Source of the DNA: Elusimicrobia bacterium GWC2_64_44
GTDB taxonomy: Bacteria; Elusimicrobiota; Elusimicrobia; Elusimicrobiales; UBA9959
Direction of reading: 5' to 3'
DNA: 64,000 nucleotides
Assembly: GCA_001799845.1 (NCBI GenBank)
Contig: MGUG01000032.1
Coordinates: 1 to 64,000, forward strand
The notes under the pieces were generated by a model that searched no databases, was not told where the DNA came from, and was given only the letters and a program-made list of their open reading frames with translations. This document shows positions 1-64,000 of this stretch, piece after piece (the first letter of the stretch is position 1; every line of letters begins with the position of its first letter). Made by a program: the position numbers and the translations under genes.

Positions 1-40
1 AGCTGGGCTGGGACGACGCGAGCTGGGCTGGGACGACGCG
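1..40. repeat. Perfect tandem 20-bp duplication at the window edge
   Basis: Positions 1-20 and 21-40 are identical (unit agctgggctgggacgacgcg). Twenty is not a multiple of three, so the first copy is out of frame with the Amt gene and would break it. A contig-end assembly artefact is more likely than a real duplication. Confidence 0.9.
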
Positions 41-331
41 CTGGACGTGTGGGGCGTGCACGGCGTGGGCGGCGTGCTGGGCGTGATCCTGCTCGGCGTG
101 TTCGGCACCACGGCGGTAAACGCCGCGGGCGCCAACGGCCTCTACCACGGCGGCGCGGCCTTCTTCGGCAAGCAGGTGGCGGCGGTGTTCGGCACCGCGC
201 TGTACGCCTTTGTCTTCTCCTACGCGGCGCTTCACCTCATCAACGTCTTCACACCGGTGAAGACCACCGGCAAAGAGGAAGAGGCGGGCATGGACGAAGT
301 GCAGCACGGCGAGACCGCCTACCTGCATTAA
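1..331 (+). CDS. amt: Ammonium transporter (Amt), C-terminal part only
   Basis: This is the 3' end of an Amt/MEP/Rh ammonium channel of the inner membrane; the start lies outside the window. The reading frame holds the family segment DDALDVWGVHGVGG (about 32-73), which carries a pore-lining histidine in this family, then the last two membrane segments. The cytosolic tail ends in DEVQHGETAY, the kind of tail that GlnK/PII proteins contact in Amt proteins. The frame is sound only from about position 23 on, because a 20-bp duplication at the very start shifts it. The stop codon is at 329-331. Regulation by PII is inference from the family. Confidence 0.93.
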   Translation, partial: AGLGRRELGWDDALDVWGVHGVGGVLGVILLGVFGTTAVNAAGANGLYHGGAAFFGKQVAAVFGTALYAFVFSYAALHLINVFTPVKTTGKEEEAGMDEVQHGETAYLH

Positions 332-407
332 ACGGCCAGATCCGTACCCGCCCGCGGAGTGCGCCCGGGCGGGTACCTTTTGAAACGCAGTTCCCTAAGG
401 AGCCATC

Positions 408-1139
408 ATGAAGAAAATACTCGCGCTTATGCTCTGCCTGGCCCCGCTGGCCGCCAACGCCACCCCGTCCACGCAGATCTGGATCCCGTCCACCGACGTG
501 CAGAAGTACAAGAGCGTGCACCTGAACGTGGATAATTATGTGTCTTCCGAGAAGGAAGCCGCCGGCAACTGGAAAGCCCCGCTGCTGGTGATAGGTCCCA
601 CCGTGGGCGTGCTGCCTTACGAGAAGGTCCAGGCCGAGGTCGGCTTCGACCTGATGCGCGCCGGCCTGGCCTCGGACAGCGACCCCCTGTACCTCCACGC
701 GAAGGCCGGCACGCCGGAAGGTTCGCTGTTCTCCGGCAGCCCGGCGCTGGCGCTGGGCGGCTACAACTTCGGCACCAAGAAAGACGTGACCGACCAGAAC
801 ATCGTCTACGGCCTGGCAGCGAAGAACTTCGGCAAGCTCGGCCGCTTCTCCGCGGGCTACTTCACCGGCAACGACAAGGTGCTGGTGGACGAGAACGGCG
901 ATAAAGAGAACACCGGGGTGCTGTTGTCCTGGGACAGGACCATTACCGAGGTCTCCGATAAACTCTGGGCCGCGGTGGATTACCAGGGCGGAGATTCCTC
1001 CCTGGGCGCGCTCAGCTTCGGCCTGGCCTGGGCTTTTTCGCCCAATACCAGCGTCATCTTCGGCTACGACGTCTACAACAACGACAAGATAGCCGGCGCC
1101 AATACCTACACGGTGCAGCTCGACATCAACCTCTGGTGA
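408..1139 (+). CDS. Exported protein, possible outer-membrane beta-barrel (243 aa)
   Basis: I do not recognise the family. Residues 1-18 form a signal peptide (MKKILALMLCLAPLAANA, cleavage after ANA). The mature part has alternating polar and aromatic stretches, many glycines and the ending YTVQLDINLW. A short C-terminal strand with a terminal aromatic residue is typical of small outer-membrane barrels. The start has a good ribosome site (AAGGAG at about 398-403). It follows amt by 76 bp in the same direction and is closed by a terminator at 1170-1195, so co-transcription with amt is possible. A role in ammonium or solute entry is a guess from position only. Confidence 0.75.
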   Translation: MKKILALMLCLAPLAANATPSTQIWIPSTDVQKYKSVHLNVDNYVSSEKEAAGNWKAPLLVIGPTVGVLPYEKVQAEVGFDLMRAGLASDSDPLYLHAKAGTPEGSLFSGSPALALGGYNFGTKKDVTDQNIVYGLAAKNFGKLGRFSAGYFTGNDKVLVDENGDKENTGVLLSWDRTITEVSDKLWAAVDYQGGDSSLGALSFGLAWAFSPNTSVIFGYDVYNNDKIAGANTYTVQLDINLW

Positions 1140-1169
1140 CACCGCGGCCGAAGGGCCTGAACCAGGCTA

Positions 1170-1195
1170 AAGACCCCGCTTTCGCGGGGTCTTTT
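1170..1195 (+). terminator. Rho-independent terminator after the 408-1139 gene
   Basis: GACCCCGC and GCGGGGTC form a perfect 8-bp stem around a tiny TTTC loop, preceded by AA and followed by TTTTCTT. Confidence 0.88.
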
Positions 1196-1254
1196 CTTAG
1201 TAACCGTCGCCGCCCTTGTCCCGAAGACGGCCAGGGTTTTCGTACATACGGCAA

Positions 1255-1294
1255 GAACGCCTGCGGGAACATGGATCGTTCCCGGCAGGCGTTC
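1255..1294 (-). terminator. Hairpin between convergent genes, probable terminator
   Basis: GAACGCCTGC-GGGAAC pairs with GTTCCC-GGCAGGCGTTC across an 8-base loop with one bulged base. It lies between the convergent 408-1139 and 1321-1752 genes. The T-run is short on both strands, so termination of the minus-strand gene is likely but not certain. Confidence 0.6.
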
Positions 1295-1320
1295 TTTGTT
1301 GTCCCGAACGGACGTCGGTT

Positions 1321-1752
1321 CTAGTTGGCGGAACCCGCCGCCGCCTCTTCGCCTACGGTGAATTCTACCGTAGCGAGCACGTTGCCGGCTTCGTCGGTGG
1401 CTTCCACCTTCCAGCTGCCGGGCCAGACGGCTTTGGAGCTCCAGACCCGGTACGGGCTGGAATTCACCGTCAGTTCCACTTCTCCCACCTGCTTGCCGCC
1501 GGCATAGTAGACGTGTTTTATCTTCACCGGCGGCTGCTCCGCCGTTATCTTCGTCCAGGTGTAGACGCGGGTCGTATCCTTGGCGAAGGCCATGGCCTCT
1601 CCGACCGGCTCTCTTTTTTCTACGCCGGCCGCCGTGACCATCTTCTCCACTTTTACCGCCGGGGCCGCCATTTTCTCCGCCTGTTCGCCCTGGGCGTAAA
1701 GCGTGCAGGCCGCCGCCGCCAGCACCGCCGTCATGAGTATATATTTCTTCAT
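1321..1752 (-). CDS. DUF2914 domain exported protein (143 aa)
   Basis: A signal peptide (MKKYILMTAVLAAAACTLYA) is followed by a low-complexity linker and, from about residue 55 on, a DUF2914 domain. The visible pattern is W-(T)-(K)-I, KIKHVYYAGGKQVGEVEL, the RVWSSK turn and G-SWKVEATDEAGNVLATVEFTV. The domain's biochemical role is not established; it is found in exported proteins. I chose the internal ATG at 1752 because GGGGGA sits 6 bases upstream and the signal peptide begins there. An upstream in-frame ATG would add seven residues ahead of the signal peptide. It is monocistronic and divergent from the large gene at 1897. Confidence 0.85.
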   Translation of the reverse strand: MKKYILMTAVLAAAACTLYAQGEQAEKMAAPAVKVEKMVTAAGVEKREPVGEAMAFAKDTTRVYTWTKITAEQPPVKIKHVYYAGGKQVGEVELTVNSSPYRVWSSKAVWPGSWKVEATDEAGNVLATVEFTVGEEAAAGSAN

Positions 1753-1896
1753 TATCGTTCCCCCATTTTGCATTTTCTATCCGCGGTTTTATTGTAGCAA
1801 AAGGCCCGCCCGGGGCCTTATATTTAAATTTGCTACTATAAATAAACCGGGTTGGATAAAGGGAAGCCTGCGCGGGCGTTCCCAGGGGAAGAACCA

Positions 1897-4800
1897 ATGA
1901 AAAAGATACACGATCTCATAGCGAAGCTCGATGTTTTTGTGTCGACCCACAGGAACTGGGTCGCTGGAATGGTCATAGTTCTACTGACTGTCCTGTCGCT
2001 GGCGCGCTTCTACACTTCTTCATCAGGGATGCCGCAGCCCAAGGCGGCGAACCCGCTCTGGAAGAACTACATCGGCGGCCATACCGCCGGCATCGTGCCA
2101 AGCCGGGGGAATATCCGCATAGAGTTCCTTACCGATGTGTTCCCGAAAGAGATGGTGGGCCAATCCGCCTCGCGTCTCGTCGACACCGAGCCCGGCATCA
2201 CCGGCGAATACTCGGTTTCTGGCACTAGGGAGATAACGATAGTTCCCAAGGCGGGTCTGGCCCGCGGGCAGCACTATCTCGTCCGCATAAAAGGCGGCAA
2301 GATAGAGAACCTGCCTGCCGGGATAGGGAATTATGAATTCGTATTCCAGGTGATAGAGCAGGCGCTCGAGGTGGACGTGCGCGGCCTGACGGTCAGCGGG
2401 GCTGACAACAAGCTGATGGACCTCGGAGGCGAAGTGCTGACGGCCGACGCGGAGGAGCCGGAAAAGGTGAAGGAAGTGCTGGCGGCTTCCTTCGATGGAA
2501 AAAAACTGGAGATAAAATGGTCGCATGACGTGTCGGGGAAGCGGCACGAATTCACTGTCTCCGGCATCACGCGCCAGGAAGAGGGCAAGACGCTTTCGCT
2601 GGAGTGGGACGGCGCGGCTATAGGCGCCAAGGAGAAGGGCCGCAGGGATCTGGACGTACCCAGCACCGGGGTGTTCAAGGTGACGGAAGTTAAACCCGTG
2701 CAGGAAGACCAGCAGTACATCCTGGTGTTCTTCTCCGACCAGCTCAAGGCGGACCAGGCGCTGCGGGGCCTCGTCTCGCTCGACCAGCGCGGCTACACGC
2801 TGCGCGTTGAGAACAACATGCTGAAAGTGTATCCCGAGGAGCGCTTCGTAGGCAAGATCACCATAACGCTGCAGCCGGGGCTGCGCAATTCCAAGGGCGC
2901 ACGACTGGAGACGCAGTACCAGCAGACGGTGTTCTTCCCCAGCCAGAAACCGCAGGTGCGGTTCGCGGGGAAGGGAATGATACTTCCGGAGAACAAAGTG
3001 CTGATGATCCCGGTTGAGGCCGTTAACATAAATTCCGTGCAGGTCACCGCCTTCAAGATCTTCGACAACAATGTCGGGCAGTTCCTGCAGACCAATAAAC
3101 TCGACGGCACCGAGGACCTGCATCGCGTGGGCCGCTACCTGTGGCGGAAGACGATACATCTCCCGGCTATCGCGCCGGACCGCTGGCAGCGCTACAACCT
3201 GGACGCCACCGAACTGCTGCAGCAGGCCCCGCGCGGCATCTTCCGGCTGGAGCTTTCTATAAACAGGAAGAACTCCAACTACTCCTGCTCAAAGGAGGAG
3301 AACGACGTCCCCGTGGTGGAGGAGGCGCAGTTCCGCAACAACGACGACCTGAACGTCAAAGAAGCCAGCCAGTGGGATTACGCCGAGAATTATTACGGCG
3401 CGGAGGAGCACAGCCGCGACTGGCACGACCGCGAGGACCCCTGCAAGGACGCCTACTACAGACAGGCCAGCGGCGTTACGGACGCCAGGAGCTTCATGGC
3501 CTCCAATATCGGCCTGCTGGCCAAAAGCGATCAGAAGGGGCGTTTGTTCGTCGCGGCCTCCAATCTCGCCACTTCGGAGCCGTTGGGCGACGTTAAACTT
3601 TCCGTGCTGAATTTCCAGAAACAGGAGGTAGGCGCGGGCACTACCGACGGCAGCGGTTTCGCGGATATATCCGTCACCGGGGCCCCGTTCTACGTGGAGG
3701 CCCGCAAGGGGGACGACGCCGGCTATCTTAAGCTGAACGCCGGTTCCGCCATCCCGGTCACGCACTTCGACGTGGGCGGTGACGAGGTGCGCGAAGGCGT
3801 AAAGGGCGTGATCTACGGCGAGCGCGACGTCTGGCGGCCGGGGGACGAGCTGCACCTGGTCTTCGTCCTGGAGGACAAGAGCGGCGCGATGCCGGAGGAC
3901 CACCCGGTGACGCTGCGCCTGCGCAACCCGAAAGGCCAGGTCATGCAGACGCTTACCAACAACAGGCCGGTCGGCGACTTCTACCGGTTCTCGATGAAGA
4001 CGGACGAGAGCGCCCTGACCGGGAACTGGACGGCGGAAGCGCAGATCGGCGGCCGCGTGTTCACCAGGCAGCTGAAGGTGGAGACCGTCAAGCCGAACCG
4101 CCTTAAGATAGAGGCGCAGTTCGACGACGGGGAGATCTATAGTTCCAAAATGCCCGTGGAAGGGCGCATCTTCTCGCAATGGCTGCACGGCGCCCCCGCG
4201 GCAGGCCTGAAAGCCGTGGCCGAGGTGCAGCTCAAGCCGGTGCCTACGCGCTTCGACCGTTTTACCGACCATATCTTCGACGATCCAGCCCGCGAGTTCA
4301 AGGGAGAACCGGAGACGGTCTTCGAGGGAGATCTCGACGGCAGCGGGCGCGCGACATTCAACGCCGGGTTGTCCGAAGGGGCGCAGGCCCCGGGTAAGAT
4401 GATGGCGAATTTTAAAATACGTGTTTTCGAGGGAGGAGGGGATTTCAGCGTTACCCGTCTGAGCGTCCCTTGCTCGCCCTTTGCCAGCTACGTCGGCATC
4501 AAACTTCCGGAAGGGGACAGATCCCGCGGCATGCTGCTGACCGACACCGTGCATAAGGTCTCCATCGCCACGCTGAGCGACAGGGGCAAGCCGGTCTCGC
4601 TCAAGGGCGTACGCGTGTCGCTCTACAGGCTGGACTGGAAATGGTGGTGGGACAGGAGCGAGGACTCCCTGGCCCGTTTCGCGGCCGCGGACCATACGCA
4701 GGCGGTTAAATCAGACGTTATCTCCACGAAGGACGGCAGCGGGACCTGGGAGTTCGAGATCAAATACCCGATCTGGGGCAGGTACCTGGTGCGCGCCTGC

Positions 4801-7500
4801 GACACTTCGGGCGGACATTGTACCGGCAAGAGTTTCTACATAGATTGGCCCGGCTGGGCCGGCCGCGCGCAGGAAGAGGGCGGCGCCGGCGCCAACGTGC
4901 TCAGTTTCTTCTCCGACAAGCAGGAATATGCCGTCGGCGAAACGGCCGTGATACAGCTGCCCGAAGCCACGCAGGGCCGCGCGCTGGTCTCCGTTGAGAA
5001 CGGCAGCCGCATCCTCGAGCGCCGCTGGATCGCGATCGACAAGGAGAAGACCAAATTCGACCTGCCGGTCACCGCGGCGATGAGCCCCAACGTCTATGTT
5101 TCCGTGGCGCTGATCCAGCCGCACCAGGAGAAGAAGAACGACAGGCCGATACGCCTTTACGGCGTTATCCCGCTGAAGGTCAAGGACCCCGCCACGACGC
5201 TGCAGCCTGCCATAGAGGCCGCCGACCAGTGGCGGCCGGAGACCAAAGTGCAGGTGAAAGTCTCGGAGAGCGGCGGGCGCCCGATGGTCTATACGCTGGC
5301 CGTAGTGGACGAAGGCCTGCTCGGCCTCACCAACTTCAGGACCCCGGACCTGCACGGCCATTTCTACAGGAAAGAGGCTCTCGGCATCACTACGTGGGAC
5401 CTCTACGATTACGTCGTGGGCGCTTACGGCGCGGAACTGGAGAGGCTGCTTTCGCTGGGCGGCGACGAGGGCCTGGAGGCCGGCCCCAAGAAAGAGGACC
5501 AGCGCCGGTTCCCGCCGGTTGTCCGGTTCATGGGGCCGTTTAAACTGTCCGGCGGCCGTTCCAATACTCATGACGTGGACCTCCCGGCCTATATGGGCGC
5601 GGTGCGGGTCATGGTGGTGGCGGGCGAGAACGGGGCCTACGGCAAGGCCGAGAAGACCGTGGTGGTAAAGGAGCCGCTGACGCTGCTGACCACGCTGCCG
5701 CGCGTAATGGGCCCCGACGAGGAACTGACCGTGCCGGTGGCTGTTTTTACCTCCGAAGAGCAGGTGAAGGATGTAGCGTTGGAGATAGAGACGGACAAGA
5801 ATTTCTCCGTCCAGGGAGCCAAGACGCTCACGCTGCGCTTCGAGAAGCCGGGCGAGAAAATGGGCTACTTCAAGGTCAAGGCAGGCAGCGTTACCGGTAA
5901 GGGGCGGATACTCGTCACCGCGCAGAGCGGAGCCCTGAAGTCCCGCTCAGAGGTTTTCCTGGAGGTCAGGAGCCCGAACCCGCCCACCGTCCGCCAGGTC
6001 CGGCGCAAGCTGGAGCCGGGCGAGACCTGGACGGAGACCATAACGCCGCACGGCGTGGAGGGCACCAACGAGGCGGCGCTGGAGGTGGCGGCGGTACCGC
6101 CGCTGAACCTGGAGAAGCGGCTTACGTACCTTATCCGCTATCCGCACGGCTGCGTGGAACAGGTCACCTCCTCGGTGTTCCCGCAGCTCTACCTCGCCGA
6201 CCTCGTCAAGCTCGACGAGGGGCGCAGGAAGGAAATAGAAAAGAACGTGAACGCCGGTATAGAGCGGCTCAGACAGTTCCAGGCCTCCAGCGGCGGTTTC
6301 ATGTACTGGCCCGGCGCCAACGGGGCTCCGGACCCCTGGGCTTCCAACTATGCCGGGCACTTCCTGACCGAAGCCAAGGAGAAGGGCTATTTCGTTCCGC
6401 CGGCCATGCTCGCGGACTGGCTGAAATACCAGCGCTCGGCCGCGCAGGTGTGGGATCCCGCCGGCGGGCGCGACCCGCTGGACCAGAGCTACCGCCTGTA
6501 CACGCTGGCGCTGGCCGGCGAGCCGGAGATCGGCTCGATGAACCGGCTGAAGGAGTCTAAAAGCCTGCCGAACGCCGCCCGCTGGCAGCTGGCGGCAGCG
6601 TACCAGCTGGCCGGCATTAAGGACGCGGCGCAGGCCGTAGCCGAGGGCGCGGGCCTGACCGCGGGCGAATACCGGCAGCCGGGGGCCACGTTCGGCTCCG
6701 GCCTGCGGGACAAGGCCGTGATCCTGAACTGCCTGGCCATACTGGGCAGGTTCGACGACAAGAGCCTCGCCGAGGAGATCTCGGCGGAACTGGAGAAAGA
6801 AGGCTGGTACAGTACGCAGTCGGTGGCGTACGCGCTGATGGCCTCGGCCAGGTTCTACGGCGCCTCCGGAGCGGAGGGCGGCATGGAATTCCGCTACTCC
6901 GTGGGTCAGGGCGCGCCGGCCCGCCTGGATTCCGACAAGCTGGTCGTGCAGGTGCCGCTTCCGCGGCTGCCGCGGGCCGGCGTTCCGGTGCAGGTAGCTA
7001 ACCTGTCCAAACGCAGGCTCTTCGCCATGGTCACGGTCCGGGGCGTCCCGCCGGCCGGCGAAGAGGCGGAAGAGGCCAGCGGCCTTTCCCTGCAAGTCCG
7101 CTATACCGACGCCAAGGGCAATCCCGTGGACGTGGCCGAGCTGCAGCAGGGCGGGGACATAGCGGCCCGGCTGACCGTCCGCAACAATACCGGCTCCAAG
7201 TTCGAGAATATCGCGCTTACGCATATAAGCCCGTCGGGCTGGGAAGTTCACAACTCCCGCATGGATTCCGATGACGAGAAAGGCCAGCAGGCGCTGGATT
7301 ACCAGGATATACGCGACGACCGCGTGTATTCCTACTTCAGCCTGGCCGCTGGCGCCGGGATAGAGCTGGTTTCGCGCTTCAACGCGGCGTATCCGGGCAG
7401 GTATTACCTGCCGGCCATCTACGCGGAGGGCATGTACGAGGCCGAGAAACGCGCCCAAACCAAAGGGAAATGGGTAACGGTCATAAAGTCTTCGAAATAG
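1897..7500 (+). CDS. Bacterial alpha-2-macroglobulin with thioester motif (1867 aa)
   Basis: This is a large bacterial alpha-2-macroglobulin, a protease-trapping protein of the periplasmic face. After a short cytosolic stretch there is one membrane anchor (WVAGMVIVLLTVLSLARFY, residues about 18-40) in place of the lipobox of E. coli YfhM. MG-type beta domains follow. The thioester motif is intact: YPHGCVEQ, with Cys about 1419 and Gln about 1422, followed by the helical alpha/alpha thioester domain (GGFMYWPG, DPWASNYAGHFL). The C-terminal part resembles the receptor-like domain (ISPSGWEV, YYLPAIYAEGMYEA). I chose the ATG at 1897 (AGGGGAAG upstream) over an in-frame ATG 15 codons earlier. The pbpC start overlaps its end by 31 bp, matching the known yfhM-pbpC association. 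Confidence 0.95.
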   Translation: MKKIHDLIAKLDVFVSTHRNWVAGMVIVLLTVLSLARFYTSSSGMPQPKAANPLWKNYIGGHTAGIVPSRGNIRIEFLTDVFPKEMVGQSASRLVDTEPGITGEYSVSGTREITIVPKAGLARGQHYLVRIKGGKIENLPAGIGNYEFVFQVIEQALEVDVRGLTVSGADNKLMDLGGEVLTADAEEPEKVKEVLAASFDGKKLEIKWSHDVSGKRHEFTVSGITRQEEGKTLSLEWDGAAIGAKEKGRRDLDVPSTGVFKVTEVKPVQEDQQYILVFFSDQLKADQALRGLVSLDQRGYTLRVENNMLKVYPEERFVGKITITLQPGLRNSKGARLETQYQQTVFFPSQKPQVRFAGKGMILPENKVLMIPVEAVNINSVQVTAFKIFDNNVGQFLQTNKLDGTEDLHRVGRYLWRKTIHLPAIAPDRWQRYNLDATELLQQAPRGIFRLELSINRKNSNYSCSKEENDVPVVEEAQFRNNDDLNVKEASQWDYAENYYGAEEHSRDWHDREDPCKDAYYRQASGVTDARSFMASNIGLLAKSDQKGRLFVAASNLATSEPLGDVKLSVLNFQKQEVGAGTTDGSGFADISVTGAPFYVEARKGDDAGYLKLNAGSAIPVTHFDVGGDEVREGVKGVIYGERDVWRPGDELHLVFVLEDKSGAMPEDHPVTLRLRNPKGQVMQTLTNNRPVGDFYRFSMKTDESALTGNWTAEAQIGGRVFTRQLKVETVKPNRLKIEAQFDDGEIYSSKMPVEGRIFSQWLHGAPAAGLKAVAEVQLKPVPTRFDRFTDHIFDDPAREFKGEPETVFEGDLDGSGRATFNAGLSEGAQAPGKMMANFKIRVFEGGGDFSVTRLSVPCSPFASYVGIKLPEGDRSRGMLLTDTVHKVSIATLSDRGKPVSLKGVRVSLYRLDWKWWWDRSEDSLARFAAADHTQAVKSDVISTKDGSGTWEFEIKYPIWGRYLVRACDTSGGHCTGKSFYIDWPGWAGRAQEEGGAGANVLSFFSDKQEYAVGETAVIQLPEATQGRALVSVENGSRILERRWIAIDKEKTKFDLPVTAAMSPNVYVSVALIQPHQEKKNDRPIRLYGVIPLKVKDPATTLQPAIEAADQWRPETKVQVKVSESGGRPMVYTLAVVDEGLLGLTNFRTPDLHGHFYRKEALGITTWDLYDYVVGAYGAELERLLSLGGDEGLEAGPKKEDQRRFPPVVRFMGPFKLSGGRSNTHDVDLPAYMGAVRVMVVAGENGAYGKAEKTVVVKEPLTLLTTLPRVMGPDEELTVPVAVFTSEEQVKDVALEIETDKNFSVQGAKTLTLRFEKPGEKMGYFKVKAGSVTGKGRILVTAQSGALKSRSEVFLEVRSPNPPTVRQVRRKLEPGETWTETITPHGVEGTNEAALEVAAVPPLNLEKRLTYLIRYPHGCVEQVTSSVFPQLYLADLVKLDEGRRKEIEKNVNAGIERLRQFQASSGGFMYWPGANGAPDPWASNYAGHFLTEAKEKGYFVPPAMLADWLKYQRSAAQVWDPAGGRDPLDQSYRLYTLALAGEPEIGSMNRLKESKSLPNAARWQLAAAYQLAGIKDAAQAVAEGAGLTAGEYRQPGATFGSGLRDKAVILNCLAILGRFDDKSLAEEISAELEKEGWYSTQSVAYALMASARFYGASGAEGGMEFRYSVGQGAPARLDSDKLVVQVPLPRLPRAGVPVQVANLSKRRLFAMVTVRGVPPAGEEAEEASGLSLQVRYTDAKGNPVDVAELQQGGDIAARLTVRNNTGSKFENIALTHISPSGWEVHNSRMDSDDEKGQQALDYQDIRDDRVYSYFSLAAGAGIELVSRFNAAYPGRYYLPAIYAEGMYEAEKRAQTKGKWVTVIKSSK

Positions 7501-9917
7501 TCCGCCGGTACACGGCCGCCGCCCTGCGGAGGACTACGGAGGCCGCGTACCGGGTGGCGAGGGACCGCAGGAAGCGGAACTGGGCGCTGGCAGGCCTGCT
7601 GGCCGCCGCGGCCTGGTATTTCTGCCTGCCCGAGCCCTTGTTCGCTCCAGGCTACTCTTCCGTCCTCCTTAGCGACGGCGGGGAACTGCTGGGCGCCCGG
7701 ATAGCCCCGGACGGTCAGTGGCGTTTCCCGCCGGCGGCGACGGTTCCGGGAAAATACAGGCAGGCGCTGATACACTTCGAGGACAAACGGTTCATGCGGC
7801 ATCCCGGGGTGGACCCCGCCGCCCTCGTAAGATCTGCCTATCTCAACCGCCGCCGGGGAAAGGTAGTGAGCGGCGGCAGCACCCTCACCATGCAGGTGGT
7901 GCGCCTCTCCCGGAACAACCCGCCGCGCACCTATCTTGAAAAGGCGGTGGAAATACTGCTCGCCTTGCGTCTGGAGTTTTCTTGCAGCAAAGAGGAAATA
8001 CTGGCGCTGTACGCCAGCCATGCCCCCTTCGGCGGGAACGTCGTGGGCCTGGAGGGGGCGGCCTGGCGGTATTACGGGCGCGCTCCCGAACTGCTGTCCT
8101 GGGGTGAGAGCGCTCTGCTGGCCGTGCTGCCGAACAGCCCGGCGCTCATCCACCCCGGAAAGAACCGGGAGGCCCTGAAACAAAAGCGCGACCGCCTGCT
8201 GCGCAAACTGGGCCAGGCCGGCGTACTCGGGCCGCTGGACATCGAGCTGGCGCTGCGGGAGCCGCTGCCCGGGAAACCCTATCCGCTGCCGCGCGTCGCG
8301 CCGCACCTGCTGGACACGCTGGCGGCCGGCGGCCCCGCGGTGGCTCCGTCCAGGCTGCGCACCACCTTGGACAGCGCGCTGCAGAAGTCCGCCCAGGCGA
8401 TAGTGACGGGCTATTCCGACGGCATGCTGCTGCACGGCATACGCAACGCGGCTGTGATCGTGGTGGATAACGAGACTTTCGAGGTGAAAGCCTATATCGG
8501 CAACAGCAGGGAGGCCGCCGGCGGCGCTAAAGGCCCGGCTGACACCGGTTACGCCATAGATCTTATCCGCAAGCCGAGGAGCACCGGCAGCGTTCTGAAA
8601 CCGCTGCTCTTCGCGGCGATGCTGCAGTCCGGGGAGCTGCTGTCCAGTACGCTGGTGCCCGACCTCCCGACGCAATACGGCAATTTCATGCCGCAGAATT
8701 ACGACCGTAAGTACCGCGGGGCCGTCCCGGCGCGTGCGGCGCTGGCGCAATCCCTGAACGTGCCGGCTGTGCGCATGCTCAAGAAGTACGGTGTGCCGCG
8801 CTTCTACGACTTCCTTAAGAACCTCGGGATGTCGACCCTTCACAGGGATCCCGACGGTTACGGTTTGTCGCTTATTCTGGGCGGGGCCGAAGGCACGCTC
8901 TGGGACCTGGCGGGCATATACGCCAACCTCGCACACCTCGCCAAAGGTCGGGCGGAGAAAGGCGGGGCACGGCTGCACGGCCTGCGGCTGCTGGCCGGAG
9001 CGCCGGGCTCCTCCCGGCCGGCCGGGGACTTGGGCCCGGGGGCCGCCTGGCTCACGATGAAGGCTTTGCTCGACGTTACCCGGCCCGGAGAGGAAGGCTA
9101 CTGGGAGAATTTCGACAGTTCGCGCCGGATAGCGTGGAAGACCGGGACCAGCTATGGGCACCGCGACGCCTGGGCCATCGGCAGCGACGCCAGGCACACC
9201 GTCGGGGTCTGGCTGGGGAACGCGGACGGCGAAAGCCGGGCGGAACTGGTGGGCGTGACGGCGGCCGCACCGCTGATGTTCCAGGTTTTTAACAGGCTCC
9301 CATACGGCGGCTGGTTCGAGACGCCCGAGATCTACCTGAAGGAGGTGGATGTCTGCCGCAACGACGGTTATCTGCCGTTCGGGAATTGCGAGACTGAGCG
9401 ACAGTGGGCGCCCGCGCAGAGCAATTTCGACCAGTTGAGCCCGCACAACAAGCTGGTCCACCTGGACCCTTCGGGCAGGTGGCTGGTACACGGGAAGTGC
9501 GAATCCGTGGGCAAAATGCGGCACAAGACCTGGTTTGCACTGCCGCCGGGCCAGGAATACTTTTACCGGCGGTATTATTCCGGCTATAAGTCCCTGCCTC
9601 CCTACCGCAAGGACTGCGAGGCTTACTCCGGGGCGGATCGGAAGAAGGGGCCGATAGAGTTCCTGTATCCCAACGACAACAGCCGGATCTACATCCCGGT
9701 GGACCTGGCCGAAAAAAAAGGCCGCGTCGTTTTCGAGGCGGCGCACGCCCAGTCTGACGCGGCCCTGTTCTGGCACCTGGACGGGAATTATCTGGGCAGG
9801 ACCACGGTCTTCCACCAGCAGGCCCTGGATATAGAGCCGGGAGCGCACGAATTGACCATAGTGGACCATGAGGGGAATTATGCCACGAGACGGTTCGAGA
9901 TACTTGGCCGCACGTAG
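7470..9917 (+). CDS. pbpC: Penicillin-binding protein 1C (bifunctional peptidoglycan synthase, 815 aa)
   Basis: This is a class A PBP that polymerises glycan strands and cross-links peptides on the outer face of the inner membrane. One membrane anchor lies at about residues 37-53. The GT51 domain shows FEDKRFMRHPGVD (Glu104) and GGSTLTMQ (135-142). The transpeptidase domain shows STGSVLKP (Ser374-xx-Lys377), QSLN (SxN motif) and KTGTS (557-561), so both activities look intact. The end (about 720-815) matches the BiPBP_C domain of PBP1C. The ATG at 7470 overlaps the macroglobulin gene by 31 bp and indicates translational coupling. PBP1C and alpha-2-macroglobulin are thought to act together in envelope repair and defence. 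Confidence 0.95.
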   Translation: MGNGHKVFEIVRRYTAAALRRTTEAAYRVARDRRKRNWALAGLLAAAAWYFCLPEPLFAPGYSSVLLSDGGELLGARIAPDGQWRFPPAATVPGKYRQALIHFEDKRFMRHPGVDPAALVRSAYLNRRRGKVVSGGSTLTMQVVRLSRNNPPRTYLEKAVEILLALRLEFSCSKEEILALYASHAPFGGNVVGLEGAAWRYYGRAPELLSWGESALLAVLPNSPALIHPGKNREALKQKRDRLLRKLGQAGVLGPLDIELALREPLPGKPYPLPRVAPHLLDTLAAGGPAVAPSRLRTTLDSALQKSAQAIVTGYSDGMLLHGIRNAAVIVVDNETFEVKAYIGNSREAAGGAKGPADTGYAIDLIRKPRSTGSVLKPLLFAAMLQSGELLSSTLVPDLPTQYGNFMPQNYDRKYRGAVPARAALAQSLNVPAVRMLKKYGVPRFYDFLKNLGMSTLHRDPDGYGLSLILGGAEGTLWDLAGIYANLAHLAKGRAEKGGARLHGLRLLAGAPGSSRPAGDLGPGAAWLTMKALLDVTRPGEEGYWENFDSSRRIAWKTGTSYGHRDAWAIGSDARHTVGVWLGNADGESRAELVGVTAAAPLMFQVFNRLPYGGWFETPEIYLKEVDVCRNDGYLPFGNCETERQWAPAQSNFDQLSPHNKLVHLDPSGRWLVHGKCESVGKMRHKTWFALPPGQEYFYRRYYSGYKSLPPYRKDCEAYSGADRKKGPIEFLYPNDNSRIYIPVDLAEKKGRVVFEAAHAQSDAALFWHLDGNYLGRTTVFHQQALDIEPGAHELTIVDHEGNYATRRFEILGRT

Positions 9918-10560
9918 GGGCGCCCTGGCCGGTTGCTGGGCGGCGGCAGCGCTGCTGCTCCCGTTCTGCGTAGTCGCCGGACAGCAGGCGCCGGTTTCCT
10001 GCACGTACGAAACCTACAACTGGAACACCCGCCTGAAACGCGCGGTAAATCAGCGCAGAGTAAGTCGCCCTTACTCCGAGCTGAAGGCGGAAGAAAAGGA
10101 TCCTGCTACCGGCTGCACGGTCTGCCTGGAGGACCAGGAGCTGGTCTCGGTGCCAGGGTTGAAGCCTTTTCTTGTCTGCCGTCTCGTCTCCGTGAAGGTG
10201 CGCGGGGCGCTGGCGAAACTGCTGGCCGCCGGAGAGCCGGTGCTGGAGGTGGAGGCCTACCGCCCCGGGAGAACCAAGAACCCGCTGGACAAAGACGGCA
10301 ACCGGCTGGGGTTCAGCAACCACGCCTATGGCGCGGCCGTGGATGTTAACCGCTCGCGCAACGGTCTGTACGATAGGTGCCCGAAGTTCGGTCCTGGCTG
10401 CCGCCTGATACAGGGAGGCCCCTGGAAGGCCGGCGGGAAGGGCGCGCTTATGCCTGGTTCCGCCATCGTACGCGGGATGAAAGAGGCGGGCTTCCTCTGG
10501 GGAGGGGAAATAGACGGGATGCAGAAGGATTTTATGCACTTTTCGGTCAGCGGCTATTGA
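9880..10560 (+). CDS. M15-type D-alanyl-D-alanine carboxypeptidase-like protein (226 aa)
   Basis: This is a VanY/DdcY-like zinc peptidase expected to trim peptidoglycan stem peptides in the periplasm. The signal segment (about 10-34) is followed by the conserved core: SNHAYGAAVDVN gives the His-x6-Asp zinc pair and DFMHFSV the third ligand, a histidine near the C-terminus. Several cysteines (CTYET, CTVCLED, CPKFGPGC) could form disulfides. I chose the ATG at 9880 because GAGGGGA precedes it; another ATG lies 12 bp upstream. It overlaps the pbpC end by 38 bp, so it belongs to the same operon and probably the same wall-remodelling job. Confidence 0.87.
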   Translation: MPRDGSRYLAARRGALAGCWAAAALLLPFCVVAGQQAPVSCTYETYNWNTRLKRAVNQRRVSRPYSELKAEEKDPATGCTVCLEDQELVSVPGLKPFLVCRLVSVKVRGALAKLLAAGEPVLEVEAYRPGRTKNPLDKDGNRLGFSNHAYGAAVDVNRSRNGLYDRCPKFGPGCRLIQGGPWKAGGKGALMPGSAIVRGMKEAGFLWGGEIDGMQKDFMHFSVSGY

Positions 10561-10584
10561 CCGCGCCGGTTCGCCGCGAGAACA

Positions 10585-12264
10585 ATGAAAAAGATCCGAC
10601 ATCTTGCTTTTGCCTTCGCCGTGCTGCCACTGGCGGCGGGCTGCGGCGCGCGCAGGGCCGCGCAGTCCGTTCCCGCGGCGCTGCCCTTGCCCGTGCCGGT
10701 GCAGGACGCGCGCGTTCCCGGTCATATCGCGGCGGGCAGGCTGGCGCTGAAGCGCGGTAAGCCGGCCGCGGCGGTGAAGGAGTTCCATAACTGCCTGGTC
10801 CTGGAGCCCGGCAACGCGGCCTGCCTGGACGGAAAAGGACGGGCGCACGCCGCGCTGCGGCACTGGGAGGACGCGGTGCTGGCCTGGGAGGAACTGGCAG
10901 CGGCCGCGCCTGAGGACAAGGCGCTGTCGAAACGCCTGGCGGCCGCCAGGCGCTCCTGGGAGGCGCATAAGCGGCGCCGCGCCAAGGCAGCCGTGCGTTT
11001 TCCTATAGGCACCGCCTCCGTCCCGGAGGACGCGCCGCTGCGGCTGCGGCTGGCGGCGCGCTTCCAGCGCTACAGCACCTCCACGTACAGCCAGGCCGAC
11101 GTCTATGACGCGGATATCGATTCGCCAAAATCCGTGGCCATCTCCACCGACGGGACAACGGCCTACGTAAACTCCCTGGAGGGGCGCTGCACCGTGGTCT
11201 ATGACACCGTGCCGCCGGGCAAGCGCGGCGTGATACGGCACAGCTTCGGGGCCAGGCAGGCGGGCCTGTTCGCCCGCGGGGAGCCCTGGTTCGGCTACCG
11301 GTTCGCCGCCGATCTCCCGCCGGAAGGGCCCAACGTGTTCGGCGGCAAGCCGGTGGAGGGGGCGCTCAGCCACGGCGGGCGTTATCTCTGGATACCGTAC
11401 TACAGGCGCGATTTCGACCTGGACGGCACCCAGCCTTCGGCGGTGGCGGTGGTGGACACCGCGGCCGGCGCCATTGTCCGCGTGCTGCCGGCCGGCCCTA
11501 TCGCCAAGAACGTGGCGGCTTCGCCCGACGGGCGCTTTATGGCGGTGGCGCACTGGGGCGCCAATACAGTGGGATTTATCGATATTTCCTCGTCGTCTCC
11601 GGCCGGCTTCGCCGAAGCGGGGCTGGCGGTGCTGGGCTCCACCGCGCCCCCCGCCGGCAGCGAAGGCATGGACCGTGACCGCGAATGCGGCCTCTGTGTG
11701 AGGGGACTTGCCTGGAGCCGCGACTCCGGGACGCTTTTTGCCGGCTGCATGGGCGGCGCGGGCGGGGTGGCGGTGATGGATACTTCAGGCCCAGGCGCCC
11801 CGGCGCTGACCGGGCGGGCCAGGCTGGGCGGCAACCCGCGCGACCTGGCCGTTTCACCCGACGGAAAATGGCTGTACGTCGTTTCCAGCGCCGCGGGAAC
11901 GCTGTTGCGGGCCGAGACCGCGGCCGTGGTCAGGGCGGCCGCCGCCGGCAACGGCCCGGTGGAGGTCTCCTCCGTCAGCGTCGGGGGCACGCCGCGCTCC
12001 ATGCGCCTCTCACCCGACGGCAAGTGGCTGTTCGTGGCGCTGAACTCCGCTTCGCAGGTGGCCGCGCTGGACGCGGAAAAAATGACCGTGGTCGCGCGTG
12101 TCGGCGCGGATTCGTTCCCGGTGGGCATGGACATCAGCCCGGATGGGCGTTTCCTGTGGGTGACTTCGCAGGGGATAGACAGCGCCGGCGGCAATTCGGT
12201 GGAGATCTTCGAGCTCGCCTATCTCCAGGCGGCGCCGAAGTATACTGTGCCGCCGCTGCCCTGA
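10585..12264 (+). CDS. Lipoprotein with TPR and YVTN-type beta-propeller repeats (559 aa)
   Basis: A lipoprotein signal (LPLAAGC, Cys20) is followed by a short TPR-like helical region (about 50-130: AAGRLALKRGKPAAAVKEF, NAACLDGKGRAHAAL). From about residue 175 on there are propeller repeats of the YVTN/cytochrome-D1-like kind, each with an SPDGKWL or SPDGRF turn (AASPDGRFMAVAHWGANTVGFID, AVSPDGKWLYVVSSAAGTL, RLSPDGKWLFVALNSASQV, DISPDGRFLWVTSQG). Such propellers are mostly ligand or protein-binding scaffolds; no enzyme residues are evident. It starts 24 bp after the M15 gene and closes the operon. The partner is unknown. Confidence 0.82.
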   Translation: MKKIRHLAFAFAVLPLAAGCGARRAAQSVPAALPLPVPVQDARVPGHIAAGRLALKRGKPAAAVKEFHNCLVLEPGNAACLDGKGRAHAALRHWEDAVLAWEELAAAAPEDKALSKRLAAARRSWEAHKRRRAKAAVRFPIGTASVPEDAPLRLRLAARFQRYSTSTYSQADVYDADIDSPKSVAISTDGTTAYVNSLEGRCTVVYDTVPPGKRGVIRHSFGARQAGLFARGEPWFGYRFAADLPPEGPNVFGGKPVEGALSHGGRYLWIPYYRRDFDLDGTQPSAVAVVDTAAGAIVRVLPAGPIAKNVAASPDGRFMAVAHWGANTVGFIDISSSSPAGFAEAGLAVLGSTAPPAGSEGMDRDRECGLCVRGLAWSRDSGTLFAGCMGGAGGVAVMDTSGPGAPALTGRARLGGNPRDLAVSPDGKWLYVVSSAAGTLLRAETAAVVRAAAAGNGPVEVSSVSVGGTPRSMRLSPDGKWLFVALNSASQVAALDAEKMTVVARVGADSFPVGMDISPDGRFLWVTSQGIDSAGGNSVEIFELAYLQAAPKYTVPPLP

Positions 12265-12304
12265 CCCGCGGGTGGGAGGAGCTCGGAATTGGGCTCTCTT
12301 TCTC

Positions 12305-12358
12305 TTTACAAGAATTTTACCCGTATTTTATCCCGGCTTGACCGGCATGTCCTAAACT
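12305..12358 (+). promoter_or_regulatory. Pho-box promoter of the pst operon
   Basis: Four TTTAC-like words start at 12305 (TTTAC), 12316 (TTTAC), 12327 (TTTAT) and 12338 (TTGAC), all exactly 11 bp apart, one helical turn. A -10-like TAAACT begins at 12353, 15 bp after the start of the last word. The same arrangement recurs at 15733-15786. PhoB-type regulators bind 11-bp direct repeats that replace the -35 element. Binding here is inferred from this geometry and from the phosphate genes downstream. Confidence 0.82.
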
Positions 12359-12365
12359 ATGAGGG

Positions 12366-13250
12366 ATGAACCGGAGAAAAGAGAAGCTCATTAAGTGGCT
12401 GTTCACGGTGACGGCTTTCGCCTCCCTGGCTTTTCTCGTCGGCATAGTGCTGGTGCTGTTCAAGGAAGCTCTCCCCATCTTCAAGACCGTCAGCCCCAAA
12501 GCTTTTCTGCTGGGGCAAAGCTGGTATCCCACCGCCGAACCGCCCGAATTCGGCATATTGCCGCTGATAGCGGCCTCGCTGTGGGTTACCGCGGGCGCGC
12601 TGGTGATCTGCGTGCCGCTCGGCGTTGGCAGCGCTCTGTACCTGCATGAACTGGCGGGAGATAAACAGCGCGCGGTGCTCAAGCCCGTCATAGAGATCCT
12701 GGCCTCGGTGCCTTCCATAATCTACGGCTTCTTCGGCATGGTGGTGATGGCGCCCTTCCTGCAGGAGGCGCTGGACCTGCCCATAGGCCTGACCGCTTTT
12801 ACCACCAGCGTGATACTCGGCGTGATGGCCACCCCCACGGTGGCAAGCATAGCCGAGGACGCGCTCTCCTACGTGCCGCGCTCTTTCCGCGAAGCTTCTT
12901 TCGCCGTGGGCGCGGACCGCTGGCAGACGCTGACGAAAGTTATAATCCCGGCGGCCGGGTCCGGCATCTCCACCGCGGTGATACTGGGCATGAGCCGCGC
13001 CATTGGCGAGACCATGACCGTGCTGATGGTGGCGGGCGGCTCGGCGATCATACCCGAGTCCATGTTCGACCCGGTGCGGCCCATGACCGCGGCCATAGCG
13101 GCCGAGATGGGAGAGGCGCCGGTGGGCAGCGACCATTACCACGCGCTGTTCGCCATAGCGCTGATACTTTTCCTCATCACCTTCGTCTTTAACGTGGCGG
13201 CCGAGCTGATAAGCCGCCGCTACCGCCTTAAGCTGGGGCTTTCCAGATGA
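12366..13250 (+). CDS. pstC: Phosphate ABC transporter permease PstC
   Basis: This is an inner-membrane permease of the high-affinity phosphate importer. It has six predicted membrane segments, the family's EILASVPSIIYGFFGM stretch (about 112-128) and the EAA loop for the ATPase (YVPRSFREASFAVGADRWQT, about 168-188). The C-terminal half holds SRAIGETMTVLMVAGG, a PstC hallmark. At 294 aa it has normal length. The ATG at 12366 lies only 7 nt after the putative -10, with GAGGG directly abutting it, so the transcript may be leaderless. The stop overlaps the pstA start. No pstS lies in the window. Confidence 0.96.
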   Translation: MNRRKEKLIKWLFTVTAFASLAFLVGIVLVLFKEALPIFKTVSPKAFLLGQSWYPTAEPPEFGILPLIAASLWVTAGALVICVPLGVGSALYLHELAGDKQRAVLKPVIEILASVPSIIYGFFGMVVMAPFLQEALDLPIGLTAFTTSVILGVMATPTVASIAEDALSYVPRSFREASFAVGADRWQTLTKVIIPAAGSGISTAVILGMSRAIGETMTVLMVAGGSAIIPESMFDPVRPMTAAIAAEMGEAPVGSDHYHALFAIALILFLITFVFNVAAELISRRYRLKLGLSR

Positions 13251-14182
13251 TGACGAGCGCCTATGTCAGTATGACGGCCGCAACCGTTCCAGCCGCCGTT
13301 CCCCCGAAGACGGCCCAGGCACGGGCCCGCGCCAGGCGCGGCCTGGTGCAGAAACTCGGCTTCGGCGCGCTGGGTCTCTGTATGGCCGCCAATATAGTTT
13401 TTCTCGGGGCCATACTTTTCTTCATCGCCGCCAAGGGCCTGGGTGCGATAAACTGGGAATTCCTTACGCAGGTCCCGCGCGACTCCATGACAGCCGGCGG
13501 CGTGGCGCCCGCGATACTGGGCACCTTCTACCTGACGCTCGGGGCCATCCTCTTCTCGCTGCCGCTCGGCGTGGCCTGCGCGGTCTATCTCACCGAGTAC
13601 TCGCCTAAGGGCTGGATAGTGAACGTGCTGCGCATCAGCATCAATAACCTGGCCGGCGTGCCGTCGGTGGTGTTCGGCCTGTTCGGGCTCACCGTCTTCG
13701 TAAAATACATGGGTTTCGGCGTTTCCATAATAGCGGGCTCGCTGACGCTGGGCATACTGGCCCTGCCGGTCATCATCTCGGCCTCGCAGGAAGCGCTGAC
13801 GGCGGTGCCGCAGTCCATACGCGAGGCGTCGCTCGCGCTGGGCGCCACGCAATGGGAGACCATACGCCGGGTGGTGCTGCCCGCGGCGCTGCCCGGCATC
13901 CTTACCGGCGTGATACTGAGCGTCGGCCGCGTGGCGGGCGAGACCGCGCCTATACTTTTCACCGCAGCCGCTTTTTACGTGAAGGGCTACCCGGATTCGC
14001 CTTTCTCCGAGGTGATGGCCCTGCCCTACCACATCTACGCGCTGATGACAGAGGGCACGCACCCGGAAGAGCAGACCCGCATAGCCTACGCTTCCAGCCT
14101 GCTCTTGCTCGGCCTGGTGCTGTCGGTGTCGATGCTGGCTATCTATATACGCCAGCGCCAAAGGAAGACCTACCATGCATGA
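13247..14182 (+). CDS. pstA: Phosphate ABC transporter permease PstA
   Basis: This is the second inner-membrane permease subunit of the phosphate importer. After a 30-residue Ala/Pro/Arg-rich cytosolic start it has six membrane segments, [15 protein letters not shown] (about 126-140), an EAA loop ([24 protein letters not shown]) and [17 protein letters not shown], all typical of PstA. It overlaps pstC by 4 bp (ATGA) and pstB by 8 bp. A second ATG lies one codon after the first (MMTSAY), and one at MTAATV is also possible. Confidence 0.96.
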
Positions 14183-15050
14183 CCTGAACGTGGATTACGA
14201 GCGGCAGATGAACGCCGAAGGTTTTCACCCTTCGCTGGTGAAGGGCCCGGTAGGCATAAACACCAACTCCCTCGGGGAGTCTGACACTTTCGGCCTGGAG
14301 CCGAAGATCACCGCACGCGGCGTGAACTTCTACTACGGCTCCAAGCGCGCGCTCAACAATATCAACATCTCCTTCGCCCAGCGGCGCGTGACGGCCATCA
14401 TAGGCCCGTCGGGCTGCGGCAAGTCCACCTTCATCCGCCTCCTGAACCGCATGCACGAGCTGGTACCGGGCGCGCGCCTGGAGGGGGAGATATTGCTCGA
14501 CGGCCTGGACATAGTTTCCCCCGCCTGCGACGCGGCCGAGCTGCGCAAGCGCGTGGGAATGGTGTTCCAGAAGCCCAATCCCTTTCCGAAGACCGTCTTC
14601 GAGAACATCGCCTACGGCCTCGAGGTCAACGGCGAGACGGATAAGCGCGTTATCGAGGAAAAGGTGGTGGATTCTCTCAAGAAGGCCGCGCTCTGGGGCG
14701 AGATCAAGGACCGCCTGAGGGACAGCGCGCTGGGCCTCTCGGGCGGCCAGCAGCAGCGGCTCTGCATAGCCCGCTGCCTCGCGGTCTCGCCGGAGGTGCT
14801 GCTCTTCGACGAGCCCTGCGCGAGCCTCGACCCCATCTCCACGGGAAAGATCGAGGAGCTGATCCTGGAGCTCAAGAAGGACTACACCATCATCATCGTC
14901 ACGCACAACATGCAGCAGGCGGCGCGCGTGTCCGACCGCACCGCTTTCTTCCTGATGGGCGACCTGATAGAGGAAGGGCGCACGGACAATATTTTCAAGG
15001 CGCCGCGCGACCGGCGCACCGAGGACTATATCACCGGGAGGTTCGGCTGA
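14175..15050 (+). CDS. pstB: Phosphate ABC transporter ATPase PstB
   Basis: This cytosolic ATPase drives phosphate import. Walker A is GPSGCGKST (about 77-85), the Q-loop is VFQKPNPFP, the signature is LSGGQQQR, Walker B is [11 protein letters not shown], and the switch histidine is in VTHNMQQA. The family segment [20 protein letters not shown] starts only at about residue 45. The N-terminal extension (about 44 residues) is longer than in most PstB proteins; an ATG at MNAEG (about 14208) is a possible later start, but the upstream one keeps the 8-bp overlap with pstA. Its last base overlaps the phoU start. Confidence 0.96.
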
Positions 15051-15718
15051 TGCACAGACATTTCGACGAGGAATTGAAGCAGCTCAAGGGCGAACTGGAG
15101 CGGATGGCCGCTCTGGCGCAGTCCGCCATCACGGAGGCCGCCGCGGCGCTGAGGAACCGCGACGGCGCGGCCGCTCAGCGCGTGATAGACTCCGACGTGC
15201 GTATGGACAGCCTGGAGCTGGTGATAGACGACAAGTGCCTGGACCTGATAGCGCTGCACCAGCCCATGGCCCGGGACCTGCGCTTCATCACCACCGCCAT
15301 CAAGCTCAACGCCGAGCTGGAGCGCATAGGCGACCTGGCCGTGGACGTGGCCCAGCGCGCGCTGGAGCTGGCCGGCAAGCCGGAGCTGAAGCCGCTCGTG
15401 GATATCCCTAAACTGGCGGATATAGCCGTGCGAATGACCGGCCAGGCCATAGAGGCCTTCCTGAAAAGCGACGTGGCCCTGGCCAAAAAAGTGATACTTT
15501 CCGATTCCGAGGCCGACGAACTCAAGCGGGCGGTGGAGAGGGAGCTGATCCACGATTACATGATGAAAGACGGGGCTACCGCGGACAGGGCCGTGCCGCT
15601 GTTGCTCACGGCCCGCCACCTGGAGCGGGTCTGCGATCACGCCGTCAGCATGGCCGAGGACATAGTTTACATGGTCTCCGCGGTGGTAGTGCGCCATCAT
15701 CCGGAAGAGCTGCAGTAG
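15050..15718 (+). CDS. phoU: Phosphate-signalling regulator PhoU
   Basis: PhoU links Pst transport to the PhoR kinase and keeps the Pho response off when phosphate is plentiful. The 222-aa protein has the standard two three-helix bundles, each with the metal-binding pattern: ELERIGDLAVDVA in the first half and HLERVCDHAVSMAED in the second. It overlaps pstB by 1 bp (TGATG), the usual pst order. PhoR and PhoB are not in this window. Confidence 0.96.
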   Translation: MHRHFDEELKQLKGELERMAALAQSAITEAAAALRNRDGAAAQRVIDSDVRMDSLELVIDDKCLDLIALHQPMARDLRFITTAIKLNAELERIGDLAVDVAQRALELAGKPELKPLVDIPKLADIAVRMTGQAIEAFLKSDVALAKKVILSDSEADELKRAVERELIHDYMMKDGATADRAVPLLLTARHLERVCDHAVSMAEDIVYMVSAVVVRHHPEELQ

Positions 15719-15732
15719 CCGCCTTTTCCGGC

Positions 15733-15786
15733 TTTACCCACATTTTACACGGGCTTTAACCGGCCTTGACCGGCTTTTCCTACACT
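15733..15786 (+). promoter_or_regulatory. Pho-box promoter of the DUF47-pit operon
   Basis: Words at 15733 (TTTAC), 15744 (TTTAC), 15755 (TTTAA) and 15766 (TTGAC) are 11 bp apart, and the -10-like TACACT begins at 15781, again 15 bp after the start of the last word. Spacing is identical to the pstC promoter. The mRNA would have a normal leader with AAGGAG before the ATG at 15818. Confidence 0.82.
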
Positions 15787-15817
15787 ATAGGCAAGACAAA
15801 GGACCAAGGAGAAAACA

Positions 15818-16444
15818 ATGGGAATAAATTTCATGCCGAAAGAAGAGAAGTTCTTCGATTTCCTCAGCCAGCAGGCCGAGAACCTGACCAAGGCCGCGGA
15901 GTTCTTTAAAACCGCCATCAAGGACGGCAAGCTGGATGAGGACGAGGTGAAGAAGATCCACGCGCTGGAGCAGGAGGGCGACACCCTGGCCCATGAGATC
16001 ACTGACATGCTCAACCGCACGTTCATTACCCCTATCGACCGCGAGGATATCTACGCGCTCGCCAACCAGCTCGACGACGTGCTCGACATGCTAAACGCCA
16101 TGGCCGGCCGCGTGAAGCTCTACAAGCTGAACCCGAGCGACCAGTACTTCGCCCAGTTCATAGACCTGATAGACCAGGCCGCGGCCGCCCTGGCCAGCGC
16201 CGTCAAGCACATGCCCGACACCAAGCGGCAGCGCCGCGTGCTGGACTACTGCATAGAGATCAACCGCCTGGAGAACCTGGGCGACACGGTCCGGGAGAAG
16301 GCCATCAGCAACCTCTTCGAGACCGAGAAGGACCCGATGCAGGTCATCAAGTGGAAGGAGATCTACGAGGTGGCCGAGGGCACCCTGGACAAGTGCGAGC
16401 ACGTGGCCAAGGTCATCGAGGCCATCCTGGTGAAGCATGGATAG
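15818..16444 (+). CDS. DUF47 / PhoU-like accessory protein of Pit
   Basis: This is a cytosolic all-helical protein of the DUF47 family (TIGR00153 group), distantly related to PhoU and usually paired with Pit transporters. Visible signatures are HALEQEGDTLAHEITDMLNRTFITPIDREDIYALANQLDDVLD (in two blocks, about 48-90) and EINRLENLGDTVREKAISNLF. At 208 aa it has normal length. It sits behind its own Pho-box promoter and overlaps pit by 8 bp. It is thought to adjust Pit activity; the mechanism is not settled. Confidence 0.93.
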   Translation: MGINFMPKEEKFFDFLSQQAENLTKAAEFFKTAIKDGKLDEDEVKKIHALEQEGDTLAHEITDMLNRTFITPIDREDIYALANQLDDVLDMLNAMAGRVKLYKLNPSDQYFAQFIDLIDQAAAALASAVKHMPDTKRQRRVLDYCIEINRLENLGDTVREKAISNLFETEKDPMQVIKWKEIYEVAEGTLDKCEHVAKVIEAILVKHG

Positions 16445-17435
16445 CACGCTGATAGCCATTATCTTCCTGGTCGTCCTGGCGCTGTTCTTCGACTTTCTGA
16501 ACGGCTTCCACGACGCCGCCAACTCCATCGCTACCATCGTCGCCACCCGCGTACTGTCTCCCAAGTACGCGGTGATGTGGGCGGCCTTCTTCAACTTCAT
16601 CGCCTTCGCCTTCTTCGGCCTGCACGTGGCCAACACGCTGGGCAAGAATATCATCGATATCACGCAGGTTGACAGCTACGTCATCTTCGGCGCGCTGATG
16701 GGAGCCTGCTCCTGGAATATCATCACCTGGTATTTCGGCATTCCCTCGAGTTCCTCTCACGCGCTGGTGGGCGGCCTGATAGGCTCGGCGGTGGTGAAGG
16801 CCGGGACCTCGGCGCTGATGATGAGCGGCATACTTAAGACGGTCGCCTTCATCGTCATCTCGCCGGTGGTGGGCATGCTCCTGGGTGTGCTCCTGGGGAC
16901 CCTGGTCTACAACCTGTTCGCCAAACAGACGCCGTTAAAGGTGGACCACTGGTTCCGCAAGGGACAACTGCTGTCGGCCGCGGCCTACAGCCTGGGCCAC
17001 GGCGGCAACGACGCGCAGAAGACCATGGGCATCATAGCGAGCCTCCTGTTCAGCGCGGGCTACCTCGGCCCGGAATTCCACGTGCCGCTCTGGGTAGTGC
17101 TCTCCTGCCACGCCGCCATAGCCATCGGCACCATGTCGGGCGGCTGGCGCATAGTAAAGACCATGGGCAACAAGCTCTCGAAGCTCCGCCCGGTCGACGG
17201 CTTCTGCGCCGAGGGCGCGGCCTCCATGGTGCTGTTCGGCGCTTCGGCCATAGGCGTGCCGATAAGCACCACGCATACCATTACCGGCGCTATAGTGGGC
17301 GTGGGCTCGCTAAAGGGTACGCGCGCGGTGAAATGGGGCGTGGCCGGCAATATAGTCTGGGCGTGGATCATAACCATCCCCGCCGCCGCCGCCATCTCGG
17401 CGGGCAGTTACTGGCTGGCCGTCAAGCTGTTCTGA
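16437..17435 (+). CDS. pit: Inorganic phosphate transporter, PiT family
   Basis: This is a low-affinity phosphate symporter of the inner membrane, 332 aa with about ten membrane segments. The two inverted family signatures are FLNGFHDAANSIATIVATR (about 18-36) and SLGHGGNDAQKTMGIIA (about 184-200), and PSSSSHALVGGLIG and PISTTHTITGAIVG are the paired repeats. It overlaps the DUF47 gene by 8 bp and ends before a strong terminator. Control by a Pho box is notable because Pit is often constitutive and Pst is the induced system. Confidence 0.96.
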   Translation: MDSTLIAIIFLVVLALFFDFLNGFHDAANSIATIVATRVLSPKYAVMWAAFFNFIAFAFFGLHVANTLGKNIIDITQVDSYVIFGALMGACSWNIITWYFGIPSSSSHALVGGLIGSAVVKAGTSALMMSGILKTVAFIVISPVVGMLLGVLLGTLVYNLFAKQTPLKVDHWFRKGQLLSAAAYSLGHGGNDAQKTMGIIASLLFSAGYLGPEFHVPLWVVLSCHAAIAIGTMSGGWRIVKTMGNKLSKLRPVDGFCAEGAASMVLFGASAIGVPISTTHTITGAIVGVGSLKGTRAVKWGVAGNIVWAWIITIPAAAAISAGSYWLAVKLF

Positions 17436-17448
17436 GGCCTTGGAAAAA

Positions 17449-17486
17449 GAGAACCGGCGGGCTTCCCCGCCGGTTCTCGCTTTTTT
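17449..17486. terminator. Bidirectional terminator between pit and the ApbE-like gene
   Basis: GAGAACCGGCGGG and CCCGCCGGTTCTC form a perfect 13-bp stem with a CTTC loop. A-rich sequence lies to the left and GCTTTTTT to the right, so it can serve both convergent genes. Confidence 0.92.
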
Positions 17487-17497
17487 AGCGGCGCGCG

Positions 17498-18526
17498 CTA
17501 CCTGATGGGCACGCGGTCCAGCAGGCCGGGGGGCGGCTCCCACTTCACCCCGCTGGCTTCGTTGACGAATAAATGCTTTTTGCCCGCCTCGTCCACCCAG
17601 ACGGCGGCGGAGCCCTTCACGCCGCCCAGCAGCTTGAAGGCCTTCTCTCGTCCCATCACGGCCAGCGCGGCCGAGGCCATGAAATTGCCGTCCTCTATGC
17701 CGGGGAAATAGGCGTAGAGGGCCGAAAAATCCTTTATCGGGTAGCCGGTGCGGATGTCGAGGATGTGGGAATAGAGCTTGCCCTCTATCTCCACGAAGCT
17801 GTCCCGCCCGGAGGAGGCCATTACCATGCCGTCCTCGAAGGCGAACAGCCCCAGCAGGCCGCCCTTGTCGAACGGGTCCGGCACGCGGTATTTCCAGCCG
17901 CGCTTGCCGTAAACCATCATGTTGCCGCCCAGCCGCAGCTGCACCGGGTAGGCCGGCGCGCGTTCCTTCAGGATCTTGTAGGCGCGCTCGAAGCAGTAGC
18001 CGCGCAGCAGGCCGCCCAGGTTGATCTGCACCGGGCGGGTGAAGCGCACCATCTTTTTTTCGGCGTCCACCTCTACATATTTGGAGCCTATCTCCCGCAG
18101 GGCCTTGTGTATCTCCTCGCGGGGCGGCAGTTTCTTGCGCGAGCCGGCCTCCTTCCACAGCGGCCACAGCGGCGCGAAGGTTATGTCGAAAGAACCGTCC
18201 GTGAGTTTGGAGTAATCCAGCGCGAGCAGCAGCAGGTGCAGGAACTCGTCGGAGACGGGCACCCATTCTTTGGCGGCCCGCTTGTTGACCACCGAGGTAA
18301 GGCTGTAGGCGTCGCTGTAGCTGAACTCGCCGGAGATACGCTCCCACTCGGCGAAGATCTCGTCGGCCAGCTCTTTCGCGCCGGGAGTTTTAGTGCCGTA
18401 GGCCCGGAACTGCGCCGAGACGTTGAGGATGAAAGCCTTCTGCGCGAACGAAGCCGTGCTGCCCCGCCGGGAGCAGCCCCCGGCCAGCAGCGCCAGCGCC
18501 GAAAAAAAGATTATAGTCAGTCTCAT
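17498..18526 (-). CDS. ApbE-like lipoprotein with substituted metal-site residues (342 aa)
   Basis: This is a homologue of FAD:protein FMN transferase with a lipobox (ALLAGGC, Cys18). Family segments are present: GSFDITFAPLWPLW (about 108-121), INLGGLLRGYCFERA, LRLGGNMMVYG and HILDIRTGYP. Three otherwise conserved positions differ. DLGGIAKGY reads NLGGLLRGY, DPRTG reads DIRTG, and the Mg2+ site ADALxT near the C-terminus reads NFMASA, losing both the Asp and the Thr. The paralogue at 28453 keeps all of these. I infer weak or absent transferase activity, or a divergent role. No FMN-binding partner gene is adjacent. Confidence 0.82.
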   Translation of the reverse strand: MRLTIIFFSALALLAGGCSRRGSTASFAQKAFILNVSAQFRAYGTKTPGAKELADEIFAEWERISGEFSYSDAYSLTSVVNKRAAKEWVPVSDEFLHLLLLALDYSKLTDGSFDITFAPLWPLWKEAGSRKKLPPREEIHKALREIGSKYVEVDAEKKMVRFTRPVQINLGGLLRGYCFERAYKILKERAPAYPVQLRLGGNMMVYGKRGWKYRVPDPFDKGGLLGLFAFEDGMVMASSGRDSFVEIEGKLYSHILDIRTGYPIKDFSALYAYFPGIEDGNFMASAALAVMGREKAFKLLGGVKGSAAVWVDEAGKKHLFVNEASGVKWEPPPGLLDRVPIR

Positions 18527-18595
18527 GCGCCCCCTATGATGTTATACAAATACCACAATTCGAGCCGCCTTTCAACCTGGGATAAGGCAAAATTG

Positions 18596-18601
18596 TATAA
18601 T
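18596..18601 (+). promoter_or_regulatory. -10 element that fixes the alaS start
   Basis: A perfect TATAAT ends 2 bp before an ATG at 18604. Transcription would begin near 18608, so that ATG cannot be used from this promoter and the start at 18640 is favoured. The -35 match (TTCAAC at 18571-18576, 19-bp spacer) is poor. Confidence 0.6.
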
Positions 18602-18639
18602 TAATGGTCAATTTAAGCGCAAAGGACCTTGTTAGACCT

Positions 18640-21282
<2,643 letters not shown>

Positions 21283-21326
21283 AGCGGTATTTGGCTATAA
21301 TATAGCGTAGTTCGCAGGGAACTCTG

Positions 21327-21401
21327 GCGCCCGTAGTGAAATGGATATCACGGGAGCCTCCGAAGCTCTAAGTGCAGGTTCGATTCCTGCCGGGCGCACC
21401 A
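21327..21401 (+). tRNA. tRNA-Arg (anticodon CCG), CCA encoded
   Basis: The acceptor stem GCGCCCG (21327-21333) pairs with CGGGCGC (21391-21397), followed by A and an encoded CCA. The D stem is GTGA/TCAC. The anticodon arm is GGAGC-CTCCGAA-GCTCT with the anticodon CCG at 21360-21362. The variable loop is 4 nt and the T arm is GCAGG-TTCGATT-CCTGC. It reads the CGG codon. Confidence 0.95.
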
Positions 21402-21423
21402 GTTTCCCAGTTCCGCCTCTCAA

Positions 21424-22902
21424 ATGAATTTCGAAGAGGAAATCTCCCTTCTCATCAAATCCCGGTACCCGCTGGTGCTTGTGGATACCATCGACGAGCA
21501 TTACGTGCTGGAGCAGCTGCACTCCCTGGCCGGCAGCCAGGGCTTCACCTTCTATCCCTGGTCGCTCACCAAGGGCCTGCGCATCGGCGCCAACGAGAAC
21601 TCCTTCTACAAGACCGGCGACCCTGTGGCTATGCTGCGCATCGCCGGCGACCTCGTTAAAGAATCCCACAGCGCCATCTTCGCCTTCTCCGATTTTGACC
21701 GCTTCCTCAACGACGCCTCGGTGTCGCGCCTGCTGAAGGACCTGCTGCTGCGCATCAAGGGCACGCCCACCACGGTGGTGCTGCTGGGCGCCGAGGTGAA
21801 GCCGCCGGCCGATATAGCCCCGCTGGCCGCCCGCATCTCCGGCGGCTACCCCGACGAAAAACAGATCTTCAGCGAGATAAACAAGATAGTCGCGGACTAC
21901 CAGCTGACGGCGTCCCACGTGGTGGCGGACCTCTCACCCGAGGACCTGCGGCGCATCGTCAAGACGCTCAAGGGCCTGTCGCTGCAGCAGGTGCGCAACG
22001 CGCTGAACCTCTGCCTGCTCAAGGACGGAGTGCTGAACGGCGCGGACCTGAAGTCCATAGAAAAATTCAAGAAAGAGGCCTTCGACCGCGACGGCATCCT
22101 GGAATATTTCGTCTCCGAGCCGCCCGGCGGCATAGCCGGCTTCGATAACCTCAAGCGCTGGATCTCCGACCGCAAGCGCTCCTTCTTCTCCGACAGCCCG
22201 CTGCCGCCGCCCAAGGGCCTGCTGCTGCTGGGCGTGCAGGGCTGCGGCAAGTCGCTCGCGGCCAAGGTGGCGGCGGGCGAGCTGGGCATCCCGCTGTACC
22301 GCCTGGACCTGACGCGCCTCTATTCCAAGTACATCGGCGAGACAGAGGAGAACCTGCGCAAGGCCCTCTCCACCGTAGAGCGCCTGGCCCCCGTCTGCCT
22401 GTGGATAGACGAGATAGAGAAGATCTTCGCCTCCTCCTCGGGCGACATCGACGGCGGCGTCTCCAAGCGCGTGCTGGGCACCATGCTCACCTGGATGCAG
22501 GAGCGCAAGGACCGCTCTTTCATCGCCGCCACCTCCAACGACATCAACAACCTGCCGCCCGAGCTGCTGCGCAAGGGCCGCTTCGACGAGATCTTCTTCG
22601 CCGACCTGCCGGACGCGCCCGCGCGCGAGGGGATACTGAAGATACACCTGGCCAAGCGCGGCCTGGACCCGTCGGCCTTCGACCCCGCAGGCCTGGCCAA
22701 GGCCTGCGCCGGGTTCAGCGGCGCGGAGATAGAGCAGGCCGTCATAGCGGCCCATTACAGCGCCTCCGGCGCCAACGAGACCATCTCTTCCAAGCACGTG
22801 CTGGAGCAGCTCAGGCTGACCCGCCCGCTTTCCGTCATCAAGGCCGAGGCCGTGGATTTCCTGCGGAACTGGGCCAAAGAAAGAAATATACTGCCGGTCT
22901 GA
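21424..22902 (+). CDS. Ycf46-like AAA+ ATPase (492 aa)
   Basis: This is a cytosolic AAA+ protein of the Ycf46 group, classed near FtsH and the proteasomal ATPases but without a protease or membrane segment. The N-terminal third (about 1-200) is the family's own domain (SRYPLVLVDTIDEHYVLEQL, TVVLLGAEVKPPADI). Walker A is GVQGCGKS (about 270-277), the pore-loop region is SKYIGETEENLRKAL, Walker B is LWIDEIEK (about 325-332), and RKGRFDEIFF gives the arginine finger. Substrates are unknown; cyanobacterial Ycf46 has been linked to carbon and redox regulation. It follows the tRNA by 22 bp. Confidence 0.9.
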   Translation: MNFEEEISLLIKSRYPLVLVDTIDEHYVLEQLHSLAGSQGFTFYPWSLTKGLRIGANENSFYKTGDPVAMLRIAGDLVKESHSAIFAFSDFDRFLNDASVSRLLKDLLLRIKGTPTTVVLLGAEVKPPADIAPLAARISGGYPDEKQIFSEINKIVADYQLTASHVVADLSPEDLRRIVKTLKGLSLQQVRNALNLCLLKDGVLNGADLKSIEKFKKEAFDRDGILEYFVSEPPGGIAGFDNLKRWISDRKRSFFSDSPLPPPKGLLLLGVQGCGKSLAAKVAAGELGIPLYRLDLTRLYSKYIGETEENLRKALSTVERLAPVCLWIDEIEKIFASSSGDIDGGVSKRVLGTMLTWMQERKDRSFIAATSNDINNLPPELLRKGRFDEIFFADLPDAPAREGILKIHLAKRGLDPSAFDPAGLAKACAGFSGAEIEQAVIAAHYSASGANETISSKHVLEQLRLTRPLSVIKAEAVDFLRNWAKERNILPV

Positions 22903-24344
22903 TGAAGACCATACTCGTCACCGGGCCCACGGGCTACATTGGCGGGCGGCTGATACCGCGCCTGCTGGGCAGGGGTTATGCCGTGCGCTGCCTGGCGCGC
23001 CATCCGGAGCGGCTGGAAGGCCGCCCCTGGGCCGGCAGCGTCCGGGTGATCAGGGGGGACGTCCACACCAACGAGGGCCTGGCCGGCGCGCTCGAGGGCA
23101 TACACGCCGCCTACTACCTGGTGCATTCCATGGCCGACGCGCCGGGCTTCGCGGAGATGGAGGCCGTCTCGGCGCGCAACTTCGCCGCCGCCGCGGCGGC
23201 CGCGGGCTGCGGGCGCATCATCTATCTCGGCGGTCCCGGCCAGGACGACCCGTCCCTCTCCCCGCACCTCGCGTCGCGCCACCGCGTGGGCGAGATACTG
23301 CGCTCCACTGGCGTCCCGGTGACCGAGTTCCGCGCCGGCATGATAGTCGGCTCGGGGAGCGTCTCTTTTGAGCTGATCCGCTACCTCGTAGAGCGCATGC
23401 CCCTGATCCCGGCCTGCAGCTGCCTGTGCGCGCATTCCCAGCCGCTGGCGGTCCGCGACGCCCTCTCCTACCTGCTCTCCTGCCTGGCGAAGCCGGAGAC
23501 CGCCGGCAGGATCATCGAGATAGGCGGCTCTACCTGCCACCGCTACCGCGACCTGCTGAAGATCTATGCCGATATCCGCGGCCTGAAGCGGGCCTTTATC
23601 GGGCTGGACTACTGGAACACCTCGCTCTGCAGCGCCATCATAGGCCTGCTGACGCCGATCCCGCGCATCTTCGCCCGGCCGCTGCTCGACAGCCTCCACT
23701 GCGAAGCGACCTGCGACATCTCGGACGCGCTGCGCCTCTTCCCGGAGATAAAGCCGCTGGATTTCGCCACCGCGGTCAAATACGCCCTGGTCCGCCTCAG
23801 CGAGAACGCCGTGGAGACCTCCTGGACCGCCGCTTACACGCCGTCCTACGCCAGGGCCTACACTTTCGAGGACAGGGAGGGCATGATCAGTACCGGCCAT
23901 GTGCTGGACATCGACGCGCCGCCTGCCGCTGTTTTTCGTGTGTTCGCGGGCCTGGGCGGGGAGCGCGGCTGGCTTTTCGGGCAGTGGCTGTGGGATCTGA
24001 AGGCCCTGCAGGACCGGCTGGTGGGAGGCATAGGGATGCGCCGCGGCCGCCGCCACCCGGACACCGTTCACCAGGGCGAGGCGCTGGACTCCTGGCGCGT
24101 GGAGCGTGTCATAGAGGGCCGCCTGCTGCTGCTGCGGGCGGAAATGCGGCTGCCCGGCAAGGGCTGGCTGCAGTTCGAGGCGGTGCCGCGCGGGAGCGCT
24201 TCCACGCTGCGGCTGGCCGCCTATTTCGAGCCGCACGGGCTGTTCGGCAGTCTGTACTGGTACTCGCTGTACCCGGCCCACGCCTACATGTTCAGGGGGC
24301 TGGCGCTGGAGATACGCGCCCGCGCCGAACGAAATCAGGCCTAA
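22902..24344 (+). CDS. SDR-family protein with C-terminal DUF2867 domain (480 aa)
   Basis: The N-terminal half is an extended or atypical short-chain dehydrogenase fold with the NAD(P) motif TGPTGYIGGRL (about 7-17) and a YLVHSM segment, but no clear YxxxK pair. The C-terminal part (about 315-480) matches DUF2867 (VFAGLGGERGWLFGQWLWDLKALQDRLVGG). Proteins of this architecture are often annotated as NAD(P)H-binding proteins; their substrate is unknown. The start overlaps the AAA+ stop by 1 bp (TGATG), suggesting coupled translation. It ends just before the Rrf2 promoter. Confidence 0.85.
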   Translation: MKTILVTGPTGYIGGRLIPRLLGRGYAVRCLARHPERLEGRPWAGSVRVIRGDVHTNEGLAGALEGIHAAYYLVHSMADAPGFAEMEAVSARNFAAAAAAAGCGRIIYLGGPGQDDPSLSPHLASRHRVGEILRSTGVPVTEFRAGMIVGSGSVSFELIRYLVERMPLIPACSCLCAHSQPLAVRDALSYLLSCLAKPETAGRIIEIGGSTCHRYRDLLKIYADIRGLKRAFIGLDYWNTSLCSAIIGLLTPIPRIFARPLLDSLHCEATCDISDALRLFPEIKPLDFATAVKYALVRLSENAVETSWTAAYTPSYARAYTFEDREGMISTGHVLDIDAPPAAVFRVFAGLGGERGWLFGQWLWDLKALQDRLVGGIGMRRGRRHPDTVHQGEALDSWRVERVIEGRLLLLRAEMRLPGKGWLQFEAVPRGSASTLRLAAYFEPHGLFGSLYWYSLYPAHAYMFRGLALEIRARAERNQA

Positions 24345-24345
24345 G

Positions 24346-24374
24346 TTGTCCGATTTGCGGCATAAAGGTATAAT
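24346..24374 (+). promoter_or_regulatory. Sigma-70 promoter of the Rrf2 gene
   Basis: TTGTCC (24346-24351), a 17-bp spacer and TATAAT (24369-24374). The -10 ends 7 nt before the ATG at 24382, so the mRNA may be leaderless. The -35 overlaps TTGTCC, which equals one half of the palindromes at 24833 and 24879, so weak autoregulation is possible. Confidence 0.75.
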
Positions 24375-24381
24375 CGTATAT

Positions 24382-24777
24382 ATGCAAATCAACCTGGAAA
24401 CGGATTACGCGGTACGCTGCATGGTCTACCTGAAGGACCATAAGGACGCGGTCTCCGTGCTGGGCGACGTGGCTAAAGGCACCAGGATCCCGCAGGCTTT
24501 CCTCTCCAAGATACTGCAGAAGATGATCAAGGGCGGCCTTGTGAAGTCCGCCAAGGGCAAGAGCGGCGGCTTCAGGCTCGCCAAGGAGCCGGACCGCATC
24601 AGCGTCTACAATATCATGCAGGCCGTCTGCGGCTGCGAGACCGTGATGAAGGTGGTCTGCTCCAAGACCAAGGAGCCCTGCGCGTTCCTCAAGTCCTGCA
24701 AGATACACGTGGTCTGGCAGGACCTCGGCAAGATCATGAAAATGATACTCGAGTCCAGGAAGCTGTCACAGCTGTAG
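24382..24777 (+). CDS. Rrf2-family transcriptional regulator with a cysteine cluster (131 aa)
   Basis: This is a winged-helix regulator of the Rrf2 family (IscR, NsrR, RsrR relatives). The DNA-binding half shows DYAVRCMVYL, IPQAFLSKILQKMIKGGLVKSAKGKSGGF. The sensor region has Cys83, Cys85, Cys93, Cys100 and Cys106; the last three have the C-x6-C-x5-C spacing of [Fe-S]-binding members, so it probably senses redox state, nitric oxide or cluster supply. I chose the ATG at 24382, at the family N-terminus MQINLETDYAVR. It is followed by a terminator and then two matching palindromes in front of the next operon, its likely target. Confidence 0.92.
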   Translation: MQINLETDYAVRCMVYLKDHKDAVSVLGDVAKGTRIPQAFLSKILQKMIKGGLVKSAKGKSGGFRLAKEPDRISVYNIMQAVCGCETVMKVVCSKTKEPCAFLKSCKIHVVWQDLGKIMKMILESRKLSQL

Positions 24778-24796
24778 GTCGGGCAGCCGCGGTGCG

Positions 24797-24823
24797 GGCC
24801 CCCGCGAGGGGGCCTTTTCTTTT
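24797..24823 (+). terminator. Rho-independent terminator of the Rrf2 gene
   Basis: GGCCCCC-GCGA-GGGGGCC, a perfect 7-bp stem, followed directly by TTTTCTTTT. Confidence 0.92.
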
Positions 24824-24832
24824 GCGTTAAAT

Positions 24833-24893
24833 GGACAAAAACAGTCCAAAAAACCTTGACAATTCGCGCGCCAATATAGGACAATAATAGTCC
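24833..24893 (+). promoter_or_regulatory. Promoter with two copies of a 15-bp palindrome, putative Rrf2 operators
   Basis: GGACAAAAACAGTCC (24833-24847) and GGACAATAATAGTCC (24879-24893) share the pattern GGACAAWAAYAGTCC, with arms GGAC/GTCC. Between them is TTGACA (24856-24861). An 18-bp spacer leads to GACAAT (24880-24885), a -10 candidate lying inside the second palindrome, so a bound protein there would block polymerase. Assignment to the adjacent Rrf2 protein is inference. Confidence 0.78.
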
Positions 24894-24910
24894 GACTATA
24901 AGCTCGCGCG

Positions 24911-25309
24911 ATGAAAAACCGCTTACCGGAAACTTTGCTGACAGCCAGGCCTCAGGATTATCTCCTGTGCGGCGCGGTGCTGGCCGCCTCCCTGCTGTGG
25001 CTGGCGGCGCCGTCGGGCGCCGGCGGCGCGGCCCCGTCGGCTGCGCGCCTGCTGCGCGCGGGCGTCCCGCTGGCCGAGCTGCCGCTGGACCGGCCCGCGC
25101 GGCGCGTTCTGGCGCTGGGCACCGGCCCCGTTACGGTAGAGGTGGTGCCCGGGCGGGGGGTCCACATATCGGATACAAACTGTCCGGCAAAGACCTGCAT
25201 GCATCACGGCTGGGCCAAGGCCACCGGGGAGACCATAGTCTGCCTGCCCAACCAGCTGCTGATCGAGGTGACGGGGGAGGCCGCCGAATATGACGCCGTC
25301 GTCCGCTGA
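24911..25309 (+). CDS. NusG domain II-like exported protein (132 aa)
   Basis: This is a small protein of the NusG_II family (PF07009-like), unrelated in role to NusG itself. One N-terminal membrane anchor or signal (about 17-35) precedes the domain: VTVEVVPGRGVHISDTNCPAKTCMHHGW and TIVCLPNQLLIEV. The conserved cysteines are Cys91, Cys96 and Cys111. In other bacteria this family sits beside ApbE, FMN-binding and Gx-transporter genes, as here. A redox role at the outer face of the membrane is inferred from that. It is the first gene behind the double palindrome; the next gene overlaps it by 20 bp. Confidence 0.87.
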   Translation: MKNRLPETLLTARPQDYLLCGAVLAASLLWLAAPSGAGGAAPSAARLLRAGVPLAELPLDRPARRVLALGTGPVTVEVVPGRGVHISDTNCPAKTCMHHGWAKATGETIVCLPNQLLIEVTGEAAEYDAVVR

Positions 25310-26495
25310 TCCCTCCGGCGCCCGCCGCTCCGCCGCCCTGGTGGCCACCGCCTGCGTGCTGCAGGTGGCCGAATCCTTTATTCCTCACCCCGTGCCCGGC
25401 GTGCGTCTGGGTCTGGCCAATATAGTGACGCTGGTGACGCTGGCCGAGCTGGGCTTCGCGGCCGCGCTGGAGGTGGCCCTGCTGCGCACCGTGGTGGCCT
25501 CGCTGGTGCTGGGGTCTTTCCTGACTCCTGGCTTCCTGCTGAGCTTCTTCAGCGCCGCGGCTAGTACGGCCGTGATGTGGGTGCTGCTGTCCGTTTCCGC
25601 CCGCTTCCCCGGCAAAGGCTTCAGCATAGTAGGCGTTAGCGTGGCCGGCGCGCTGGCTCATAACGCCTCGCAGCTCGGCCTGGCCTACCTGCTGCTGATC
25701 CGCCACGAGAGCATCTTTTACTTCGCCCCCTGGCTGGCCCTGAGCGGCCTGGTCACGGGCTGGCTGACCGCCCTGGTGGCGGCCGAGGTGCTGCGCCGGC
25801 CGGACGCCTTTTCTCTCGCCCTGCCCGGCGTGGCGGGCGCGGCCGTACCCGCGCCGCGCCGCTCTTACGCCCCGGCGGTACCCGCGGAGCTGAAACTGGC
25901 TTTGGCCTGCGCCGCGCTGCTGGCTGCGGTCTTTCTACGGCACCCGCTGGCCTTCCCGGCCCTGGGCGCCGGCCTGCTGGCCCTGATGGCGGCCACGCGC
26001 CTGCCGGCCGCGGAATACGCCTCGCTTCTGCGCAAACTGCGCGGCTTGTCCTGGCTGGCCGCCGTCTCTTTCCTCTTCCCGCTGTTCTTCACCCCGGCCG
26101 GCGGAGACCTGGTGCAGGCGGGGCCTTTTGAATTCGCCCGTGCCGGCCTGCTCTCCGGCTCTGTTTTCGCGGCCCGTATCCTGGTGATGGGCTGGACCGG
26201 TTTCCTGCTTAACGTCTATGCCTCCCCCGCAGAGCTCGCGGACGCCATCGGCCGGCTGTGCCGGCCGTTCGGCCGCCTGGGCTTTCCCGCGGAGAGGACC
26301 GGGGCCGTGATAGGCCTGGCCTGGGGCGAGCTCCCGGCCTTCACCGCCAGGGCGCGCGCCGCCGCCGCGGCCGCCGTGGCGCGCGGAGGCTGGCGCGGCG
26401 CGCCGCTGCGCTGGTCCGTGGGGCTGGCGGCGGGCGTGATAGCGGGGATGTGTGTGCCTGGAGAAGCCGTCAGTGCCGAAACCGCAGCCGCCTGA
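25290..26495 (+). CDS. Gx/ECF S-component-like domain fused to an EcfT-like domain (401 aa)
   Basis: Residues about 1-185 match the Gx transporter group (PF07456, also called heptaprenyl diphosphate synthase component I): FIPHPVPGVRLGLANIVTLVTLAELG and SFLTPGFLLSFFSAAASTAVMW. These are S-component-like membrane proteins. Residues about 200-395 resemble the T component EcfT/CbiQ: LLSGSVFAARILVMGWTGFLL, then SPAELADAIGRLCRPFGRLGFPAE and an Ala/Arg-rich coupling-type helix. No ECF ATPase gene is nearby. Possible cargo is a flavin or quinone precursor, in keeping with the ApbE and FMN-binding genes downstream. GGGGGAGG precedes the ATG. The T-like assignment is less certain than the N-terminal one. 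Confidence 0.75.
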   Translation: MTPSSADPSGARRSAALVATACVLQVAESFIPHPVPGVRLGLANIVTLVTLAELGFAAALEVALLRTVVASLVLGSFLTPGFLLSFFSAAASTAVMWVLLSVSARFPGKGFSIVGVSVAGALAHNASQLGLAYLLLIRHESIFYFAPWLALSGLVTGWLTALVAAEVLRRPDAFSLALPGVAGAAVPAPRRSYAPAVPAELKLALACAALLAAVFLRHPLAFPALGAGLLALMAATRLPAAEYASLLRKLRGLSWLAAVSFLFPLFFTPAGGDLVQAGPFEFARAGLLSGSVFAARILVMGWTGFLLNVYASPAELADAIGRLCRPFGRLGFPAERTGAVIGLAWGELPAFTARARAAAAAAVARGGWRGAPLRWSVGLAAGVIAGMCVPGEAVSAETAAA

Positions 26496-26512
26496 GCTGC
26501 AAGGAGAAAAAA

Positions 26513-27172
26513 ATGAGCAAGGACATACTTAAGAAAGTTAAGCTCGGAGAACTGCCGGGCCCGGTCAAGTGGTTCATTACCATGTTCCTGGTCGTCATGA
26601 CCTGCGGCTACCTGATGGCCATACTGAACATCAATACCTCGATGGGCATACTGCGGGAGTCCTACACCCCCGGCGGCGAGATCACCTACGAGTTCGGCGG
26701 CAGCGCCTACCAGAACATCATCAAGCATTACCGCGGCTCCGCCGAGGACCCGGCCGCCTATCCCGGCATGGACCTGCCGACGATGACCTCGACCAGCCAC
26801 ACGCACTTCATAGCCATGGGCGTGATGGTCTTCTGCCTGGGCCTGCCCTTCCTGTTCACCGTGACGCTGCCGGACTGGCTCAAGAAATTCGTGCTGGTGG
26901 ATTCCTTCGTGGCGGTACTGATCGCCGTGGGCGCGTTCTGGGCCATCAAGTACGTAGCCCCGCAGATGGCGGTGCTGATGATGTTCTCCGGCATGCTGCT
27001 CGGGTTCTGCGTGATGTTCGAGACCACCGTGCCGCTCTACGAGCTGTGGCTTTACAAAGAATGCGAGTGTCCCGCGCCGGCGCCGGCCAAAGAGCCTGCG
27101 GCCGCCGCTCCGGCTCCCGCGCCCTCCACCGCGCCCGCGGACAGCCCCGCGGCCGAAGTAAGTTCCGACTGA
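26513..27172 (+). CDS. Four-TM inner-membrane protein of unknown family (219 aa)
   Basis: I do not recognise it. Four membrane segments are visible at about 20-38, 98-118, 124-145 and 149-172, with an exported loop between the first two (YTPGGEITYEFGGSAYQNIIKHYRG in two parts). STSHTHFIAMGVMVF puts two histidines at the start of the second segment, a place where heme or quinone sites often occur. The tail (about 180-219) is Cys-Glu-Cys followed by Ala/Pro-rich sequence. A strong AAGGAG precedes the start. Being between an S/T-like fusion and a porin in a flavin operon suggests an electron-transfer or assembly role, without proof. Confidence 0.78.
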   Translation: MSKDILKKVKLGELPGPVKWFITMFLVVMTCGYLMAILNINTSMGILRESYTPGGEITYEFGGSAYQNIIKHYRGSAEDPAAYPGMDLPTMTSTSHTHFIAMGVMVFCLGLPFLFTVTLPDWLKKFVLVDSFVAVLIAVGAFWAIKYVAPQMAVLMMFSGMLLGFCVMFETTVPLYELWLYKECECPAPAPAKEPAAAAPAPAPSTAPADSPAAEVSSD

Positions 27173-27226
27173 GGACGTAAGATTTCCGGGCGGCTGCGCC
27201 CGAAAAACCAAACTAAGGAGTAACTA

Positions 27227-28399
27227 ATGAAGAAACTAGCTATACTGGCCGGCTGCGCGGCGCTCTTCGGAGCCCTCGCGCTGCCGTCCGTGGCGGAAGA
27301 AGGGTTGGTGAAGGTGGGCGGGCACATGAAGGGCCCGGTGCTGACCGACAATGTCTGGGGCAAGGTCATGGTCGACGGCGTGAAGAGCGACGGCTCTTAC
27401 TCCGCCGGCAGCTACTTCAGCACGCACGCCTTCCAGCTGTACATCTCGAAGGATATCACCGAGAACGTGTCCGTGCACGCCGTGCCGGACTTCGGCTCGG
27501 CCGGCGCCGGCGCCAGCCCCAGCCTCGGCAAGAAGATGGGCGAGACCCTCAAGGACACCGGCGGCGCTACCGCCTACAAGTTCCAGGAGCTGACCGCCAG
27601 CCTGAACATGACCGAGCTGGGCGTCCAGCTGAAGGCCGGCTACATGAGCCTGCCGTTCACGCAGGACTACGGCAAAGAGCTGTTCTGGCACGAGGAGCAT
27701 AACGGCGGCAAGTTCACGCTGGCCTCCTCCTGGCACGACACCGGCCTCGAGATCTACAAGGCCTTCGAGCTGGGCGGCGTTTCCGTTCCCGCCTCCGCCT
27801 ACATCGTCAACGGCAACAGCAGCCATAACCGCGACAACAACAACAGCCGCGCCGTGATGCTGCACGCCGAGCCCGAGTTCGGCCAGTTGAAGACGTTCGC
27901 GTCCTTCGGCGCCGGCAAGTGGGGCGACTCCGTGGCCCTGGCCACCGGCACGCTCAACGGCGTGGCCGACGACACGGACAAGAAGACCTTCTACCGTGTT
28001 TCGACCGGCCTGGGGTATTCCTACAAGCGCTTCAAGGTGCGCGGCGAAGCCGCCTGGGGCAGGTGGAACGACAGCCTGTCGCTGACCGGCGCGCCGTATT
28101 CCAAAAATCGCGACGACTTCGGCTATTACGGCAAGGTGTTCTACACCGTCATGCCCGACAAGCTGACCGCGATGGCGCACTACAACTACTACGTCAACGA
28201 CGTGGTGAACGCCGGCAAGAACGGCATCATGCAGGAGAAGTACGACACGACCTACCTGGGCCTGCAGTACGAACCGGCCCCGGCGTTCACGGTGCTGGTC
28301 GGCTACACCCGCGGCAACTGGCGGAACAACGATATTCCTACCAAGAAGGACTACGTGCAGTTCAACCGGTTCCAGACCTCGGTGAAGGTGACGTTCTAA
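27227..28399 (+). CDS. Porin-like outer-membrane beta-barrel protein (390 aa)
   Basis: A signal peptide (about 1-23, cleavage near PSVA-EE) is followed by a long run of amphipathic strands with aromatic girdle residues (YRVSTGLGYSYKRFKVRGEAAWGRW, FGYYGKVFYTVMPDKLTAMAHYNYYVND, YLGLQYEPAPAFTVLVGYTRGNW). The last strand is FQTSVKVTF, with the terminal Phe used by the BAM machinery. No CxxCH heme motif is present. It is preceded by AAGGAG. The operon context suggests a channel for a substrate or an electron-transfer conduit partner; substrate unknown. Confidence 0.85.
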   Translation: MKKLAILAGCAALFGALALPSVAEEGLVKVGGHMKGPVLTDNVWGKVMVDGVKSDGSYSAGSYFSTHAFQLYISKDITENVSVHAVPDFGSAGAGASPSLGKKMGETLKDTGGATAYKFQELTASLNMTELGVQLKAGYMSLPFTQDYGKELFWHEEHNGGKFTLASSWHDTGLEIYKAFELGGVSVPASAYIVNGNSSHNRDNNNSRAVMLHAEPEFGQLKTFASFGAGKWGDSVALATGTLNGVADDTDKKTFYRVSTGLGYSYKRFKVRGEAAWGRWNDSLSLTGAPYSKNRDDFGYYGKVFYTVMPDKLTAMAHYNYYVNDVVNAGKNGIMQEKYDTTYLGLQYEPAPAFTVLVGYTRGNWRNNDIPTKKDYVQFNRFQTSVKVTF

Positions 28400-28415
28400 T
28401 AAAGCTGTAAACGGT

Positions 28416-28441
28416 CCCGGGCGGCGCTGAGGCCGCCCGGG
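28416..28441 (+). other. Strong hairpin between the porin and apbE genes
   Basis: CCCGGGCGGC and GCCGCCCGGG form a perfect 10-bp stem with a 6-nt loop and no T-run. It is therefore not a classical terminator and could instead set mRNA stability or partial read-through into apbE. Confidence 0.65.
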
Positions 28442-28452
28442 CCGCTCATAAG

Positions 28453-29463
28453 ATGAAGAAAACACTGGTACTCCTTGCCGCGCTGGCCGCCGCCCTGGGC
28501 TGGGCTTACGCCCTGCGCTCTGGCGCTTTCACGCCCAAGGGCAAGATCATCAAGCGCACGCGCTTCATGATGAACACGCTTTGCACCATCCAGGTCCCCA
28601 ACGACCTGGGCGCCCGCGCTACCGGGGCGGCCATAGAGCGGGCCTTCGACCGCATGGCCGAGCTCGATAAAAAATTCAGCGTAACCAACCCTGAGAGCGC
28701 CGTCTACAAATTCAACCATGACCGCGCGCCTATCACGGACCCCGACGTGGCGGCCGTGGCGGGGACCGCCCTGGAAGTGAGCCGGGCCACCGGCGGGGCC
28801 TTCGACATTACCGTGCAGCCGCTGGTGGACCTGTGGGGCTTTTACACCACTTCTGCCTCGTCGCAGGCAGTGCCCTCCCCCGAGAAGATAAAGGCCGCCC
28901 TCGCCAAAACCGGCTGGCGCCGGATAATTCTCAAGGACGGCCGCGTGACGGCCGCCGACCCGGAAGTGCGGCTGGACCTGGGCGGCATAGCCAAGGGCTA
29001 TATCCTAGGCGAGGGCGCGAAAGCCCTCAAGGCGGCCGGCGTGAAGTCGGCCCTGCTGCTGACCGGCGGCCAGGTGCAGTCCTTCGGCACGGCCGCGCCG
29101 GGCCTGCCCTGGAAAGTGGGCCTGCGCAATCCGCGCAACGACGGCTATGTGGCCAGCCTGCCCTTCGACTCGGAGATGGGCGTGGCCACCGCGGGGGATT
29201 ACGAGCGCTATTTCGAGGCTGGCGGCGTGCGCTATCACCATATACTCGATCCCAAAACCGGCTACCCGGCGCGCAAGACCATGAGCGTCAGCGTGATAAC
29301 CCCGGACCCCGCCTGGGCCGACGCGCTGGACACGGCGCTGTTCGTGCTGGGGCCGGAGCGGGCCCTGGCTTTCGCCCGGGAGCGCGGCCTGGACGTCATA
29401 GTCATCGACGCCGCCGGAAAAATTCAGACCTCGCGGGAAAACCCCGCGCGGAATAAAAAGTGA
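28453..29463 (+). CDS. apbE: FAD:protein FMN transferase ApbE
   Basis: ApbE attaches FMN covalently to a threonine of exported proteins, using FAD. A signal peptide or anchor (about 1-20) is followed by all family motifs: GGAFDITVQPLVDLWGF (about 115-131), LDLGGIAKGY (about 175-184), LLLTGGQVQSFG, AGDYERYFEAGGVRYHHILDPKTGYPA and the Mg2+ site WADALDTALFVLG. At 336 aa it has normal length and looks fully active. The next gene encodes a probable substrate, 11 bp downstream. Compare the divergent paralogue at 17498-18526. Confidence 0.95.
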   Translation: MKKTLVLLAALAAALGWAYALRSGAFTPKGKIIKRTRFMMNTLCTIQVPNDLGARATGAAIERAFDRMAELDKKFSVTNPESAVYKFNHDRAPITDPDVAAVAGTALEVSRATGGAFDITVQPLVDLWGFYTTSASSQAVPSPEKIKAALAKTGWRRIILKDGRVTAADPEVRLDLGGIAKGYILGEGAKALKAAGVKSALLLTGGQVQSFGTAAPGLPWKVGLRNPRNDGYVASLPFDSEMGVATAGDYERYFEAGGVRYHHILDPKTGYPARKTMSVSVITPDPAWADALDTALFVLGPERALAFARERGLDVIVIDAAGKIQTSRENPARNKK

Positions 29464-29474
29464 GGAGAAATACT

Positions 29475-30044
29475 ATGCGTAAATTAATTATCGCTGCCGT
29501 AGTTCTGACCGTCGCGGGCGCTTTCAGCCCGGCCAGGGCCGAGCGCCTTCTGACCGAAGAGAAGGCCATAACGGAGATGCTGCCCGGGGCCGAGAGCGTG
29601 GAGAAAGTCGCCCGCCCGGTGACCGCGGTGGAACTGGCCGCCATAAAGGCCCAGCTCGGCGGCTTCCTGAACTCAGATTCCAAGGCCGCCCCGGACCCTA
29701 AGGAATTCGTGTTCCATTTCGGCCTCAAAGGCGGCAAGCGCGCGGGCGCGGCCCTGCTGGACACGCAACCCGGCAAGTGGGGCGTGGTAGGCTTCGCTAT
29801 CGGCCTGGACGCCGCGAGCGGCAAAATAGCCAACATGGCCGTCACGACCCTCTCCGAGAAGCGCGGCCGCCCCGTGGCGCTCAAGAGCTTCCTGCGGCAG
29901 TTCTTCGGCAAGAGCAGGGCCGACAAGTTCGAGACCGGCAAGGACGTCAACGCCATAGCCGGCGCGACCGTCTCCACCAAGGCGGCCGCTTTCGCCGCCC
30001 GCAAGGCGGTGGTGGTCTACTCCGTGCTGTTCCCCAGGAACTAA
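29475..30044 (+). CDS. Exported FMN-binding domain protein, likely ApbE substrate (189 aa)
   Basis: A signal peptide (MRKLIIAAVVLTVAGAFSPARA) is followed by an FMN-binding domain like those of NqrC/RnfG (about 85-185). The flavinylation site reads NAIAGATVST, close to the consensus (S/T)GAT(S/T), keeping the acceptor Thr but with Ala in place of the first Ser/Thr. The segment WGVVGFAIGLDAASGKIANM fits the family strand before it. The ATG at 29475 is preceded by GAGGAG. I infer a periplasmic flavoprotein that carries electrons; its partners are probably the other products of this operon. Confidence 0.9.
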   Translation: MRKLIIAAVVLTVAGAFSPARAERLLTEEKAITEMLPGAESVEKVARPVTAVELAAIKAQLGGFLNSDSKAAPDPKEFVFHFGLKGGKRAGAALLDTQPGKWGVVGFAIGLDAASGKIANMAVTTLSEKRGRPVALKSFLRQFFGKSRADKFETGKDVNAIAGATVSTKAAAFAARKAVVVYSVLFPRN

Positions 30045-30055
30045 GTTCTCTCCTC

Positions 30056-30098
30056 GCCTGCCCGCCGGTTTCCGCGGCCGGGCAGGCCCGGCTTTTTT
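30056..30098 (+). terminator. Terminator of the flavin operon
   Basis: GCCTGCCCG-CCG pairs with CGG-CCGGGCAGGC in a long stem, followed by CCGGC and TTTTTT. The T-run is offset from the stem by five bases. Confidence 0.75.
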
Positions 30099-30140
30099 GC
30101 ACCCCGTAAGGCCCGCGGCATTTTATTCCCGGAGGGTACC

Positions 30141-30527
30141 ATGGCGAAGATACTGATAATCGACGACGACCCGGACATAACGGAGTCAATGCGGATCATA
30201 CTGGAGAGCTGCAGGCATTCCGTCAAGCTGGCCAAGAACGGCGAAGAGGGCCTCAAAGAGGCCGCCGCCGCGAAATACGACCTGGTCATCCTCGACGTGA
30301 TGATGGAGACCATGAGCAAGGGCTTCGAGGTAGCCAGGGCGCTCAAGGGCGTGCCGGCCAACGCCAAGACCCCGATCCTGCTGCTCACAGCCATCAAGGA
30401 AAGCACCGGCCTGGACTTCGAGACCGAAGCCGGCGACAAGGACTGGCTGCCGGTGGATTCCTACCTGGAGAAGCCGCTGAAGCCCAATGAACTCCTCGTC
30501 AAAGTCGAGTCGCTGCTCCGCAAGTAG
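30141..30527 (+). CDS. Single-domain response regulator (128 aa)
   Basis: This is a CheY-like receiver without an output domain. ILIIDDDPDITES carries the acidic pocket, VILDVMM the phospho-acceptor Asp (about 53), LLTA the switch Thr and YLEKPLKP the conserved Lys. The insertion MMETMSKGFEV after the acceptor is unusual. It overlaps the histidine kinase gene by 41 bp and is probably its partner. The output must run through protein interactions or a further relay. Confidence 0.92.
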   Translation: MAKILIIDDDPDITESMRIILESCRHSVKLAKNGEEGLKEAAAAKYDLVILDVMMETMSKGFEVARALKGVPANAKTPILLLTAIKESTGLDFETEAGDKDWLPVDSYLEKPLKPNELLVKVESLLRK

Positions 30528-31863
30528 CGCGGCCCCGCCGGCCGCGGCGGAAGGCCTGGCTGAAAGCCTTTACTGGCTGATCCGCCTGCGCTGGTTCGCC
30601 GTGGCCGGTATCTTTTTCACGGCCCTGCTGGCGCGGCAGTGGCTGGGCCTGCGCCTGCCCTACGGGGCCGTGCTGGCCGTCGCCGCCGCCCTGGGGGGCT
30701 GCAACTTCCTGCTGCTGGCCTACCTTGACCGCGCGCGCGCGGCAGCCGGTCCCGGCCTTGCCCGCGTCACCAATCGCCTGGCCAACGCCCAGATCCCGCT
30801 CGACCTGCTCTGCCTGACGGCGCTGGTGCATTTGACCGGCGGCGTGGAGAATCCGTTCTCCTACTATTTCGTCTTCCACATGATCATCGCCAGCGTGCTG
30901 CTCTCCCGCCGCGCCAGCTACCTGCAGGCCGCCTTCGCGCTGCTGCTGTACCTGCTGCTGGCCGGCCTGGAATATACCGGCGCCTGGCCGCACTATTGTG
31001 CGGCCTCGTCGCCCGGGCTTTGCCTGCGCGGGGACCTGCTGCATTTGCTGGGTTCCTGCGCGGCCTTCGGCACCACCCTGTTTATAGCCGTCTACATGGC
31101 CTCGTCCATCTCCCACAAGCTGCGGCAGAAAGAGGCCCACCTGCGCGCGGCCAACGAGCAGCTGCGCGAGAAGGACAAGATCAAGAGCAACTACGTGCTG
31201 CGCGTCACGCACGACATCAAGGAGCACCTCGCCGCCATCCAGGCCTGCCTGGACCCGGTGCTGCACGGCGTCACCGGCCCGGTGCCGCCCGCCCAGGAGA
31301 GCCTGATAAAGCGCTCCTACGAGCGCACCGGCAAGCTGATGGTCTTCGTGAAGGCGCTGCTCGAGATCACCCGCATCAAGCTGAGCCGCAAGATGGAGGC
31401 CGCCGACTTCTCGCTGCGCAGGACGGCCGAGAGCGCGGTGAACCACGTGCTGGAGAGCGCCGCGGCCAAGAACATAAAGCTGACCTGGGCGGTAAATGCC
31501 GGGGTGGACGAAGTGCGCGGCTCTCAGATCTACATCGAGGAGACCATAGCGGGCTTCCTCGCCAACGCCGTCAAGTACACCCCGGAGGGCGGCAGCGTGG
31601 ACCTGACGATTGGCGACGCCGGCGCCTCGGTGCTGATCCGCGTGAAGGACACCGGCATGGGCATCCCCGCCGACGAGCTGCCGCGCATCTTCGAGGAATT
31701 CTTCCGCGCCCGCAACGCCAAGGCCGCCGAGCGCACCGGCACGGGCCTGGGGCTGTCCATAGCCAGGGAAGTGGCGCTGCGGCACAAGGGCAGGGTCTGG
31801 GTGGAGTCGGAGGAGGGCAAGGGCAGCGTCTTTTATTTCGCCCTGCCCCGCGCCGCGGCCTGA
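30487..31863 (+). CDS. Membrane sensor histidine kinase (458 aa)
   Basis: About six membrane segments (residues 25-205) form the sensor half (VENPFSYYFVFHMIIASVLLSRR, LLLYLLLAGLEY). A coiled linker (QKEAHLRAANEQLREKDKIKSN) leads to HisKA with the phosphorylated His in RVTHDIKEHLAAI (about 240-252). HATPase_c has the N box FLANAVKYTPEG, G1 DTGMGIP, F box IFEEFFRA and G2 GTGLGLSIAREVA. The FSYYF-type sensor resembles regulators of the RegB/PrrB sort in layout, but this is only a resemblance. The start lies within the receiver gene upstream; a later start is possible. Confidence 0.9.
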   Translation: MNSSSKSSRCSASSAAPPAAAEGLAESLYWLIRLRWFAVAGIFFTALLARQWLGLRLPYGAVLAVAAALGGCNFLLLAYLDRARAAAGPGLARVTNRLANAQIPLDLLCLTALVHLTGGVENPFSYYFVFHMIIASVLLSRRASYLQAAFALLLYLLLAGLEYTGAWPHYCAASSPGLCLRGDLLHLLGSCAAFGTTLFIAVYMASSISHKLRQKEAHLRAANEQLREKDKIKSNYVLRVTHDIKEHLAAIQACLDPVLHGVTGPVPPAQESLIKRSYERTGKLMVFVKALLEITRIKLSRKMEAADFSLRRTAESAVNHVLESAAAKNIKLTWAVNAGVDEVRGSQIYIEETIAGFLANAVKYTPEGGSVDLTIGDAGASVLIRVKDTGMGIPADELPRIFEEFFRARNAKAAERTGTGLGLSIAREVALRHKGRVWVESEEGKGSVFYFALPRAAA

Positions 31864-31913
31864 ACGGCCCCGCGATATAGTAAAATTCCTCCAGCCTCCC
31901 GCGGAGGCCGCCT

Positions 31914-32819
31914 ATGCCCGTAAGAGTCATCTGCGCCTGCGGCGCCGTTTACAACCTCAAGGACCAGTATTCCGGCGCCCGGCTGGGCTGCCCGCTCTGC
32001 GGCCGGGCCGTCGACGTGCCCACGCTCCCGCCGCCACCGCCGGTGCGCCCGCAGGACGGCGACCCCGCCTTCGCGCGCGAAACCTTCCTGCTGCACGAGC
32101 GGCACTTGGGCGTCAGCGAGAAGTACTCCGTGCTCGGCAAGGACGGGGCCCCGCTGCTCTTCGTGGAGCGCCCCAACCATCCTTTCCTGAACGTCCTGGC
32201 CATCTTCGGGGGCCTGGCCGGCGGCCTGCTGCATTTCATGGCCTTCGCCGGGCTCGGCATGGCCGCCAAGCAGGCCGGCCTGGACGCCGTGACCCGCGGC
32301 CTGCTGCTGCTGTGGACCTTCGGCGGCAGCGCGCTCGCGGTGGTAGCGGTGGCGCAGCTGCTGTTCAAAAAGCGGCATATCACGGTCTACCGCGACGACA
32401 GCCGCGAAGAGACCGTGCTGAAGATAACGCAGGACTCGCGCCTGCAGCTGAGTACCGCCTCCTACACCGTGGCCGGGCCTGACGGCGAGCCGCTGGCCTT
32501 CATCTTCAAGAAGCGGCTGCGCAACATCCTCCGCAAGCGCTGGTACGGCCTGGGCCCCGACGGCCCGCTGTTCGTGGCCGAGGAGGATTCGCCCATACTC
32601 TCGCTGCTGCGCCGCATGGTGCTGGGCTTCCTGGGGCTGATGCACACCGACTTCGTCATCCGCTCGCCGGAGGACGGCCGGGTGCTGGGGGAATTCAACC
32701 GCGGCATGACGCTGCGGGACCGCTACGTGCTGGACCTGACGCCGGACCCGCTGCGCGCGCTGGACCGCCGCGCCGCGCTGGCGCTGGGCGTGCTGCTGGA
32801 CACCGGGGAGGGGCGCTGA
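31914..32819 (+). CDS. Zinc-ribbon protein with LURP-one/scramblase-like domain (301 aa)
   Basis: An N-terminal zinc ribbon (CACG at about 8-11 and CPLCG at about 27-31) is followed by a Pro-rich linker, then a domain that recalls the LURP-one/scramblase-like beta-barrel family: KYSVLGKDGAPLLFVE, ITVYRDDSREETVLKITQD and YTVAGPDGEPLAFIFKKRL. Two membrane segments interrupt it (about 92-114 and 123-146). Function unknown; such domains are thought to bind lipids or anchor proteins at membranes. It overlaps the rhomboid gene by 1 bp, so the two may act on the same membrane process. Confidence 0.68.
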   Translation: MPVRVICACGAVYNLKDQYSGARLGCPLCGRAVDVPTLPPPPPVRPQDGDPAFARETFLLHERHLGVSEKYSVLGKDGAPLLFVERPNHPFLNVLAIFGGLAGGLLHFMAFAGLGMAAKQAGLDAVTRGLLLLWTFGGSALAVVAVAQLLFKKRHITVYRDDSREETVLKITQDSRLQLSTASYTVAGPDGEPLAFIFKKRLRNILRKRWYGLGPDGPLFVAEEDSPILSLLRRMVLGFLGLMHTDFVIRSPEDGRVLGEFNRGMTLRDRYVLDLTPDPLRALDRRAALALGVLLDTGEGR

Positions 32820-33490
32820 TGGCCGAGCCTCTTAAGATGATCACCCCCGCAATGCTCGCGGACGACCCGTTCCGCCCGGCGCGCGTGGATTTCGAGAAGG
32901 GCCTGTCCTCGGCGCCGGCCTTCGCGATAGGGCTGATCATAGTTAACGTCCTGGTCTTCGCCCTCGAGATAAAACTGAGCCTGCTCACCAGCCGCAAGGA
33001 CGTGATCTACGCCGGGGCGGTCTACGGTGAGAAGGTCTTCGCCGGGCAGAGCTGGCGGCTGGTCACCGGCATGTTCATGCACGCCAACCTGGGCCACCTC
33101 TTCGGCAACTGCCTGGCCCTGTACCTGGTGGGCATGGCGGCCGAACAGGCCTGGGGCCGCCGGCGCTCGCTGGCCATCTACTTTATCAGCGGCCTCGCGG
33201 CCTCCTTCGCCAGCGCCTTCCTGGGCACGCGCCCCTCCGTGGGCGCCTCGGGGGCCCTCTTCGGCCTGATGGGCGCGGTGATGGTGTTCTTCTTCCGCCA
33301 CGGCAACTCCTTCTACGCGCGCAACCGCCGCGTGGGCAATTTCCTCATCGCCTGGTCGCTGCTGCAGCTCTGGCTGGGCAGCCTCAACCCGCGCGTGGAC
33401 AACTGGGCCCACCTGGGCGGCATGCTGGCCGGCAGCATCATAGGGGCATATATGCCCTCGCGCTTCTTCGAGGACAAAGCGGCTAGTTGA
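32819..33490 (+). CDS. Rhomboid-family intramembrane serine protease (223 aa)
   Basis: This is an intramembrane protease with six membrane segments. The serine is in GASGALFGLMG (GxSG, about 140-150) and the catalytic His in NWAHLGGMLAG (about 198-208). HANLGHLFGNC (about 86-96) is the family's His/Asn-containing loop and segment, and WRLVTGMFMHA precedes it. All catalytic positions are present. The start overlaps the previous stop (TGATG). Its end overlaps the convergent gene at 33483 by 8 bp. Confidence 0.93.
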   Translation: MAEPLKMITPAMLADDPFRPARVDFEKGLSSAPAFAIGLIIVNVLVFALEIKLSLLTSRKDVIYAGAVYGEKVFAGQSWRLVTGMFMHANLGHLFGNCLALYLVGMAAEQAWGRRRSLAIYFISGLAASFASAFLGTRPSVGASGALFGLMGAVMVFFFRHGNSFYARNRRVGNFLIAWSLLQLWLGSLNPRVDNWAHLGGMLAGSIIGAYMPSRFFEDKAAS

Positions 33491-33776
33491 GCGACGGCTG
33501 CGCCCGCAGCTTGCTCACCCACAGCGCCAGCTCCACCAGGTCCAGGTCCGTTATCTCCGGGTAGCGCGCCGCTGCCGCCAGCGAGCGCACCGTGGCTCCC
33601 TTGCCCTCGAAGCGGATCACCGCTATGGCGCGGCCGTTATACTTCACCTCGTAGGCCGCGCTCCCCGTCCTGAAATAATCCGGCCAGTTCAGCGAGCGGT
33701 AGATGAAGGCGGTCAGGGTGCCCGTCTTGTGCGCCCTGTAGCCGCCCGGCTGCCATTCCTTCACGTTCCATTTCAT
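33483..33776 (-). CDS. Hypothetical protein (97 aa)
   Basis: I do not recognise the family. It is soluble and mixed alpha/beta, starting MKWNVKEWQPGGYRAHKTG, with no signal peptide, membrane segment or cysteine. AAGGGGG is placed 6 bases before the ATG, and the frame has the codon pattern of neighbours, which supports a real gene. It overlaps the rhomboid gene tail to tail by 8 bp. Confidence 0.65.
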   Translation of the reverse strand: MKWNVKEWQPGGYRAHKTGTLTAFIYRSLNWPDYFRTGSAAYEVKYNGRAIAVIRFEGKGATVRSLAAAARYPEITDLDLVELALWVSKLRAQPSLN

Positions 33777-33907
33777 AATGCCCCCTTACCCGCGGCGGTA
33801 ACTCCCGCTTATAGCCTAGCAGACGCTGCCGACAAGGGCCTGTCGGGAAGTTGCCCCCCGGCGGCGGCCTATTTTATACAATTCTATCTATAGTCTCCGG
33901 AGGTCTG

Positions 33908-35590
33908 ATGCTTAAACTGCTATTTTCCCTGTGCCTGTGCGTTCCGGCCTTCGCGGCCGAGGACGCTCCCAAAGATACGGTCATGAACGCGCTGGAGGCC
34001 GAGCTGGAGCGCTCTTTTTCCGGCCTGAAGAACGCCGAAAAAGTGCCGCTCTATTACCTGGCCTACGAACTGACCGACTCCAAATTCCGGCAGATCTCCG
34101 CCAAGCTGGGCGCGCTGGAATACGACGCGCCGCAGCGCGGGGCCACGCTGGACGTGGACGTGCGGGTGGGGGGGATGGAGCTGGACAACACCCACCAGGT
34201 CAAGGGCGGCAACGCCTGGGCCAATTACCCGCAGCAGGGCAACTACCCCATCTCCATGGAGGGCAACGAGGCGGCTATCCGCGCCCGTGTCTGGGAATAC
34301 ACCGACAAGGCCTACAAGACGGCCCAGGAAAATTTCACCAAGGTGAAGATGAACAAGGCCGTCACCGCCGCCGAGGACGACCCTTCGCCCGACTTCTCGC
34401 CGGCCAAGCCGGAGAAGTTCTACGAAACGGTAGAACTGCCCGAGCCCGATCTCGACGCCTGGCGCGCGCGCCTGAAGAAGCACTCCGCCGTCTTCGCGGC
34501 CTATCCCTTCGTCTACGACTCCGGCGTAACGCTCTCCTACGAGAACGAGAACCGCTGGATAGCCACCTCCGAGGGCACCCGGGTCAAGACCGGCAATAAC
34601 TACATAACGCTCTCCTATTACCTGATGGGCCGCACCACCGACGGCATGGACATCAGCCGCAACATGAGCTACGCCGGGGATTCCTTCGACGACCTGCCCG
34701 CCGACGAGAAGATAGCCGCCGATATCACCCGCTCCTTGCGCGAGCTGGAGCTGCTCAGGGACGCCCCCGTGGTGGAGCCCTACAGCGGCCCCGCCATACT
34801 CAACGCCCGCGCGGCCGGCGTGTACTTCCACGAGATCATAGGCCACCGCATAGAGGGCCACCGGCAGAAGCTCGAGGACTCGGGCCAGACCTTCGCCAAG
34901 AAAGTCGGGCAGAAGGTGACCGGCGACATCATCACACTCTACGACGACCCGTCCATGAAGGAGTTCCGCGGCCGCCCGCTGCGCGGCTACTACCGCTACG
35001 ACAACGAGGGCGTGCGCGGTGCCCGCGCGGACATCATCGAGAAGGGCGTGCTGAAGGGCTTCCTGATGAACCGCACCCCGATCCGCGGCTTTGCCGCGAG
35101 CAACGGCCACGGCCGCCGCTCCGCCGGCCTGCCCACCGTTTCGCGCATGGGCAACACCATCGTGGAGGCCTCGGTCACCGTGCCCTACGCTGCGCTGCGC
35201 CAGCAGCTCATAGACGAGTGCAAGAAACAGAACAAGCCTTTCGGCCTGGTCTTCGACGACATCTCCGGCGGCTTCACCAACCCCGGCCGCGGGAGCGGGC
35301 AGAGTTTTAAGGTGCTGCCGCTGCTGGTCTACAAGGTGTACGCCGACGGCCGCCCCGACGAGGTGGTACGCGGCGTGGACATAGTGGGCACGCCCATCAC
35401 CAGCTTCAGCAAGGTCGCCGCCGCCGCCGACGACTACGACATCTTCAACGGCACCTGCGGCGCCGAATCCGGCTCTGTGCCGGTGTCCGCCGTCGCCCCG
35501 AGCCTCCTGATAACCGAGATGGAGGTGGAGAAGTCCCAGAAGTCGCAGCAGAAGCCGCCGGTGCTCAAGCCGCCGCTGCACGACAAATAA
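33908..35590 (+). CDS. Exported TldD-like metalloprotease (560 aa)
   Basis: This is a TldD/PmbA-family protein with the TldD active site FHEIIGHRIEGHR (HExxxH, His308 and His313), followed by the family segments YRYDNEGVRGARADIIEKGVLKGFLMNR (in pieces) and the ASNGHGR turn. In contrast to cytosolic TldD it begins with a signal peptide (MLKLLFSLCLCVPAFAAED), so it should work outside the cytosol. GGAGG precedes the chosen ATG; an in-frame start 19 codons upstream lacks one. Its C-terminus is longer and Lys/Pro-rich (KSQQKPPVLKPPLHDK). The paralogue 9 bp downstream is the likely TldE-type partner. Confidence 0.88.
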   Translation: MLKLLFSLCLCVPAFAAEDAPKDTVMNALEAELERSFSGLKNAEKVPLYYLAYELTDSKFRQISAKLGALEYDAPQRGATLDVDVRVGGMELDNTHQVKGGNAWANYPQQGNYPISMEGNEAAIRARVWEYTDKAYKTAQENFTKVKMNKAVTAAEDDPSPDFSPAKPEKFYETVELPEPDLDAWRARLKKHSAVFAAYPFVYDSGVTLSYENENRWIATSEGTRVKTGNNYITLSYYLMGRTTDGMDISRNMSYAGDSFDDLPADEKIAADITRSLRELELLRDAPVVEPYSGPAILNARAAGVYFHEIIGHRIEGHRQKLEDSGQTFAKKVGQKVTGDIITLYDDPSMKEFRGRPLRGYYRYDNEGVRGARADIIEKGVLKGFLMNRTPIRGFAASNGHGRRSAGLPTVSRMGNTIVEASVTVPYAALRQQLIDECKKQNKPFGLVFDDISGGFTNPGRGSGQSFKVLPLLVYKVYADGRPDEVVRGVDIVGTPITSFSKVAAAADDYDIFNGTCGAESGSVPVSAVAPSLLITEMEVEKSQKSQQKPPVLKPPLHDK

Positions 35591-35599
35591 GGAAACGCC

Positions 35600-37273
35600 A
35601 TGAAAAACAACCTGATCGCAGCTTTTGCGGTGCTCGCGGCGCTGGCCGCCCCCGCCGGCGCGGCCCTGCCCGCCGACGACAAGGTCTTCGCGGCCATGCA
35701 CGACGAACTGGGCCGTTCGATGGACCGGCTCAACATGGACAACCTGGGCAAGCCGTACTTCCTGGCCTACCACGTGGAGGACGGCCATTACTTCGCCGTC
35801 TCGGCCGCCTTCGGGGCCCTGGAAGGGGTCTCTTCCGCCGACTACCGCCGTGTGAAGGCCGACCTGCGCGTGGGCAGCGCGCGCCTGGATAACAGCCATT
35901 ACGCGCCCGACGTCTGGGCCGGCTACCGCGCCGAGCCGGACTGGAGCGTGGCGCTGGAGGATAATTACGACTCGCTGCGCTTCTCGCTCTGGTCCGCCAC
36001 CGACAAGGCTTACAAGAAGGCCCTGGAGAACTATTCCAAGAAGAAGGCGTTCATCGAGTCCAAGAACATGGCGGAGCTCTACGACGACCTCACGCCGCAG
36101 GCGCCGGCGGAGCTGTTCCGGCCCGTGGCCACGGAGCGCCTGGACGAGCATACCTGGCAGGAGAATATCCGCCGCGTCTCGGCCGTCTTCCTTAAATACC
36201 CAGGCGTGAAGTATTCCTCGGTGCGCCTTTCTTTCAGTTCCGGCGGCTCGCGGTTCCTTAACAGCGCCGGCGCCGCAGCGCGGCAGCCAGCTTGCGACGG
36301 CAGCGTCTCGATAGACGCCATTGGCTACGCGCCGGACGGCTTCCGCCTGAAAGCGTCCCACTCCGAGAGTTTCTGCCTGGTCAAGGACGCGCCGCCGCTG
36401 GATAAGCTGCTGGACAAGGCCGAGGAGCTGGGTGGGGACCTGGACCGAATGAGCAAGTCCGAGCCGGTAAAGGCCTACATCGGCCCGGTGCTCTTCGAGG
36501 GGCCCGCCGCCGCGCGCTTCTTCGACAATTTGCTGGTGCGCAACGTGGGCAACCCGCGCGAAGTGTGGACCGAGAAGTCCCGCTGGAACGCCGACACTGT
36601 CTACCGCCGTGCCGGCGAGCTGGTGGAGCGGCTCGGCATGCGCGCTACCTCGGCCTTCCTCAACGTGGTGGACGACCCGCTGGCCCGCTACCACGAGGGC
36701 CGGCCTCTGGCCGGCTTCTACGAAGCGGACGACGAGGGCGTGCCCGCCCGCAAGATCAGCCTGGTGACCAAGGGCAAGCTGGCGGAGTATTACATGTCGC
36801 GCGCGGCCACCCGGGACTTTAAGGCCTCCAACGGCCACGGCCGCGGCAGTTTCATGGATTACCCGGCGGGCGCGCCTTCCAACGTGTTCATCGTGCCGGA
36901 GGAGAACCCGGCGCGCGTGCTGCCGCTCTCCGAACTTAAGAAAAAGTTCCTCGAGCTCTGCCGTGAGCAGGAGCTGGAGTACTGCATCCGCGTGAAGGGC
37001 ATAGACGGCATGTACTCGCCCTTCTCCGCCTGGAAGGTGTACCTGGACGGCCGCGAGGAACCGGTGCACGGTATCGAATTCACAGGGGTTAACCTGCGCG
37101 CCCTGCGCGACATCACGGCCGTTTCTCGGGAGACCACCGTGCACGACCTGGCCTGGGGCGCTTCCGCCTCCATTGTAACGCCCTCCATCCTGGTGCAGGA
37201 GATGGAGATAAAGAAGACCGAGGATAAGGCCGAGAAAAAGCCGTACCTGCCTCACCCGTACTTCGGAAAGTGA
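35600..37273 (+). CDS. Exported TldE-like paralogue lacking the HExxxH site (557 aa)
   Basis: It is homologous to the preceding protein over its length (LAYHVEDGHYFAVSAAFGALEG, TDKAYKKALENYSKKKAF, GHGRGSFMDYP, WKVYLDGREEPV). Where the neighbour has FHEIIGHRIEG this one has FFDNLLVRNVG, so both histidines and the glutamate are gone. That matches the TldD (active) and TldE/PmbA (inactive) pairing of the heterodimeric protease. A signal peptide (about 1-21, PAGA-AL) directs export. It follows by 9 bp in the same operon. A substrate peptide gene is not evident nearby. Confidence 0.87.
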   Translation: MKNNLIAAFAVLAALAAPAGAALPADDKVFAAMHDELGRSMDRLNMDNLGKPYFLAYHVEDGHYFAVSAAFGALEGVSSADYRRVKADLRVGSARLDNSHYAPDVWAGYRAEPDWSVALEDNYDSLRFSLWSATDKAYKKALENYSKKKAFIESKNMAELYDDLTPQAPAELFRPVATERLDEHTWQENIRRVSAVFLKYPGVKYSSVRLSFSSGGSRFLNSAGAAARQPACDGSVSIDAIGYAPDGFRLKASHSESFCLVKDAPPLDKLLDKAEELGGDLDRMSKSEPVKAYIGPVLFEGPAAARFFDNLLVRNVGNPREVWTEKSRWNADTVYRRAGELVERLGMRATSAFLNVVDDPLARYHEGRPLAGFYEADDEGVPARKISLVTKGKLAEYYMSRAATRDFKASNGHGRGSFMDYPAGAPSNVFIVPEENPARVLPLSELKKKFLELCREQELEYCIRVKGIDGMYSPFSAWKVYLDGREEPVHGIEFTGVNLRALRDITAVSRETTVHDLAWGASASIVTPSILVQEMEIKKTEDKAEKKPYLPHPYFGK

Positions 37274-37277
37274 ACGG

Positions 37278-38120
37278 ATGACCAAAGTAAGGCCTGTCCT
37301 GCCGCTCGCCGTTTTCGCGCTGCTCTGCCTGCCGGCCGCCGGCCCGCAGGCGCGGCAGCGCGGCGACGAGCGCAACGCTTTCCGGTCCTACTACACGCAG
37401 GAATACCTGGCCTTCAAGAAGCGCCTCGTCGAGGAACTGGGAAAGGTCCCGCCCGGAAAATTCAGCGAATTCTCCAAGCGCAGCAAGGCGGAGCCGGGCA
37501 GCGACCACAAGGTCATCGCGCTCACCTTCGACGCCTGCGGCGGCCGCCACAGCGGCTACAACAAAGCGCTGATAGAGTACCTGCGCCGCGAGAAGATCCC
37601 AGCCACCCTCTTTATCACCGGCCTCTGGATAGAGGAGAACAAGGAAACCTTCGCCGAGCTGGCCAAGGATCCCCTGTTCGAGATCGCCAACCACGGCCTG
37701 CTGCACCGGCTGTGCTCCACCGAGGGGCGCAGCAAGTACGGCGTGTATCCGACGCGCGACCTGGGCGACGTGATAGACGAGATGGAACTGAACTCGCGCA
37801 AGATCGCGGAGCTCACCGGCCGCCGCCCGTTGTTCTTCCGCTCGGCCACGGCTTTTACCGACGAGCTTTCGCTCAAGGTGGCGCAGCGCCTGGGCATGGA
37901 AGTGGTGGGCTACAGCGTGCTCTCCGGCGACGCGATGCGCGCTTCGGCGAAGACGATGAGCAGGAACATCCTCGCCGGGGCGCGGCACGGCGCCGTGGTG
38001 ATAATGCACTTCAACCACCCCGAGTGGCCCGTGCAGGAAGCGCTGGAAAAAGCGGTGCCCGAGCTGCGTAAGCGCGGCTTCGATTTTTCCCGCCTGGAAG
38101 ACTTCACCGTGAAGCCATAA
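37278..38120 (+). CDS. Exported polysaccharide deacetylase, NodB type (280 aa)
   Basis: A signal peptide (about 1-22) is followed by the NodB homology domain of carbohydrate esterase family 4. Motif 1 is ALTFDACGG (catalytic Asp then the metal-binding Asp replaced by Ala-Cys, a form seen in some members), motif 2 is NHGLLHR (HxxxH), motif 3 is FFRSATAFT in place of RxPY, and the last is VVIMHFNH. The substrate may be peptidoglycan or a surface glycan. The motif 1 and 3 changes leave activity uncertain. It starts 4 bp after the TldE-like gene and ends the operon before the gene-free region at 38121. Confidence 0.85.
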   Translation: MTKVRPVLPLAVFALLCLPAAGPQARQRGDERNAFRSYYTQEYLAFKKRLVEELGKVPPGKFSEFSKRSKAEPGSDHKVIALTFDACGGRHSGYNKALIEYLRREKIPATLFITGLWIEENKETFAELAKDPLFEIANHGLLHRLCSTEGRSKYGVYPTRDLGDVIDEMELNSRKIAELTGRRPLFFRSATAFTDELSLKVAQRLGMEVVGYSVLSGDAMRASAKTMSRNILAGARHGAVVIMHFNHPEWPVQEALEKAVPELRKRGFDFSRLEDFTVKP

Positions 38121-38143
38121 AAAAATATTTTCGCCTACCCCCC

Positions 38144-38172
38144 TTGACAAGTCAAGATTCGTCTGTTATATT
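38144..38172 (+). promoter_or_regulatory. Consensus sigma-70 promoter of the A-depleted transcript
   Basis: TTGACA (38144-38149), a 17-bp spacer and TATATT (38167-38172). This is among the closest sigma-70 matches in the window, yet no credible gene follows. Transcription would begin near 38179-38181. Confidence 0.82.
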
Positions 38173-38179
38173 CTAGTTG

Positions 38180-38571
38180 TAGTCTTGCTCTTTGATTCGC
38201 ACCGGCGGCGTGGTTGGCAGTTCGGTTCGGGGTTCGGCCCCGGTCCGGTGCTCGGTTCCCCCAGGTTCGCGGCCCGCTCCCGCGCGGCGTCTTGCGGCGC
38301 CCGCTTCGGTCTGACAGCGGTGGTCCGTGTTCCGGGGAGTGCTTCGGCCCGTCTCCCGCCTTTTTGGCGGCGCGCGGCCGGCTTCCTGGTTCGGTGGCCC
38401 GTCCCTTGCGGCGGTGTTCCGGCCCCCGGGTTGGCGCTCCGGCTCCCGCGGTCTACGCGGTTCTTGCCCGGTCGTCCTTGTGTGGTGTGCGGTCTGCGGT
38501 TGCGGTACAAACTAAAGTAACGGCTTCGGCCGATGATAGGGCCCCCTTTCGTAGGGGGCCCTCTCAATTTT
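38180..38571 (+). ncRNA. Candidate non-coding RNA with an adenine-depleted core
   Basis: Between the promoter at 38144-38172 and the terminator-like hairpin at 38538-38562 lies about 390 nt. Its core, 38221-38500, has 5 A and 69 T in 280 nt by direct count. Because stop codons need A on the plus strand and T on the minus strand, all six frames are open by default, so the 60-150 residue open frames here carry no coding evidence. None has a ribosome site or recognisable product. Short GC stems are visible, for example CGGGG-TTCGG-CCCCG near 38228, CCGCC-TTTTT-GGCGG near 38357 and CGGC-TTCG-GCCG at 38521-38532. It matches none of tmRNA, RNase P, SRP or 6S RNA as I know them. Confidence 0.5.
38538..38571 (+). 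terminator. Terminator-like hairpin ending the A-depleted transcript
   Basis: AGGGCCCCCT and AGGGGGCCCT form a perfect 10-bp stem with a TTCGT loop, followed by CTCAATTTTA. The U-run is weak. Positions 38545-38560 are also nearly complementary to 38596-38610 in the repeat downstream, so a competing fold exists. Confidence 0.6.
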
Positions 38572-38732
38572 ATGCCAGCTTAACGGAAGGCTATTGGCCC
38601 CTACGAAAGGTTCCTTATGGGGAGAGCTCGCTGCGGCTCGCAGGGGGCCCTCTCAATTTTATGCCAGCTTAACGGAAGGCTATTGGCCCCTACGAAAGGT
38701 TCCTTATATAAGAGGCTCGCTGCCGCTCGCAT
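38553..38732. repeat. Two tandem copies of a palindromic repeat, period 89 bp
   Basis: A 66-nt block is identical at 38553-38618 and 38642-38707. Similar but diverged spacers follow (38619-38641 and 38708-38732, both containing a GCTCGCTG-CGGCTCGC-like stretch). A third start of the unit, GGGGGCCCTC, is at 38733. Within each unit AGGGGGCC pairs with GGCCCCT and AGCTT with AAGGCT, giving a REP/MITE-like cruciform. The first unit starts inside the terminator-like hairpin. No open frame is plausible. Confidence 0.85.
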
Positions 38733-38752
38733 GGGGGCCCTCAGGGCGCTCC

Positions 38753-38807
38753 AATTACGGTGACACAATACTTAATTGCTGGAATTAAGTTCTGTGTCAC
38801 CGGAATT
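38753..38807. repeat. Dispersed palindromic element, copy 1
   Basis: Two 25-nt arms (38753-38777 and 38783-38807) with a 5-nt loop pair with three mismatches. The core arm is GGTGACACAATACTTAATT and the ends are AATT. The same element, with perfect arms, lies at 61913-61965. It looks like a REP/MITE-type repeat; no transposase is in the window. Confidence 0.88.
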
Positions 38808-38831
38808 CAATTTGTTATTATTAATACCTGT

Positions 38832-40541
38832 ATGGGGACTATTTTTGCGCTGCTGAAGGAGAATAAGGGCAAGGCCGCGGTATTCGCGGCGGGGCTTGCG
38901 CTGTTCTCGGCGGCGCTGCTGCCCAAAGCCGCGCTCGAAGACGCCTTCTCCCGCTATACCTTCTATTGCCTGCTGGCGCTGTACCTGGCCCTGGCCGGCG
39001 CGATCATAGCCTTCGCCGCGAAGCGCCGGGAGCAGCTGCCGGAGTTCTTCGCCCGCAACAAGCGGGGCTTCCTGTTCTCGCTCGCGCTGGCCGCCGTTAT
39101 CTTCGCCGCCGCCAAGCCCTCCTTCCGCATCCTCAGCGACGAAACAAACTTGCTGTCCGTGTCCCGCACCATGCTGTCCGAGCGCCGCGTGGACAATATC
39201 ACCATGGGCAAGTGGTATTACTTCAACCTGCAGCCCCTGGCCCGCGAGCGTGACAAGCGCCCCTACGCCTATCCCTTCGCCGTGTACGCAGCGCACGCGC
39301 TGACCGGCTACCGGCCCGCCAACGCCTTCGCCGTGAATTTCGTATTGCTGGTATTGCTCTTCTGCGGCGTCTTCGCCCTCTTCCGCGGCCTCTACGGCGA
39401 GGTCGCGGCCTATTGCGCGGTGCTGCTGGCGGCCGCGCAGCCGCTGCTCATTCTCAACGCCGCCTCGGGCGGCATGGACTTCATGTATGCCGCGCTCATC
39501 TTCTTTTCTTTCCTCGCCCTGCGCGAATACCTGCGCGACGGCGGCCCGGAGACTTTCGGCCTGCTGCTGGCGCTGCTGCTGCTGCTGGCCAACACGCGCT
39601 ACGAGGGGCCGGTGTTCCTCGCCGCTGCGGCCCTGGTGCTGCCGCTGGCGGGGCGGGTGAAGGCGGCCGCGCTGGCCACCTGGCAGTTCGCCGTGCTGCC
39701 GCTGGCCGTGCTGCCGGTGTTCATACAGCGGGTCTGCTTCAGCACCAATTTCGAGCAGGCCGCCGGCGTGGTACCGTTCAGCGCGGCCAACCTGCTCAAG
39801 AACTCCGTCTCTTTCGTGCTGTTACAGTTCAATAACGGCTCCCTCCTGTTCCCCTACGCCTCGCTGGTGAACCTGGCCGGCCTGGCCGCCGCCGGGGCGC
39901 TCTTCCTGCGGCTGGCCCGGCGCGGCGGCGGAGAGGGGCAGGACCGCCTGCTGGCCGGTGTCTCGGCCGCGGGGCTCGCGCTCTACTGGCTGGTGACCTG
40001 CCTCTACTACTTCGGCGACCCGGCCCACCAGGCTTCCGCCCGGCTCTTCCTGCCGGCGGCGCTCACGCTGTCGCTGCTGGCCGCCGGCCTGCTGGCAAGG
40101 GCGACGCGCGGCCGCCCCGTGCCCGCGCTGCTGGCCGCTTCCGCCCTGTTCCTGTTCTACGCGCCGATAGCGGCGGAGAACCGCTTTTATAACAGCCTGT
40201 TCCTGGGCCGCGAGTACCGCCACCAGGTCAGTTTCCTCGAAGAACTGGGCGATAAACATATCCTGCTGATAAGCGACCGCCCTGGCCAGTTCGTGGTGCT
40301 GGACCGCGGCGCCGTCAACTTCGACTACGCCCGCGCCAGCTACCCCTCGCTGGCCGACGAGCAGCGCCGGCATCTCTACAGCCGCGTCATAGTTTTCCAG
40401 GAGATACTGTTCGCCACCGGCAAGCCCACGCCCTCCACCGAACTCGGCCCCGAGTACAAGCTGCGGCCGCTGCTGGAGCGGCAGAATACGGGCGACAGTT
40501 TCCTGCGGTTCTCCGAAGTGATCTTCCCGCCGGCCCCCTGA
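38832..40541 (+). CDS. GT-C-type multipass membrane protein, possible glycosyltransferase (569 aa)
   Basis: About 11-12 membrane segments fill residues 15-460, followed by a soluble C-terminal domain (about 465-569, VSFLEELGDKHILLISDRPGQFVVL). ILSDETNLLSVSRTML (about 98-113), an acidic pair after the first segments, recalls the catalytic loop of ArnT/PMT/GT39-like GT-C enzymes. RPYAYPFAVYAAHALTGYRPANAFAVN is also typical of that group. I therefore infer a lipid-linked sugar transferase; substrate unknown. I chose the ATG at 38832, since the longer frame would run into the palindromic repeat. There is no clear ribosome site; TATTAT ends 10 nt upstream, so a very short leader is possible. Confidence 0.75.
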   Translation: MGTIFALLKENKGKAAVFAAGLALFSAALLPKAALEDAFSRYTFYCLLALYLALAGAIIAFAAKRREQLPEFFARNKRGFLFSLALAAVIFAAAKPSFRILSDETNLLSVSRTMLSERRVDNITMGKWYYFNLQPLARERDKRPYAYPFAVYAAHALTGYRPANAFAVNFVLLVLLFCGVFALFRGLYGEVAAYCAVLLAAAQPLLILNAASGGMDFMYAALIFFSFLALREYLRDGGPETFGLLLALLLLLANTRYEGPVFLAAAALVLPLAGRVKAAALATWQFAVLPLAVLPVFIQRVCFSTNFEQAAGVVPFSAANLLKNSVSFVLLQFNNGSLLFPYASLVNLAGLAAAGALFLRLARRGGGEGQDRLLAGVSAAGLALYWLVTCLYYFGDPAHQASARLFLPAALTLSLLAAGLLARATRGRPVPALLAASALFLFYAPIAAENRFYNSLFLGREYRHQVSFLEELGDKHILLISDRPGQFVVLDRGAVNFDYARASYPSLADEQRRHLYSRVIVFQEILFATGKPTPSTELGPEYKLRPLLERQNTGDSFLRFSEVIFPPAP

Positions 40542-40551
40542 CCCGCCTTCC

Positions 40552-40580
40552 TTGACCGCCCGCCCCAGAACTGGTAGATT
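40552..40580 (+). promoter_or_regulatory. Sigma-70 promoter of the receiver gene at 40587
   Basis: TTGACC (40552-40557), a 17-bp spacer and TAGATT (40575-40580). The -10 ends 6 nt before the ATG, so the transcript would begin at or next to the start codon. Confidence 0.68.
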
Positions 40581-40586
40581 TTTCGC

Positions 40587-40958
40587 ATGGGGGAAAAAAT
40601 ACTCGTTGTTGACGACGACCCGGAGATACAGCTCGCCATGCAGGGCCCGCTGGAAGCCGCCGGCTACACCGTCCGCCTGTGCGATCACGGGCGGGATGTG
40701 CCCGCCGCCGTGGCGGAGTTCAAGCCGGACCTGCTGCTGCTCGACGTGATGCTGCCGGGCGCCGACGGTTTCTCGCTGGCCATGAGCCTGTCGGAGAATG
40801 AGGCCACAGCCCGCCTGCCTATCATAGTGGTCTCGGGGCTCGACACCTCGGAGGCTTTGTTCCGCACGCTGCCGCAGGTGGCGGCCTTCGTTACCAAACC
40901 GTTCGACACGGTGTCTCTGGTGGAGAAGGTGCGCAAGGCGCTGCTGCCTAAAACCTAA
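40587..40958 (+). CDS. Single-domain response regulator (123 aa)
   Basis: This is a receiver-only protein: ILVVDDDPEIQ holds the acidic pocket, LLLLDVMLPGADG the phospho-acceptor Asp (about 53), VVSG the switch position (Ser) and FVTKPFD the Lys. No output domain or kinase is adjacent. It is followed 4 bp later by a membrane protein of unknown function, and its start looks leaderless. Confidence 0.92.
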   Translation: MGEKILVVDDDPEIQLAMQGPLEAAGYTVRLCDHGRDVPAAVAEFKPDLLLLDVMLPGADGFSLAMSLSENEATARLPIIVVSGLDTSEALFRTLPQVAAFVTKPFDTVSLVEKVRKALLPKT

Positions 40959-40962
40959 CGAT

Positions 40963-41766
40963 ATGGAAGAGAACGAGCGCGATCACGGCTGGCTTAAATG
41001 GCTTTTTATCGTACCCGCCTGCCTGGCCCTGGGCGCGCTGGGGGTGCGCTGGGGGATGGCGCCCGGCCGCGCGCGGCAGGTTCTCGCGCCTGCCGCAGCC
41101 TCGGCCCCCGTTACCCCAGCTGAACCCGTTGCGGCCCCTCCGGCCGCCGCGGTTAAGGATAATTTCGAACTGCAGAGCGATGAGACCACTACCGGCGAGG
41201 CCGGCGTGGTCTGGGGCGAAAAGACCGCTGCCGCTCCCGGCGGGACTAAAGCCTCGGCACAGCCAGCGGCCGGCTCTCCCGCAGACCCCGCCGCCGCAAA
41301 AAAAGACTCCGAGACCGGTTTCATGTACGGCGCGCTGACCAAGGTGGCCGGCACTTTGCTGAACAATCCAAAGGCTCTGGCAGCGCTGTTCAACAACGAG
41401 TACGTGGTAAAGGGCTTCATGTCGCGCGGCACCGTGCGCAGCGCCACCGCCAGCAAGGCCGCGCTGTCGGCCTATCTCAAGAACCCAGCCAACCTCTCCA
41501 AATTCATGTCCAAGCCGCCGGTGCAGGCCGGCCTGAAGCGCGCCGACCTGATGAGCGCCATGGCCGGCAGCAAGATGGTGGGCGCCATGCTGGACACGCC
41601 GGGCGGCAAGGCCCTGCTGGCCGATCCCGCCGCCATGGCGGAGATAGTGCGGGCCAACCCGGACCTGGCGCTGGTGCTCGCGGACCCGGCGGTGATGGGA
41701 GCCCTGATGTCCAACCCAAAAACCGCAGGTATAGTTAACCAGGGCGCGGCAGGCTACAGGCCCTGA
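40963..41766 (+). CDS. Membrane-anchored protein with Asn-Pro helical repeats (267 aa)
   Basis: I do not recognise the family. One membrane segment (about 11-29) is followed by a long Ala/Pro linker (about 35-115) and a helical C-terminal domain. The repeats there resemble the STI1/Hsp70-organising type: LLNNPKALAALFNNEYVVKGFM, YLKNPANLSKFMSKPPVQAGL, LLADPAAMAEIVRANPDLALVLADPAVMGALMSNPKTAGIV (given in pieces of the same N/D-P pattern). Such repeats bind hydrophobic segments in other proteins. The orientation is probably N-in, domain outside. It is in an operon with the receiver upstream and the SAF/TPR protein downstream. Confidence 0.7.
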   Translation: MEENERDHGWLKWLFIVPACLALGALGVRWGMAPGRARQVLAPAAASAPVTPAEPVAAPPAAAVKDNFELQSDETTTGEAGVVWGEKTAAAPGGTKASAQPAAGSPADPAAAKKDSETGFMYGALTKVAGTLLNNPKALAALFNNEYVVKGFMSRGTVRSATASKAALSAYLKNPANLSKFMSKPPVQAGLKRADLMSAMAGSKMVGAMLDTPGGKALLADPAAMAEIVRANPDLALVLADPAVMGALMSNPKTAGIVNQGAAGYRP

Positions 41767-41799
41767 GCTACAAGGAAACGAAACCGCAGAGGTGAACGT

Positions 41800-42300
41800 A
41801 TGGTGAAAAATATTCTGATACTCTGTCTGTCCGCCGCGGCGGCGTTCTTCGGCTGGCGCCTCTACGGCGCCGCGCCGGCCGGCGCCCAAGACTTGGCGCA
41901 TGTTATAGCTGCGCGCGCCGACCTGCAGCCCGGCACGGTGCTCACTGAGGACATGCTGGAGACCAGGACCTTGCCGCGCTACGCGCTGCAGCAGGGCGCT
42001 TACGAGGTGCGGTCCATGACCGATATAAAAGCTCCCGCCGGCCTGACCGTAGTGGTGCGCATTCCCAAGGGGGACCAGGTCACCGAGAACTGCCTGAAGG
42101 ACGACGGCGCGCCGCCGGCCTCCGCCGGCAAGCTGCTGCGGTCGCAGGAACGCTACCTGTCCGGCCTGAAATATTTCCAGAATTCCAATTACCCCATGGC
42201 GCGGTCCGAATGGCAGGAGGCGCTGAAGCTCGACCCCAGGAACGCCGACGCGGCCGCCGGCCTCAAGCGCGTGAACATGATAGAGGCCGGGGGCAAATAA
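41800..42300 (+). CDS. Exported SAF-domain protein with TPR (166 aa)
   Basis: A signal or anchor (about 1-29) precedes an SAF domain (about 35-95: VIAARADLQPGTVLTEDMLETRTLP, APAGLTVVVRIPKGDQVTENCL), like that of CpaB/RcpC and FlgA. It ends with one TPR-like repeat (ERYLSGLKYFQNSNYPMARSEWQEALKLDPRNADA). CpaB proteins sit at the secretin of tight-adherence pili, but no pilus genes are nearby, so the role stays open. Confidence 0.8.
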   Translation: MVKNILILCLSAAAAFFGWRLYGAAPAGAQDLAHVIAARADLQPGTVLTEDMLETRTLPRYALQQGAYEVRSMTDIKAPAGLTVVVRIPKGDQVTENCLKDDGAPPASAGKLLRSQERYLSGLKYFQNSNYPMARSEWQEALKLDPRNADAAAGLKRVNMIEAGGK

Positions 42301-42343
42301 CCCGGGCCGAAGCTTTAGCGAGGACGTCCGCCGGGCTAACTGA

Positions 42344-43153
42344 ATGCCCCTCATAAACCTGCACAATCACTCTTCCTATTCCGACGGCACGCTGGCTCCG
42401 GCGGCGCTGGCGGCGGAGGCCGCGCGGGCCGGCATAAAGTATTTCTCGCTCACGGACCACGATGCGGCCGGCGGCTGGGGGGAGATGGCGGCCGCCCTGA
42501 AAGAACACGGGATAAGCTACTGCTGCGGCGTGGAGATAGGCGCGGGCCCTTGCGACTATCTGCATATCCTGGGCTACGGCATAAACCCGGCGGACCCGGT
42601 CCTGCTGGCCGCCCTGGCGGCCCTGCGCGAAAGAAAAGTGACACGCCTGCACCAGACGCTGGCGCTGCTCAAAGGCCTCGGTATAGAAGTAAGGGACGAG
42701 GAGCTGCACTGGCGCGGCTCCTGCCCGCCGGACACTTTCCAGGTGGAGGCGATCCTGCGCGATCGGGGCTTGGCGCCCAGCCGCAAGGAAGCGCACAGGC
42801 TTTACTTCGCGCCGGGGGCGCCCGCCCATGCGCCGCGCAATTCACCCACCGCCGCCGAGGCGATAAAGATCATTAAAGGCGCCGGAGGCAGGGCGGTGCT
42901 GGCCCATCCCTACACGCTCGGTGAAGGCCTGGACCTGCCCGCCCTGAAAGACGCCGGCCTGGAAGGGCTGGAGGCTTTTTACCCGCGGCATACCGAGGAC
43001 GCGACGCGCGGTTTTCTGGCCCTGGCCAAACGCTACGGCCTATTCGTCACCGCCGGTACCGACTTTCACGGCCCCGGCACCGAGCGCGACAAGATGTCCG
43101 GTTTCGAATATAACGAAGAGCTTTTCGCGGAAGTAAGAAAATCATTCATCTGA
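42344..43153 (+). CDS. PHP-domain phosphoesterase (269 aa)
   Basis: This is a cytosolic metal-dependent phosphoesterase of the PHP family, close in layout to the RnaAM/TrpH nucleases and 3',5'-nucleoside bisphosphate phosphatases. Metal ligands are visible in NLHNHSSYSDG (about 5-15), LTDHDAAGG (about 36-44), GVEI, LAHPYTLG and TAGTDFHGPG. Length and motif order are normal. No obvious ribosome site precedes the ATG (GGGCTAACTGA). The downstream gene is 20 bp away. Confidence 0.88.
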   Translation: MPLINLHNHSSYSDGTLAPAALAAEAARAGIKYFSLTDHDAAGGWGEMAAALKEHGISYCCGVEIGAGPCDYLHILGYGINPADPVLLAALAALRERKVTRLHQTLALLKGLGIEVRDEELHWRGSCPPDTFQVEAILRDRGLAPSRKEAHRLYFAPGAPAHAPRNSPTAAEAIKIIKGAGGRAVLAHPYTLGEGLDLPALKDAGLEGLEAFYPRHTEDATRGFLALAKRYGLFVTAGTDFHGPGTERDKMSGFEYNEELFAEVRKSFI

Positions 43154-43173
43154 GGTAACGGGCCTGTAAAGCG

Positions 43174-43905
43174 ATGAAAATCCCTGCTTCATTTATCTTG
43201 TCCGCCCTGGCGCTGCTGTCCGCGGCGGCCGCGGTGGCGGGGGACTGGAAGGTGGACCTGAAGGCCGTCAATGGCGGGGTTACCTATTCGCACGCTCAGT
43301 CCTTAGACCTGGGCGAGCAGAGCACCTACGACGGCAAGGTCCGCATGCGCGGGCCCGGCCGGCCGCGGGAGCTCATTTTCAACTCCCTGCTCAACCAGCC
43401 TGAGGAAGGCCTCTTCCGCCTGGATTACCAGGTGGAGCTGACCGGAGAGCATCCGGCGCGGCCCCCTTTCCAGGCCTCCGGCAAAGTGCTGCTGCGCCCG
43501 GGCAAGCCCGTGCTGGCCGCCGAGGCCGGCGGCTGGAAGCTCATCCTGGAACTTAAGGGCTCGGCCGGCGGCGACCTTCAGAAGCGCAATAACGGCACTC
43601 TGGCTACCAGCCTGAAATGCGGCCGCGCCTCTTACCCGGCCAATTTCGCCTACCTGCCCGAAGAGCAGTACACCGCCGTGCAGTACGACGCCGCGGGCGA
43701 TACGGTGCGCAAGTTCATGGTGGGCCTGCTGCCCAACGCGCCCGCCCTGGACGGCACTTTCCTGCTGCAGTATACCCTGCAGCTCAAAGAGGGCGGTGAG
43801 ACGGCGGCCGAAGGCCAGGGCGAGCTGATCCTGGCCCCCGGCGGCCCCAAGCGCACTGCCAAGGCGGGCAAGGACTGCGTCTTCTCCGCCCGGGCCTTGC
43901 GCTAA
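43174..43905 (+). CDS. Exported protein of unknown function (243 aa)
   Basis: A signal peptide (about 1-22, AAVAG-DW) precedes a beta-rich protein without membrane segments and with two widely spaced cysteines. No motif is recognised. Repeated phrases with alternating hydrophobic pattern (FRLDYQVELTGE, FLLQYTLQLKEGGE) suggest a beta-sandwich. It is probably periplasmic. It may be co-transcribed with the PHP gene upstream. Confidence 0.7.
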   Translation: MKIPASFILSALALLSAAAAVAGDWKVDLKAVNGGVTYSHAQSLDLGEQSTYDGKVRMRGPGRPRELIFNSLLNQPEEGLFRLDYQVELTGEHPARPPFQASGKVLLRPGKPVLAAEAGGWKLILELKGSAGGDLQKRNNGTLATSLKCGRASYPANFAYLPEEQYTAVQYDAAGDTVRKFMVGLLPNAPALDGTFLLQYTLQLKEGGETAAEGQGELILAPGGPKRTAKAGKDCVFSARALR

Positions 43906-43947
43906 GGGCGGCGGTTTTTTGTATGATGAGCCTATGGAGATGATCCT

Positions 43948-44316
43948 ATGAGCTCCACGGTACTCGTGGTGGACGACGACAAGAACGTCTGCGATATTAT
44001 CAGAGCCGAGCTGGGCGGCCAGGGCTACGCTACGGTAGTGGCCGGCAATGGCCAGGAAGCGCTGGCCTATCTCAGGAGCGCCGCTTTGCGGCCCAGCCTG
44101 ATCCTGCTGGACCTGATGATGCCGGTAATGACCGGCTGGGAATTCAGGCGGGTGCAGCAGGAAGACCCCGCGCTGTCGGACATCCCCGTGGCCATCATCA
44201 CCGGCCTGCCTGACGTGCGCGAAAAGGCCGAGGCCCTCGGGGCCGTGGACGTGCTCACCAAGCCCTCGCGCGTGGAACCCCTCACCGAGCTGGTCTCCCG
44301 CTTTTGTTCTAAATAA
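43948..44316 (+). CDS. Single-domain response regulator (122 aa)
   Basis: This is the third receiver-only protein here. VLVVDDDKNVCDII is the acidic pocket, LILLDLMMPVMTGWEF carries the phospho-acceptor Asp (about 55), IITG the switch Thr and VLTKPSR the Lys. A -10-like TATGAT (43922-43927) and GGAG precede the start. It ends before a strong terminator. Confidence 0.92.
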   Translation: MSSTVLVVDDDKNVCDIIRAELGGQGYATVVAGNGQEALAYLRSAALRPSLILLDLMMPVMTGWEFRRVQQEDPALSDIPVAIITGLPDVREKAEALGAVDVLTKPSRVEPLTELVSRFCSK

Positions 44317-44333
44317 GGACTGCACCAAAAGAA

Positions 44334-44363
44334 AAAACCGCCGGGCTAGCCCGGCGGTTTTTA
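44334..44363. terminator. Bidirectional terminator
   Basis: AAAACCGCCGGGC and GCCCGGCGGTTTT form a perfect stem around TA, with A-runs to the left and TTTTTATTT to the right. It serves the receiver gene and the convergent anti-sigma gene. Confidence 0.93.
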
Positions 44364-44381
44364 TTTATTCAGGCGGAGAAT

Positions 44382-45266
44382 TTACGGGGCGGGAGAACCG
44401 AAGTATTTAGCGTACTCGGCCGGGACCGAGGCCGGGTCCGGGACTATCAGCGGGTCCCGCGTGCCGTCGAAAAAGATGAAGCCGTAGGAGCAGTCTTTTT
44501 CGGTGAGCGTTACCCTGCCGCCGCCGTTCTTCACGAAGACCAGGCGGCCCGGGCCTGCCGTCGCTACCCTGACCCCTGTTTTCTCCAGGAAGGTTCGCGC
44601 TTTGTACATGGCGGCGTCCGTCTCGGCCGGGGAGGAGGGGCGGTACACTTGCACGCAGACCGGGCCGCGGTATTCCATGGCCGGAGACATTTCCAGAGAG
44701 GAGCCGGCACCGCCGGCTAGAGCGCCCATGGGGGCGGTCGCGCGCGCGGAGAATTTGGCCTGGCTGTAGGCGCCGCGGACCGAGGCTACGGAAGAATACT
44801 TGCGCTCTCCGCCAGAAACTCTGGCGGCGGGTGTGGCCGGGGCCGGAGCGGCCGGTTCTTCAGGGGGCAGGGTGCTGCCGGCTTCGGTTTCTAATTTAGC
44901 TTCCGCCGCGCCAAAGTCGGCGCTGCTGCGCGCGTTGTAGCCCAGTGAGAAAGAGCCCGGTTCCGGAACATTGGTAAGGTTCATGACCACCAGAACACCT
45001 GCCGCGGCGGCGGAGAGGGCCAGTACCGGCTTCAGCCAGGGGTAGGCGGCTTTTTTGGGGCCGGCCAGCACCGCGCCCTTTAAGTAAGGCGGCACCGGCT
45101 CAAGCCCCTGTGCCTTGACCAGCCTGGAGACGCCGCCGAGCTGGTCCAGCACGGCGCGGCAGTCCGGGCAGCCGGCCAGGTGGGCGTCCACCGCGGCGCG
45201 CTCAACGGGCGGCAGTTCGCCGTCGAGGTAAGCGGAAAGGTTTTCCCTGCAGTTATTGTGGTCCAT
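44382..45266 (-). CDS. Membrane anti-sigma factor with zf-HC2 domain (294 aa)
   Basis: The N-terminal zinc-binding anti-sigma domain (HLAGCPDC, His29-x3-Cys33-x2-Cys36) would hold the ECF sigma factor in the cytosol. One membrane segment (about 76-97) leads to a large outer part. That part has an Ala/Pro linker, then VASVRGAYSQAKF (about 160-172), and a folded C-terminal region with DUF4349-like or unknown character. VASVRG-x2-SQAKF recurs in the VIT-vWA protein divergent from this operon. It overlaps the sigma gene by 14 bp, as is usual for such pairs. Confidence 0.9.
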   Translation of the reverse strand: MDHNNCRENLSAYLDGELPPVERAAVDAHLAGCPDCRAVLDQLGGVSRLVKAQGLEPVPPYLKGAVLAGPKKAAYPWLKPVLALSAAAAGVLVVMNLTNVPEPGSFSLGYNARSSADFGAAEAKLETEAGSTLPPEEPAAPAPATPAARVSGGERKYSSVASVRGAYSQAKFSARATAPMGALAGGAGSSLEMSPAMEYRGPVCVQVYRPSSPAETDAAMYKARTFLEKTGVRVATAGPGRLVFVKNGGGRVTLTEKDCSYGFIFFDGTRDPLIVPDPASVPAEYAKYFGSPAP

Positions 45267-45795
45267 TGTCGTCCGGCAAAGCGTTCAGTTTCAGCCTGAG
45301 CGCCTCGCGTGCCCTCGAGATCCCCGACTTCACCGTGCCCAGCGGCTTCTCCGTGATCTCCGCTATCTCGGCGTAAGAACGGCCGTCTATCTCCCGCAGC
45401 ACCAGCATGGCGCGCTCTTCCGGGGCCAGCTGCGCCAGCGCCCGCTCCAGCGCCGCCTTCTCGTCGCGCCGCTCCAGGGCCGCGTCTACCTGTGCGTCCG
45501 GGGCCGCCACCTGCAGCGCGGGGGCTTCGTCGCCGTCCCCGCCCCGGTCGAGCGAGAAGGTCTTCCAGAAAGACCGGCGTTTCTCGCTCCTCACCCGGTT
45601 CTTCCACACGTTCACGGTGATGCGGTACAGCCAGGTGCCGGCGAAGGAGTGCTCGCGCAGCTCGCCCAGCCCGCGCACCGCCTTCAAAAAAGCGTCCTGG
45701 GCTATGTCCTGGGCGTCGGCCTTGTTGCCGCTGAGGCGCAGCGCCAGGTTATACACCATGGGCGAAAATTTTTCGAACAGCTGCTCAGCGTCCAC
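45253..45795 (-). CDS. ECF-type RNA polymerase sigma factor (180 aa)
   Basis: Sigma region 2 is FSPMVYNLALRLSGNKADAQDIAQDAFLKAVRGL (in pieces, about 9-43) with the TWLYRITVNVWKNR segment. Region 4 is LAPEERAMLVLREIDGRSYAEIAEITEKPLGTVKSGISRAREAL (about 124-168). It has no extra C-terminal domain. It begins the operon sigma then anti-sigma, and is preceded by its own GGAAC-N17-GTCTAA promoter, which indicates autoregulation. Confidence 0.95.
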   Translation of the reverse strand: MDAEQLFEKFSPMVYNLALRLSGNKADAQDIAQDAFLKAVRGLGELREHSFAGTWLYRITVNVWKNRVRSEKRRSFWKTFSLDRGGDGDEAPALQVAAPDAQVDAALERRDEKAALERALAQLAPEERAMLVLREIDGRSYAEIAEITEKPLGTVKSGISRAREALRLKLNALPDDNGPQ

Positions 45796-45819
45796 CGCGG
45801 CCTCCGTTGGCCTCTGGGT

Positions 45820-45847
45820 TTAGACACCGGCGGGCTGAAAAGGTTCC
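45820..45847 (-). promoter_or_regulatory. ECF-sigma promoter of the sigma/anti-sigma operon
   Basis: On the minus strand GGAAC (45847-45843), 17 bp, then GTCTAA (45825-45820). The spacer ends GCCCGCCGGT, nearly as in the promoter that faces the other way at 45908-45935. GGAAC and GTC are the usual ECF -35 and -10 words. Confidence 0.85.
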
Positions 45848-45907
45848 AAAAGAATGCGTCATTAGCTGGGGTTCCCGGGGAAAGTTTAGCAAAATGGGGA
45901 ACCAGCG

Positions 45908-45935
45908 GGAACTTTTTTGGCCCGGCGGTGTCTAA
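45908..45935 (+). promoter_or_regulatory. ECF-sigma promoter of the VIT-vWA gene
   Basis: GGAAC (45908-45912), a 17-bp spacer starting TTTTTTGG and ending GGCGGT, then GTCTAA (45930-45935). The start codon is 27 bp downstream, after AAGGAGG. The same words and spacing serve the divergent sigma operon. Confidence 0.87.
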
Positions 45936-45962
45936 CCGGGGTAGGCAAGGCAAGGAGGCCAT

Positions 45963-48425
45963 ATGAAGACCATGACTCTGATACGCAAAATGCTGGCGCC
46001 GGCGCTGCTGCTGGGGCTGGCGGCGAGCCTGCCCGCGCAGGTGAAAGACCTGGGCGAGGGCTCCATGCAGGTGAAGGGGGACGGCGGCTCTCGCATCCTG
46101 CCCCTGAAGCGCACCGAGGTTAAGGCGGAGATCTCCGGCTTTGTGGCCGAGGTGCAGGTGACGCAGGTGTTCGGCAACCCCGCGGACAAGCCCATAGAGG
46201 CCGTCTACGTGTTCCCGCTGCCGGAGAACGCCGCCGTCAACGATATGACCCTGACCGTGGGCGACCGGGTGATAAAGGGACAGATAAAGAGGCGAGAGGA
46301 GGCCCGCCAGGTTTACGAGCGGGCCAAGGCGCAGGGGCAGACCGCAGCGCTGCTGGACCAGGAACGGCCCAATATCTTCACGCAGTCGGTGGCCAATATC
46401 CAGCCCGGCCGCGAGATAAAGGTAACCCTTAAATATATACAGAACCTGGACTACGACCACGGTACTTACAAGTTCAGCTTTCCCATGACGGTGGGGCCCC
46501 GCTATATCCCCGGCGAGCCAGCGGGCAAGCGCGGTTTCGGCTGGGCGCGGGACACGGCGGAGGTGCCGGACGCCTCGCTCATAACGCCGCCGGTGACGCG
46601 GCCCGGGGCTCGCTCCGGCCGCAATATCACCCTGGAGCTGAAGCTGAACGCCGGGCTGGCCGTAAAGAACATCCGCAGCGCTTCGCACGAGATAACGCTG
46701 AAGACCAACGGGGAGTCGTCGGCCGAGATCGGGCTGGACCCGGACGACCGCATTCCCAACAAGGACTTCCTGCTGACCTACGAGCCGGCCGGCAAGGCGG
46801 TGGACGCGGCGGTGCTGGCGCACAAGGACGGCAAAGAAGGCTACCTGACGCTGATAGTGCAGCCCGGCGCCGGCTTCACCCTGTCCGACGTGACCCCCAA
46901 GGAGCTGGTCTTCGCGCTGGACGTCTCGGGCTCCATGAGCGGTTTCCCGGTGGAGACCGCCAAGGAGACCGCATTGCGCTGCCTGGAGGGGATGAACCCC
47001 AACGACACTTTCCAGGTCTTCAGCTTCGCCTCGGGCAACCAGCTGCACTTCGAGCGCCCGCTCAGGAATACGCCGGAGAACGTGGCGCTGGGCCGCAACG
47101 TCATCAACGGCCTGCGGGGCGGCGGCGGCACGGAGATGCTGGAAGCCCTGCGCAAGGTGCTGGAATTCCCCAAGGACCCGGCGCGCCTGCGCATAGTGCT
47201 GTTCATGACCGACGGCTACATAGGCAACGATCCCCAGATCCTGGCCTTCGTCAAAGAGCATCTAAACGGCAGCCGCATCTTCCCGCTGGGCGTGGGCTCC
47301 TCTCCCAACCGCTACCTGCTCGACGAGCTGGCGGTGCTGGGCAAGGGCACGGTGCAGTACGTGCGCCAGGACGAAAAGCCCGCCAAGCTGGAGAAGATGA
47401 TAGAGCGCTTCTATGACCGTATCTCCAAACCTGTCCTGACCGACCTCTCCGTGGACTGGAAAGGCCTCGACGTGGCGGACGCCTCTCCCGCCGTATTGCA
47501 CGACCTGTTCGCCGGGCAGCCGGTGTTCATCCATGCCAGGTACAAGGGTGCCGGCAGCGCGGCCGTGACGCTGCGCGGCAAGATGAAGGGGCAGCCCTGG
47601 GAGATGCCCGTGCGGGTGAACCTGCCCGCCCGCGAGACCGCCAACGCCGCCCTGGGGCCGCTGTGGGCGCGCTCGCGCATCACCGAGCTGGGCCGCGCTA
47701 TGTACGGCAGGCAGGACGACGGACTGAAGGAGAAGATAACAGAGCTGGCGCTGGAGCATAAGCTGGTCTCGGCGTATACCTCCTTCGTCGCGGTGGACGA
47801 AAGTACGGCCGCGGCCGGGCAGGCGCCCCTGCTGGTGCCCGTAGAGAGCGAGCTGCCCGAGGGCACCCGGTACGAGGGCTTCTTCGGCGGCGCCGCGGGC
47901 AGGGCCGTGGCTTCCGTGAGGGGGAGTTTCAGCCAGGCCAAGTTCATGGCCGCCTCGGCCCCGCTTTCGTCCGTCGGGTTCGCGTTCCGGGCCGGCGGCA
48001 GCGGCTCGGGCCTGCGGCAGGCGGAGAGCGAGGTCAAGGCGGTGGACGCGGCAGTGGCCAATGGCGACAGCCGGGTGGCCGCTATTGCCGGGGAACTGTT
48101 GGCGCAGCCTTCGAGCCGCCTGCTCAGGCAGCTGATCTCGCTGCAGGAAAACTCGGGTGCTTTCGTGGAGCCGGACGGCAGGGCCGTCTCGCTGGCCGAC
48201 CATGCCCTCGCCGTGCTGGCCCTCGCCAAGGCCAAGGCCGAGCTCGGCGCGGAGGCCGACGGCGCCCTGCAGCGCGCCTGGGGCCACCTGCGGGCCAAAA
48301 CTCCTGCAGGCCTGGGCGCTAAAATGGCCGTTACCAACGCGCTAAAGGGCGGGCCCTACCTCGGGCGGTCCGCGGTACTCGGGGAACTGGAGGCCCAGGC
48401 GGCCTTGCTCGCGGAACTGAAGTAG
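45963..48425 (+). CDS. VIT and von Willebrand A domain exported protein (820 aa)
   Basis: A signal peptide (about 1-26) precedes a VIT domain (about 40-165: ISGFVAEVQVTQVFGNP, AVYVFPLPENAAVNDM, RREEARQVYERAKAQGQTA, NIFTQSVANIQPG). Next comes a vWA domain (about 312-480) with the metal-binding MIDAS motif DVSGSMS (Asp320) and FMTDGYIGN. The C-terminal part (about 600-820) holds VASVRGSFSQAKF (from 649), shared with the anti-sigma factor, and a helical end. The family is envelope-associated and its ligands are unknown. It stands alone behind an ECF-type promoter, so it is probably the main effector of this sigma factor. Confidence 0.92.
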   Translation: MKTMTLIRKMLAPALLLGLAASLPAQVKDLGEGSMQVKGDGGSRILPLKRTEVKAEISGFVAEVQVTQVFGNPADKPIEAVYVFPLPENAAVNDMTLTVGDRVIKGQIKRREEARQVYERAKAQGQTAALLDQERPNIFTQSVANIQPGREIKVTLKYIQNLDYDHGTYKFSFPMTVGPRYIPGEPAGKRGFGWARDTAEVPDASLITPPVTRPGARSGRNITLELKLNAGLAVKNIRSASHEITLKTNGESSAEIGLDPDDRIPNKDFLLTYEPAGKAVDAAVLAHKDGKEGYLTLIVQPGAGFTLSDVTPKELVFALDVSGSMSGFPVETAKETALRCLEGMNPNDTFQVFSFASGNQLHFERPLRNTPENVALGRNVINGLRGGGGTEMLEALRKVLEFPKDPARLRIVLFMTDGYIGNDPQILAFVKEHLNGSRIFPLGVGSSPNRYLLDELAVLGKGTVQYVRQDEKPAKLEKMIERFYDRISKPVLTDLSVDWKGLDVADASPAVLHDLFAGQPVFIHARYKGAGSAAVTLRGKMKGQPWEMPVRVNLPARETANAALGPLWARSRITELGRAMYGRQDDGLKEKITELALEHKLVSAYTSFVAVDESTAAAGQAPLLVPVESELPEGTRYEGFFGGAAGRAVASVRGSFSQAKFMAASAPLSSVGFAFRAGGSGSGLRQAESEVKAVDAAVANGDSRVAAIAGELLAQPSSRLLRQLISLQENSGAFVEPDGRAVSLADHALAVLALAKAKAELGAEADGALQRAWGHLRAKTPAGLGAKMAVTNALKGGPYLGRSAVLGELEAQAALLAELK

Positions 48426-48434
48426 ACCTGTTTA

Positions 48435-48470
48435 GGCCGGGGAAAAGGCGCGGGCTCCTTTTCCCCGGCC
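48435..48470 (+). terminator. Long perfect hairpin after the VIT-vWA gene
   Basis: GGCCGGGGAAAAGG and CCTTTTCCCCGGCC form a 14-bp perfect stem with an 8-nt loop, followed by ATTACTTTG. The T-run is weak but the position just after the stop supports termination. Confidence 0.75.
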
Positions 48471-48535
48471 ATTACTTTGCCCCGGCAAATTGCGCTATGC
48501 TATGATAAAGAACAGGCGTTTTTGGCCCGTATTCC

Positions 48536-49525
48536 ATGCGCAAACTTATACTTTGGATGCTCCTGATACTGCTTCTGGGCGTCGCCGCCTTCCAGTGGCA
48601 TACGCACAAGGCGCTGTACCGCTCCGCTGCCCGCATCGCCAAACAGCGGGCCTTCCCGTGCTCCGCGCCGGTCACCTACGCCATAGGGGCCATAGACCCG
48701 GCTTTCGGCGTGCCGCCGGAAGAGTTCCTTGCCTATCTCAAAGAGGCCGAGGCCGTCTGGGAAGCGGCGGCCGGGCGCGACCTCTTCGCCCTGGTGCCCA
48801 GCAGCGCCGACGTGACGGTGAACATGGTGTACGACAAGCGCCAGGCCGCGCTGGACAAACTGAAAGGTCTCGGCCTCATGACCGACCAGAGCCTGGCCGC
48901 CTACAAACTCCTGAAAGAGCGCTACGACGGGCTTTCGGCCGAGCTGGACCCGCGCCAGGCCGCGCTGGCCGCCCGGCTGGCCGACTATAAGAAAGGCGAG
49001 GCGGAGTACAACGGCATAGTGGCCGTTTACAACCAGCGCGGCGCGGCCACGCAGCGGCAGCTGGCCAAGCTCGGCATCGCCAAGAGCGCGCTGGAGCGCG
49101 AGTTCTCGGTAATCAAAAGGCAGGAGCGGGACGTCAACTCCGACATAGACCTGCTCAACGCGCTGGCCACCACGCTGAACCAGCTGATAGTGGAGCTGAG
49201 CCTGAACGCCGAGCAGTACAAGCGTGAAGGCTCGGCCCTGGGCGTCTACGAGGAGGGCCTGTACATAGTGGAAGGGGGCCTGCGCCGCATAGACATCTTC
49301 AAGCACGCCGGCCGTCCCCACCTGGTGCGCCTGCTCGCCCACGAGCTGGGGCATGCGCTCAACATTGACCATGTGCCCGGCCCCGAGTCGCTGATGTACC
49401 CGATGAACCGGGGCGTAGTGCTGGCCCTTTTCCCTGACGACCTGGCCGCGCTGGAGCGGGCCTGCGCCTCGCCCGTCAAACGCACCCTGCGCGCAAAACT
49501 GGGCGCCTTTTTTGCTAAAAAATAG
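48536..49525 (+). CDS. Membrane-anchored matrixin-like zinc metalloprotease with coiled coil (329 aa)
   Basis: An N-terminal anchor (about 3-21) is followed by a short domain and a long helical coiled-coil region (about 110-240: LKERYDGLSAELDPRQAALAARLADYKKGEAEY in part). The C-terminal catalytic region has LLAHELGHALNIDHVPG, that is HExxHxxxxxH (His269, His273, His279), and the Met-turn ESLMYPM. This is the metzincin pattern, with Asn in place of the usual Gly. The active site should face the periplasm. The ATG has no clear ribosome site. Substrate unknown; it may be independent of the VIT gene, as a hairpin separates them. Confidence 0.85.
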   Translation: MRKLILWMLLILLLGVAAFQWHTHKALYRSAARIAKQRAFPCSAPVTYAIGAIDPAFGVPPEEFLAYLKEAEAVWEAAAGRDLFALVPSSADVTVNMVYDKRQAALDKLKGLGLMTDQSLAAYKLLKERYDGLSAELDPRQAALAARLADYKKGEAEYNGIVAVYNQRGAATQRQLAKLGIAKSALEREFSVIKRQERDVNSDIDLLNALATTLNQLIVELSLNAEQYKREGSALGVYEEGLYIVEGGLRRIDIFKHAGRPHLVRLLAHELGHALNIDHVPGPESLMYPMNRGVVLALFPDDLAALERACASPVKRTLRAKLGAFFAKK

Positions 49526-49599
49526 CGTCTTTAGATGCTAAAATCTAAGCGGGTAGGGGCGGTACGCGCGCAAAGCCGTCTCATATTTAAGGAGCCGAT

Positions 49600-49959
49600 A
49601 TGAAATTCTGCTGGTGCACACTCACAGTGGCCAACCTGGAAGAGTCCGTCGGATTTTACCGCGATATAGTCGGGCTGCCCGTAGCCAGGCGCTTCGCGGC
49701 CGGGCCCGGCATCGAGATCTGTTTTCTCGGGGAAGGGGAGACCAAGGTGGAACTGATCTGCGGCCCTGGCCGCCCGGAGCCGGGGGCTGACGGAGTGGCG
49801 CTCGGGTTCGAGGTAAAATCACTGGACGCGACCCTGGAATTCGTGAAGGGCAAAGGATTGGACCTCGCCGGCGGGCCTTTCCAGCCGAACCCGAAAATAA
49901 AATTCTTCTATGTCAGGGACCCCGACGGCTACAAGGTGCAGTTCGTGGAGAACCTGTAG
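49600..49959 (+). CDS. VOC-family protein (glyoxalase/dioxygenase fold, 119 aa)
   Basis: This is a single VOC domain with two beta-alpha-beta-beta-beta halves. The start WCTLTVANLEESVGFYRDIVGLPVARRF and the end FFYVRDPDGYKVQFVENL are typical, with the final acidic residue (VEN) at the usual metal position. The first-half His is replaced (CTLTV), so metal binding is uncertain. AAGGAG precedes the ATG. Substrate unknown. Confidence 0.88.
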   Translation: MKFCWCTLTVANLEESVGFYRDIVGLPVARRFAAGPGIEICFLGEGETKVELICGPGRPEPGADGVALGFEVKSLDATLEFVKGKGLDLAGGPFQPNPKIKFFYVRDPDGYKVQFVENL

Positions 49960-50022
49960 CGCGCCGCTCACGGGTAGTGAAAATTTCGGCGGCGTAGCTG
50001 CCGGGCGGTATAAGGAGGGGTT

Positions 50023-50625
50023 ATGAAAAAATACTTACTGAGCGCGCTGCTGGTGCCGGCGCTGTGGGCGCAGGCCGCGGCGGCGACCTACAAGATAGAC
50101 GAGGCGCACAGCGCCGTCACCTTCAAGGTGGCCCATATGGCCATCAGCAAGGTGAGCGGCCGGTTCGACAAGTTCTCCGGGACCATTGAGTACACGCCCG
50201 GGGAGACCAAGAACTGGAAGACCGAGGCCGTCATAGACGCGGCGAGCATCAATACCGGCGTTGAGGCCCGCGATAAGCATTTGCGCACCCCGGACTTCTT
50301 CGACGTGGAGAAGTTCCCGACGATAACCTTCAAGACGCTGAAAGTGACCAACTACAAGAACATGAAGGGCAGGCTGCACGGCGAGCTGACCATGCACGGG
50401 GTGACCAAGCCCGTAGTGCTGGAAGTCGAAGGCAGCGGACCGGTGAAAGACCCCTGGGGCAACGAGCGCATGGCCGCCGTGGCCAAAACCACTATCAACC
50501 GCAAGGACTTCGGCCTGGGCTGGAACCAGGTGCTGGAGGCCGGCGGCCTGCTGGTAGGCGAAAAAGTAGAGATCACGCTGGAAATAGAAGCGGTGAAAGA
50601 GAAGCCGGCCGCCCCGGCCAAGTAG
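50023..50625 (+). CDS. YceI-family periplasmic lipid-binding protein (200 aa)
   Basis: A signal peptide (about 1-20, AAA-TYKID) precedes a lipocalin-like barrel: YKIDEAHSAVTFKVAHMAISKVSGRFDKFSGTI (in pieces), KHLRTPDFFDVEKFPTITFKT, LTMHGVTKPV and INRKDFGLGWNQ. All family hallmarks are present. Homologues bind polyisoprenoid-like lipids. AAGGAGGGG precedes the ATG. It ends before a terminator at 50647. Confidence 0.94.
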   Translation: MKKYLLSALLVPALWAQAAAATYKIDEAHSAVTFKVAHMAISKVSGRFDKFSGTIEYTPGETKNWKTEAVIDAASINTGVEARDKHLRTPDFFDVEKFPTITFKTLKVTNYKNMKGRLHGELTMHGVTKPVVLEVEGSGPVKDPWGNERMAAVAKTTINRKDFGLGWNQVLEAGGLLVGEKVEITLEIEAVKEKPAAPAK

Positions 50626-50646
50626 CCCGGAACGCAAGGCAAGCCC

Positions 50647-50682
50647 AGCCGCCCGCCGGGGAGACCCGGGGGCGGCTTTGTT
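50647..50682 (+). terminator. Terminator of the YceI gene
   Basis: AGCCGCCC-GCCGGG pairs with CCCGG-GGGCGGCT around a GAGA loop with one bulge, followed by TTTGTT. Confidence 0.8.
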
Positions 50683-50720
50683 CCCTGCCGGCGCGGCCCC
50701 GTAAAAGGTAAAATCTACCT

Positions 50721-51881
50721 GTGGAACTCTCTGTTGACCAACAAAAAGCGCTGTCCGAACTGCTGGCCTGGTATCAGGACCCGGCCAGGGGGGCCTTCAT
50801 CACGCTGGGCGGCTACGCCGGCACCGGCAAGACCACGCTGATAGCCGTCTTCAAGAACGAGCTCCTCAAACTTAACAAGGGAATGCGCATCGCCTTCTGC
50901 AGCTATACCGGCAAGGCCGCGCAGAACCTGAAGAACAAGCTGAAGGAAGCCGGCACCCTCTCCGCGAAGGATACCGTCAGCACCATTCACGGCCTCATCT
51001 ATAACCCGCGCGAGGGCGGGGACGGCCGCATAACCGGCTGGGACCGTAAGGACGAGCTGGAGCGGGACCTGATCATCGTTGACGAAGCCTCCATGGTGGA
51101 CGGCGCCATCTGGGCCGACCTGCTCTCCTACAATATCCGCATAGTCGCGGTGGGCGACCACGGCCAGCTGCCGCCCATCTCCGGCACATTCAACCTGATG
51201 CAGGCCCCGCAGCTGATGCTGACGCAGATCCACCGGCAGGCGCGCGGCAACCCCATTATCACCGTCTCCGAGCACGCCCGCTCCACCGGGCTGGTGCCGC
51301 CCATGAAGTACGGCCCCGGCGTGGTGAAGTACCTCAAAGACGACTGTGACGCCCAGGAGCGCACCGGCGAGCTGCTGGAGAGCTGGAGCCCCGAGACGCT
51401 CATCCTGTGCGGCTACAACACCACGCGCAACCGCATCAACCAGTTCATCCGCGCGGCCCGCGGTTACGAAACCACCGCGCCCTCCGGCGGCGACAGGGTG
51501 ATCTGCCTGCGCAATAACCACAAGAAGGCCATTTACAACGGCATGCTGGGCACGCTGACCAGCCTGACGCCTGCGCAGAAGGACTGGTACCAGGCCGAGA
51601 TACAGCTTGACGACAGGGAGCGGCCCTACGACGGGCTTATCTACGCGCCGCAGTTCGGCGCGAAGACCGGCGTGAACTTTACGGCCGACCGCAAACTCTC
51701 CATGATCGGCGACCTGTTCGACTTCGGCTATGCGCTGACGGTGCACAAGGCGCAGGGCAGCCAGGCCAAGCGCGTCGTCATGTTCGAGGAGCGCTTCCCC
51801 AAAATGGACGACGAGATGTGGCGCCGCTGGCTCTACACCGGCGTGACCCGCGCGGAAGAGGAACTGTATCTTTTCGGCTGA
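50721..51881 (+). CDS. RecD-like superfamily 1B DNA helicase (386 aa)
   Basis: This is a compact SF1B helicase of the RecD2/Dda type. Walker A is GGYAGTGKTT (about 30-39), motif Ia includes CSYTGKAAQNL, Walker B is IIVDEASMVD (DEAS about 121-124), motif III is VAVGDHGQLPP, motif IV/V is ALTVHKAQGSQ and motif VI is LYTGVTRAEEEL. It lacks the N-terminal domain of full RecD2, giving a minimal 5'-3' helicase. The start is GTG; TAAAAT ends 6 nt upstream and no ribosome site is seen, so the mRNA is probably leaderless. The GNAT gene follows after 9 bp. Confidence 0.9.
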   Translation: MELSVDQQKALSELLAWYQDPARGAFITLGGYAGTGKTTLIAVFKNELLKLNKGMRIAFCSYTGKAAQNLKNKLKEAGTLSAKDTVSTIHGLIYNPREGGDGRITGWDRKDELERDLIIVDEASMVDGAIWADLLSYNIRIVAVGDHGQLPPISGTFNLMQAPQLMLTQIHRQARGNPIITVSEHARSTGLVPPMKYGPGVVKYLKDDCDAQERTGELLESWSPETLILCGYNTTRNRINQFIRAARGYETTAPSGGDRVICLRNNHKKAIYNGMLGTLTSLTPAQKDWYQAEIQLDDRERPYDGLIYAPQFGAKTGVNFTADRKLSMIGDLFDFGYALTVHKAQGSQAKRVVMFEERFPKMDDEMWRRWLYTGVTRAEEELYLFG

Positions 51882-51890
51882 GAGGCCAGC

Positions 51891-52940
51891 ATGAACGAAG
51901 AATTCCGGATCATCTCCTTCGACCCGCTAACCGCGGACGACGCGCTCTGGGAGAAATACTTTGACCAGACAGAGGCGTATTACCGGGAGTCCAACCCGGG
52001 CGAGCCGATGCTGCCGCGCGCGAAAAAGAAAGAGCACTCCCTGGCGGCCGCGGCTAACCCCTACGGCAAAACCTATGATTTCCTGGTTCTCGGCCCCGAC
52101 GGGCGCGCAGCAGCCTCCGCCTATATCCTGGCTGAGAAGCCGAAGTCCCCTACCTACGAGCAGAACAAGCATATCGGCAATCTGCACGGCCTTTCGGTGC
52201 TGCCCGCCTGCCGCCGCCGCGGCCTGGGCACGGCCCTGCTGCGGCACGTGCTGCGCGAGATGGCGCTGAAAGAGCCGCAGTTCACGGAATTGATGGTCCC
52301 GTCGGCCATGGAAAGCGGCCACCGCTTCCTGGCGAAGCTGGGCGCGGCGCTGGCCCTGGAGCACGGCGAGAACCGGCTGTATCTCAAAGACGCAGACTGG
52401 GCCATGATAGAGCGCTGGGACGCCGAGGGAGTGCGGCGCAATCCCGGCACCGCCGTGCTCTCAGTGAGCGAGATCCCCGAGGCGGACATCCGCGATTACG
52501 CCCAGGCCTTTACCGAAACCATCAACCAGCAGCCCCTGGGCGCCCTGAATATGCGCATGGAGATAACTCCGGAGCAGATCCGCTACGGCGAGGCCAAGTG
52601 CCGGGAGCAGGGCCTGCTGGAGACCACCGTCTACACCCGAGAGGCCGACGGCCGGATAAGCGGCCTTACCGGAACCGTTTACATGCCGGACCTGCCGCAC
52701 GTCGTGCGGCAGCTGCTGACAGGCGTGCGCAAAGAGTACCGCAGCCGCGGCCTTGGCAAGCTGCTGAAAGCCCGCATGCTGCTGCATATCAGGCGGGAAT
52801 ACCCCGGCGTGAAATTCGTGGCCACCGGCAACGCCGACAGCAACGCCCCGATGATGGCCATCAATAACGCGCTGGGCTTCAAGAAGCACCGCCCGGTGCT
52901 GCTCTACACTTTGAAGATAACCCCGGAGCTGCTGAAGTGA
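51891..52940 (+). CDS. Tandem GNAT acetyltransferase (349 aa)
   Basis: Two GNAT domains are joined. The first (about 1-165) has the acetyl-CoA motif GLSVLPACRRRGLGTALLRHVL and the second (about 185-349) has GVRKEYRSRGLGKLLKARML, followed by the asparagine-rich NADSNAPMMAINNALGFK typical of mycothiol-synthase-like tandem GNATs. Which half is active and what is acetylated are unknown. It shares an operon with the helicase and with the small CxxC protein, whose GTG start overlaps the stop by 4 bp. Confidence 0.88.
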   Translation: MNEEFRIISFDPLTADDALWEKYFDQTEAYYRESNPGEPMLPRAKKKEHSLAAAANPYGKTYDFLVLGPDGRAAASAYILAEKPKSPTYEQNKHIGNLHGLSVLPACRRRGLGTALLRHVLREMALKEPQFTELMVPSAMESGHRFLAKLGAALALEHGENRLYLKDADWAMIERWDAEGVRRNPGTAVLSVSEIPEADIRDYAQAFTETINQQPLGALNMRMEITPEQIRYGEAKCREQGLLETTVYTREADGRISGLTGTVYMPDLPHVVRQLLTGVRKEYRSRGLGKLLKARMLLHIRREYPGVKFVATGNADSNAPMMAINNALGFKKHRPVLLYTLKITPELLK

Positions 52941-53305
52941 AAAGCCTGGTCTGCAAGATCTGCACCATCAAGCTGGTCGAGGCCGCCTATGCCCGCGCCT
53001 GGTGGTTCCGGCTGCTGCGCGAGCCGCTGCGCGCCGGCATGCTGCTGCTCGGGCGCATCTACGAGGCGGACCTGGACGCCTACGGCGTAGGCAGCCCGTC
53101 GTGCCGCGCCTGCCCGCGGCTGACCAAGCTGGAGCTGAAAGAGAAATCCGCCCTGTTCAGGTTCCTCAACGGCATCGTCAACCCGTACTTCGACCGGCTG
53201 ATAGAGCGCCTGCTGGAGGAGCGGGAACTGCAGGAAGCCCGCGACTTCGCCGAGCGCGCCGTGCTCAGCGAAGTGAAAGGTAAAAACTATGAAAAGCGCG
53301 CTTAA
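52937..53305 (+). CDS. Small protein with two CxxC pairs (122 aa)
   Basis: I do not recognise it. CKIC at residues 6-9 and CRAC at about 56-59 suggest a zinc or Fe-S site; the rest is helical with basic patches and no signal peptide. The start is GTG overlapping the GNAT stop (GTGA) and the end overlaps the next gene by 17 bp, so it is firmly embedded in the operon. Co-occurrence with a GNAT suggests it is a partner or substrate, without direct evidence. Confidence 0.72.
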   Translation: MKSLVCKICTIKLVEAAYARAWWFRLLREPLRAGMLLLGRIYEADLDAYGVGSPSCRACPRLTKLELKEKSALFRFLNGIVNPYFDRLIERLLEERELQEARDFAERAVLSEVKGKNYEKRA

Positions 53306-54749
53306 AATTACGGCCTACGCGGCGCTGTTCGCCGCCGGGGCGCTGGCCGCGGCCTATTACACCCTGCCGGTGAACCGCATCAACATGCGCTCGCGCCTGG
53401 TGATGCTGGGCGACTTTAACGGAGACAACAAATGGGACCAGGCCGACGCCGCGCTGCTCGGCGCCATAGCCGCCGATCCCTTCTCCCTGCCGGCCGATAC
53501 CGTCTTCAGGGCGGATGTGAACCACAACGGCCTGCTGGACGAGGAGGACCTGTATTTCCTGGGGGAGCTGTATAAAACGGGGGACCCCTACAAGACCCGC
53601 GACTATTTTACCGGCAAAAAACGCGCCTTCCCCTACCCGCGCGACTTTTTCCGCTACGTGCCCGAGACGGAATACATACAGCGCCCGGTGCTGGCCATAG
53701 AGCACCCGGCCGAGGCCGCCTCGCCGTTGCGCTTCCTGGGCCGGTTAAGGGTGGAGAAAGCTTTTGGTTATCGCGAAGAGTTGCTGCGCGAGATCTACAG
53801 CGAGGGGATAAGGTTCTCGCTGGCCTACGCCAGACGCCTGCCAGGCCTGCTGCCCAAGGAAAAGGAATATTCCGCCGTAAAGATAGCCCGCTGCGCCGCC
53901 CTGTGGAAGAACGGCAGCGAGTACGAGCTGTTGCTCGAGCTGATGGGCCTCATTGAGGACGCCGAGACGCTTACCGTTCGCGACCAGCCGGAATTCGTGG
54001 CGCAGAGCCTTTATTTCCGCGACCACCTGCGTGAAGTTCTGGAGTCCAAACTCTACAAGGACTATTCGGTCGGCAAGGCGCCTGCCGGTGAAGTGTTCAA
54101 GGCCATAGAGGCGCATCTGCTGGCCGACATGGGCATAAAGGCCGACCTGGCCAACATAGCCCCGCCGCGTGATTACAAGGCGCTTAAGAATTACCTCGAC
54201 AGGGCGCGCTGGCAATTCTACAAGAGCTCTGCCTCGCGCCATAATTTCAGGCGGCTGCTCTTGTTCGCGCAGTACGACAGGCGCTACCTCCGCGCGGCGG
54301 CCCGCACAACGCGCAAAATGGAAGACGCGCCGCTGGAGAACCACAACCTGCCCATGGTACTGCTCTTCCGGAGGGCGCTGGAGATAAAGGGCGGCGACAA
54401 GCGCGCCGCCGTGGGCCTGATAGACGAGGCCGTGCGCGTGCCCTTCGCCTGGGTGAAGGTGATCCCGCGCGAAAAGCTGCCGGCCTCCGTGGCGCTGGAG
54501 AACTTCCTGCTGCCCGGCAACAAAGAGGACGGCTCCGACAAGAGCCGGCACTGGAACGTGTTCGGCGGCATCAGTTTGTACAAATCCCCCGAAGAGTCGC
54601 TGCGGCTGGCCTTGGCGCGCGAGGTGAAGGATTTCCGCGACAACCCGTCGCCGCACGCCATGACCGAGTTCATCCGCGACACCATGGCCAACCTCAACGG
54701 CATCTACTACGTGGTCAGCATAAAACCGGACCTGTTGGCGAAAAAGTAG
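53289..54749 (+). CDS. Membrane-anchored protein with dockerin-like calcium loops (486 aa)
   Basis: A signal or anchor (about 8-24) is followed at once by two calcium-loop repeats of dockerin/EF-hand type. The first is DFNGDNKWDQAD (Asp42, Asn44, Asp46, Asp50, Asp53) and the second DVNHNGLLDEED (Asp76, Asn78, Asn80, Asp84, Asp87), each followed by a short helix (ALLGAIAA, LYFLGEL). The remaining 390 residues are helical and unrecognised. The paired layout is that of a type I dockerin, here near the N-terminus and not C-terminal as in cellulosomes. No cohesin is seen in the window. Confidence 0.8.
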   Translation: MKSALKITAYAALFAAGALAAAYYTLPVNRINMRSRLVMLGDFNGDNKWDQADAALLGAIAADPFSLPADTVFRADVNHNGLLDEEDLYFLGELYKTGDPYKTRDYFTGKKRAFPYPRDFFRYVPETEYIQRPVLAIEHPAEAASPLRFLGRLRVEKAFGYREELLREIYSEGIRFSLAYARRLPGLLPKEKEYSAVKIARCAALWKNGSEYELLLELMGLIEDAETLTVRDQPEFVAQSLYFRDHLREVLESKLYKDYSVGKAPAGEVFKAIEAHLLADMGIKADLANIAPPRDYKALKNYLDRARWQFYKSSASRHNFRRLLLFAQYDRRYLRAAARTTRKMEDAPLENHNLPMVLLFRRALEIKGGDKRAAVGLIDEAVRVPFAWVKVIPREKLPASVALENFLLPGNKEDGSDKSRHWNVFGGISLYKSPEESLRLALAREVKDFRDNPSPHAMTEFIRDTMANLNGIYYVVSIKPDLLAKK

Positions 54750-54754
54750 GGAGC

Positions 54755-55549
54755 ATGGAATATCTCGCAGTTCCTTTCGCCGCGCTGATAGCCTCCGTGC
54801 TCAGCTTCTACTCCGGTTTCGGCCTGGGCACGCTGCTGATGCCGGTGCTGGCGCTGTTCTTCCCGCTGCCTGCGGCCATCGCCTCCACGGCGGTGGTGCA
54901 CGGCTGCAATAACCTTTTCAAGATCCTGCTCGTCGGGCTGAAGGCCGACAGGGACCTGGTGCTGCGCTTCGGCCTGCCGGCCATAGCGGCGGCCTTCGCC
55001 GGGGCCTGGGCGCTGCACTTGTTCGCGGCGGCGTCGGGAAGCGTGTCCTTCGATTATGAATTAATGGGTCGCGCGGCCAGAGTGACGCCGCTGAAGGCGC
55101 TGCTGGCCCTGCTGATGCTGGGATTTGCCGCCTTCGACCTGGTCCCGGGGCTCAAGGGCCTTAAGTTCGACCGTAAGTACCTGCCGCTGGGCGGGCTGCT
55201 GTCGGGCTTTTTCGGCGGGCTCTCCGGTCACCAGGGCGCGCTGCGCTCGGCCTTCCTGGTGAAGACCGGCGTTACGCCGGAGGCCTTCGTGGCCACCAAC
55301 GCGGTGATCGGCTTCATGGTGGATTTCGCCCGCTCGCTGATCTACGCTTACACTATCTTCATCCTCGGCGACGCGCGCGGCCCCGGCGCCCTGCCGGCCG
55401 GAGTGATAGCCGCGGCCACCGGCGCCTCAGTGCTGGGCGTGGTCATCGGCCTTAAATTCCTGCACAAGGCCACTATCGGCTCCGTGCAGACCCTCACCGC
55501 CGTCATGCTGGCGGCCATAGCCGTCTTCCTCGGTGCAGGCCTGATCTAA
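54755..55549 (+). CDS. TSUP-family (TauE/SafE) transporter (264 aa)
   Basis: This is an inner-membrane anion exporter or importer of the TauE/SafE family, with about eight membrane segments in two halves. SFYSGFGLGTLLMPVLALFFPLPAAIASTAVVHGCNN is the N-terminal signature and GGLLSGFFGGLSGHQGALRSAFLVKTGVTPEAFVATNAVIGFMVDFARS (in pieces) the C-terminal one. Substrates in this family are mostly sulfite, sulfonates or organic acids. It starts 5 bp after the dockerin-like gene. Confidence 0.9.
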   Translation: MEYLAVPFAALIASVLSFYSGFGLGTLLMPVLALFFPLPAAIASTAVVHGCNNLFKILLVGLKADRDLVLRFGLPAIAAAFAGAWALHLFAAASGSVSFDYELMGRAARVTPLKALLALLMLGFAAFDLVPGLKGLKFDRKYLPLGGLLSGFFGGLSGHQGALRSAFLVKTGVTPEAFVATNAVIGFMVDFARSLIYAYTIFILGDARGPGALPAGVIAAATGASVLGVVIGLKFLHKATIGSVQTLTAVMLAAIAVFLGAGLI

Positions 55550-55566
55550 TTGGCTTTTACCGGACT

Positions 55567-56646
55567 TTATTCCGGCTTGAGTTCCAGCAGCAGTATCTGC
55601 GGGCTGCAGAAAGTCCGTACGCGGGGGGCGATCTGTCCCTCCAGGCCCAGGCCGCGCGAGACTATCACATAGAGGCCGTCCGACTTGTGTATGCCGCCGG
55701 CGGCGATACCGCGGCTGACGCCGCTGAGGGTTACGACGGGCCCGAACCAGGGCAGGCATACCTGGCCTCCGTGGGTATGGCCGGAGAAAAGCGCCGTCAC
55801 AGGCAGGCCGGCGGCCGTGCGCATGGCGTCGGGCACGTGGCTCAGCAGCAGCGTGGCGTCCGTGCTGCCCAGCCCGGCAAGAAGCTTCTGCAGAAGGCGC
55901 CTGTCGCCGTAGTCCCCCAGGCCGAGGCCGACTATCCCTAACGTACCGGCCCGCGTCTTTATCTTCCTGTAGTCCCCGTCCAGGACCACGAAGCCGGTGC
56001 TCTTGAAAAACTCTTTAAGCTGCAGGCCGCCGTCCACGTTGCCGCCCACGAAGAAGGAGCCCTGCCGGCTTTTGAAGCCTTGCAGGTAAGCCTGTATTTC
56101 AGGCACCAGCGAGGGATGGTTGAGCACGTCGCCGGTGAAGAAAATGAACTCCGGCTCATAGCCGTTCACCTGCCGCAGTACTTCCGCGTGCATCGCGCCC
56201 GTTCCGTCGGTCTGCAGGTCGGAGATATGAGCCAGTTTAACCGGTTCCTTCAGACCACCAACGGTGATAGTGGCGCGCCGGACTTCCAGATTATTCGGCT
56301 CGTAGATCTCGCCGTAGAACTTGCAGGCCAGCAGCAGCAGGGCGGGGAGCAGCAGCAGCGCTTTCCTGTCCCTGGCCGCAAAGAAAGCGAGCAGCAGCGG
56401 TATGGCCGCCGTGCAGAGCGTCCAGAACATGCGCGCGATCAGTGAGAACCCGATGATGCCGCCTATGTAGGCCCCGGCCATCACCCACAGCGCGACCGCC
56501 CCGAGCAGGGCCTGCCGGCAGACGGTCAGTCTGGTCTTGGCCGGCTGCAGCCGGCTGTTGAGGAAAGCCAGCATGAAGAAAGTGAAAGTGATGGCCAGGT
56601 CCAGCCCGAGGTTGACCGGCCCGAAAGCGTTCCAATAGAAGTTCAT
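55567..56646 (-). CDS. Membrane metallophosphoesterase, YkuE-like, with altered metal ligands (359 aa)
   Basis: Four membrane segments (about 10-110) precede a calcineurin-like phosphoesterase domain facing out. Motifs are AHISDLQTDG (usual HxSDxH, here Gln for the second His), FTGDVLN, GGNVDGG (usual GNHD, here Val for His), LLLSHVPD and FSGHTHGGQV. Two metal or catalytic histidines are therefore missing while the rest is intact. YkuE/YaeI relatives act on lipid A or UDP-diacylglucosamine-like substrates; activity here is doubtful. It converges with the TSUP gene. Confidence 0.85.
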   Translation of the reverse strand: MNFYWNAFGPVNLGLDLAITFTFFMLAFLNSRLQPAKTRLTVCRQALLGAVALWVMAGAYIGGIIGFSLIARMFWTLCTAAIPLLLAFFAARDRKALLLLPALLLLACKFYGEIYEPNNLEVRRATITVGGLKEPVKLAHISDLQTDGTGAMHAEVLRQVNGYEPEFIFFTGDVLNHPSLVPEIQAYLQGFKSRQGSFFVGGNVDGGLQLKEFFKSTGFVVLDGDYRKIKTRAGTLGIVGLGLGDYGDRRLLQKLLAGLGSTDATLLLSHVPDAMRTAAGLPVTALFSGHTHGGQVCLPWFGPVVTLSGVSRGIAAGGIHKSDGLYVIVSRGLGLEGQIAPRVRTFCSPQILLLELKPE

Positions 56647-56687
56647 GGCTTAAATTCTACAAAGAAACGCCGGTCGGGGCAGGTGGT

Positions 56688-56716
56688 TTGCGTTCATAAC
56701 TGATTTGTAGCATAAT
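56688..56716 (+). promoter_or_regulatory. Sigma-70 promoter upstream of creD
   Basis: TTGCGT (56688-56693), a 17-bp spacer and CATAAT (56711-56716), leaving a leader of about 45 nt with GGGAGG before the ATG. Confidence 0.65.
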
Positions 56717-56766
56717 AGGCAAAAGCGCCGGGGCCCCGTTCTCCGGCTTGTCAGCAGGGAGGCAGC

Positions 56767-58110
56767 ATGAACACAATTCCAGGAAACACCAAGTCACCTT
56801 CGCAGCGCATCGGCGTGAAACTGGCGGTGGTGATAGCGATCATGCTGGGCCTCATGGTCCCGCTGAACATGATAGATTCCACCCTGAAAGAGCGCCTCGG
56901 CAGGCGCAACGAGGCGGTTGCCGACATCACCTCTTCCTGGGGCAAAGAGCAGGCGCTGATAGGGCCGGTGCTGATAGTGCCGTACCGCTATTCGTACAAG
57001 ACGCTGAAAGATACGGTCATCAAGGGCGTGGTCAGCAAAGTGGAGGTAGTGGAGACCGCCACCGCCGACGCCTGGTTCCTGCCCGAGCGCCTGAACGTGG
57101 ACGGCAAGCTGCTGCCGGAAAAACTGCACCGGGGCATTTACGAGGCCGTGGTCTACAAGGGCGATATCACCTTCTCCGGCAAGTTCGCCGCCCCTGACCC
57201 GGCCTCGCTCAAGCTCGACGGCGGGCAGCTGCAGTGGGCGGACGCGCGCGTGGCGTTCGGCGTGACGGACCTGCGCGGGACCACCGACGCGCTGGAACTG
57301 CGCTTCGGCGGGGACGCTTACCGCATGACGCCGGGGACCAGCGTCGGCGAAATGCCAGACGGGGTTCACGCCCGCGTCGGCGCCAAGGCCAAGGCCGGCA
57401 ACCTCTCTTTCTCCCTCAAGGTCGGGCTGAAGGGCAGCGGCGGCGTCAGCTTCGCCCCGCTGGGCGTGGAGAACGAGGTCAGGCTCTCCTCGCCTTGGCC
57501 GGACCCGAGCTTCAAGGGGCAGTTCCTCCCGACGGAGCGGACGATAAAACCGGAGGGCTTCGACGCGCTGTGGAAAGTGTCGTATTACGGGCGCCCCTAT
57601 CCCCAGTACGGCGCGCAGGCGCTGCCGGTCGGCCAGCTCCAGGGCTCCATGTTCGGCGTCTCGTTCTATACCGCCGTGGATTCTTACCGGATGACTGAGC
57701 GCGCCATCAAGTACGGGGTGCTCTTCTTCACGCTGGTCTTCGCCGTGTTCTTCCTCTTCGAAACGCTGGCGTCGCTGCGCATACACCCGGTACAGTATAC
57801 GCTTACCGGAGCGGCGCTGTGCCTGTTCTATCTCGGCCTGCTGTCGCTGGCGGAGTTCATCGGCTTCGGCTGGGCTTACCTGGGCGCGGCGCTGGCTTCC
57901 GCGGTGCTGGTGACGCTTTACACCAGTTCGGTGCTGGGCGGGGGCAAACGCTCGCTGCTGGTAGGCGCGGAACTGGCGGCTATCTACGGCTTCCTGTACG
58001 TCACGCTCAACCTGCAGGATTATTCCCTGCTGATAGGGACCGTAGGCTTGTTCGCCGTGCTGTCCCTGATAATGTACCTGACGCGCAACGTGGATTGGCA
58101 GCAGTATTGA
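56767..58110 (+). CDS. creD: CreD-like inner-membrane protein (447 aa)
   Basis: It matches CreD/CetA: one N-terminal membrane segment, a large periplasmic domain (about 40-310) with the conserved RRNEAVADITSSWGKEQALIGPVLIVPY, and four or more segments in the C-terminal third with SIxMYLTRNVDW at the end. E. coli CreD belongs to the CreBC regulon and is linked to envelope and beta-lactam stress; its activity is unknown. No creBC genes are near. The start is preceded by GGGAGG. Confidence 0.93.
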   Translation: MNTIPGNTKSPSQRIGVKLAVVIAIMLGLMVPLNMIDSTLKERLGRRNEAVADITSSWGKEQALIGPVLIVPYRYSYKTLKDTVIKGVVSKVEVVETATADAWFLPERLNVDGKLLPEKLHRGIYEAVVYKGDITFSGKFAAPDPASLKLDGGQLQWADARVAFGVTDLRGTTDALELRFGGDAYRMTPGTSVGEMPDGVHARVGAKAKAGNLSFSLKVGLKGSGGVSFAPLGVENEVRLSSPWPDPSFKGQFLPTERTIKPEGFDALWKVSYYGRPYPQYGAQALPVGQLQGSMFGVSFYTAVDSYRMTERAIKYGVLFFTLVFAVFFLFETLASLRIHPVQYTLTGAALCLFYLGLLSLAEFIGFGWAYLGAALASAVLVTLYTSSVLGGGKRSLLVGAELAAIYGFLYVTLNLQDYSLLIGTVGLFAVLSLIMYLTRNVDWQQY

Positions 58111-58128
58111 AAACGGGGGGGGGGTAAT

Positions 58129-58725
58129 ATGAGAAAACTTATCGTGCTCAGCTTCCTGAGCCTGGACGGCGTCATGCAGGCGCCCGGCGGGCCGTCGGAA
58201 GACATGTCGGGCGGGTTTAAATACGGCGGGTGGACAGTTCCCTACTTCGACGAGTTCTGCGGCAAGATAATGGAAGAGCAGATGAGCCGGCCTTTCGAGC
58301 TGCTGCTAGGCCGGAAAACGTACGACATTTTCGCTTCTTACTGGCCGCAGCATGCGGCCGACTGGCCCGGCGTGAACAAGACGGCCAAATATGTCGCCTC
58401 CCGCTCGCCGCTGCGGCTTGACTGGGAAAACTCGGTTCTGCTGTCAGGGGACGCGGCTGCGGAAGTTAAAAAGCTGAAGCAGGCGGACGGGCCCGAGCTG
58501 CAGGTGCACGGCAGCGGCGATCTGGCCCAGACTCTTTTCAAACACGACCTGGTCGACGAGCTATGGCTCAAGCTCTTCCCGGTCACGCTCGGCGCCGGCA
58601 AACGCCTGTTCGGCGAAGGCACTATCCCCGCGGCTTTTAAAATGACCGGCAGCTCTGTTTCCCCGAAGGGCGTCATCTTCGCCAATTACGAACGCTCCGG
58701 AGAAATTACAACGGGCTCGTTCTGA
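58129..58725 (+). CDS. RibD C-terminal / dihydrofolate reductase-fold protein (198 aa)
   Basis: This is a cytosolic reductase-like protein of the RibD_C/DHFR-like group: LSFLSLDGVMQAPGGPSED at the start, LLLGRKTYDIFASYWP in the middle and LQVHGSGDLAQTLFKHDLVDELWLKLFPVTLGAGKRLFGEG (in pieces) at the end. The GSGxLxxxL pattern is the NADPH site. Substrate unknown; these are common stand-alone proteins. It begins 18 bp after creD, behind a G-run. Confidence 0.92.
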   Translation: MRKLIVLSFLSLDGVMQAPGGPSEDMSGGFKYGGWTVPYFDEFCGKIMEEQMSRPFELLLGRKTYDIFASYWPQHAADWPGVNKTAKYVASRSPLRLDWENSVLLSGDAAAEVKKLKQADGPELQVHGSGDLAQTLFKHDLVDELWLKLFPVTLGAGKRLFGEGTIPAAFKMTGSSVSPKGVIFANYERSGEITTGSF

Positions 58726-58743
58726 GGGGACGCTGCTTCCTAA
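58726..58743 (+). repeat. GGGGACGCTG-type short repeat, copy 1
   Basis: GGGGACGCTGCTTCCTAA. It agrees at 16 of 18 positions with 59985-60002, in the same orientation. The two copies bracket the gene at 58751-59956 on both sides. Confidence 0.6.
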
Positions 58744-58750
58744 CTCCGGG

Positions 58751-59956
58751 TCACCGTTCTGTAAAATATTGTTCCTGGTTAAGCAGGTAGCCGCGCCAGC
58801 CGGCGCTCGGTTCGGCCGCGGCCTTCTGCGCGTAGAATATCCTGGCCCTGGCATAGACCGCGGGGCGCAGCGCGGCTATGTCGGCCGGCAGCTGGCGGCC
58901 CAGCCGGCGGTGCGCCTCTTCCATTTCGCGGAAGAGGTAAGAGTGCCTCTCGAAGTCGCCTTTCTCGCCGGCCCGCAGGGCGGCCAGCGCGGCGGCGAGG
59001 GCCTTCTCGCCCAGCGCCGACAGTTCCACCAATTTCTCCGCGGGCAGCCCGTAGGACGCACCCTCCCCGGCCGGCGGCACCAGGCAGCGCAGGGCCCTCG
59101 GGTAGCTGCCCGCCGCCAGCGCGGCCCCGCCGCCGGAGACGGCCGTTCTCAGCCAGAGCCCGGGCCAGGCCCGCTCGAAAAGAGCGTCGACGGACCTGGT
59201 AAAAGCGAGGCGCTGCGGGTCGTCCCCGTCCACCGGCCCGTCCGCAGCGGCGATGGCGCCGCGGTAGATGTTTTCCAGATAATCCTTATACCCCTTCTTC
59301 CCCAGGCAGACCAGGAAGAGCTCTACCGCCGCGGAACTAGCGAAAGTGGTTTTCTTTTTATTGCCGTATACAGGTTCTACCGCGTGGCGCGCCAGGAGGG
59401 AAGGGTCCTTCTCCGTCTCTTCCAGGAAATACAGCGACGAGAGCAGGAAGGCCTCGTGTTCGCTCTCCACTTCCGGCATGGCTTCGGCCGGGTAGTTCTG
59501 CCCCTGCCTCACGTGCACCAGCTCGTGGACGTAAGCAAAGGCCATTTCCCTGGCGGCGGCTTTCTTGCGTTTCAGGTCCTTGCGCAGCTTGGGCCAGTCC
59601 ACCTCTTCTTCCTGCCGCCCCTCGGCCCCGAAATAGCGCAGCATGCGGCTCTTGCTGATGTAGATGTCGCCGTTGTAATACAGGGCGTTCCACGCTTTTT
59701 TTACAACGCCGCGCAGCTGCTCCAGGTCCGAGAACAGCACGCGCGGCAGTTTGCCGGGCTTCGCCAGGCCGGCGGCCAGCGCGGCGCCTTCCTTGTTCCC
59801 AAGCACCGCCTCGCGGACCAGGTCTTCCATCTCCATCTCGAAGCGCAGCGACTGCATCAGGCTGCCGTCCGGAGCCAGGGCAGGTTCCGCCGCCAGCCGC
59901 GGCGTCAGGAACAGCGCGGCCAAGCAAGCAAGTATGGGCAGGATCCGCTCTTTCAT
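58751..59956 (-). CDS. Exported putative zincin metalloprotease (401 aa)
   Basis: A signal peptide (about 1-23) precedes a helical protein with YVHELVHVRQGQ (His144, Glu145, His148) and a downstream acidic helix MPEVESEHEAF (about 160-170) that could give the third ligand, the gluzincin arrangement. The C-terminal half is Ala-rich and helical. I cannot name the family. I chose the ATG at 59956 because GGAGC lies just upstream; the longer frame adds seven residues. It is flanked by two GGGGACGCTG repeats and has no operon partners. Confidence 0.72.
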   Translation of the reverse strand: MKERILPILACLAALFLTPRLAAEPALAPDGSLMQSLRFEMEMEDLVREAVLGNKEGAALAAGLAKPGKLPRVLFSDLEQLRGVVKKAWNALYYNGDIYISKSRMLRYFGAEGRQEEEVDWPKLRKDLKRKKAAAREMAFAYVHELVHVRQGQNYPAEAMPEVESEHEAFLLSSLYFLEETEKDPSLLARHAVEPVYGNKKKTTFASSAAVELFLVCLGKKGYKDYLENIYRGAIAAADGPVDGDDPQRLAFTRSVDALFERAWPGLWLRTAVSGGGAALAAGSYPRALRCLVPPAGEGASYGLPAEKLVELSALGEKALAAALAALRAGEKGDFERHSYLFREMEEAHRRLGRQLPADIAALRPAVYARARIFYAQKAAAEPSAGWRGYLLNQEQYFTER

Positions 59957-59984
59957 GCTCCTGATTCTACAAAACATGGGGATA

Positions 59985-60002
59985 GGGGACGCTGATTCCT
60001 GA
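59985..60002 (+). repeat. GGGGACGCTG-type short repeat, copy 2
   Basis: GGGGACGCTGATTCCTGA, followed by TTCCTAAT. It matches the copy at 58726 in direct orientation, 1259 bp apart. Confidence 0.6.
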
Positions 60003-60042
60003 TTCCTAATATTTCCGCCGACACGCCCTTGTCGGGCTGGCC

Positions 60043-60051
60043 TGCTATAAT
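60043..60051 (+). promoter_or_regulatory. Extended -10 promoter of recQ
   Basis: TGCTATAAT is a perfect extended -10 (TGnTATAAT); no good -35 is present, as expected for this promoter class. It ends 7 nt before the ATG at 60059. Confidence 0.75.
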
Positions 60052-60058
60052 ATCAGTA

Positions 60059-61897
60059 ATGACTCCGGAAGAGATACTGAAGAAGCGCTGGGGCTACGAC
60101 GCCTTCAAGCCGCTGCAGCGCGAGGCCATAGAGGCCGCGCTGGCTGGGCGCGACTCGCTGGTGGTGCTGCCCACCGGCGGCGGCAAGAGCCTTTGCTACC
60201 AGCTGCCCTGCGTGGCCGGGCCGGGGCTTGTGCTGGTGGTATCTCCGCTGATAGCGCTGATGGATGACCAGGTGGCCGCCGCGCGCGAAGCGGGGCTCGC
60301 CGCCGACGCGCTGCATTCAAATCTCAAGGCCGGGCCCAAGCGCGAGGCCTACGCCAACCTGAATTCCGATAAAACCGAACTGCTCTATGTCAGCCCCGAG
60401 CGCCTGCTAACCGGGGACCTCTACGAGGCCATAGCCCCGCGGCTCATCCTCGCCGCCGTGGACGAGGCGCACTGCGTGTCTCACTGGGGCCACGAGTTCC
60501 GCCCCGAGTACCGCAAGCTCACCGAGGCGCTGGACCATTTCCCCAAGGCCGCGCGCATGGCGCTCACCGCTACCGCCACACCCGCCGTGCGCCAGGACAT
60601 ACTGGAGCGGCTAGGCCTGCGCTCGCCGGCCATACTCGTCGGGCACCCTGACCGCCCAAATCTTTTCTACCGCGCCTTTCCGCGCCGGGACCAGTCCAGG
60701 CAGGTGCTCGAGGTCGTGCAGCGCCACCCCGGCGAGGGCGGCATTGTTTACGCACAGACCCGCAAGGACGTGGAGCGCATCGCCGCGAAGCTCAAAGAAG
60801 AGGGCGTCTCCTGCGCGCCGTACCACGCAGGGCTGGGCGCCACGGAGCGCCAGCAGGCCCAGCACGATTTCGTCAACGAGCGGCTCGACGTGATAGTGGC
60901 CACCATCGCCTTCGGCATGGGCATAGACCGCTCCAACGTGCGCTATGTCATCCACGCCAATACCCCGCGCTCGGTGGAACATTACCAGCAGGAAAGCGGC
61001 CGCGCCGGCCGCGACGGCGCGCCGGCCGAGTGCACGCTGCTGTTCTCGGCGTCAGACCTGGCCACGCACCGCTGGCTGGCCAAGAAAGATTTTACCCTGC
61101 CGCCCGAGCGCGTGCGCGCGCTGGAGAAGCAGCTGCGCGACATCGGCCGCTACGCCTCGGCCCCGGTGTGCCGGCACGGCCTGCTGGCCTCGCATTTCAG
61201 CGCGCCTTATCCGCCGGAAGGCCGGGAGCAGGAGGGCTGCGGCGCCTGCGACGTGTGCCTGGGCGAGACCAAGGGTCTGCCCGACGACGAGGCCCTGCTG
61301 ACCGCCAAGAAGGTTTTAAGCGCCGCCTGGCGCGCCGAGGGCCGCTACGGCACCGGCTACGTGGTGAATTTGCTGCTGGGCCGCCCCAACGACCGCATGG
61401 AGCATAACGGCCACGACAAGCTGCAGGTGTTCGGCCTGCTCAAAGAGGCCGGCGAGCCCGCCGTGCGCTCGTGGATAGACCAGCTGATAGTGCAGGATTT
61501 CCTGGAAGTCACCGAGGACAGCGAATACCCGCTGCTGCGCATTACGGCCGAGGGCCGCGCCCTGTGCCAGAATAAGGGTTCGGTTAAGCTCGGCCTGCCC
61601 GCCCAGCCGGCAAAAGGCAAGAAGAAAGCCAAGGCACTTAAGACCGTTTCCGCGGACTTTACCACCGACGACGAGGCGCTGTTCGACCGGTTGCGCGCCC
61701 TGCGCCGCGCGCTGGCCGACAAGGCCGGCATACCGCCTTACGTCATCTGCCAGGACGCCACGCTGGTGGAGATAGCCGCAGCAAAGCCCGCTACGCCGGC
61801 GGCGCTGCTGGAGATAAAAGGCATGGGCGAGAAACGCGTGGAGAAGTACGGAGCCCTGCTGCTGGCCGTGGTGGCCGGCGGGAATCCGGAAGTGTAA
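60059..61897 (+). CDS. recQ: ATP-dependent DNA helicase RecQ
   Basis: This is a 3'-5' SF2 helicase for recombination and repair. Q motif and Walker A: FKPLQREAIEAALAGRDSLVVLPTGGGKSLCYQLP (in pieces). Walker B: VDEAHCVSHWGHEFRPEYRKL, with the RecQ aromatic-rich loop. Motif V/VI: IAFGMGIDRSNVRYVIHANTPRSVEHYQQESGRAGRDG (in pieces). The zinc site is C-x(n)-C-GACDVC (about 368-400), followed by the winged helix and an HRDC domain (about 537-612) ending EIKGMGEKRVEKYG. At 612 aa it is the usual length. I chose the ATG at 60059; a start 10 codons upstream lies before the promoter's -10. Confidence 0.96.
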   Translation: MTPEEILKKRWGYDAFKPLQREAIEAALAGRDSLVVLPTGGGKSLCYQLPCVAGPGLVLVVSPLIALMDDQVAAAREAGLAADALHSNLKAGPKREAYANLNSDKTELLYVSPERLLTGDLYEAIAPRLILAAVDEAHCVSHWGHEFRPEYRKLTEALDHFPKAARMALTATATPAVRQDILERLGLRSPAILVGHPDRPNLFYRAFPRRDQSRQVLEVVQRHPGEGGIVYAQTRKDVERIAAKLKEEGVSCAPYHAGLGATERQQAQHDFVNERLDVIVATIAFGMGIDRSNVRYVIHANTPRSVEHYQQESGRAGRDGAPAECTLLFSASDLATHRWLAKKDFTLPPERVRALEKQLRDIGRYASAPVCRHGLLASHFSAPYPPEGREQEGCGACDVCLGETKGLPDDEALLTAKKVLSAAWRAEGRYGTGYVVNLLLGRPNDRMEHNGHDKLQVFGLLKEAGEPAVRSWIDQLIVQDFLEVTEDSEYPLLRITAEGRALCQNKGSVKLGLPAQPAKGKKKAKALKTVSADFTTDDEALFDRLRALRRALADKAGIPPYVICQDATLVEIAAAKPATPAALLEIKGMGEKRVEKYGALLLAVVAGGNPEV

Positions 61898-61912
61898 GTC
61901 CGTCACGCCGCA

Positions 61913-61965
61913 AATTCCGGGGACACAATACTTAATTCGAAATTAAGTATTGTGTCCCCGGAATT
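61913..61965. repeat. Dispersed palindromic element, copy 2 (perfect 25-bp arms)
   Basis: Arms at 61913-61937 and 61941-61965 are perfectly complementary around CGA; the core arm is GGGGACACAATACTTAATT with AATT ends. It lies between the convergent recQ and amidase genes and can fold as a bidirectional terminator. It shares its design and most bases with 38753-38807. Confidence 0.92.
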
Positions 61966-61967
61966 AT

Positions 61968-62741
61968 TTAAGGGGCGCGGTAGAGGCGGATGCCGGCGGC
62001 TATGGAGGCGGCCATCTTTTCCTGGCCGGCGGCGGCCTTGATGAACTCCGCGTCCTTCTTGTTGGTGAGCACTACCATTTCTATCGTCAGCGTGGGGATC
62101 TCCGAAAATATCGAAAAAGTAAGCGCGCCCTGGTTGGAGCCGACCGCGGTGCGCGAATCGCCGTACACGCCCTGCGCGGCCAGGGTGCCGGCCAGTTCTC
62201 CGCGCATGGCGTTGAACATCGCTGACGAGAAAGCGCGGCTGTCCGACTGCACCTGCGCCGAAGGCCCCCGGAAGCCGTTCTCGGGGTCGTTCTTGTAATC
62301 GTAAACGCCCTGCCGGTCGGGGTAATAAAGCGCGAAGCCAGTGCCGGGGGTGCTCTCGCAGTGCAGGTGCACCACCAGGGCGGCGCGAGCCGCGTTGCAG
62401 ATGCGCGCGCGGTCCTTGTTCTCCACCGAGTGCAGTTCGGCGTTGCGGGTCATCACCACTTCGTAGCCGGCTTCTTTCAGCTGGCGCTCAAGGCGGACGC
62501 CCACCTGCCAGTTTATGCGGTTCTCGTTGGTGCCGTTGACCATGCTGGTGGCGGAGTTGAAGGTGTTGGGGTGGCCCGGGTCCACGCAGACCACGGTGCG
62601 GGCGCGCTCCGGCGCGGCGGGGGAGGGGACGGGTAAGGCGGCGGCGCCTGTGCCTGGCAGGTCGTCTATGGCCGCGGCGCCGGCCCCGGGCACAGTCCCC
62701 AGGGTTAAAGCCGCCAGCATTAGTATCGTCCTGAATATCAT
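61968..62741 (-). CDS. N-acetylmuramoyl-L-alanine amidase, Amidase_3 (257 aa)
   Basis: A signal peptide (about 1-22) precedes an AmiA/AmiC-type zinc amidase that cuts the bond between muramic acid and the stem peptide. Zinc ligands are His in VCVDPGHPN (about 50-58), Glu in NENRINW, and His in VVHLHCES (usual SIHAD). TLTIEMVVLTN replaces the usual catalytic xxVExGFxxN and keeps the Glu. The protein lacks an AMIN domain and LysM, so how it finds the septum is unclear. It ends beside the palindromic element. Confidence 0.87.
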   Translation of the reverse strand: MIFRTILMLAALTLGTVPGAGAAAIDDLPGTGAAALPVPSPAAPERARTVVCVDPGHPNTFNSATSMVNGTNENRINWQVGVRLERQLKEAGYEVVMTRNAELHSVENKDRARICNAARAALVVHLHCESTPGTGFALYYPDRQGVYDYKNDPENGFRGPSAQVQSDSRAFSSAMFNAMRGELAGTLAAQGVYGDSRTAVGSNQGALTFSIFSEIPTLTIEMVVLTNKKDAEFIKAAAGQEKMAASIAAGIRLYRAP

Positions 62742-62862
62742 ATTTCGCGCCTGTATTTACAGTTTATCAGCCGGAGAATTTATGTCAAGGGCCAAAAGCC
62801 GCACTCCGCTGCGGCAGCCGGCCTACAAATATCCCGCGAGAATAAGACATAATATACGGCAT

Positions 62863-63660
62863 ATGCGCAAAGCCCTGACGCTTTTAATCTCTTCGGGCCT
62901 GGCGGCGCTCCTGGCCGGAGGGGTGTGCGCGGCGCAGTTCCATGTGCCGCTGCATATGCCGCCGCACCCGGCCTTCCCGGGCGCGGAAAGCGGCAGGGGC
63001 TTCTGGCTGGAAGCCGGGAGCAGCCGGTTTAAGTCCGGCGGCATAGAGATCTCCGGGCCCGGCGGCTGCTTTGAACTGTCGGCGGTAGGAGAAAAAAAGC
63101 TGGGTGCCTCCGTGCGCGTCTGCGGTTTTTCCCTGTCCGGCAAGGTGGACCCTTTGCGCCTGGGCCGCAAGACCGGCGGCGGTTTCGCCAGTTCCACCGA
63201 GGCGTCCCTGCTGTGGGCGCCGCGGGGCCGGGACGGCTACCGGTTCTATGCAGGCGGGCTCCTGGGGCTGACCGTTCTCGATATACGCAGCCCGCTCAAC
63301 TATACGCTTAGCGACGGCAGGCTGGTGGTGGAACCTGACACCGCCTACTCCATTTTCTTCGGGCTGCCGGTCGGGGCCGAGCTGCCTTTCGGCATCTCCC
63401 GGGGCTGGAGCGGGGCCCTTCAGGCCGACGTGGCCGTCTTCGGCGGCGGGGTGACCTTCTTCACCTACCTCGGCCTGCCGGGTTCTCCGCTTTATGGCTC
63501 CAGTTCCGGCATAGATCCGCAGTTAGCCGCAGGGGCCAGGCTTTCTTTCTACTATCGCCCGTGGCGGCTGTTCATCGAAGGGGCCGGCCGGGCCTATACA
63601 GGGGATGGCGCGAACGAGGCCTCGTCTTTCACCTCGCTGCTGGCCGGGATAAAATTCTAG
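62863..63660 (+). CDS. Exported beta-barrel-like protein (265 aa)
   Basis: I do not recognise the family. A signal peptide (about 1-23, GVCA-AQ) precedes strands with outer-membrane character (YRFYAGGLLGLTVLD, LVVEPDTAYSIFFGLPVGAELPFG, RLSFYYRPWRLFIEGAGRAYTG) and a terminal Phe (SLLAGIKF). This fits a small outer-membrane barrel. I chose the ATG at 62863, where the signal peptide begins; longer frames reach back over the amidase gene. CATAAT/TAATAT lies 7-9 nt upstream with no ribosome site. Confidence 0.75.
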   Translation: MRKALTLLISSGLAALLAGGVCAAQFHVPLHMPPHPAFPGAESGRGFWLEAGSSRFKSGGIEISGPGGCFELSAVGEKKLGASVRVCGFSLSGKVDPLRLGRKTGGGFASSTEASLLWAPRGRDGYRFYAGGLLGLTVLDIRSPLNYTLSDGRLVVEPDTAYSIFFGLPVGAELPFGISRGWSGALQADVAVFGGGVTFFTYLGLPGSPLYGSSSGIDPQLAAGARLSFYYRPWRLFIEGAGRAYTGDGANEASSFTSLLAGIKF

Positions 63661-63668
63661 GGGGCGCT

Positions 63669-64000
63669 ATGAAACTGGCTATCGGATTAGGGCTGCACAA
63701 GGACCCGGCTAAAGCGGCCGAGGCCGCGGTGAGGCAGGCGCTGAAGACGGTGCCCAAGCCGGGGCTGGCGCTGGCTTTCTCTTCCATAGCTTTGGACCAG
63801 GCCAAGGTGCATAAGGCGCTGTGCCGCCACCTGGACCCCGCCATACTCACCGGCGGCTCCTGCTACGCCGAGATCAGCAACGCCGGCGTGTCGCGCGGCA
63901 GCGTGGTCGTCCTTCTGCTGTCCGACCCGGAGCTGAAAGCGCAGTTCAGCGTGGCGCAGACCTCGGAAGACTGCCGCAAGACCGGGCTTTCCCTCGCCGA
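63669..64000 (+). CDS. FIST N-domain protein, cut by the window end (first 110 aa)
   Basis: The frame is open from the ATG at 63669 to the window end. It begins MKLAIGLGLHKDPAKAAEAA and shows the FIST_N pattern: LALAFSSIALDQAKVHKAL, then ILTGGSCYAEISNAGVSRGSVVVLLLSD. FIST proteins are small-ligand sensors, often beside chemotaxis or two-component genes. It follows the barrel gene by 8 bp (GGGGCGCT before the ATG). The C-terminal half lies outside the window. Confidence 0.82.
   Translation, partial: MKLAIGLGLHKDPAKAAEAAVRQALKTVPKPGLALAFSSIALDQAKVHKALCRHLDPAILTGGSCYAEISNAGVSRGSVVVLLLSDPELKAQFSVAQTSEDCRKTGLSLA

Follow-up and report, generated by a model that had tools for sequence, protein, structure and literature searches.

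The locus between 38144 and 38571

In the window (the whole 64-kb stretch of DNA that was analysed) a gene of the PmbA/TldD type precedes a polysaccharide deacetylase gene, behind which lie a promoter, a long stretch almost devoid of adenine and a terminator, together predicted to yield an RNA of ~390 nt (Table 1). The protein encoded by the downstream neighbour has no Pfam match. A recount reproduced the 5 A and 69 T given in an earlier note on this DNA for the 280 nt of 38221-38500 (A5 C101 G105 T69, a strand asymmetry in which G and C are balanced). This is the lowest A count of all 280-nt segments in the 64 kb, the next non-overlapping one having 15, and at the 18.2% A of the window its binomial probability is ~3e-18. 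The elements described in that note, i.e. a consensus sigma-70 promoter (TTGACA-17-TATATT, 38144-38172), a C(TTCG)G hairpin and a perfect 10-bp terminator-like stem, were all found in place. We also identified two elements that it had not mentioned: a palindrome, TTGACAAGTCAA, within which the -35 box lies, and a boxA-like sequence at the start of the predicted transcript.

Table 1. Features of the A-poor RNA locus and its upstream neighbour (window coordinates)
Feature	Position	Strand	Basis or remark
Polysaccharide deacetylase (Polysacc_deac_1), upstream neighbour	37278..38120	+	Pfam PF01522, E 7e-20
Inverted repeat TTGACAAGTCAA enclosing the -35 box TTGACA (38144-38149)	38144..38155	+	common to the second copy in the genome and family members
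-10 box TATATT, 17-nt spacer	38167..38172	+	sequence
Conserved 5' leader GTAGTCTTGCTCTTTGA	38179..38195	+	G at position 7 after the -10 box in 76/76 members
boxA-like element TGCTCTTTGA	38186..38195	+	matches rRNA boxA
Helix P1, GCACCGG (38199-38205) with CCGGTGC (38245-38251), inner hairpin 38228-38242	38199..38251	+	compensatory changes
A-avoiding structured core	38200..38500	+	composition and family comparison
Hairpin GGCGTC-TTGC-GGCGCC about conserved TCTTGCGGC	38286..38301	+	family comparison
P3-P4 domain, two adjoining branched hairpins, best conserved part	38340..38430	+	covariation; model R2 E 2e-6 (window sequence itself part of the model)
UUCG hairpin CGGCTTCGGCCG flanked by A-rich conserved strands	38521..38532	+	family comparison
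Intrinsic terminator, stem AGGGCCCCCT/AGGGGGCCCT (38538-38547/38553-38562), then TTTT	38535..38571	+	near-invariant in family

The palindrome has a wider distribution. Its form TTGACNNGTCAA was found at 15 sites in the same genome (L242-L256) versus one for a reversed control pattern, and is probably the operator of a regulator. It often overlaps the -35 box of genes whose proteins start like signal peptides. A second conserved transcribed element of normal A content, GGACGTCAGCCATAGGCGACCTCCAACTGAGAACTCCCCGAAG..GGGGAAGC, was observed directly behind the TTGACAAGTCAA promoter at ten loci (L084, L085, L090, L093, L095, L100, L109, L113, L116 and L123) and resembles a further structured RNA or leader not listed so far.

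Several repeats were noticed close to the locus. A tandem 70-bp repeat (38549-38707, 89-bp spacing, 99% identical) begins within the terminator loop and repeats the 3' arm of the terminator. The short dispersed element GCTCGCTGCCGCTCGCA is present at 38626-38650 and 38715-38739 and at L004 (1515-1830), with repeats as well on contig C3, where they stand between sequences resembling tRNAs and a gene like that of an elongation factor. A MITE/REP-like inverted repeat with 25-bp arms (GGTGACACA..TGTGTCACC) lies at 38753-38807 and 61913-61965 of the window and at several places in the genome.

Family members and their genomic positions

A DNA search of the same genome (3.09 Mb, 60 contigs) recovered the promoter on contig C14, where it is followed by a different, equally A-poor sequence with a terminator at its end, a copy that the earlier note had missed. 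The promoter pattern (at most 3 mismatches) had matches in 45 of 150 relatives and the reversed-pattern control in none. When the exact pattern of promoter plus leader was searched across 84,980 GTDB species, each represented by a single genome, 73 matches were obtained, all labelled Elusimicrobia/Elusimicrobiota or just 'bacterium' MAGs. Among 341 genomes of the phylum, promoter plus leader (at most 2 mismatches) and the covariance model R2 matched in one family only and there chiefly in the genus of the window; A-poor members were found in the genera g1, g2, g8, g11 and g12, and none was seen in g10 or g13. The 97 distinct promoter loci comprise 76 that are A-poor (A <=12%) and a separate A-normal set preceding A-normal genes, the A-poor RNA thus standing behind most of them.

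From -10 box to terminator the members measure 380 nt (median; range 236-592), their median full-length pairwise identity is 44% and a genome carries 2-5 copies. The paralogues form groups by position: one behind the deacetylase gene (after TldD/PmbA), as in the window, one behind a gene that belongs to no family in Pfam (C1) and one behind a RecQ-like gene (named by sequence). The deacetylase gene, or its antisense shadow ORF, adjoins many related loci upstream, and the 3' neighbours vary. One genome (G014) has two A-poor copies arranged in tandem ~830 bp apart (L203, on contig C9, with the promoters at 63310 and 64138). Since the same neighbour genes stand upstream, group by group, the paralogues are not random insertions, and a mobile element is disfavoured by these conserved chromosomal positions. 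A similarity search of plasmids gave no match, and viral contigs gave one promoter match, which was not A-poor.

Leader, fold and adenine avoidance

The leader of the family, GTAGTCcTGaTCTTT, is conserved at a fixed distance from the -10 box, and we infer a transcription start near 38179. The boxA core G[ACT]TCT[TC]T was found at a fixed offset (position 14-15) in 69 of the 79 A-poor loci and in none of the 18 other genes that this promoter precedes, for a background of 5.7e-4 per position. All seven 16S rRNA leaders fetched from the genus contain TTGCTCTCTAAAAAA or TCGCTCTCTAAAAAA at ~250-270 nt before the 16S, and in several of them an extra GATCTTT-type element follows the first promoter. 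The boxA-like motifs in these leaders include CCTGATCTTTTAA and TTTGCTCTCTAAAAAATT, and the CCTGATCTTTTAA of one of them shares a 13-nt identity with RNA leaders from further genomes of this genus. The published boxA consensus GYTCTTTAANA is gammaproteobacterial (PMC5725501), and our assignment is based on sequence similarity and position. By these resemblances, the A-poor RNA is likely to be transcribed by an rRNA-like antitermination complex.

With rRNA operon transcripts under boxA-NusB-NusE control the A-poor RNA would thus share a boxA-type core near the 5' end, a strong promoter, an intrinsic terminator and a long, untranslated, GC-rich body, in addition to the similar boxA-like motifs of the same-genus 16S leaders. 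It differs in being a short, single RNA that has no Rfam match and is not rRNA, and in avoiding A throughout its core; in the rRNA leaders of the genus A is visibly abundant. As to the organization of those rRNA leaders (e.g. L259 and L261), they have two promoters, and the leader is duplicated in some genomes, each with a boxA-like TCGCTCTCTAAAAAA/TTGCTCTCTAAAAAA.

When all classes were aligned together (A1, model R1), the consensus was poor, with 14 pairs, and a class-restricted alignment of 33 P3-P4 domain sequences (A2, model R2; structure from RNAalifold) was used instead. In A2, 93.3% of cells are paired versus 89.6% in shuffled alignments, and double changes amount to 9 pairs and 24 cells versus 4.5 and 6.0; none of 500 shuffles, a test that leaves relatedness in, reached the double-change cell count or the covariation score. 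Slid controls, which remove relatedness but favour a structure that comes from this very alignment, gave 40-52% paired. The consensus helices extended to 65 members of all classes with 90.0% paired versus 87.8% (maximum of 200 shuffles 88.6%). In helix P1, GCACCGG/CCGGUGC is replaced in relatives by GAGCCUG/CAGGCUC or GCUCCGG/CCGGAGC. The terminator stem GAGCCCCC..GGGGGCTCTC is near-invariant across the 65 members. The minimum free energy of the single RNA is not beyond that of shuffles of its composition (z = -0.47), and the case for structure therefore rests on covariation. Taken by comparison, the RNA class and its covarying structure are well supported.

Structured RNAs rely on A in loops, A-minor contacts, GNRA tetraloops, T-loops and kink-turns. 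In 65 cores of the family (18,158 nt) we counted 4.3% A, 23.0% T, 33.3% C and 39.4% G. Counted from the -10 box, A makes up ~27% of the first 10 nt, 20% at 20-30 nt, 2-9% in the core and 27-39% before the terminator; the variable transcribed positions 23-25 hold A in 31, 50 and 28 of 76 members. Predicted unpaired probabilities are 0.63 for U, 0.18 for G and 0.25 for C. The covarying stems include A opposite U (A-U in P3a, U-A in P1). Beyond the 64-kb window these statistics cover the fetched loci, in which 103 of the 129 low-A segments are family members; of the other 26, the 25 listed all come from loci chosen for long A-free runs. A genome scan for 80-nt A-free runs was swamped by the opposite strands of lysine-rich genes. 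In our reading the core is kept A-poor by selection, which tolerates A in the leader and in the tail at the 3' end.

Three other readings of the composition were weighed. A protein gene whose reading frame lacks A would account for the open frames, as no stop codon can form in them, yet close orthologues differ by indels of which 139 of 223 are single-nucleotide and only 13% multiples of three, their substitutions have no codon-phase bias and the stems carry compensatory changes. Because one-nucleotide indels dominate, this is not a protein gene, a reading to which we give hardly any credence; a conserved protein, named in the earlier note as an outcome that would speak against an RNA, was looked for through these indels and the codon phase and was not found. 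Loss of A from the coding strand by transcription- or editing-coupled mutation of an otherwise unconstrained sequence would fit the strand asymmetry with balanced G and C, as well as the excess of C<->T (352) over A<->G (78) substitutions between close pairs. It is nevertheless very improbable, since positions 23-25 are transcribed and A-rich, A returns before the terminator, C is not depleted and the stems admit A opposite U where the helix allows. The relic of a strand-biased mutated element that the note had suggested is disfavoured for the same A-rich leader positions and because the family is maintained. Evasion of nucleases, by which an A-less RNA would escape A-requiring RNases or interferases and be very stable, its biological role being a separate matter, agrees with a depletion that spans the whole core and spares leader and tail. 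The residual core As are, however, not depleted after pyrimidines (observed/expected 1.06 for CA and 1.17 for TA), so that the depletion is not driven by the labile YpA step, and we regard this explanation as rather improbable. Avoidance of YpA steps as the cause of the A loss was rejected on the same ratios, and it is A itself that is disfavoured.

Class identity and possible role

That the locus encodes a new noncoding RNA, one of the suggestions of the earlier note, gained support from the conserved promoter, leader, terminator, covarying fold and position behind the deacetylase gene and from the lack of a coding signal or Rfam match. Conservation of position and structure in relatives, which it had proposed to look for, was found in both respects. 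At gathering score the Rfam 15 covariance models matched in the window only a tRNA elsewhere, and a lax scan of 38100-38860 returned two chance miRNA matches, on another repeat. Like 6S RNA, the A-poor RNA is untranslated, structured and a few hundred nt long, but it shows no long rod with a central bubble and occurs in several copies per genome; the 6S model RF00013 had no match in the same genome (90% complete), with positive controls in other genomes. A type III toxin-antitoxin RNA was rejected, as the downstream neighbours are not conserved and no conserved toxin gene stands behind the RNA. In a literature search for A-poor noncoding RNAs or noncoding RNAs of Elusimicrobia nothing relevant was found. 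No large bacterial noncoding RNA class in which one nucleotide is nearly absent is known to us. The large classes found by comparative genomics (PMC2864571) are likewise intergenic, structured, covarying, clade-restricted and without assigned function, and the A-poor family differs from them in this near absence and in having no Rfam 15 match. Sequence comparison showed the family itself, the promoter and leader that its members share, their terminator and covarying fold, and that they are noncoding, avoid A and keep conserved positions; we rate the family a new class of structured bacterial noncoding RNA, the kind itself being known.

The earlier note had also considered a decoy or sponge. 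In a CsrB-like form of this idea, GGU/GCGGU motifs would titrate an RNA-binding regulator and A would be avoided so that the motif is not confused or paired away (the Csr system is described in PMC7652899). GGU occurs 18.6 times per RNA (11-30) versus 9.9 in shuffled sequences, about twice as often, and GCGGU is 3.8x over the order-1 expectation, in 64 of 65 RNAs. As in CsrB/CsrC (RsmY/RsmZ), there are 2-5 dispersed paralogues at separate loci, a few hundred nt long, with low sequence conservation, a repeated short GG-containing motif and an intrinsic terminator. CsrA, on the other hand, needs GGA, typically in multiple hairpin loops, which is nearly missing from cores so poor in A; the enriched motif is GGU/GCGGU. 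The Gs of GGU are mostly paired in the predicted folds (20.6% unpaired), so a simple sponge of accessible motifs is not demonstrated, and the large covarying P3-P4 domain exceeds a motif array. A decoy or sponge is no more than a possible role, and in its CsrB-like form we hold it to be unlikely, albeit the least so of the alternatives.

Our preferred reading, to which we lean with some reservation, is a discrete, untranslated, structured RNA of ~390 nt, confined to one family of Elusimicrobiota, probably made with the help of boxA/Nus and likely to bind protein in trans. That it is transcribed at all, binds Nus, is stable and works in trans, and that its synthesis is high and Rho-resistant, is what we infer here. 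Initiation would take place at the sigma-70 promoter, with its -35 box inside the TTGACAAGTCAA palindrome, and the boxA-type element at the extreme 5' end would probably put NusB-S10 (NusE) on the polymerase, as rRNA operons do, so that a long, GC-rich, ribosome-free RNA could be made without Rho termination until the strong intrinsic terminator closes the transcript. The RNA would fold as a conserved series of GC/GU hairpins, U mostly replacing A where unpaired. Most likely the RNA is long-lived and acts in trans by binding protein, be it as a scaffold or as a titrating RNA; it would present U/G-rich surfaces repeatedly and be free of A-dependent tertiary motifs and A-containing cleavage sites. 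More tentatively, with chances that we put slightly short of even, the family may combine a core of effectively three letters (G, C, U), in which U stands for A when unpaired, with use of the rRNA antitermination machinery, several copies per genome and a function in trans that requires the absence of A.

One promoter pattern suffices to recover the RNA family. A is kept out of ~280 nt at 44% identity and is normal in the ends of the transcript, a compositional constraint for which we know of no comparable rule in any other RNA class. The family offers a direct way to test what A contributes to RNA, and with it boxA/Nus control would reach a new noncoding RNA from a phylum that has been little studied.
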